Positions 1-37,277 of a stretch of 37,277 nt of DNA are shown here, in pieces. Origin of the DNA: Gammaproteobacteria bacterium (GTDB lineage Bacteria > Pseudomonadota > Gammaproteobacteria > PS1 > Pseudothioglobaceae); NCBI GenBank assembly GCA_015659815.1, contig DQME01000025.1:1-37277 (forward strand). Direction: 5' to 3'. The position numbers and the translations under genes are program-made. Every line of letters begins with the position of its first letter. Within the stretch, counting starts at the first letter, position 1. The notes beneath the pieces were generated by a model, which saw only the letters and a program-made list of their open reading frames with translations, ran no database searches and was not told the DNA's origin.

Positions 1-1007
1 ACTACACAAACAACACCTAGCACGGTAACTATTTGTGCCAACTCCACACCTACATTAAAGCTTATTAGGGTAACTAAGAAGGTATCAGGATCCATTTCAA
101 AATCCTTAAGCATACTTGCAAAACCTAACCCATGTATAAGCCCAAATAGGAACACAATAATACTTTTACGAATAATTGACTGCTTTAAAAGTATATTTTC
201 AATAGCTACATAACTGATTGAAAATGCAATCAGCGGTTCTACAACTCTGGCTGAAATCTCTACCAACTCATACATTGACAACCCTAACGTTATAGTGTGT
301 GCTACAGTGAAGGTTGTAACTAGTAGCAATAACCTTCTCCATAACAAGGTAGACAAAGCCATGCCGACTATAAACAACAAGTGATCCCACCCCAAAGGAA
401 TGACATGGTCAAAGCCAATAGATATAAACTCTATAATTCTCTGAGAGTTTGAGACTGCCTCCTGTTCATCAATTAATATTTTCCCACTAGATGACCCATC
501 CCTTAACCATACCCAATCGCTCCAAGTGTACTCATCTTTTTTATATACTCGATAGCGTAGTGCGCTATCTCCGTGCACTTTACCAAACTGCCAAGCAATG
601 CTTTTTGGTGACTTACTGAGTTTCACAGAATACTTAAGTATAGATTTTCTTGGCCTTTTTGTGTAACCAACAATATCAATGAATGAGGATTCTAGTTGTA
701 GTTTCTCCTTACTTCCGTCTATTGAAAGATTAATACTGTCTAAGAACTCAGTTTGAAACATTTCAAAGCGGCTTTCTAGTTCCTTTGGCCTTAACAACCT
801 AAGGTAATTATATTCGTCAGAATTTGGTGCCTCTGAGGTACTAGCGTATTGAGTGCCAATACCTGTCATTGCCGCTTCTAGACTAAGGTCAATACTTACT
901 TCAACTCTTTTATCAGAAAAAATTGATATTTCAACTAGAGCCGGCTTAACAACATCGGCCCCAGCTATGCAGCTAAATAGATATAAGATCAAAGCAATTT
1001 TTTTCAT
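1..1007 (-). CDS. HupE/UreJ_2-like membrane protein, 3' end beyond the window edge
   Basis: Manual minus-strand translation from ATG at 1007 gives MKKIALILYLFSCIAGADVVKPALVEISIFSDKRVEVSIDLS... and continues open to the window edge, with TM segments such as LVTTFTVAHTITLGLSMYELVEISARVVEPLIAFSISYVAIENIL that resemble HupE/UreJ_2. It is absent from the ORF track because the stop lies outside the window. Confidence 0.75.
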   Translation of the reverse strand, partial: MKKIALILYLFSCIAGADVVKPALVEISIFSDKRVEVSIDLSLEAAMTGIGTQYASTSEAPNSDEYNYLRLLRPKELESRFEMFQTEFLDSINLSIDGSKEKLQLESSFIDIVGYTKRPRKSILKYSVKLSKSPKSIAWQFGKVHGDSALRYRVYKKDEYTWSDWVWLRDGSSSGKILIDEQEAVSNSQRIIEFISIGFDHVIPLGWDHLLFIVGMALSTLLWRRLLLLVTTFTVAHTITLGLSMYELVEISARVVEPLIAFSISYVAIENILLKQSIIRKSIIVFLFGLIHGLGFASMLKDFEMDPDTFLVTLISFNVGVELAQIVTVLGVVCV

Positions 1008-1019
1008 AAATTGATTACA

Positions 1020-1046
1020 AAAATGGCCACATAATGTGGCCATTTT
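1020..1046 (-). terminator. Rho-independent terminator downstream of soxB
   Basis: Perfect 11-bp stem AAAATGGCCAC-ATAAT-GTGGCCATTTT; on the minus strand it is followed by a T-run, between the soxB stop and the hupE-like start. Confidence 0.8.
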
Positions 1047-1071
1047 AATTTAGTTAGTAAACTATCTAAAT

Positions 1072-2961
1072 CTAAATTAAATCTCCGGCGTACCCTTCAA
1101 TGCCAGGGTTGTCTTTAACGCCTTTGATTGTTGGATGGTTTACTTTTGATAAATTAAGGTGTTTTTGTTTCCGTAGGTAGTCTGCAGCTACATCCCACAT
1201 AAGTCTGCCGTTTCCTATACTCCCTACTTGTGCCCAACCAGAGACCTTGTATGATTTGTTTGGATCGATTGTGGTTCCATCGTCGTCTTTAATATCGCTT
1301 ATACGTTCACCCAATGATGCCGCAGGATCAATCGTGTAATCTAGCCCACCCATACGCACCATATCCCCTCCTGACTGTAGATAAGGGTCTTGCACGAATA
1401 GATTTTCTGCTATAGCTTCTAATACATCTTTAAGTTGTGATCCCTTCATTTCATTAACATAAGTCTCCCCATAAGTCATAGATGTATTTGTCATAAGGTC
1501 TTCCATTGTTATGTCGTGTCCGGCTAACACAGAAGTGCCCCAACGTACTCCAGCTGACATAGCAAAATCAGCATCATGCTCTTCACGTAATGAATTCACT
1601 AATACCTGATCCCAGGTACCCATAAAGTTGCCACGTCTATAGAGTGTTTGTTCAGTTGTACACAACTTTTCAGTCAATATTTCTTCATAAGTCTTTCCAA
1701 CACGGTTTGGATTATTCGACATGGTGGAGCTACGAGCTTCAACAACATTCTCGTCATACTTAGTATTACGCATCTTGTTAATATAGGAGACCATCTCAGG
1801 GTCTGGCTTAATTAAATTAGTTAATATTGGCAACATCTTATATTCATAACCAGAAAATTTATGATCTTTAATGTCAATATCCATAACTCCAATATACTTT
1901 CCTGAGCACCCTGCATTGGTAACAACAGTAACTCCACCTGCATTATTGACTTCAACTGGTTTTGGCATCCCGTCATGTGTGTGTCCACCGAATATCGCGT
2001 CAATACCAACAACCTGAGAGGCCATCTTGATATCTACATCCATGCCGTTGTGAGAAACCAGAATAATAGCGTCTGGATTTTCATTTTCTTTAATATCAGC
2101 GACAAGTTCGCTCATTTCATCTTCGCGCAAGCCGAATGACCAGTCAGGGAAGAAGTATTTTTGTGGGTTTGCATTTGAGGTTCTAGGGAATGCTTGACCG
2201 ATCACTGCTATCCTATGTCCTCCTACATTTTTTATAACGTACGGCTTGAATGGTTGACCTTCATCTTCGTCAAAGAGTCCCCTGCCATCATATTTTTCAG
2301 TCATAGAGAAGTACTCCTCTCCCATCAATGCGTCTTCCATAATTCTAACGTTTTGTCCTAAAAAGTCACCCTTAAAGAAGCCAATATTTTTAAGAACCTC
2401 TGTCTCTTTATAAGTGAATTCCCAATGCCCAACCATGACTTCAACTCCTAAAAGGTTGCATGCTTCTACCATGTCTTCGCCACGAGTCCATAGTGATGTG
2501 CCTGATCCTTGCCAGGTATCTCCACCATCCACAGTTAAAGTGTTCTGTGTTCCCCCAGCTGACTCACGTAAAGACTCTAAAACAGTTTTTATTTGACCAA
2601 ACCCACCAGTTTTTCCGTACTTCATTGCCAGATCTTCGAAATTATTATAAGTAAATGCGTAAGCCTCTGGTGATCCTGGCTTAACGCCAATTTTTTTTAA
2701 TAGGTTGTTTCCAACTACATGTGGAAGTTGGCCGAATGTATCTCCAAAGCCTAAATTTACGTTTGGCTCACGGAAATAATTTGGCAATAAATTGCCATGA
2801 ACATCAGTAATATGTAATATACGTGCGTTGCCTGTTTTTGGGACTTCGTACATATTCTCTTGGCCAAATAGACTAGTTTTGTTTGCGTAACCAGTACCAA
2901 TCAGGCCAGCAGCAGAACCAGCGCCCAATATCTTTACAAATTCTCTCCGTGTTAGTGACAT
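1072..2961 (-). CDS. soxB: SoxB thiosulfohydrolase (dimanganese 5'-nucleotidase-like, Tat-exported)
   Basis: 629 aa; RREFVKILGAGSAAG Tat-like signal; HITDVHGNLLPNYFREPNVN, GGDTWQGSGTSLW, VSHNGMDVD and GGHTHDGMP metallophosphatase/SoxB motifs. Confidence 0.95.
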   Translation of the reverse strand: MSLTRREFVKILGAGSAAGLIGTGYANKTSLFGQENMYEVPKTGNARILHITDVHGNLLPNYFREPNVNLGFGDTFGQLPHVVGNNLLKKIGVKPGSPEAYAFTYNNFEDLAMKYGKTGGFGQIKTVLESLRESAGGTQNTLTVDGGDTWQGSGTSLWTRGEDMVEACNLLGVEVMVGHWEFTYKETEVLKNIGFFKGDFLGQNVRIMEDALMGEEYFSMTEKYDGRGLFDEDEGQPFKPYVIKNVGGHRIAVIGQAFPRTSNANPQKYFFPDWSFGLREDEMSELVADIKENENPDAIILVSHNGMDVDIKMASQVVGIDAIFGGHTHDGMPKPVEVNNAGGVTVVTNAGCSGKYIGVMDIDIKDHKFSGYEYKMLPILTNLIKPDPEMVSYINKMRNTKYDENVVEARSSTMSNNPNRVGKTYEEILTEKLCTTEQTLYRRGNFMGTWDQVLVNSLREEHDADFAMSAGVRWGTSVLAGHDITMEDLMTNTSMTYGETYVNEMKGSQLKDVLEAIAENLFVQDPYLQSGGDMVRMGGLDYTIDPAASLGERISDIKDDDGTTIDPNKSYKVSGWAQVGSIGNGRLMWDVAADYLRKQKHLNLSKVNHPTIKGVKDNPGIEGYAGDLI

Positions 2962-3103
2962 TTAATCTCCGAGTTGATTTTTATATATTAAGATATCATT
3001 ATATCCTATATCGATACCTTTCGCTTAACTGAAGTATGTGTTTACATTAGTAAGCATATATACTTTATGAGATATTTTTGTATTTAGTGCAATATAAAAA
3101 TCC

Positions 3104-3109
3104 TATAAT
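3104..3109 (+). promoter_or_regulatory. Candidate -10 box (TATAAT) for murE
   Basis: Consensus TATAAT ending 6 nt before the murE ATG (3116); no good -35 match seen. Confidence 0.4.
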
Positions 3110-3115
3110 ACTAGC

Positions 3116-4513
3116 ATGGATCTTTCTCAACTACTAAGTGGCATAACACCTACCGAAATTAATGTAGAAGTTGGAGGTATCTGCCTCAACACAGACAATG
3201 CACACTCAGGTGATCTTTTCATAGCCCTTCAGGGTGAAAGTTTTCATGGCATAGACTACATTGAAACCGCCATTGAAAAAGGTTGCGTTGCAGTTTTGGT
3301 AGAATCTCAAGACATAGAATGCTCTATACCTTCTATCAGAGTAGACGGTTTAAGTGATCACCTTGAGTCTATTGCTTCAACTTTTTATACCAACGCTAAA
3401 AAGGTAAAGTTAATCGGAATTACTGGGACTAACGGCAAGACCTCTGTTGGATATTTCGTGTCTCAATTGTTAGACCAATTAGGAGTAAAAAATGGGTTTA
3501 TTGGTACACTGGGGATATCAAATAATGACGATAAAAAGCTAAGTATATCGAACACTACCCCAGATATATTTACTCTATATAGAGCCCTAGAAGGTTACCA
3601 CAATAGTGACATAAATATGGCGGTAGTTGAGGTGTCATCACATAGCATACATCAGAATAGAATTTCTGGACTCAACTTTGTCCAAGCCATTTTTACAAAT
3701 CTGACTCAGGACCACCTAGACTACCATGGCACACTGAAAGAGTATAGGAGAATAAAAGGCAAGCTTTTTAGTCTTGACTCAATAGAAACAGCAATCATAA
3801 ATAAGGATGATGATAACTGTAAGTACTTCTTGGAGCAATCTGTAGGTAAAAAAATAGTTACTTTTGGGCTGAGTGATTTTCAAAGTTATAGGCCAAATAG
3901 TAATGGCTTCCTTTGTCAAATAGAAAACTATATTTTTGAAACCTCCATACTAGGAGAGTTCAATTTATCCAACATTTTAGCTGCACTCAATAGTGTGGAG
4001 CAGTTAGGATTTGATATTGGTAAAGTGATACCTTTAATAGCAAAACTACGCCCCCCCACTGGAAGAATGCATAAAATTAATAACTCCTTGGTGTGGGTAG
4101 ATTATGCACACACGCCTGACGCCATATCAAACGCCATATCAACATTAAATCAGCACTACCCAGAACATAAAGTTCGTATAGTTTTTGGTTGTGGAGGTAG
4201 CCGTGATAAGGACAAAAGAGCAAAAATGGGAAAGATAGCTTCAAAGAATGCAAACACAATTATTCTTACGAATGACAACCCTAGGAATGAAATTCCGAGC
4301 GACATAATATATGACATATCTTGCGGCATAGTTGATGGCGCAAAGGTTGATGTTATCTTAGATAGGAGACTTGCAATCGAAACTGCAGTAGCCACACTCA
4401 AAGAAGATGAATGCCTGCTTATAGCCGGTAAGGGGCATGAATCAGTACAACAGTTTAAAGATCGAGTAATTAATTTTAATGATATTGAGATTGCCCAAAA
4501 TGCTGCAATCTGA
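3116..4513 (+). CDS. murE: UDP-N-acetylmuramoyl-L-alanyl-D-glutamate--2,6-diaminopimelate ligase
   Basis: 465 aa; GITGTNGKTSV P-loop, TNLTQDHLDYHGT, DNPRNE (meso-DAP specificity motif). Confidence 0.95.
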   Translation: MDLSQLLSGITPTEINVEVGGICLNTDNAHSGDLFIALQGESFHGIDYIETAIEKGCVAVLVESQDIECSIPSIRVDGLSDHLESIASTFYTNAKKVKLIGITGTNGKTSVGYFVSQLLDQLGVKNGFIGTLGISNNDDKKLSISNTTPDIFTLYRALEGYHNSDINMAVVEVSSHSIHQNRISGLNFVQAIFTNLTQDHLDYHGTLKEYRRIKGKLFSLDSIETAIINKDDDNCKYFLEQSVGKKIVTFGLSDFQSYRPNSNGFLCQIENYIFETSILGEFNLSNILAALNSVEQLGFDIGKVIPLIAKLRPPTGRMHKINNSLVWVDYAHTPDAISNAISTLNQHYPEHKVRIVFGCGGSRDKDKRAKMGKIASKNANTIILTNDNPRNEIPSDIIYDISCGIVDGAKVDVILDRRLAIETAVATLKEDECLLIAGKGHESVQQFKDRVINFNDIEIAQNAAI

Positions 4514-5759
4514 TACAAAAGAAATTTCTAATGCTCTAAGTCTTATAGGACCCCCAAAGGAGCCAATAAAATTTGAAGGTGTATGTACCGACTCTAGAAA
4601 AGTAGTAAGTGGCAAATTATTCATAGCTCTTGTTGGTGAAAACTTTGATGGGCACGACTTCGTAGATCAGGCTTATGAAAATGGTGCCACTGCTGCATTG
4701 ATCAGTAAAAATGTAACAAGTAGTATCCCCACTATCTTGGTTAAAGATACCGATAAAGCTCTCGGATTGATTGCTAGCTGGTATCTAAGAAGCATTGATC
4801 CGACAGTTGTTGGTATTACTGGTAGCAATGGAAAAACCACTACTAAAAATTTGTTATCGAGCATACTTAGTATAAATGCCCCAACACTCGCTACTATAGG
4901 CAATCTAAATAACCACATTGGCGTGCCTCTTACAATACTAGCCCTTAACAAAACCCATAAATACGCGGTAATCGAGATGGGGGCCAACCATCTAAACGAA
5001 ATCAAATACCTAAGAAAAATTGCCAAACCTAGCATTGCAATCGTTACAAACACTTCAGACGCCCATATTGGCGAGTTCGGTGGAATTGACAATTTAATAA
5101 AAGCAAAGGGTGAAATTTACTCAGATGACAGCATAAATATAGTCAATATAAAGACAAAATTCAAGGGCGAAATATCCTTCGGTGATGGTGGTGATATCTT
5201 TGCATCAGACATAGTTGGTAAGAGCTTTGTGTTAAATATCTTTAACGAAAAAGTTTCCGTTTCATTGCAACTACTAGGTAAACACAATATTGAAAATTCA
5301 TTAGCTGCAAGTGCATGTGCATATGCCTTAGGGATTGATTTACCTGCCATAAAGAGAGGCCTTGAAAGTACCACAACAGAGCCAGGAAGGTTAGACCTTA
5401 TTCACAATAATTATATTACTATACTTGACGACACTTACAATGCAAGCCCGCAATCAATGTTGGCAGCAATAAACACGTTACTGGAGTTTGACGGTGAAAA
5501 GGTTGCAGTTATTGGATCTATGGCAGAGTTAGGAGGTGAGTCCATTAGGTTCCATAACGAGATTGGCGAATTTGCAAAATCAAGAATTACAAATGTGTAT
5601 AGCTTTGGAGACATTGCGATTAACTATAACTCTAAGCACTTCAACAATCTTGAAGAGCTAGCTGGACATATAATTAACAATCACTTGGGTGCAACTGTAT
5701 TGATAAAAGGCTCAAGAATGGTTGGCCTAGATAGACTTGTTGATTTGTTGCAAAAATAA
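4479..5759 (+). CDS. murF: UDP-N-acetylmuramoyl-tripeptide--D-alanyl-D-alanine ligase
   Basis: GITGSNGKTTTKNLL, NHIGVPLTIL, EMGANHLNEI, DDTYNASPQSM motifs; the start may instead be ATG at 4500 (MLQSDTKEI), overlapping the murE end. Confidence 0.95.
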   Translation: MILRLPKMLQSDTKEISNALSLIGPPKEPIKFEGVCTDSRKVVSGKLFIALVGENFDGHDFVDQAYENGATAALISKNVTSSIPTILVKDTDKALGLIASWYLRSIDPTVVGITGSNGKTTTKNLLSSILSINAPTLATIGNLNNHIGVPLTILALNKTHKYAVIEMGANHLNEIKYLRKIAKPSIAIVTNTSDAHIGEFGGIDNLIKAKGEIYSDDSINIVNIKTKFKGEISFGDGGDIFASDIVGKSFVLNIFNEKVSVSLQLLGKHNIENSLAASACAYALGIDLPAIKRGLESTTTEPGRLDLIHNNYITILDDTYNASPQSMLAAINTLLEFDGEKVAVIGSMAELGGESIRFHNEIGEFAKSRITNVYSFGDIAINYNSKHFNNLEELAGHIINNHLGATVLIKGSRMVGLDRLVDLLQK

Positions 5760-5770
5760 ATACTTATGGC

Positions 5771-5799
5771 TTGACCTTTGCTATAAATATGGCGATAAT
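5771..5799 (+). promoter_or_regulatory. Sigma70-type promoter for tRNA-Arg
   Basis: TTGACC (5771-5776), 17-bp spacer, GATAAT (5794-5799); tRNA begins 43 nt downstream. Confidence 0.6.
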
Positions 5800-5842
5800 T
5801 ATGCGCTTTACAGAAAGCACAGTAATTAATAAGATAATCTAT

Positions 5843-5919
5843 GCGCTCGTAGCTCAATTGGATAGAGTACTCGGCTACGAACCGAGCGGTTGCAGGTTCG
5901 ACTCCTGCCGAGCGCGCCA
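5843..5919 (+). tRNA. tRNA-Arg(ACG), CCA encoded
   Basis: GCGCTCG acceptor pairs with CGAGCGC; anticodon arm CTCGG-CTACGAA-CCGAG; T arm GCAGG-TTCGACT-CCTGC; 3' GCCA. Confidence 0.96.
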
Positions 5920-6002
5920 TATTTCAATGCATTCTTTAAACAGCTTACAATACTCTGCTAGAATATTAATAGTATCCACATAGTAAATCAAAACCCCTAA
6001 CG

Positions 6003-6587
6003 ATGTTTACGTTACCCAACATTCTTACAATTTCCAGAATAGCATTAATACCGGCCATAGTTGTGCTTTATTATTACCAGCCGTCATATTCAGATACACC
6101 AATTTTTTCTTGGTTTAACCTTTACCTTGTAGCGGCCTATGCCGTTGTTAGTGTTACTGATTATTTTGACGGTTTATTGGCTAGAAAAATGGATCTAGCT
6201 TCAGATTTAGGTGCATTTTTGGACCCTGTTGCTGACAAGTTAATGGTTTCAACAGCCCTCATACTATTAGTTGATTTTTACCCCGTTGATTCACATTGGT
6301 ACATTACATTATCAGCCATAATTATAATTTCTCGTGAAATTTTAGTTTCCGCCCTCAGAGAATGGATGGGTACAATCGGTAAGAGGTCAAATATTAATGT
6401 TTCATGGGTCGGTAAAGTTAAAACCTTCATGCAAATTTTTGCTATTCTTTTCTTGCTTTACCAGCAACCATTTTTTGGCTTGCCAATCTTTAAAATTGGT
6501 GTCATTTTATTATTGGTAGCCACTTTTCTGACTTTATGGTCCGGTTTTATTTACCTAAAAGAAGGCTTAAAAACATTAAACACATAA
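6003..6587 (+). CDS. pgsA: CDP-diacylglycerol--glycerol-3-phosphate 3-phosphatidyltransferase
   Basis: MFTLPNILTISRIALIPAI start and DYFDGLLARKMDLASDLGAFLDPVADK CDP-alcohol phosphotransferase motif. Confidence 0.95.
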   Translation: MFTLPNILTISRIALIPAIVVLYYYQPSYSDTPIFSWFNLYLVAAYAVVSVTDYFDGLLARKMDLASDLGAFLDPVADKLMVSTALILLVDFYPVDSHWYITLSAIIIISREILVSALREWMGTIGKRSNINVSWVGKVKTFMQIFAILFLLYQQPFFGLPIFKIGVILLLVATFLTLWSGFIYLKEGLKTLNT

Positions 6588-6611
6588 CCATAGTTAGCAC
6601 ACGAAATGGGC

Positions 6612-6639
6612 TTGACTATTGACGAAAAAACACTATAAT
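6612..6639 (+). promoter_or_regulatory. Sigma70-type promoter for tRNA-Gly
   Basis: TTGACT (6612-6617), 16-bp spacer, TATAAT (6634-6639), 13 nt before tRNA-Gly. Confidence 0.7.
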
Positions 6640-6652
6640 TTCAGCTTTGTAA

Positions 6653-6728
6653 GCGGGAATAGCTCAGCTGGTAGAGCATCACGTTGCCAACGTGAATGTC
6701 GCGAGTTCGAATCTCGTTTCCCGCTCCA
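6653..6728 (+). tRNA. tRNA-Gly(GCC), CCA encoded
   Basis: GCGGGAA/TTCCCGC acceptor; TCACG-TTGCCAA-CGTGA anticodon arm; GCGAG-TTCGAAT-CTCGT T arm; TCCA end. Confidence 0.96.
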
Positions 6729-6748
6729 AATTTTTTGAATAAATTTAG

Positions 6749-6769
6749 CCTGTTTGAGCAGGTTTTTTT
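6749..6769 (+). terminator. Short terminator-like hairpin between tRNA-Gly and tRNA-Cys
   Basis: CCTG-tttgag-CAGG followed by TTTTTTT; the stem is only 4 bp. Confidence 0.4.
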
Positions 6770-6786
6770 ATTTTCAATACCTAATT

Positions 6787-6860
6787 GGCTGGGTAGCAAA
6801 GCGGTTATGCAGGGGCCTGCAAAGCCTTATAGACCGGTTCGACTCCGGTCCCAGCCTCCA
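6787..6860 (+). tRNA. tRNA-Cys(GCA), CCA encoded
   Basis: GGCTGGG/CCCAGCC acceptor; GGGGC-CTGCAAA-GCCTT anticodon arm; ACCGG-TTCGACT-CCGGT T arm; TCCA end. Confidence 0.95.
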
Positions 6861-6890
6861 CAAAAGATAAATACATATTTTAGTTAAGAA

Positions 6891-7208
6891 CTAGCTCTGA
6901 ACCAGGTACATGTACAAAAAGGTGCCAGCAAAAATACTCAAAAGAGAGTTACCCTTCCATAAGTGAACTCCAACAGTTGTAGCAATAGCTGCCAAAGTGT
7001 TAATGCTTTCAACGCTATTAAAGTCAACATTTTTGAGTACATATAGAACCAAAATGCTCATAATCATTGGTGGTGTATATTTCGCTATATAACTCATCAT
7101 TGGGTGCTTACTTTGTTTCTGAAAAATCACAAACGGTAGTAACCTGGTAGCAAATGTAGCAACAGTCATTACCACGATAAATGAAAGCAAATAACCTATA
7201 TCAACCAT
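6891..7208 (-). CDS. azlD: AzlD-family branched-chain amino acid export subunit
   Basis: 105 aa hydrophobic protein with FATRLLPF motif, directly downstream of and overlapping azlC. Confidence 0.85.
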   Translation of the reverse strand: MVDIGYLLSFIVVMTVATFATRLLPFVIFQKQSKHPMMSYIAKYTPPMIMSILVLYVLKNVDFNSVESINTLAAIATTVGVHLWKGNSLLSIFAGTFLYMYLVQS

Positions 7209-7875
7209 AAGACTTATTTTTTATAGCTCTTAGAGTTATGAGAATTGAAATGGACAACATAATTGAACCTACAAGCATTTGACTTGGAAAAAATATAAGC
7301 ACGAATATGGATGAAAGTGTAGCTATTACAAATGGCAAAATATCACGTATATTCTTCCACTGCTCGATTACCAAAACAATAAACAGTGCCGTTAATGCAA
7401 AATCCATCCCCTCTGTATTGAACTCAACTAAACCCCCTAGCAACACTCCTAATGTACAGCCTATTACCCAATAGCCCTGATTAATCAAGGTAATAAAAAA
7501 ATAATAATTTTGTTCGTTAACTTCTGCAGGAACTTTAATAGTAGTCACTAATGAATAGGTTTCATCAGTTAAACCAAAAACTAGGTAAAACTTTCTAAGA
7601 CCCCACTTGCCATACTTTTCAAGTATAGATAAACCATAAAAAACATGCCGAAAATTTAACATGAAAGTTGATATAAAAACCTCTGTTAATCCTGCACCAG
7701 CAGATAATAGACCTATAGCCATAAACTGTGCTGCGCCTGCAAAAATAAATAGACCCATTAGTGTGGAGAAGTACCAGGGATAGCCAAGCCCCTGGAAAAG
7801 GACACCGAACGTCATCCCCATAGGTATATAGCCAAACATGATTGGTGTTGTTTGTTTTATAATTCTGCGAATCAT
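7201..7875 (-). CDS. azlC: AzlC-family branched-chain amino acid permease subunit
   Basis: PIMFGYIPMGMTFGVLFQGLGYPWYFSTLMGLFIFAGAAQFMAIGLLSAGA and LNFRHVFYGLS motifs. Confidence 0.9.
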   Translation of the reverse strand: MIRRIIKQTTPIMFGYIPMGMTFGVLFQGLGYPWYFSTLMGLFIFAGAAQFMAIGLLSAGAGLTEVFISTFMLNFRHVFYGLSILEKYGKWGLRKFYLVFGLTDETYSLVTTIKVPAEVNEQNYYFFITLINQGYWVIGCTLGVLLGGLVEFNTEGMDFALTALFIVLVIEQWKNIRDILPFVIATLSSIFVLIFFPSQMLVGSIMLSISILITLRAIKNKSYG

Positions 7876-7882
7876 TTTATGC

Positions 7883-8038
7883 TTACACCCCTACACTTGA
7901 GCTTCTTCGCTCCATAAAAATTAAGTCACGCCATTCATGGTTCATTTTGCCTAATTTTTCCCGTACCCCAACAACTTTAAAACCATTTTTTTTATGGACC
8001 GCTATGCTTGCATGGTTCTCAGAAAAAATACCAGACTC
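7883..8038 (-). pseudogene. C-terminal remnant of a GNAT acetyltransferase (phosphinothricin/ArsN-like)
   Basis: Minus-strand translation ESGIFSENHASIAVHKKNGFKVVGVREKLGKMNHEWRDLIFMERRSSSVGV*: typical PAT-like GNAT C-terminus (IFxENxASIxLHxKxGF, VGxREKxGxM, WRDxxxMERRS). In-frame TAG just upstream; no N-terminal half. Confidence 0.8.
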
Positions 8039-8139
8039 AAGAGTCTATCATCACCGTTCTTTATTAGTAAGCGGTATATAGACAGTCTGGTTAGGTTTCC
8101 TAATTCTGAAAGAATTTGTATCATCTTGTCGTCATTCAT
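8002..8139 (-). pseudogene. N-terminal remnant of an ArsR-type HTH repressor running out of frame into the GNAT remnant
   Basis: Translation MNDDKMIQILSELGNLTRLSIYRLLIKNGDDRL|LSLVFFLRTMQA*: LxxLGNxTRLxIxRLLxxxG is the ArsR N-terminal signature; after about 33 aa the frame enters the GNAT sequence out of frame and stops. Confidence 0.7.
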
Positions 8140-8161
8140 CTGCAAATAATACCTTAATAGT

Positions 8162-8179
8162 TATAGTTATGTAACTATA
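8162..8179. promoter_or_regulatory. 18-bp palindrome, putative operator of the decayed ArsR-like gene
   Basis: TATAGTTA-TG-TAACTATA, perfect 8-bp arms, 22 nt upstream of the ArsR-remnant ATG (8139, minus strand). Confidence 0.45.
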
Positions 8180-8234
8180 TCACTAGTTTTATAGAATTAA
8201 TTACTATATAAGTTAATTGTTAGTACTATATTGT

Positions 8235-9971
8235 CTAGTTACACTCTTTAAAAATAAGAGATCTGCAGGTTCTACATTTAACCTCATCAAGTCTGGCATA
8301 TATAGAATTAATAGCCTCGCCCTTAGACTTGAAGAAATTTTCTTTACCGATGTCATCAATAAAGTTGACTTTTTCCATAAAATCATTCACAGTGGAATTA
8401 AAATTGACAAAGTATAGACTGCCTCCTAACTTCTTTAACCGATTCTGCTCAATGAGTAAGGCGTCAACCCCTGTCAAATCAACAAAGTTTACGCCATCAC
8501 AAACTATCAATATGTGGTGAATGATTTGGTTATCTATGATTGTAGATATTTCCTTCTGTATATGGTTAATAGAGCCAAAATATATAGACATATTAATCTT
8601 TATTATTTTGAGTTGTGGACATTGAATTAGTGGCGAAGTTTTAATACTATGCATCTTCCTACTGCCGTCACTTGATTGGTTTGAGAAAGCTAGAGTTTGT
8701 ACTTCTGGAGCTGAAGTCTTAGCAATAAATAACAATAGAGACAGTAGTACCCCTAGATATATCGCAAACTCCAAATCAATTAATAGAGTTGAAGCAAAGG
8801 TAACCAAAAATATAATGCTTTCAGATTTACTGTACTTGAAGGTTTTTTTTATATGCGCAGAGTCGATTAGGTTATATGCCACCAACAATATAATCCCAGC
8901 CATAGATGCTATCGGCAAATAAGCCATAAAAGGAGCAACCAACAGAACAATAATAATCAAGATGAGTGCGGCTAATATTGCTGACAAAGGTGTCTTGGCT
9001 CCAGACTCATAATTCACCCCAGTTCTTGTGAACGAACCAGACGAGGCATAGCTAGAAAAAAAACTACCGACTATATTGGACACGCCCTGACCTATAAATT
9101 CTTGATTAGAGTTAATTTTTTGATTTGACTTGGTAGCAATTGAACGGCCAATTGATGACGCCTCAATAAGGCCAAGAAGAGCTACAGCGAAAGCTCCTGG
9201 TGCAATTTCTGTTAGCGAATGTATAGAAAAATCTGGAAACGATAATGGTGGAATAAAGGCAGTAATATTACCAACCGTGATTATGCTTGATGTAAATGAC
9301 TTTAGGGTCCAACCAACAACCCCGCCTACTAATAATCCAACAAATAGGTTCGGTAATTTAGGTTGATACCTCTTTATTAGTATTGCACTTATTACGGTAC
9401 TCATACCTATAAAAAATAGAAATCCGTTGAACTCGCTAATTCCAAAATACAGCTCTTTCCAGACCTCAATGAAACCAACACCCTTAGTAGTAGATATTCC
9501 TAATATATGTGTAATTTGGCTACTAGCAATTAAAAATGCTGCCCCAGTAGTAAATCCTATAACTACATTGTGAGATACAAAATTTACCAAAACTCCAAAC
9601 TTGGCTAAACCAAAAGCGAGTTGATATATCCCAGCCAGAAATGTCAAAGTCAAGACCATGGCAATATACTCTTCGGTCCCTGGCACCGCATGCTGGCTAA
9701 TTGTTGCAAATACAACAATAGAAATAGCAGTAGTCGGGCCTGACACCAAATGGAATGATGAACCAAAAAGTGCTGCAATGATTGGAACAACCATAGCCGT
9801 ATATAGCCCGTATTCTGGAGGCATCCCAGCTATCGTTGCAAAGGCTATGCCTTGCGGAAAAACCAGCACAGCCCCAGTCAATCCAGCAATAAAATCTGCC
9901 TTTATGGTTTCCCATGTAGTGACTCTGAGCCAGATAATAAATGGAAAAATTTCAACTAACTTAGGCATCAT
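8235..9971 (-). CDS. SulP-family inorganic anion transporter with C-terminal STAS domain
   Basis: 578 aa; DFIAGLTGAVLVFPQGIAFATIAGMPPEYGLYTA, VSGPTTAISIVVF, C-terminal STAS (FVDLTGVDALLIEQNRLKKLGGSLYFVNF). Confidence 0.93.
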   Translation of the reverse strand: MMPKLVEIFPFIIWLRVTTWETIKADFIAGLTGAVLVFPQGIAFATIAGMPPEYGLYTAMVVPIIAALFGSSFHLVSGPTTAISIVVFATISQHAVPGTEEYIAMVLTLTFLAGIYQLAFGLAKFGVLVNFVSHNVVIGFTTGAAFLIASSQITHILGISTTKGVGFIEVWKELYFGISEFNGFLFFIGMSTVISAILIKRYQPKLPNLFVGLLVGGVVGWTLKSFTSSIITVGNITAFIPPLSFPDFSIHSLTEIAPGAFAVALLGLIEASSIGRSIATKSNQKINSNQEFIGQGVSNIVGSFFSSYASSGSFTRTGVNYESGAKTPLSAILAALILIIIVLLVAPFMAYLPIASMAGIILLVAYNLIDSAHIKKTFKYSKSESIIFLVTFASTLLIDLEFAIYLGVLLSLLLFIAKTSAPEVQTLAFSNQSSDGSRKMHSIKTSPLIQCPQLKIIKINMSIYFGSINHIQKEISTIIDNQIIHHILIVCDGVNFVDLTGVDALLIEQNRLKKLGGSLYFVNFNSTVNDFMEKVNFIDDIGKENFFKSKGEAINSIYARLDEVKCRTCRSLIFKECN

Positions 9972-10038
9972 ATCCTTAACTATATTTTTATGAAAAAAAA
10001 ATGAGGATTATACTTTAAATTAGAGTTTTATGATATAG

Positions 10039-10063
10039 AAAGTAGTATAAATTCAACTACTTT
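10039..10063. terminator. Stem-loop downstream of argG (possible terminator)
   Basis: AAAGTAGT-ataaattca-ACTACTTT, 8-bp perfect arms, between the argG stop and the SulP start; no strong T-tract on the minus strand. Confidence 0.35.
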
Positions 10064-10084
10064 TATGATATGAAAAAAGTATTA

Positions 10085-11281
10085 TTACTTAAGTGACTTT
10101 AGTCGCAAACGTAGTGCATTAAGTTTGATAAAGCCAGCCGCATCTTTCTGGTCATAGGCGCCACCGTCATCTTCAAAAGTGGCTATTTTTTCACTAAACA
10201 AGCTGTTGTCAGAGCTACGCCCTACTACAGTAACACTGCCCTTATAAAGCTTCAAGCGAACGACGCCATTGACCACCTCTTGAGTCTGGTCTATTGCTGC
10301 TTGTAACATTTCACGTTCAGGTGCAAACCAAAAACCGTTATAAATCATCTCGGCATACTTGGGCATTAACTCATCCTTCAGATGTGCAGCCTCACGATCG
10401 AGTGTCAATGACTCCATCGCCCGATGAGCTTTAAGCATAACTGTACCTGCCGGGGTTTCATAACAGCCACGAGACTTCATACCTACGAAACGATTTTCAA
10501 CTATATCGTCCCTGCCTATACCGTGTGCTCCGGCACGTTTATTTAAATCCTCCATCACGCTGGCGGGGGACATCGGTTTAGAGTTGATGGCTACAATGTC
10601 ACCCTTTTCAAAAGTTATGTCGACATATTCTGCCTTGTCTGGAGCATCCTCAGGAGACACTGTCCAAAGCCACATGTCATCTTCAGGCTCCTGCCATGGA
10701 TCTTCTAAAATATCGCCCTCATAAGAGATATGCAATAAATTTGCATCCATTGAGTATGGCGATTTTTTTGATTGCTTTTTGTGGTCAATCTCAATTCCAT
10801 GTTTTTGGGCATAGTTCATCAAACTTTCCCTTGAAGATAGGTCCCATTCGCGCCAAGGAGCTATAACCTTGATATCGGCATTAAGTGCATAGGCATTGAG
10901 CTCAAATCGTACTTGGTCATTACCCTTGCCGGTTGCTCCGTGAGATATTGCGTCTGCTCCAACCTCTTCAGCAATCTCTACCAGCCTCTTAGATATCAGT
11001 GGCCTAGCTATAGATGTACCTAACAAGTATTCGCCTTCATAGATAGTGTTTGCGCGAAACATAGGAAAAACAAAATCACGAGCAAACTCTTCTCGCAAAT
11101 CTTCAATATATATCTTCTTAACTCCTGCAGCGACAGCCTTAGCACGTGCAGGCTCAACCTCCTCGCCTTGCCCTATATCTGCTGTAAAAGTTACAACTTC
11201 ACACTTATAGGTGTCCTGCAACCATTTAACAATTATGCTCGTGTCTAAACCGCCGGAATAGGCCAATACAACTTTATTCAT
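10085..11281 (-). CDS. argG: Argininosuccinate synthase (start at [11 protein letters not shown])
   Basis: [59 protein letters not shown] track begins at 11299, but ATG at 11281 fits the family and overlaps the upstream stop by 8 nt. Confidence 0.95.
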
Positions 11282-11678
11282 CTTTACTCTCGAACTCAAA
11301 TGTCCTTGTTAATAAAACTTTAGATTGATGGTTTAACACATCAACAGTCCACACACCTAACCAGGTATGCCATAAATTCTTCGATGACCATACTCTCCAA
11401 CGGTCACCCCTTATATCGAAACTAACTTCAGCCATCACTCGACCTTTGTAGCTCCAGCGGTGAGTGATTCTGTCACCGTTCATACTACGTATATTAGTAA
11501 AGAAGTAGATTTTACCTAAAGAATCTACCTTGCCTGTAATGATATCTATAGGCTCTCTGTTTTGTACATTTTTTGCAAAAACAGCATTAGAAATGTTTTC
11601 ATGTGGCCATTCTGCATGCACAGAACCAAACAGTAATACTGCATAGAGTCCTACAACGTATTTAGTTAATTTACCCAT
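11274..11678 (-). CDS. DUF2914-domain secreted protein
   Basis: 134 aa, signal peptide; [71 protein letters not shown] matches the DUF2914 pattern. Confidence 0.8.
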
Positions 11679-12121
11679 TCTATTACATGTAAGTATGTTT
11701 GTTCATTGTTAATGTCTGCATCTGAAAAGGTTCTTCCACGAACAGAGATCCCAGCCAGATGAACAGATTCTTTGTTGCCACTGACCAAAGGGTGCCAATC
11801 ATGCAGACTTTTTTTCTCATACAAAAGCCTATAGGCACATGTACTAGGAAGCCAATTAAATTTATCTCCCCAGTCAGAATCAATCCTCAAACAGTTAGGT
11901 ACATAAGTTTGCCTAGAATTATAGTGCGAGCAGCTACAGGTTTCTTCATCTAGATAGCGACATGCAACATCAGTAAAAAATATTTCACCACTATCCTCAT
12001 CCTCAAACTTATGCAAGCAGCACCTGCCACAACCATCACACAACATCTCCCACTGATCTCTGGACATTTGTTCTAAAGACAGTTCCTCCCAAAAATTATA
12101 ATTTTGTTTTTCTCTTTGCAC
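11666..12121 (-). CDS. ycgN: YcgN/UPF0260 cysteine-cluster protein
   Basis: FWEELSLEQMSRDQWEMLCDGCGRCCLHKFED, CRYLDEETCSCSHYNSRQTYVPNCLRI, WLPSTCAYRLL. Confidence 0.9.
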   Translation of the reverse strand: MQREKQNYNFWEELSLEQMSRDQWEMLCDGCGRCCLHKFEDEDSGEIFFTDVACRYLDEETCSCSHYNSRQTYVPNCLRIDSDWGDKFNWLPSTCAYRLLYEKKSLHDWHPLVSGNKESVHLAGISVRGRTFSDADINNEQTYLHVIEWVN

Positions 12122-14065
12122 TTAATTATTATTCATCATTAATCTTAGCAGCAACTTGCGCCCCTGTTCATCGCCCTGTTGTGCAGAAGATCTGGCCCAG
12201 TATATGGCTTTATTTATGTCGTAATCTACCCCGTTACCTCTTATATACATAATTGCTAGACTATTCTGAGACTTGCTTAAACCTAACACTGCGGCCTCTT
12301 GCATTAACTTAAAGGCCTTCCTGTCATCCTTTTGCACTAACGCCCCAACACTAAAAAGCCTACTAAGGTTATGTAATGCTACAGGACTACCCTGCTTTGC
12401 ACGTAGAACCAACTTTTCTAAATTGGTCATCTCAATTTTGTTTCTACTTAGAGATTCAGCTATCTCTTCTTTGGCTGGTATTGGTGCTGAAGTTTTCCCT
12501 AAAAGTGACAAATGATTACCACCTGTTCCTGGATCCTGGCTTAACTGCTCTAACAATGTTTGCTCAAAATCTGCTGGAAGTATAGATTGAATTGTATTTA
12601 TTGTAACATCGCTATTACTCTTATCCTTACTTTTACTGGCTTCAGTATTTGGGATCTCTTCTTCCTCCCGACTGTTCAATTCTATTAACTCCTGTTGTGC
12701 AGCGGAGTGCTCATTCTCAGCGGCCCTGACAAGATACATTAAAGATAAATCTTCATTCATATTAATGATTTCACCGTTACTATAAATTTTATATAGCCTA
12801 TACTGGGCCTCAGAATTGTCTTGGTCCGCTGAACGTTTATACCAATATATAGCCTTGTCAAGGTCGGGTGCAATTTTTGAGCTATTTCTATAGATGACTC
12901 CACTCAAGAATTGAGCATCCGCGTCCCCATTCGCAGCAGCAATTAGAGCCCAATGAAGTGCATTAAAGTCGTTCTGCTCTATTAGTCGACCTCTTCGATA
13001 GAGATGGGCAAGGTGTGACTGTGCGTCTAGGAATCCATTTTCCGCTAGATCATTATATATTTCAATTGCTTTATCTCCTTCGCTGTTTCTCTCGTAAGAT
13101 TTTGCTAAATAAAATAAAGATTCCTGGTTAGGCTGAGCCCCTTCAGTAGCTACACTTACTACATACAATTCTTCATCTTCCTCACTATCTTTGGTTAACT
13201 CTGATAAGCTATCAAGCGCCAACTGTGCTTTTAAATTACCATAGCTTGCTGCTGATTCATACCAAAAAACAGATCTACCTTCATCCCTATCTCCGCCCTC
13301 TCCAAGTCGGAGCATTTCGGCTAAACTAAATTGTGCCGATGAATAGTTTTGTTCTGCTGATTTTTCATACCAATCACGTGCCTTAACAAGTTCACCATTA
13401 CGTTGATAGTAGTCAGCTAAATAGTATTGAGCTTCTGGGTCTGATTGGCTGACCGCTTTCATATACCAATCCTCTGCTAGCTCTATATTCTTTTCAGTCC
13501 CAATACCTGACTCAGTAAGCTTCGCTAATATTAGTTGTGCTTGTGGGTAGCCTAGATTTGCTGCCTTATCATACCAATAGTATGCCTTGCTATTATCAAC
13601 ATCTCCTCCCTCCCCGTTCCTATACATGACAGCCAAGTTGTACTGTGCAGCTACATAGTTTTGTTCCGCCGCTTTCTCATGCCATGACCTTGCTTTTGTC
13701 AAGTCGGTGATCCCACCCAGACCGTGAAAGTAGCCATTAGCCACTATGAACTGTGCCGAGGGAAACCCCTTCTCAGCAACCCTTTCATACCAATAAAAAG
13801 CCTTCATAGTGTCTACCTCAACGTTTATGCCGTCATGGTACATATTGGCAAGACTATACTGCGCCCTAGGGTCTTCATTTTTTGCTAACTTTTCTAACTT
13901 TAAGAGTAGCTGCTTTGGGGTCAAGGCTGGTGAAAATTTAATCTCTTCTGACTGGCTTAAATTTAGTTTCTGTTTAACGGTTTCATGGCCATCTTTTGAC
14001 TGCAACAGTTGTAGTGCTTGCGCATTAATAGAGAAAATTAATGCAAAATATATTATCTTTTTCAT
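12122..14065 (-). CDS. Exported Sel1-like repeat protein (about 13 repeats)
   Basis: 647 aa with signal peptide and tandem ~36-aa units such as DPRAQYSLANMYHDGINVEVDTMKAFYWYERVAEKG. Confidence 0.9.
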   Translation of the reverse strand: MKKIIYFALIFSINAQALQLLQSKDGHETVKQKLNLSQSEEIKFSPALTPKQLLLKLEKLAKNEDPRAQYSLANMYHDGINVEVDTMKAFYWYERVAEKGFPSAQFIVANGYFHGLGGITDLTKARSWHEKAAEQNYVAAQYNLAVMYRNGEGGDVDNSKAYYWYDKAANLGYPQAQLILAKLTESGIGTEKNIELAEDWYMKAVSQSDPEAQYYLADYYQRNGELVKARDWYEKSAEQNYSSAQFSLAEMLRLGEGGDRDEGRSVFWYESAASYGNLKAQLALDSLSELTKDSEEDEELYVVSVATEGAQPNQESLFYLAKSYERNSEGDKAIEIYNDLAENGFLDAQSHLAHLYRRGRLIEQNDFNALHWALIAAANGDADAQFLSGVIYRNSSKIAPDLDKAIYWYKRSADQDNSEAQYRLYKIYSNGEIINMNEDLSLMYLVRAAENEHSAAQQELIELNSREEEEIPNTEASKSKDKSNSDVTINTIQSILPADFEQTLLEQLSQDPGTGGNHLSLLGKTSAPIPAKEEIAESLSRNKIEMTNLEKLVLRAKQGSPVALHNLSRLFSVGALVQKDDRKAFKLMQEAAVLGLSKSQNSLAIMYIRGNGVDYDINKAIYWARSSAQQGDEQGRKLLLRLMMNNN

Positions 14066-14121
14066 ATTTCAAATTGAGGTTATTCTATATCAGTGTAATC
14101 ATATCTTATTTTAATATCTTG

Positions 14122-15003
14122 TTAGATTATTTGGTGTAATAATCTATCTATTCCGATTGCCACACCAGAGCAACTTGGTATAGGGTTTTCCAGTTTTTTT
14201 AAAAAATCATTGTCAAGTGCGTATATTTTTTTACCTAATATTGATCTTTTTTGGTTCTCCCTATTAAATCTCTCAAGGTATGTGTCTGAATCCTGAATCT
14301 CGTCATAGCCGTTAGCAATCTCTATACCTCTTAGATACATTTCAAATCTGCTTGCAACCTGCCCATCAATCTTTGCTAGTGCCGACTGTTGTTTCGGAAA
14401 GTCGTAGATAAAACAGATCGGTAATTTTTTTAATTCCGGCTCAACCAGATGAATAAACAATAACATCTGTAAGTCCTCAATCCAGTCAAAATCAGTAGTT
14501 AAGTTTGCCCCCCTTGCTATCTCTTTGAGCTCTTCGAAAGTTGTATTCAAGATATCAATATTGCCAAAATCAGTAAATGCATTGGAGTAAGAGATCTTTG
14601 TAACTTCATCATTCAAACCAAGTCTACGAAGTAGACTAACAATATCGTCCATAAGTTCATGAATATCAAAACCCATACGATAATACTCCAGCATTGTGAA
14701 CTCATTAAAGTTACGACTGCCGTACTCATTATCACGAAAGACTTGGCAAATCTGGTAAATATCTCCACTACCGCTTGATATAAGCTTTTTCATTTCTAAT
14801 TCTGGCGAGGTGTGCAAATATTTCACAACCTCAGAGTTGATATCAGTATTGACCTTGCAGGCTATACTGTCAATATATACGTCACTAGTTGGGGCACAAA
14901 GGAGTAAAGGTGTTTGCACTTCAATCAAGCCCTGAGAATCAAAAAAATTTCTAATTTTGCGAACTAATTTATGTCTTTTATTTAGATATGATTTGTCTTC
15001 CAT
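14122..15003 (-). CDS. epmA: EF-P lysine ligase (EpmA/GenX/PoxA)
   Basis: Truncated class II LysRS-like: LNKRHKLVRKIRNFFDSQGLIEVQTPLL, LHTSPELEMKKLI, YQICQVFRDNEYGSRNFNEFTMLEYYR, GVAIGIDRLL. Confidence 0.93.
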   Translation of the reverse strand: MEDKSYLNKRHKLVRKIRNFFDSQGLIEVQTPLLLCAPTSDVYIDSIACKVNTDINSEVVKYLHTSPELEMKKLISSGSGDIYQICQVFRDNEYGSRNFNEFTMLEYYRMGFDIHELMDDIVSLLRRLGLNDEVTKISYSNAFTDFGNIDILNTTFEELKEIARGANLTTDFDWIEDLQMLLFIHLVEPELKKLPICFIYDFPKQQSALAKIDGQVASRFEMYLRGIEIANGYDEIQDSDTYLERFNRENQKRSILGKKIYALDNDFLKKLENPIPSCSGVAIGIDRLLHQII

Positions 15004-15098
15004 GTTTCAGTAAAAAATTAATACAAAGTTTTCAATTTAAGACAATTAAAGCAACATAGTTAAGATCTGTTAAGAGTCGTTTGACTGTTAAATGATGA

Positions 15099-15662
15099 TT
15101 ACGCTCTACCTACATATTCATTTGTACGGGTGTCTACCTTTACTTTTTCGCCGATACCAACAAATAAAGGTACCTGTACAACTACTCCAGTATTTAATGT
15201 CGCAGGCTTTCCACCAGTTCCAGCGGTATCTCCTTTAAGGCCTGGGTCTGTATCTACAACCTCCAGAATGACATGATTTGCTGGTGCAACCGAAATAGGG
15301 TTGCCGTTCCACAGTGTAACTACACAGTTGTCTTGCTCTACGAGATAGTTTACTGTATCTGACATGGCCACAGAGTCGAGAGCGTACTGCTCAAAAGAGT
15401 CAGGATCCATAAAGTGCCAAGCCTCTCCGTCTGAATATAAATACTGCATCTCGAGCTCCATCACATCTGCACCCTCTAAGGACTCGCCAGACTTAAAAGT
15501 CTTCTCTAAAGTTTTGCCAGTAATTAAATCTTTGAACTTAACTCGGTTGAAGGCTTGCCCTTTACCTGGTTTTACTATTTCGTTATTCATAATAGAACAT
15601 GGGTTACCATCAAGAATTAATTTCAAGCCATTTTTAAATTGACTAGTAGAGTAATTTGCCAT
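15099..15662 (-). CDS. efp: Elongation factor P
   Basis: 187 aa; [42 protein letters not shown] with modifiable-Lys PGKGQA loop; C-term [10 protein letters not shown]. Confidence 0.96.
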
Positions 15663-15748
15663 TTGAATTTTTTAGTAATTTACAAGTTTTTAAAAGTATT
15701 GTGTGTAAAATTTATTAACCTATTTTACGCAATATATTATAGCTTTTT

Positions 15749-16909
15749 ATGCACATACACGAATACCAAGCCAAAGAAATATTTAGACAATTCAATATAC
15801 AAACTCCCGAGTCTATACTGATAAATAATACCCTTGAATCAGTGCATGCTTGCGAAAAACTTGGCGGCAATTTGTGGGTAGTCAAGGCCCAAGTTCATGC
15901 TGGAGGAAGAGGCAAGGGTGGCGGTGTTATTTTATGTAAAACTAAAGAAGCGGTTGAACTGGCTTGTGATAAATTGTTAGGAACAAACCTAGTTACGCCA
16001 CAAACTGACTCTAAAGGACTGCCGATTGAAAAGCTCTTGATTGAAAGTGGTCAAAACATAGAGCAAGAACTGTACCTTGGACTTTTAGTTGACAGGCAAA
16101 CTCAAAAAATTACCATTCTAGCCTCAACAGAGGGTGGCATGGACATCGAGAAGGTAGCAAGCGAAACCCCAGATAAAATTATTAAGTTTGGTGTTGACCC
16201 TCTAGGAGATTTAGATTCAAATGATTGCGCATATATTGCACGCGAACTAGGAATTTCTGGAAATTTATTAGAGCAATTCACGAATACCCTACTTGGACTA
16301 TACGAAATATTCACCACTAAAGATGTAAGCTTGATCGAGATTAATCCACTAATAATTACTGACGAAGAAAAAATATTAGCCTTAGACGGTAAGATAGATT
16401 TTGATGACAACGCCATATACAGACAGGAAGATATACTCAGTATGCGTGATACCTCTCAGGAGGAAGAAAAAGAGATACTCGCGAGCGAACACCAGCTAAA
16501 CTACATTTCACTTGATGGGACTATCGGTTGTATGGTCAATGGAGCAGGACTCGCTATGGCCACTATGGATTTAATTGAGCACCATGGAGGTTCCCCAGCA
16601 AACTTCTTAGATGTAGGTGGAGGAACTACTGCTGATCGTGTAGCTAAGGCCTTTGAACTTATTCAAACTGAACCCAATGTTAGAGGTGTTTTAGTTAATA
16701 TATTCGGGGGCATAGTTCGATGTGACCTTATTGCAGAAGGAATTATTCAGGCCATTGAAAGGGTTGGCCTTGTTTTACCAATTGTAGTCCGGCTGGAGGG
16801 CACTAACGCTCCAAAAGGGCTAGAGATACTGAATGAGTCAAACTTCAGTATACATACAGAAGCAGACTTAACTAAAGCTGCATTAAAAATTGTGGAGCTG
16901 TCTAAATGA
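15749..16909 (+). CDS. sucC: Succinyl-CoA ligase (ADP-forming) subunit beta
   Basis: [30 protein letters not shown], GNLLxx/[18 protein letters not shown]. Confidence 0.93.
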
Positions 16910-17772
16910 GCGTTTTAATTGATAAAGATACTAAAGTCATTACTCAAGGCTTTACTGGGAAACAAGGCACATTTCATTCTCAACAATCATTGGCATATGG
17001 AACCCAATTAGTGGGCGGTGTAACACCAGGAAAGGGTGGCCAAACTCACCTTGAATTGCCGGTATTTAATACTGTCAAGGAGGCAATGTCTAATGCAGGT
17101 GCTTCGGCCACTATGATATATGTTCCACCAAGGTTTGCGTATGCATCTGTCATTGAAGCTATTGAAGCTGAGATTCCTGTTATTGCATGTATTACTGAAG
17201 GCATACCTGTTCAAGATATGTTAAAAATAAAAGCAGTGCTTGACCAATCTAACTCAACACTTATCGGGCCTAACTGCCCAGGAGTCATTACTCCAGATGA
17301 GTGCAAGCTTGGAATTATGCCTGGCAATATTCACCGTAAAGGCAGTGTTGGTGTTGTTTCACGTTCAGGTACTTTGACCTACGAGGCGGTACACCAAACA
17401 ACTCTTGCAGGTCTCGGTCAAAGCACATGCATAGGTATTGGGGGTGACCCTATAAACGGGATGAGCTTTATAGATTGCCTAAAATTATTTGAGGCTGATG
17501 ATCAGACCGAGTCCATAATTATGGTTGGAGAGATTGGTGGAAGTGCCGAGGAAGAAGCTGCAGAATACATACAATCTAACGTTAACAAGCCTGTAGTTGC
17601 ATACATAGCAGGACTTACTGCACCCAAGGGGAAAAGAATGGGGCATGCAGGGGCTGTCATTAGTGGCGGGTCAGGTGATGCTTTAAGTAAAGTTAAATCT
17701 TTAGAGAATGCAGGTGTAAGTGTTGCTCCTACTCCTGCTGTTTTAGGTCAAACTTTACTTGAAATTTTATAA
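16906..17772 (+). CDS. sucD: Succinyl-CoA ligase subunit alpha
   Basis: [67 protein letters not shown]. Confidence 0.95.
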
Positions 17773-17836
17773 AATTCAATAAACCCTTCACCGATAATAC
17801 TGAACGGTGCCTTTATTAATGCCTTAATAATAATTT

Positions 17837-18979
17837 ATGAAATTAATAAGGAATAGTAGGTTCTCAGTTGCATCACTTTTCAGTATTAATGGGGCTGTCT
17901 TTGGTATTTGGGCTTCTCGCATTCCAGCTATCTCAAGTGGACACGATTTGTCTCCAGCCTCTTTCGGTGTTTTACTTTTTTTAGCGGCAGCTGCTGCTAT
18001 TACTGCATTCTCTGTATTCGGTAGGGCTGCTGACAATTATGGTGCATCAGTAATTACCAAACGTGCCAGTATATTTAATTCTGTAATTCTTGTTATGGTT
18101 GCTTTTGCGCCCTCTGTATGGATTCTTGCAGTGGCTCTAATTTTCTTTGGAATAATTCATGGCGGCATGGACGTGTCAATGAATGCCTGGGCTGCGGAAG
18201 TAGAGCGTAAAAATGAGCGCCCTTTGATGTCATCCTTTCATGCTATGTGGAGTCTTGGTGCTGGAGTTGGTGCTGGTTCAGGTTTTTTGTTGGCCACCTA
18301 CAGTGTCGGTGTTCCAATGCACTTTACAATTAGCTCAATTGTAATACTAGTTTTTACGTTAGTTATAGTTGCTATACCATATCAAACCGTACAGAGTATT
18401 CAACATAAAAATAAACCGATCTATATACTGCCAAAAGGGCCCTTATTAGTTGTTACTATTGTTGCCTTTTGCGCCTCCCTTAGTGAAGGAGCTGTAGCAG
18501 ATTGGAGCGCAATATTTCTTGTAAGTGTTTCCAGCGTTAGTGATGGTAATGCTGCACTGGGATATACAATGTTTTCTTTTTGCATGCTTATTATGAGACT
18601 AGCAGGAGACAAAGTTGTGCTTAAGATTGGGCCTTCAAAGACTGCGCGCTATTCAGGCTTAGTGGCAATGATTGGAGCTCTAATTTTGACTATATTCGAC
18701 ACTTTCATTCCCATCCTAATCGGTTTCGGCTTGATCGGATTGGGTATAGCCGTAATTATCCCTCTAGCCTTCTCTCGAGCAGCAAATGACAAGACCATGT
18801 CTCAAGGATCAGCAATCGCCAGTGTCGCCACTCTTGGGTATGGTGGGATGCTTATTGGCCCATTGCTTATTGGTTTTATTGCCGAAGCCACGTCGATCAA
18901 AACCAGTTTCTTAATCTTTCCAATACTGGCATTCATAATTATCATCCTCTCAAAACACCTGTCAATAAAATCTCAATAG
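17837..18979 (+). CDS. MFS transporter
   Basis: 380 aa, about 12 TM; FSINGAVFGIWASRIPAI and HGGMDVSMNAWAAEVERKNERPLMSSFHAMWSLGAGVGAG resemble the YbjJ-like MFS subgroup. Confidence 0.85.
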   Translation: MKLIRNSRFSVASLFSINGAVFGIWASRIPAISSGHDLSPASFGVLLFLAAAAAITAFSVFGRAADNYGASVITKRASIFNSVILVMVAFAPSVWILAVALIFFGIIHGGMDVSMNAWAAEVERKNERPLMSSFHAMWSLGAGVGAGSGFLLATYSVGVPMHFTISSIVILVFTLVIVAIPYQTVQSIQHKNKPIYILPKGPLLVVTIVAFCASLSEGAVADWSAIFLVSVSSVSDGNAALGYTMFSFCMLIMRLAGDKVVLKIGPSKTARYSGLVAMIGALILTIFDTFIPILIGFGLIGLGIAVIIPLAFSRAANDKTMSQGSAIASVATLGYGGMLIGPLLIGFIAEATSIKTSFLIFPILAFIIIILSKHLSIKSQ

Positions 18980-19989
18980 TTTTTTTCAAGTAGCATAGCA
19001 TCTCCATAACTAAAAAAACGATACTCTTTGTTTATAGCGTGTTGGTAAATCTCAATCATTTTGTCATGTCCAATGAATGCACTTACCAGCATCAATAAAG
19101 ATGATTTTGGTAGGTGAAAGTTAGTTAGCATCATGTCAATCACCCTAAACTCAAATCCTGGATATATAAATATATCTGTTTCACCTCTACTAGCCCTTAG
19201 TTGCCCACTAAGTGCTGCAGACTCGAGCGTACGGACTGATGTAGTACCTATCGCTATAACTCTGCCTCCTTTCAGTTTGGCTTTGTTAATTTTTTCTACC
19301 GTCTCTTGGCTAATCTCATAATATTCGCTATGCATTACGTGGTCCTTTATTTGCTCAGTTTTAACTGGTTGAAAGGTTCCAGCGCCAACATGAAGAGTAA
19401 CAAAGCAATGGTCGATACCATGGCTACTCAGCTCATCAAGTAGAGTCTCATCAAAATGCAGCCCCGCTGTTGGAGCGGCAACTGCCCCATCTTTTGCCGC
19501 ATAAACGGTTTGGTATCTATTCTCGTCTTTTTTGTCATCGGGCCTGTCAATATATGGCGGTAATGGGACATGACCAATACAATCCAATAAATCTTTTATA
19601 GACTCGGTTTCAAATTCTAAAGTATAAAAGCTGTTTTCTTTTGATAATACATTTACTTTGACACCATTCTCAAGCTCAATAAGACTGCCAATCTTTGGGG
19701 CTATACTGGCCCTTATCATCGCTACCGCTTTGCTACCTTTCAGGACACGTTCTACCATAATCTCTACCCTTCCGCCGGTATCTTTGTGGGCAAATAAACG
19801 TGCAGGAATTACCTTAGTGTTGTTCAGAACCAATAAGTCGTTAGGTTTTATAAAGTTAGCTAATTGATTAAATTGTGCATCTATAATTGTTGAATGTGGT
19901 ACTAAAAGTCGTGAATCTGTACGATTTTTAGTTGGTGTTTGCGCTATAAGTGACTTCGGTAAGTCGAAGTCGAAGTCATTCAATCTCAT
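18973..19989 (-). CDS. queA: S-adenosylmethionine:tRNA ribosyltransferase-isomerase
   Basis: FDFDLPKSLIAQTPTKNRTDSRLLV, AAPTAGLHFDETLLDEL, YHYxx/FIYPGFEFRVIDMMLTNFHLPKSSLLMLVSAF. Confidence 0.96.
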   Translation of the reverse strand: MRLNDFDFDLPKSLIAQTPTKNRTDSRLLVPHSTIIDAQFNQLANFIKPNDLLVLNNTKVIPARLFAHKDTGGRVEIMVERVLKGSKAVAMIRASIAPKIGSLIELENGVKVNVLSKENSFYTLEFETESIKDLLDCIGHVPLPPYIDRPDDKKDENRYQTVYAAKDGAVAAPTAGLHFDETLLDELSSHGIDHCFVTLHVGAGTFQPVKTEQIKDHVMHSEYYEISQETVEKINKAKLKGGRVIAIGTTSVRTLESAALSGQLRASRGETDIFIYPGFEFRVIDMMLTNFHLPKSSLLMLVSAFIGHDKMIEIYQHAINKEYRFFSYGDAMLLEKNY

Positions 19990-20569
19990 GCTGAGAAAAA
20001 TACTCCAACACTTGGTAAGAAGCTGTAACTATTGCCCTTGGTGTAATAGTTGCACCTGTAAACGAATCGAAGGCTCCACCGTCACTTTTAACTTTCCATT
20101 GGCTTGGTAATGGATTAGAAAGAGATAGGCCTGCAAACTGCTCAATCCAGCTAGATTTTCTTGTATCAATTTTGTCCCCAAGTCCGGGTGTTTCCTTATG
20201 CGTTATTACCCTTACTCCTAAAAGAGTGTTATCTGTCCCAACACCAGTAAGCAGCCTTATATTGCCGTTGTAGCCGTTAGGGTATGTGTGCTCTACTAGG
20301 TAAGCAAACGTTTTGTTGTTGCTTTTTGCAGGATATATGTTGACCTCTTGGTCTACCCCATGAATGTTTATATTTTTAGAAAACTTATCGTCCAGTATTT
20401 TGTTGTCATAACCGTCAACAAGCTCCCCCAACCTTTTAATTAGTAGTTGCTCCTCGTTATATCTGATCTGATCCTTTGTTTGGTCCTGTGTAAAAGAAAC
20501 AAAGAATATACTTACTGAAGTGAAAACTACTAACAGTATCCCTGCATTAATGATTGGGCGCTGAATCAT
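19976..20569 (-). CDS. rnfG: Rnf electron transport complex subunit G
   Basis: One N-terminal TM; covalent FMN motif DSFTGATITPRAIVTAS; ETPGLGDKID. Confidence 0.93.
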   Translation of the reverse strand: MIQRPIINAGILLVVFTSVSIFFVSFTQDQTKDQIRYNEEQLLIKRLGELVDGYDNKILDDKFSKNINIHGVDQEVNIYPAKSNNKTFAYLVEHTYPNGYNGNIRLLTGVGTDNTLLGVRVITHKETPGLGDKIDTRKSSWIEQFAGLSLSNPLPSQWKVKSDGGAFDSFTGATITPRAIVTASYQVLEYFSQHEIE

Positions 20570-21510
20570 TTTCCGAACACTCTTGGTTTAGTGTAACTGT
20601 CAATTAGTGGTACAGCAATGTTCATCAATAGTACTGCAAAAGCTACCCCATCAGGATACCCTCCAAATACTCTAATTATCACCACTAGAACCCCGATAAG
20701 AAAACCATAAATTAGTCTACCATTTGGGGTTGTGCTAGATGAGACTGGGTCTGTAGCAATAAAAAATGCACAAAGCATTGTTGCTCCCAACATTAAATGA
20801 AGTTGCGGTGGAAAGTAAGCATTATCGTCCATAAGAAACAATACTCCGGATGTCAGAAAAATACCTGACAAGAACGAAACCGGTATATGCCAAAAAATAA
20901 TCTTACGCATAAGAAGGTACAGGCCTCCCAACAAAAATCCAAAATTAATCCACGCCTGGCTTACTGAGTATGGTTTTAGTGTTTCTATTGCTGTTCCTAA
21001 AGATATTTGAGTTCTTACCTCGTCTAGCTTGGTAGCCCCGGTAAACGTATCAACTGAAGAAAGGTTTAATATAGAATCTAGACTAGAACCTATGCTGACA
21101 AATTCACTAGCCCATGTTGTCATATGTAGTGGATAGGATATCAACAAAAATGCATACCCTAACATGGCAGGATTGAATGGATTATTGCCCAACCCTCCAT
21201 ATATCTGTTTGCCAAAAATAATTGCGAAAAAAACACCAACTACTATGACCCACCATGGCGCTATAGAAGGTATCGAGATAGCTAACAGAACACCTGTAAC
21301 TGCTGCTGAGCCATCACTTATGGTAGATTTTATTGGATAGTTTCTCATTTTAAGGAACGCAGACTCGGCAACAATGGCAGCAATAACTGCCAACACTATT
21401 TGAATAAGAATTCCCCAACCAAAAAAATAAAAAGACACAGACACACCTACAATTAGGGCATAAATAACCTGTCTCATAATCTGACTTGAATCTAGAGTGT
21501 TACTGTGCAT
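20566..21510 (-). CDS. rnfD: Rnf complex subunit D
   Basis: 314 aa membrane protein; GNNPFNPAMLGYAFLL, DTFTGATKLDEVR FMN-site region, FFIATDPVSSSTTPNGRLIYG. Confidence 0.93.
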   Translation of the reverse strand: MHSNTLDSSQIMRQVIYALIVGVSVSFYFFGWGILIQIVLAVIAAIVAESAFLKMRNYPIKSTISDGSAAVTGVLLAISIPSIAPWWVIVVGVFFAIIFGKQIYGGLGNNPFNPAMLGYAFLLISYPLHMTTWASEFVSIGSSLDSILNLSSVDTFTGATKLDEVRTQISLGTAIETLKPYSVSQAWINFGFLLGGLYLLMRKIIFWHIPVSFLSGIFLTSGVLFLMDDNAYFPPQLHLMLGATMLCAFFIATDPVSSSTTPNGRLIYGFLIGVLVVIIRVFGGYPDGVAFAVLLMNIAVPLIDSYTKPRVFGK

Positions 21511-23038
21511 TATCTTCTTTGTTTTTATTAACTCGATCCATCGCTGCAGCTATTTTATCTTTCTGTCCTTTCTCGTTAGCCATTTTTTCTTTGATTGCTT
21601 TCTTTTTAGCTTCCATCATCTCGGTCCGCTCTTTGTTATTACGCTCCAGACGGAACTCACGATACTCAAACCTCTCTCTAGCAGCGTCGGTCCTTCTTTT
21701 GTCTTCGATATTTTTTCTATGAAGAGCCTTGGCAAAAGAAAAATAATCAACAAGCGGTATATGGCTTGGACAAACATATGAGCAGCAACCACACTCAATA
21801 CAGTCCAACAAATTGTAATCTGACGCCTTCTCTGTATTTTCGCTCTTTGAGTACCAATAAAGTTGCTGTGGCAATAAATCTACTGGGCAGACCTGATTGC
21901 AAGATCCGCAACGAATGCATTCCTTGACATCATATTTAGGGGCTACATTATTTACGAAAATACAGTTACAAATTTTACTAATAGGTACACTCATTGTTGC
22001 AACATCAGTACCCATCATCATTCCCCCCATACGAATGGAATGCTTCTCATTGCTTGGTTTTGCAAGGGACACAATATGCTCAAAGTACGACCCTAAACGG
22101 ACATCATAATTATCCGGACTAGATACACCACTACCGGTAACTGTTACGATTCTTGATACTAGAGGCTTGCCATCAACGACTGCATCATAAATAGCGCTGA
22201 CAGTGGATACATTTTGACAGACTATACCTTCGTCTATAGCAAAACCCCCAGAAGGTATTTCTTTATTGAGGAGGGCTTTTATGAGTAGCTTTTCTGACCC
22301 AGAGGTATACTTTGTAGGTATAAGCTCAGTACTTATTCTTTCGTCAGAGATGTACTGAAGTAGTGCATTATGTGCATCAATCTTGTCATTCTCTATAGCA
22401 ATAATTGCTCTCTCTGCTCCAGAAATATGCAACATCACTTCAACACCACTTATGATCTTTTCTGGGTAGTTTTGCATCAAAGCATCGTCACACATTATCC
22501 CTGGCTCGCATTCAGTTCCATTAACTATTATTGTCTTGCAAAGGTTTGATAATCCCAGTAATCCTAACTTTAGATGCGCAGGGAAGCCTGCACCACCCAT
22601 CCCCACAATGCCGGCTTGACGTATTTTGTTAATCAAAACAGATGGTGCAAGATTTAAATAATTATCTATTGTGTCTTGCTGCTCTATCCACTCATCCTTG
22701 CCGTCAGACTGTATCGTTATGCACCGAGTTTTAAGGCCAGACTTGTGTGCTATTAGTTGATCATCAATAGCTGTAACTTGTCCAGAGATTGTTGCATGTA
22801 TGGGTACAGAATCGTAATCTTTATTAGTAGCTATTACTTGTCCAGTTAGCACACGTTCCCCAACAGATACACATGGTACCGCCTTGTCTGTGACACGTTC
22901 ATTCAATGGCAATACCACCTTATTTGGTAAACTCACAGTTATGATCCCAACAGATTCAACCCTGTACAGATTAGGAACGACAATACCTCCATTGTATGAT
23001 TTAGTAGGCATTGGCAAGCTCTCCAATGTCGGGCACAA
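21500..23038 (-). CDS. rnfC: Rnf complex subunit C (true start probably [12 protein letters not shown] at 23011)
   Basis: [20 protein letters not shown]-binding loop; C-terminal [17 protein letters not shown] and [21 protein letters not shown] ferredoxin motifs. Confidence 0.93.
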
Positions 23039-23546
23039 AGTTCCTCAATGTTGGCTTTAACTCTACCATATCAATACAGTCTACTGGGCATACTGGAATA
23101 CAAAGATCGCAACCAGTACACTCATCTGCAATCACTGTGGTCATAACCTTGCTGGCGCCAACAAATGCATCCACAGGGCAGGCCTGAATACACAATGTGC
23201 AGCCAATACAAACACTCTCATCAACAACAGCAACCCTTTTAGGTTTCGTCTCTCCATGTTCATCATTAATTGTCATTGTTTCAACATTCAATAGTTCTGC
23301 TAATGCGTCCACACCGTCTTGCCCCCCTGGAGGGCACTGATTAATTTGTGCTTCCCCGTTCGCTATCGCTTCGGCGTATGGCCTGCACCCAGGATAGTCG
23401 CATTGGCCGCACTGTGTTTGTGGCAGTATTGCATCAATCTGATCGATCAATGGGTTTCCTTTGACCTTAAATTTAATAGCGGCATATCCTAGAATCAAGC
23501 CTAGTAATAGTGCCATTGATGAAAAAATAAATACTGAATCTAGCAC
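23001..23546 (-). CDS. rnfB: Rnf complex subunit B
   Basis: [25 protein letters not shown] plus two CxxCxxCxxxCP ferredoxin motifs. Confidence 0.95.
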
Positions 23547-23549
23547 TAC

Positions 23550-24128
23550 CTAAGCCAGCCCAATAAAGCCCATAAATGCCATCGACATTAGCCCTGCAGT
23601 TATGAGTGCGATAGGTACACCCTGGAAAATGGCTGGAACATTGGCAGACTCAATCCTTTCACGGATCGCAGAAAACAAAACTAGGACAAATGAAAAACCA
23701 ATAGCGGCGCCGAAGCCATAAACACCGGAGGCAAGAAAACCATTGCTCTGTCCGACATTTAATAATGCCACACCTAAGACAGCGCAATTTGTAGTAATTA
23801 GTGGCAGGAACACGCCCAATGATTGGTGCAATACTGGAGATGTTTTATGTACCACTAGCTCAGTAAACCCTACCACAGCTGCAATGGCGACAATGAAAGC
23901 GATAGTCCTTAAATACTCTAGCTCGAATGGAATCAAAATATAACTATTGATAAGGTAGCTGGATATACTTGCCAGAGTTAGTACAAAGGTTGTAGCGAAC
24001 CCCATGCCAATAGCTGAATCAATATTTTTTGATACCCCCATGAATGGACACAGGCCTAAGAATTTAACTAAAACAAAGTTATTTACTAGTATAGTACTAA
24101 CTAAAATTAAGACGTATTCATTCAACAT
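23550..24128 (-). CDS. rnfA: Rnf complex subunit A
   Basis: 192 aa; [87 protein letters not shown]. Confidence 0.95.
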
Positions 24129-24243
24129 TACATTGATGATTTTAACCTATATTTAGTTAGTATTTAAGTCATACAATTTTGCTAAATTACTATTTCTTGT
24201 TTGCTAATATTTTACAAACAAAGAACAGTTAATACTAACTACG

Positions 24244-24990
24244 TTACACTTGTATAGAGCTAGCTATTTCCTGTACACATTGATGTTCGCGTTTTAAAGG
24301 TCTAGTATGTATACCGCACTCACCTCCGCACTTACTTGAACTTGCCCATCTACCACTACGCTCATCTCCAGGCACTATAGAAGTGCATGGGGTACAACCT
24401 AAAGATCTATAGCCCTCTTCATATAGACCGTTAACTCTAATTTGATTCATAGCTAAGTACTGCCATATTTCTCTTTCTTCCCAAATTAGAATAGGATTCA
24501 GTTTTGCTAGCCCTTCATCTCTGTATTCAATTTCTCTATAATCTGTTCTAGTCCTTCCTTCAGTACAACGAAGCCCGGTAACCCAACACTCAGCCTGCAG
24601 ATGTTCTAGCGCTTCCCTTGTTGGCTCAACTTTATAGATTTCACAACACCCATCTGGGTCAGTAGCGTACAAACCTTCTACAGTACTTGAGCTCTCAAAT
24701 ATCTTAGTTTCTGGGAACCTCTTAACAAAATCTCTCATATACGCTTTTGTTTCTAAAGGCTTAAAAGGTGTAGTCACAATAAAGCCTTTAATTTTAGATG
24801 ACACTCGTTTTGCTAAGTCCCAAACTACACAGGAATCTTTGCCTAAGCTATTGGCAACTACCAAATTATCACCATACTCATTATAGGCATCATTTATTAG
24901 ATCCAAAGAGCGCTCTATTTTTAGATTCAATGTCAGCCCATTGACCAATCTAAACACGTCTTCACTTGTAGTTATGCTTTGTTCTTTCAT
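24244..24990 (-). CDS. cysH: Assimilatory adenylylsulfate (APS-type) reductase
   Basis: NSLGKDSCVVWDL PP-loop, CCEIYKVEPTREAL and SLGCTPCTSIVPGDERSGRW: CC...CxxC [4Fe-4S] ligands typical of APS-type CysH. Confidence 0.88.
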   Translation of the reverse strand: MKEQSITTSEDVFRLVNGLTLNLKIERSLDLINDAYNEYGDNLVVANSLGKDSCVVWDLAKRVSSKIKGFIVTTPFKPLETKAYMRDFVKRFPETKIFESSSTVEGLYATDPDGCCEIYKVEPTREALEHLQAECWVTGLRCTEGRTRTDYREIEYRDEGLAKLNPILIWEEREIWQYLAMNQIRVNGLYEEGYRSLGCTPCTSIVPGDERSGRWASSSKCGGECGIHTRPLKREHQCVQEIASSIQV

Positions 24991-25042
24991 TTTTTTCCTT
25001 TATTTGTTTTAAATTAATAATAATATTTCACTATAAAAAGCT

Positions 25043-25255
25043 TCAAGTCTTCATAACTCTGCCAAATGAAATACGATTCCACGCTCTTTCATGTACATAA
25101 TACAAAAACAGTTTTGTAAATACCTCTATTACCCCGATTGAAGATGCCATTACTAAACTGCCTGTTATAAGATACGAAATGATAAATGTATCAATGGTAG
25201 CAAAGAATCTCCATGAGGTAGTTTTTATTGCTGTTCTGTAAGCCTTTTCAGACAT
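25043..25255 (-). CDS. DUF2061 membrane protein
   Basis: MSEKAYRTAIKTTSWRFFATIDTFIISYLITGSLVMASSIGVIEVFTKLFLYYVHERAWNRISFG, the DUF2061 pattern. Confidence 0.88.
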   Translation of the reverse strand: MSEKAYRTAIKTTSWRFFATIDTFIISYLITGSLVMASSIGVIEVFTKLFLYYVHERAWNRISFGRVMKT

Positions 25256-25263
25256 AAATCACC

Positions 25264-25734
25264 TCAATAAATTCTATGCTTTTCAAGAAGCCCGACATTG
25301 TTCTCAGCGGCCTGATAGCAGACACTAAAATCAATCCCATAATCTTCGTTGTATTTTTTGTACTGTGGTAGTAATTCATAAGAATCGACTCCAGATCTAA
25401 AGATGAACTGGAGATGATCAATATGAACATTAATAGCTCTAATTTCACCCTTATATCCCACTCTCTTTCTAAGTATTTTCACTTGTGAATAACTTATGCC
25501 ATCATCAAAATTATTAAAATCAAAAGCAATCAATGGTGCCTGATTAAGTGTCACAGCTAAAGACTCAACATCGTCAGTTGGCCTAATAAGAATTCCGTTA
25601 ATCAGATCTGATGCCTTACCTTTTTCTAAAATCCACTGCTCAATATATCTCAATGTACGGTTTTTATTTTTTTGTTTTTTTTCTATATCCTTAACCTTAA
25701 GCATATACACTCTCCTTAAATAATTGGATTCCAA
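25264..25734 (-). CDS. DUF934 protein, putative sulfite reductase partner
   Basis: LAVTLNQAPLIAFDFNNFDDGISYSQVKILRKRVGYKGEIRAINVHIDHLQFIFRSGVDSYEL matches DUF934; overlaps the sulfite reductase gene. Confidence 0.85.
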   Translation of the reverse strand: MESNYLRRVYMLKVKDIEKKQKNKNRTLRYIEQWILEKGKASDLINGILIRPTDDVESLAVTLNQAPLIAFDFNNFDDGISYSQVKILRKRVGYKGEIRAINVHIDHLQFIFRSGVDSYELLPQYKKYNEDYGIDFSVCYQAAENNVGLLEKHRIY

Positions 25735-27334
25735 TTCGATTAAACACTTGATTAAAGTTTTCGTCTGGTTTCCTGTTTTTTATATAAACTCCCACTATCT
25801 TTTCTACTGCATCTATCACATTATCTGACGAAACGGCCCTCCCTATTTTTTTTCCTAGTACCGTCTTATGTTTTGTGCCACCCCCTAAAGTAATTTGATA
25901 AAAATTCTCTTCCCCTTTGTTAAGACCTAACAAACCAATATCAGCGACATGGTGATGGGCACATGAATTTTCACAGCCTGAGATGTGTAACCCTAATTCA
26001 CCCGTCTCGAACAATATTCCATTCTCATTGAGTCTTTGTTGAACACGTTGAGCGACTGATATAGACTCAGTTTTAGCTAAAGAACAGTAATCTGCCCCTG
26101 GGCAGGCCACAATATGAGCTAATGTTGAGTTATGAGGACTAGACAAATCAAATAACTCTAATTGTTGCCAAAGTACGTACAAATCTTGGTTCCTTACATA
26201 CGGTAAAACTACATCCTGCTTTTTGGTTGTTCGCACTTCACCAAGACTATAGCTTGAGGCCAATTTTGATAATTGTATTAATTGATCAGAGTAGATGTTT
26301 CCTGGCGCAGAACCTAACTGAGATAGTGAAATATAAACAATTGAATAGCCATCAATCTTATTACTAATGACATTATTGTTTTTCCAGATACTATAATTAA
26401 AGTCTACTGTAGTATTATTAGTGATACTTTTTATTGGTTCAATTGGCAATGAGAATTCTTGCTTTATCTTGTTTAATTTAACTGCATTGAGTTTAATATC
26501 ATCATCACCTTTCGATGCTAGCCAATCCCTTTCAACCAACTCACTAAACCTTTCAATGCCTAATTTTTTAACTAAAAATTTTATCCTTAACCTTTTATCA
26601 TTACTCCTTTGTCCTATTAAGTTGTATACACGTAACACAGATTCAATGTAGCTCAAAATATCTTGTTCAGGAACAAAAGACTTTATATTGGGAGCAAGCA
26701 TAGGTGCAGCCCCTAAACCGCCCCCAACATAAACACTAAACCCTAACTCATTGTCATCATTAAGTACTACTTGTAAGCCCAAATCATGAAATTGCAAACC
26801 TATCTCATCACGCTCCGATCCGTTTATTGCAATTTTAAATTTTCCCGGAAGCCATGAAAACTCTGGATGAACAGTGAACCATTGCCTTATTAGTTCGCAA
26901 TACGGCCTTGCATCAGCAACCTCATCTTCTCTAATACCTGACAATGGGTCTGCTGTAATGTTTCTCATAACCTTGCCGCTAGTCTGTATAGCGTGCATAT
27001 CTACCTTAGCTAGGTCGGCTATGATTTCAGTTATCTGTGATAATTTTATCCAGTTAAACTGAATATTTTGTCTGGTTGTAAAATGACCATAACCCCTGTC
27101 ATATTTGTCAGCTATATGTGCCAATTGTACAAGTTGCTTGGAATTAATAGTGCCATATGGTATAGCTACTCTCAGCATATAAGCATGCAACTCTTGGTAT
27201 AAACCATTTCTCAGTCTGATACTTCTAAATTGATCATCGTCCAGTTCGTTATCAAAGTATCTTTCGACTTGTTTTGTGAATTGATTGCTCCTTTGATTTA
27301 TAAAATTTACGTCAACCTCGTCATATTTGTACAT
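25697..27334 (-). CDS. cysI: Nitrite/sulfite reductase hemoprotein, CysI-like
   Basis: RGYGHFTTRQNIQFNWI; siroheme/[4Fe-4S] ligands CPGADYC and HISGCENSCAHHHVADIG. Confidence 0.9.
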   Translation of the reverse strand: MYKYDEVDVNFINQRSNQFTKQVERYFDNELDDDQFRSIRLRNGLYQELHAYMLRVAIPYGTINSKQLVQLAHIADKYDRGYGHFTTRQNIQFNWIKLSQITEIIADLAKVDMHAIQTSGKVMRNITADPLSGIREDEVADARPYCELIRQWFTVHPEFSWLPGKFKIAINGSERDEIGLQFHDLGLQVVLNDDNELGFSVYVGGGLGAAPMLAPNIKSFVPEQDILSYIESVLRVYNLIGQRSNDKRLRIKFLVKKLGIERFSELVERDWLASKGDDDIKLNAVKLNKIKQEFSLPIEPIKSITNNTTVDFNYSIWKNNNVISNKIDGYSIVYISLSQLGSAPGNIYSDQLIQLSKLASSYSLGEVRTTKKQDVVLPYVRNQDLYVLWQQLELFDLSSPHNSTLAHIVACPGADYCSLAKTESISVAQRVQQRLNENGILFETGELGLHISGCENSCAHHHVADIGLLGLNKGEENFYQITLGGGTKHKTVLGKKIGRAVSSDNVIDAVEKIVGVYIKNRKPDENFNQVFNRIGIQLFKESVYA

Positions 27335-27374
27335 ATATATATTGCTCTTATTTAATTAATAGAAAGCACTATAG

Positions 27375-27455
27375 ATAGATTATTCTATTAATAGCACAAT
27401 TATTAAAAAAATAATAATAAAATTATTAATAATCACATATATAATAGTATATTAT
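27375..27455. promoter_or_regulatory. AT-rich divergent control region with three inverted repeats
   Basis: ATAGA-TTAT-TCTAT (27375-27388), ATTATTAATAAT (27422-27433), ATAATA-GTA-TATTAT (27441-27455) between cysI-like (-) and lrp-like (+). Confidence 0.4.
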
Positions 27456-27487
27456 TCTTTAAATTAATACAAATACGAAAATTTATT

Positions 27488-27949
27488 ATGGACAAGATAG
27501 ATAGAATAATATTAGATTTATTACAAAAAAACTCAGACTTAACTATTCAAGAGATTTCAAAGTCTGTATACCTGTCTAGCACTCCATGCTGGCATAGAAT
27601 AAAAAGGTTAAGGGAACAAGGCTATATTCAAAAAACTGTAGCAATTATTGATCCCAAGAAAGTACAGCTGAATACCACTGTTTTTGTGTTTGTTGTCATA
27701 GAAAGTCACGACCAAGAAAAATTAGAACTGTTTTCTAGAACAATTTCAGGGATGCCTGAAATTGTTGAGTGCCATCGCCTCAGTGGCTCAGTTGACTACC
27801 TATTAAAAATAGTAATTAAAGATATTGAGGGTTATGATTTGTTTTATAAAAAACTAATAAATAAAGTTTCATTTCTAAAGGTCACATCTAACTTTGTAAT
27901 TGAGAAAATGAAGCAGACCACTGAAATACCTATAAATATTGAAATGTAA
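27488..27949 (+). CDS. Lrp/AsnC-family regulator, DecR/YbaO-like
   Basis: MDKIDRIILDLLQKNSDLTIQEISKSVYLSSTPCWHRIKRLREQGYI HTH; FYKKLINKVSFLKVTSNFVIEKMKQTTEIPI resembles E. coli DecR (from memory). Confidence 0.88.
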   Translation: MDKIDRIILDLLQKNSDLTIQEISKSVYLSSTPCWHRIKRLREQGYIQKTVAIIDPKKVQLNTTVFVFVVIESHDQEKLELFSRTISGMPEIVECHRLSGSVDYLLKIVIKDIEGYDLFYKKLINKVSFLKVTSNFVIEKMKQTTEIPINIEM

Positions 27950-27962
27950 ATCTATTTTTAGT

Positions 27963-28697
27963 TCAAGCTATGACCTTGTACATCCCAAATGAACTAATAA
28001 GTAGTAGTGCACCTCCAACCCATTTCTTGAAATATTGGTCATTTTCAATAATTTTTTGATGCATGAAAACTCCCAAAACATGGCCAATTGCTGTTATTGG
28101 TATTAAGTACAAGGAGAATTTCCAATCTATACTAACGCCTACCACAACGAATGCTGTCATCTTTATAGCAACCAATATAATCCAAAGAACGAACATTGTA
28201 TTCCTGAGAAGTGCTTTGTCGACGTGGCGCATATATACAGCAACTATAAGTGGCGCTCCCGTCAATGATGTTCCTGAAATATATCCACCCAGAATAAAGT
28301 ACAACTTATCGAGCCAAGACTTGTTGGAACTAATTTTGTTATCAAGAATCCAGTTAATTGCATAAAAAATTGTTACGCAATAAATAAAAACAACTATGAC
28401 CTTTGTTGGCAAATTGAGTAGCCCAATCACTCCAATAAGTGTAGGAGGAACTATCCAAATTAAGGTTTTTGTTAGGTACCCCCAATCAACCTTGTCTAAT
28501 GACCTAGCTAATGTCAGTGTAGTAAAAAAAAACAAGTGTATACCAATTATTGGTAGCCAATATACAGGAGACCCCCCAACAAGTAACATTAATGGTAGCC
28601 CCAATGCGGCACCACCAAAGCCCAGCCCGGTACGAACAAAGCCGGTCCATACAAAGATTAACCCAATCAATATCAGATCTAAAGTGTCGAATCCCAT
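27963..28697 (-). CDS. TauE/SafE-family membrane exporter
   Basis: GFVRTGLGFGGAALGLPLMLLVGGSPVYWLPIIGIHLF; multi-TM, GGYISGTSLTGAPLIVAVYM. Confidence 0.88.
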   Translation of the reverse strand: MGFDTLDLILIGLIFVWTGFVRTGLGFGGAALGLPLMLLVGGSPVYWLPIIGIHLFFFTTLTLARSLDKVDWGYLTKTLIWIVPPTLIGVIGLLNLPTKVIVVFIYCVTIFYAINWILDNKISSNKSWLDKLYFILGGYISGTSLTGAPLIVAVYMRHVDKALLRNTMFVLWIILVAIKMTAFVVVGVSIDWKFSLYLIPITAIGHVLGVFMHQKIIENDQYFKKWVGGALLLISSFGMYKVIA

Positions 28698-28705
28698 TTA
28701 AGAGT

Positions 28706-30031
28706 CTATCTAAGAGTTGCAGCTAATTTTTCAGCACTACTTTGGACTAGTGCCAGGTCCTTTCCCTCAACCATTACCCTGACCACAGGCTCGGTTCCTG
28801 ATACACGTATGAGCACCCTGCCGTCTTCACCTAGATCGTCTTCTACATGCTTACGTATCTTAGTAAGCTCCTTGTGACTTGCCAAATCTAGTTTTTCACT
28901 TGTCCTTATATTTATCATTACTTGGGGAAACTTTTGCATTTCTGATTTAAGTTGGTTTAGGTTTTTGTTGGTGCTTGAAATTACTTCAAGGACCTGTAGG
29001 GCTGAAATGATTCCATCCCCTGTAGTGCATTTATCCAGACAAATTATGTGCCCTGACCCCTCCCCTCCAAGGGTAGCCCCACTACTTATCATCTCCTCCA
29101 GAACATATCTATCGCCAACATCTGCTTCGATAAACTTTATCTCTAGAGATTTAAGTGCTTGACGCATACCTAGGTTGGACATTTTTGTTCCAACAACAGT
29201 ATTTTTTAAAAGCCTGCCTTGCTGCTTCCAGAACTTTGCAATAATAAAGATTGTCTCGTCTCCATCTACCAGTTCTCCCAGACTGTCAATCATAATCAGT
29301 CGGTCACCGTCACCGTCAAAGGCTATACCCATATCGGCACCGGTCTGTAAGACTGTGTCCCTTAAGTTATCAGTATCGGTGGCCCCACAATTAAGGTTAA
29401 TATTAAATCCATCAGGGTCATTATTGATGACCGTTATATTGGCTCCTAACTCTGAAAATACATCCTCAACAATGTGGTAGGTTGCTCCATTGGCGCAATC
29501 AATAACTATATTCAGGCCGCTAAGGTCGACATAATCATCTATACTCAGTTTGCAAAACTCTATGTACCTTCCTACAGACTGTTCTCGTCTACGAGCCTTA
29601 CCAATGAATTGGCTACCAACGCTAACCATATCTTCGGAAAACTTTTCCTCAATATTATGTTGGCACTCTTCATTAAACTTGAACCCTTTGGATGAAAAAA
29701 ACTTAACCCCATTATCTTCAAAGTGATTATGGGATGCGCTAATAACAACTCCGGCGCTTGCGTTGTAAGCCTTTGTCAGGTGTGCTACTGCTGGTGTTGG
29801 CATAGGACCAAGAAGGTTAACGTCTACTCCTGCAGATAGAAATCCTGCCTCTAATGCAGACTCAAACAGGTAACCAGACACACGAGTATCCTTACCAATA
29901 ACTACGCTGGACTTTCCTTTCTCGGACAAAACCGAGCCGACAGCCCAGCCCAGCTTCAAAAAGAAATCTGCAGTTATAGGACTAACTCCTACCTCGCCAC
30001 GGATGCCGTCAGTACCAAAATATTTAGCCAA
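28706..30031 (-). CDS. glmM: Phosphoglucosamine mutase
   Basis: [58 protein letters not shown]. Confidence 0.96.
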
Positions 30032-30046
30032 TACTTGCTCCTTGAG

Positions 30047-30844
30047 TTAGTTAACGCTGTGAAGGACACTAAGCGCATCCACTGTTTCCAAAACGTCGTG
30101 CACCCTAACAATACTTGCCCCATTTTGGACTGCCAATATGGCTGCGGCCACACTTCCAACCAGCCTGCCATCTGTCTCTCTACCATTAAGCAAAGACCCG
30201 ATCATAGATTTACGAGAAATGCCAACCATAATAGGTAATTTTAAACTCTTAAACTCACTAAGTCTTTTAAGTATTTCAAGATTATGTTCCAAAGTCTTAC
30301 CAAAACCGAAGCCAGGGTCAAGGATTATATTGTTTTTTTTCATTCCTGCATCTATACAGCTCTGTATTTTGTCTTCAAAGAACTCCTTTATGTCTTCTAC
30401 CACGTCGCCATAGGTTGGGTTAATCTGCATGTTCCTTGGTGTACCCTTCATGTGCATAAGGCAAACCTTGACTCCCAAAGAGGCAGCGAGCTCCTTTGCT
30501 CCATCGGCACTTAGTGCGCAGACATCATTAATTATGCTGGCACCAGCAGCTACAGACTGCTCCATAACTTCAGGCTTTGAGGTGTCTACAGATATTGGTT
30601 TGTCGGTTAAATTTCTAAGACCTTTGATTACCGGAATTACTCTTTCCAGTTCTTCACTGGCTGTGGCCGAACTTGAGCCTGGCCTTGTAGACTCTCCTCC
30701 AACGTCAATTATATCGACTCCCTGCCTAAGCATAACCTTTGCCCTGTGTATTGCACTACTGGTGTCGTTGTATTGACCGCCGTCAGAAAAGGAGTCGGGC
30801 GTTACATTTAACACGCCCATGATAGTTGTTTTAGGTTGGTGCAT
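30047..30844 (-). CDS. folP: Dihydropteroate synthase
   Basis: IMGVLNVTPDSFSDGGQY, GVDIIDVGGESTRPGS, LDPGFGFGKTLEHNL, GISRKSMIG. Confidence 0.96.
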   Translation of the reverse strand: MHQPKTTIMGVLNVTPDSFSDGGQYNDTSSAIHRAKVMLRQGVDIIDVGGESTRPGSSSATASEELERVIPVIKGLRNLTDKPISVDTSKPEVMEQSVAAGASIINDVCALSADGAKELAASLGVKVCLMHMKGTPRNMQINPTYGDVVEDIKEFFEDKIQSCIDAGMKKNNIILDPGFGFGKTLEHNLEILKRLSEFKSLKLPIMVGISRKSMIGSLLNGRETDGRLVGSVAAAILAVQNGASIVRVHDVLETVDALSVLHSVN

Positions 30845-30861
30845 TACTGCAAACTAAACAG

Positions 30862-32787
30862 TTAAGCGATCTGCTCTGTGCCGCCGCCCAGTGGGTTCTG
30901 TTTAGGTTTATTGTTTGAGTCGTCTGACTGGTCGTCCGCACCGGAACCGAGCTCAGTAGATACAACATCTGAGTCAGTAATAACTGCAGGATCTCGCATC
31001 TTTCTCCTGTTCATAAGGTCATCAATCTGATCTTTATCTATAGTCTCAAATTCAACCAAAGCCTTCGCCATTGAACGCAATATGTCAATATTTTCTGTCA
31101 ATAATTTGGTAGCCACTTTATAGTTTTTATCAATAATCTTGCGAATCTCTGAATCTATAAGAGTGAACGTGTCATCAGAGATGTGCTTGTGCTTGGTTAC
31201 TTGTCTTCCTAGAAAAACTTCGCCCTCTTCTTCTCCATAAGCCATAGGGCCCATGACCTTAGACATACCCCACAGTTTGACCATCTTGTGTACTATCTCG
31301 GTTGCACGCTCAATGTCATTGCTTGCCCCTGTAGTAACTGCGTCATTACCAAAAATAATTTCTTCTGCAATTCGGCCCCCAAAAAGTGATGCCACCTGGG
31401 AGTTTAATTTACGCTTAGACATGCTGTATGTGTCCTTTTCAGGCAAAAACATAGTAACCCCAAGCGCTCTACCTCGAGGGATAATACTAACCTTGTATAC
31501 AGGGTCATGCTCAGGCATCAGCCTACCCACTATTGCGTGCCCAGCCTCGTGGTATGCTGTCATCTCTTTTTCTGACTCATCCATCGCTAAGGTTTTGCGC
31601 TCTGAGCCCATCATTATTTTGTCTTTAGCCTTCTCGAACTCTTGCATACCTACTAGATTTTTTTCTTTAGATGCAGCAAGTAGTGCAGCTTCGTTACAAA
31701 GGTTAGCTAGGTCTGCTCCAGAAAAACCGGGCGTCCCTTTGGCGATATTGGATGACTTAACATTTTTTGCGATTGGCAGCTTACGCATATGAACTTTTAA
31801 TATAGCGTCACGGCCATTTATGTCTGGCAAACCTACCATCACCTGTCTATCAAACCTTCCAGGTCTAAGTAGTGCCGGGTCTAATACATCTGGCCTGTTA
31901 GTTGCTGCAATAACAATAATTCCTTCGTTACCTTCAAACCCATCCATCTCAACAAGCATCTGGTTTAGTGTCTGTTCGCGTTCGTCGTGTCCGCCACCCA
32001 TTCCTGCACCTCTCTGACGACCAACGGCATCAAGCTCATCAATAAATATAATACATGGGGCATTTTTTTTGGCCTGCTCAAACATGTCTCGCACACGGGA
32101 AGCTCCTACACCTACAAACATTTCAACGAAGTCGGAACCAGAAATGAAGAAAAATGGAACATCAGCCTCACCAGCTATTGCCTTAGCAAGCAGTGTCTTG
32201 CCTGTTCCAGGAGGGCCAACCATGAGTACCCCTTTTGGTATCTTGCCGCCAACCTTAGTAAATTTTCCTGGGTTAGACAGAAAGTCTACCAATTCTGCAA
32301 CATCTTCCTTGGCCTCATCAACCCCTGCAACATCGTCAAAGGTGGTGTTGGACTCGTCCTTAGTAATAAGTCTAGCTTTTGACTTGCCAAAGCTCATAGG
32401 GTTTTTGCCGCCCATAGCTCCACCGGCACCCTTCATAGTGTAAAGAATTACGCCAATTAGTAACAGGATTGGTGCTAAAGATATCAACAGCTGTTTAAAA
32501 AATCCGTCCTTCTCTGGTGGCTTTGCTTCAACAGAGACTCTGTTACTCAGAAGGTCTCCCATTAGCCCTAGGTCTCCAGGGCTGTAGGTTGAGAATAGTT
32601 CCCCGCCCGCACCAACACCGTCTATATTGCTTCCTGAAATTGTTACCTTAGAAACATCACCCTGCTTCACACTCTGTATGAATTGAGAATAGGTAATCTC
32701 ATTCTTCTGATCGCCTACTTGAAATTGGCTGAAGAGTGAAGTCAGAACGGTGCCCAAAATGAGCCAAAGCAATAAATTCTTAAACAT
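30862..32787 (-). CDS. ftsH: ATP-dependent zinc metalloprotease FtsH
   Basis: [23 protein letters not shown] Walker [23 protein letters not shown] zinc site. Confidence 0.97.
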
Positions 32788-32842
32788 AAATTAAAATTAG
32801 TAAAAAGTAATATATAGGCGCGTTACTATACCCTATTGTTAA

Positions 32843-32862
32843 GCTATATGTGTTCATATAGC
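32843..32862. promoter_or_regulatory. Perfect 8-bp-arm inverted repeat in the ftsH/lptE divergent gap
   Basis: GCTATATG-tgtt-CATATAGC followed by ATTTTTTC on the + strand. Confidence 0.45.
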
Positions 32863-32999
32863 ATTTTTTCAAGTCTTTTCACTAATTAATTATTAACACT
32901 ATTATCTGTCATGAATCTCCATATTGGGGGAATTTAACACTAAAAGATAAGTAAAATTCTGTCATACTTATAAAACTAGTAGGTTGCTCAATTTTAGAT

Positions 33000-33452
33000 A
33001 TGTCAAAAATCAGCTTTTTATCCATTATTTTTCTTTCAGTTATGCTTAGCTCGTGCGGTTTCCATGCCCCATACAAGTCCCAAGACATTAACGTCAACAT
33101 AATCGGTAACACAAGCAATGAATTTGTAACGGCCCTATCGAGCCACCTCAATAAGGATACTGGGGCAACCTTAAATATCAAAATCAGTGATGAAACCAAA
33201 ACCAAAAAGAATGCATCATTCGATTCTTCTGGCAATGTAAAGAGCTACACTCTTGGGATTAGCGTTGATGTAGAGGTACTAGACAGCTACAACACCCTGA
33301 TTATGAAAGAACAATTATTTACCAGCTCTCACCACACCGCGATGAGCTCTACACAGGCAGACACACTGCAGTCTGAAGAGGCCTACAGCAATCTTCGTGA
33401 AACAATAATTAAGAAACTCCTAAGAAGACTGCACCGACTAAATGAGAGTTAA
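33000..33452 (+). CDS. lptE: LPS-assembly lipoprotein LptE
   Basis: Lipobox LSSCGFH, 150 aa, directly upstream of and overlapping holA. Confidence 0.85.
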   Translation: MSKISFLSIIFLSVMLSSCGFHAPYKSQDINVNIIGNTSNEFVTALSSHLNKDTGATLNIKISDETKTKKNASFDSSGNVKSYTLGISVDVEVLDSYNTLIMKEQLFTSSHHTAMSSTQADTLQSEEAYSNLRETIIKKLLRRLHRLNES

Positions 33453-34461
33453 GTCGGAACAACTCAGTAATCATCTATCCAACAAACTTGAACCTATATA
33501 TTTCGTATTTGGTGCTGAATTACTACTAATAGAACAATCAATCATACAAATAAGAGAGTCTGCACAGGGTGACGGGTATGACGAAAAGGTAACCTTCGAG
33601 ATAGATGGCAACTTTCAATGGGACCTGCTGTACACAGAGATATCTGCCGGTTCACTTTTTTCACCTAAAAAAATAATAGAGTGCAGACTAAAATCTGGAA
33701 AGATCGGCATCAAAGGATCGAAATCACTCACAGAAATAGTAACGAGCCTGCCTGACGGCGTTTTGCTGATAATTTCTACCGGTAAATTAGACATGAACCA
33801 ACAAAAAAGTAAATGGTTCAAGGCCATAGAGAATACCTCTATAGTGATTCAGCACTGGGAGGTCAGCTCTGAACACTTGGTAGGCTGGATTTCTAACCAT
33901 ATGGCCCAATTAGGGCTCTCTCCAAACAAGGATTTAGCGCAAACTATAGCCTTCTGTACTGAAGGCAACTTGCTCGCTTCAATGCAAGAAATACAGAAAC
34001 TCAAAATGGCCTACCCTACCGGAGACGTAGACACCAAGTCATACATCGACCAAATATATCAACAATCTAAATACACCGTGTATGGCCTGATTGATGCAGC
34101 ATTCTCTGGAGACTGTGAAAAATCTATGAATATTTTCGATAACCTAATAGAAGACTCCTCAGTCCCAATACAACTTAATAACTCTCTATACAGAGAGATA
34201 AAATCGATGATCAAAATGTCCATAGAAGTGCATGAAGGACAGAGCATCGAGTCGGTACTTCAAAAGTACAGGGTTTGGAATAAAAGAAAAACAATAATAT
34301 CTAGTGCACTTAAGCGTCACCCATACCAGAGACTGCAAAAATTACTATTATCGGTCGGCCGCATTGACCGTAGCATCAAAGGTATGGATAATCTTACACC
34401 ACGCGATGAACTGCGCACTGTATTGTTAAATTTATCTGGAAAAACACAATGGGCTCAATAA
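33442..34461 (+). CDS. holA: DNA polymerase III subunit delta
   Basis: 339 aa; [44 protein letters not shown]. Confidence 0.92.
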
Positions 34462-35708
34462 GTAAGTTGATTAAATCAATAGGGACTAATGCAAGATCTG
34501 CATCTAGGGGTCTTAGAGTTGCTACGACACAAACTAAAAACAATGCAATCCTAGGTATCGCTAAGAACATAGATGCACAAAGAAAAGTCATCATCAAAGC
34601 CAACCAAAAAGACCTAGATCACGGAAAAGATATCGGCCTAGATGAGGCCTTGTTGGACCGACTAATGCTTGACAACGATAGGATTGATGGCATCATCGAT
34701 AGCCTCCACGAGATTGTAGCGTTGGCTGACCCTGTTGGCTCTATCACAGACCTTAAATACCGCCCTAGCGGTATTCAGGTTGGCAAAATGAGGGTACCTT
34801 TAGGGGTCATAGGGATTATTTACGAGTCCAGACCAAATGTTACAATTGATGCTACAGCCCTCTGCCTAAAGTCTGGAAATGGTGCCATCCTTAGAGGTGG
34901 ATCTGAGGCAATAAACTCCAATATAGCTCTTTTTAGTTGCGTCAAGAAGGGTGTCTCTAGTGCTGGACTGAACGAGAACTGTGTGCAACTAATAGATACC
35001 ACTGACAGAGAGGCGGTAACCGAACTGGTAAAGGCTGGTGACTATGTCGATGCAATTATCCCTAGAGGCGGTAAGGGTTTAATAGAGGCAATAAGTAAAA
35101 GCGCAAAGATGCCTGTGATAAAGCACCTGCACGGTGTTTGTCATACATACATTGATAAAGATGCAGACACCGAAAAGGCCATAAAGATAGCCTTTAACGG
35201 CAAAACTAGGCGCTACGGAGTATGCAATGCTACCGAAACTTTGCTTGTGCACGCGTCCGCGGTTGGCCGTGTAATGCCTGAACTCATTACTCAATACTTA
35301 GCTAAGGGTGTAGAGCTTCGTGGCTGCGAAAACACTCAGAAGTTGTCCAATAAAATCAACAAAGCTACCGAGGAGGACTGGGAAACCGAGTACCTGTCAG
35401 CTATACTATCAATACGCATAGTTAACTCTATGACCAAGGCCATAGAGCATATTGAGGAATACGGCTCTGGACACACCGAATCAATAGTCACAGAGAACTA
35501 TACAACTGCACAAAGGTTTCTAAGGCAGGTAGACTCATCCTCGGTCATGGTTAACGCATCAACAGCATTCGCTGATGGTTTTGAGTACGGGTTGGGTGCT
35601 GAGATAGGCATCAGTACTGACAAGTTCCATGTACGTGGTCCTGTAGGTCTAGAGGGATTAACATCGCAAAAATATATCGTCCTTGGTGACGGGCACACTA
35701 GAAACTAG
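34449..35708 (+). CDS. proA: Glutamate-5-semialdehyde dehydrogenase
   Basis: [73 protein letters not shown]. Confidence 0.96.
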
Positions 35709-35710
35709 CA

Positions 35711-36895
35711 ATGAATATTGATGAAGCACTTGCCGTTTTTTTGAGAGGCGCTGACGAGATACTGCCTATAGAAGAGCTAAAGAAAAAGCTCTCCAAAAAT
35801 AAAACACTAAGGGTAAAGGCGGGCTTTGATCCAACAGCACCTGACCTACACCTTGGCCACACAGTACTAATCAACAAACTCAAACAGATACAAGATATGG
35901 GTCATGAAATATTGTTCTTGATTGGTGACTTCACTGGCATGATAGGTGACCCTACAGGCAAAAACACTACCCGCCCACCGATGTCAAAAGAGCAACTCCT
36001 TGAAAACTCTAAGAGTTACCAGGAACAGGTATTTAAGATTCTCGATAAGGACAAAACCACCATCATGTTTAACTCAGAGTGGATGGAAAAGATGAGCTCA
36101 GCTGATATGATCAAATTGGCATCACAACAGACCGTAGCGAGGATGCTAGAACGTGACGACTTCTCCAAACGCTACAAATCAGGACAGGGCATATCGATTC
36201 ATGAATTCTTGTACCCACTAGTTCAGGGTTACGATTCAGTAGCTATGGATGCAGACATGGAGCTTGGTGGGACTGACCAAAAATTTAACCTATTGATGGG
36301 TCGAGAGCTGCAAAAGCAGGCAGGCAAAGAGCAACAAGTAATACTAACTATGCCTATATTGGAAGGCCTAGATGGTGTACAGAAAATGTCGAAGTCTTTA
36401 AACAACTATATCGGTATCGATGAGGCTCCAGATGACATGTTCGGTAAGATTATGTCTATATCGGATGAATTGATGTGGCGCTACCTCGAACTTTTAAGTT
36501 TTGAGTCTCTAGAAACCATTGATTCATGGAAAAAAGAGGTAGAGACTGGAGGGAACCCAAGAAACATTAAATTTAGACTCGCCAACGAAATAATCACCCG
36601 CTTTCATGATAGCGATGCAGCCAAACAGGCTCAACAAAACTTCACCAACAGGTTTGCAAAGAATCAGATTCCTGATGATATGCCAGAATTCAACTTCGAT
36701 TCGGGTACAAAAATTGCCAACCTACTAAAAGACGCCAATCTGGTTAGCTCAACATCCGAAGCATTCAGGATGATTAAACAGGGAGCGGCAAAGATGAATG
36801 GTGAAAAGATAAGCGATAAAGACCTAACTCCTGAACCTGGAGAGGCGGTATATCAAGTAGGCAAAAGAAAATTCGCCAGAGTAACTATCTCTTAA
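35711..36895 (+). CDS. tyrS: Tyrosyl-tRNA synthetase
   Basis: [23 protein letters not shown] (HIGH-type), [12 protein letters not shown] (KMSKS), C-terminal S4 domain. Confidence 0.96.
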
Positions 36896-36919
36896 CTGCA
36901 AAATACAAAGTGATATAAT
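36892..36919 (+). promoter_or_regulatory. Extended -10 promoter for ssrA
   Basis: TTAACT (36892-36897), 16-bp spacer, TGA-TATAAT (extended -10 TGnTATAAT; TATAAT 36914-36919), 11 nt before the mature tmRNA 5' end. Confidence 0.65.
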
Positions 36920-36929
36920 AGTCAACCCT

Positions 36930-37277
36930 GGGGATGACATGGCTTCGACGAGGAGTTGGATCTCAAGGACGCATGCCGAGAATAAGGATAACTCGTAAAA
37001 ATTCTCTTTAAAAAAGATAGTTGCAAACGAAAACAACTACGCTCTAGCTGCATAGCTAGCCGTCCCTTAGGGGTTGTCTGTACTTTTAAGATGACGGTCG
37101 CTCACAGACTCGCTAGGATTATTTTTTCAGGGTAATTCGGTTAAAACTTAATCTGAAATCGCACTAACATCCCTGATGGCCGGGTGGTTAATTGCTAAAC
37201 TAATAGACCAAGCTAAGCATGTAGACTTCTTGACTGAAGGTTTTCGGACGCGGGTTCAATTCCCGCCATCTCCACCA
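36930..37277 (+). ncRNA. ssrA: tmRNA (SsrA), complete; tag (A)ANENNYALAA
   Basis: GGGGATGACATGGCTTCGACG 5' end pairs with CATCTCC-ACCA 3' end; T arm GGGTTCAATTCCCGCC; tag reading frame GCAAACGAAAACAACTACGCTCTAGCTGCATAG at 37023-37055. Confidence 0.97.

Follow-up and report, generated by a model that had tools for sequence, protein, structure and literature searches.

Known relatives of the locus

The arsN1 genes sit in ars operons and provide arsinothricin resistance through acetylation (PMC6465285). The locus described here lies in a window (the whole stretch of DNA analysed) of 37,277 nucleotides from a gammaproteobacterium of the Pseudothioglobaceae and carries a piece of an arsN1-like gene next to a piece of an arsR. 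Its likeness to the ArsR/SmtB family (HTH_20, PF12840; HTH_5, PF01022) resides in its first 33 residues, 74% identical to the intact ArsR of genome G040 (E 4.3e-11, the best match in 83 genomes of the family) and 70% identical to that of the congener G001 (E 5.9e-9), and in an upstream box common to all three genes, but the window copy is cut before the recognition helix and is no functional member. ArsN1 arsinothricin N-acetyltransferase family A (NF040503) is recognizable in 43 C-terminal residues, which match positions 115-157 of the 159 in the ArsN1a model (E 1.2e-9; 38.1 bits against a cut-off of 170), but the last third of the protein alone survives. The arsR-arsI pair of G047 belongs to the same ArsR group, has the same box and occupies the corresponding argG-azlC interval; unlike the window copy, it is intact, and its arsR is followed by a gene for an ArsI/CadI-family protein and by cysND, with no arsN. 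The interval between SulP and azlC in the window is, very probably, a pseudogene scar left by one deletion across an arsR and an ArsN1-like gene of the same orientation. It is a case of ordinary gene decay.

Two truncated genes meet at one junction

The features of the interval are collected in Table 1. Read on the minus strand from the ATG at 8139, the translation gives MNDDKMIQILSELGNLTRLSIYRLLIKNGDDRL and then LSLVFFLRTMQA with a stop, 12 residues past the ArsR part; the GNAT half, TLESGIFSENHASIAVHKKNGFKVVGVREKLGKMNHEWRDLIFMERRSSSVGV, follows in a different minus frame and comprises approximately the last 53 codons of its gene. Its TAA (7883-7885) leaves a gap of 7 nt before the azlC start at 7875, as the sequence-only reading had stated. 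That reading had also taken the two halves for parts of different genes, and intact homologs of each in the same family, together with the translation, bear this out.

Table 1. Features of the SulP-azlC interval and its neighbours (window coordinates)
Feature	Position	Strand	Basis or remark
SulP-family anion transporter, intact, upstream neighbour	8235..9971	-	TIGR00815 above cut-off
Conserved box AAAACTAGTGATATAGTTA preceding the arsR remnant; probable operator/promoter element for ArsR	8172..8190	-	Sequence comparison
arsR 5' remnant, 33 codons, start of winged-helix domain	8041..8139	-	Homology to intact arsR
Residual 45-aa ORF: 33 ArsR residues and out-of-frame tail	8002..8139	-	ORF list gives start TTG 8145
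Deletion junction zone	8033..8047	-	Comparison with intact genes
ArsN1-like GNAT acetyltransferase gene, 3' remnant including stop	7883..8044	-	Homology, ArsN1a model
azlC, intact, downstream neighbour	7201..7875	-
azlD-like partner, intact	6891..7208	-	Homologs adjoin azlC in relatives

The homology and profile searches that had been suggested for the two fragments gave different kinds of answer, the GNAT half matching the ArsN1a and PF13420 models and the ArsR half matching intact genes, not profiles. Beyond G040 and G001, the ArsR half is 56% identical to the intact ArsR of G047 (E 1.3e-7) and 50% identical to that of G062. Alone, with only about 20 domain positions retained, it has no Pfam or NCBIfam match in profile searches, and nothing meaningful matched it among solved structures. 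The intact proteins of G040, G001 and G047 contain a complete HTH_20 domain that scores over the cut-off, and these three and the G062 protein all match the ArsR/SmtB metalloregulator model at scores below its 55-bit cut-off. HTH_20 spans residues ~13-65 in the relatives, and the fragment, which ends after residue 33, lacks a complete winged helix-turn-helix; also in the missing part is the CCS motif that the relatives carry at the C-terminus, the presumed inducer site. The gene after arsR encodes an ArsP_1-family permease in G040, G001 and G062.

The GNAT half scores slightly below the cut-off of PF13420 (24.0 against 24.3 bits, E 4.3e-5), and only phosphinothricin-acetyltransferase-type entries matched it among solved structures. 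In the 83 family genomes it has one strong match, to the C-terminal end of a 163-aa protein that is intact in G063 (69% identity, E 3.8e-20) and whose gene does not adjoin an arsR; two further matches (E ~0.003-0.009) lie at an unrelated locus, in other GNAT-like genes. ArsN1a is likewise the best model for the G063 protein, at 139.7 bits, which is below the 170-bit cut-off and makes this protein ArsN1-like, not an assigned ArsN1. The arsN-like character guessed earlier is thus supported as homology, with arsinothricin no more than a candidate substrate of the lost enzyme.

A shared box upstream of arsR

The core ACTAGNNATATAG stands 35 nt before the dead arsR start codon in the window and 34, 35 and 24 nt before the intact arsR of G040, G001 and G047, respectively; AAAACTAGNNATATAG is common to the sequences upstream of these genes. 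In G062 the box is present only in a variant form. In the window the box is the single match at up to two mismatches (chance mean 0.02), and in six genomes the pattern occurs 0-2 times per genome, compared with 0 or 1 for the reversed control. Its conservation suggests that it is probably an operator or promoter element, to which an ArsR of this group would bind. A perfect 8-bp inverted repeat upstream of the start, TATAGTTACATAACTATA, was rejected as an operator: it is absent from the relatives and is equalled in ~3% of shuffles. The ACTAG box, which relatives do share, is the stronger candidate.

The probable deletion and its age

Each half has intact homologs in relatives, and the truncated ends face each other at a single junction. 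There the two stretches of homology touch or overlap, so the exact breakpoint can be placed only to within a few nucleotides. No direct repeats flanking the junction were found; there may be a short microhomology around GACTC. In the ancestor that we envisage, the space between SulP and azlC would have contained, in one orientation, an arsR preceded by its operator-promoter and a gene for an ArsN1-like enzyme. The deletion would have taken arsR from about codon 34, the acetyltransferase gene up to about codon 110 and anything between them, leaving two fragments in different frames, neither of which would be expected to work. If the two genes adjoined, at least ~0.5 kb would have been lost (~190 nt from arsR, ~330 nt from arsN).

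One internal deletion within an arsR-GNAT operon had been proposed from the sequence; the truncation of two genes at one junction supports the deletion, but the operon itself lacks an intact arsR-arsN-azlCD counterpart. None was found in the family, among 40 relatives with azlC and 83 genomes searched with each half, and the suggested comparison of the azlC-SulP interval in relatives therefore returned no arsR-GNAT-azlCD operon to set beside the scar. Among 369 genomes of the class, 14 ArsN1a-like loci were likewise without an ArsR of this group in their ~1.5 kb flanks, as judged with a narrow four-sequence profile. The ancestor and the true size of the deletion are for this reason reconstructions, and a single deletion is the simplest account by parsimony. 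That the halves were instead acquired or decayed separately, in more than one event, is very unlikely: an arsR lies near argG without arsN in G047 and an arsN without arsR in G063, as separate histories would allow, but in the window the homologies meet within a few nucleotides and in the same orientation, as a single junction predicts.

Equally improbable is an assembly error, in which the junction would have arisen from strain variants or thin coverage during assembly, the genes being intact in the living population. The genome is fragmented, with 195 contigs and 86.67% completeness, which favours such an artefact and also means that intact copies could be missing, but the stretch is present once in the assembly, and argG upstream and azlC, azlD and pgsA downstream match the congener G001. 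Because the flanks are syntenic with G001, it is unlikely that unrelated contigs were fused. Elsewhere the same assembly (87% complete) has neither an intact gene of this ArsR group, nor an ArsP permease, nor an intact ArsN1 above the cut-off; the two further ArsR-type genes that it does have belong to other groups. At locus L128 (G000:C158, 225-1976), another ArsR-type gene is followed by genes for rhodanese-like and metallo-beta-lactamase-fold proteins, an arrangement that presumably resembles a BigR-type sulfide-responsive locus.

The earlier suggestion of a retained mini-protein encoded by the 45-aa ORF, which might for instance dimerise with another ArsR protein and modulate it, is extremely improbable. 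The start codon, upstream box and first helices are kept, but the recognition-helix region and the CCS cysteines are missing, the end is out of frame, no family matches, and the clear matches (E <1e-3) in the 83 family genomes are full-length frames of 100-110 aa, the sole short-frame match being marginal (33% identity, E 0.04). The ORF would be a by-product of the deletion, for which a function is unlikely.

Returning to the single deletion, neither half contains an internal stop or frameshift, and codon differences number 18 synonymous and 8 nonsynonymous between the ArsR half and G040, and 20 and 16 between the GNAT half and G063. Since the divergence is largely synonymous and the frames are kept in both halves, the loss was probably fairly recent, as far as one genome can indicate.

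A variable interval beside azlCD

In the congener G001, azlC-azlD follows argG after 87 bp, with no ars genes between, whereas the G047 interval holds the intact arsR-arsI pair and cysND, with SulP after azlD. Other genomes of genus g3 have the order azlC-azlD-SulP, and the window has argG-SulP-scar-azlC-azlD. The argG-azlC interval is a variable region, of which the window shows one state. The SulP of the window is 68-71% identical to its genus g3 counterpart, and its best match in the G001 assembly reaches only 31%; its placement suggests a rearrangement or a separate gain. Genes for tRNA-Gly and tRNA-Cys (window 6653-6860) lie between azlD and pgsA, adjoining the variable region.

Any transcription that starts at the retained promoter would now continue into azlCD, with no local repression. 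We nonetheless doubt that the azlCD pair has captured this ars promoter and is now driven by it, derepressed for lack of the repressor. In G001 the series argG-azlC-azlD has no ars genes in it, and other genera have azlCD at a different place, so the azl genes are likely bystanders.

Implications

The scar records that an arsenic-type resistance module was lost in a lineage with small genomes and points to the argG-azlC interval as a place where genes are gained and lost, and the box that outlived its repressor indicates a likely conserved operator for this ArsR group.
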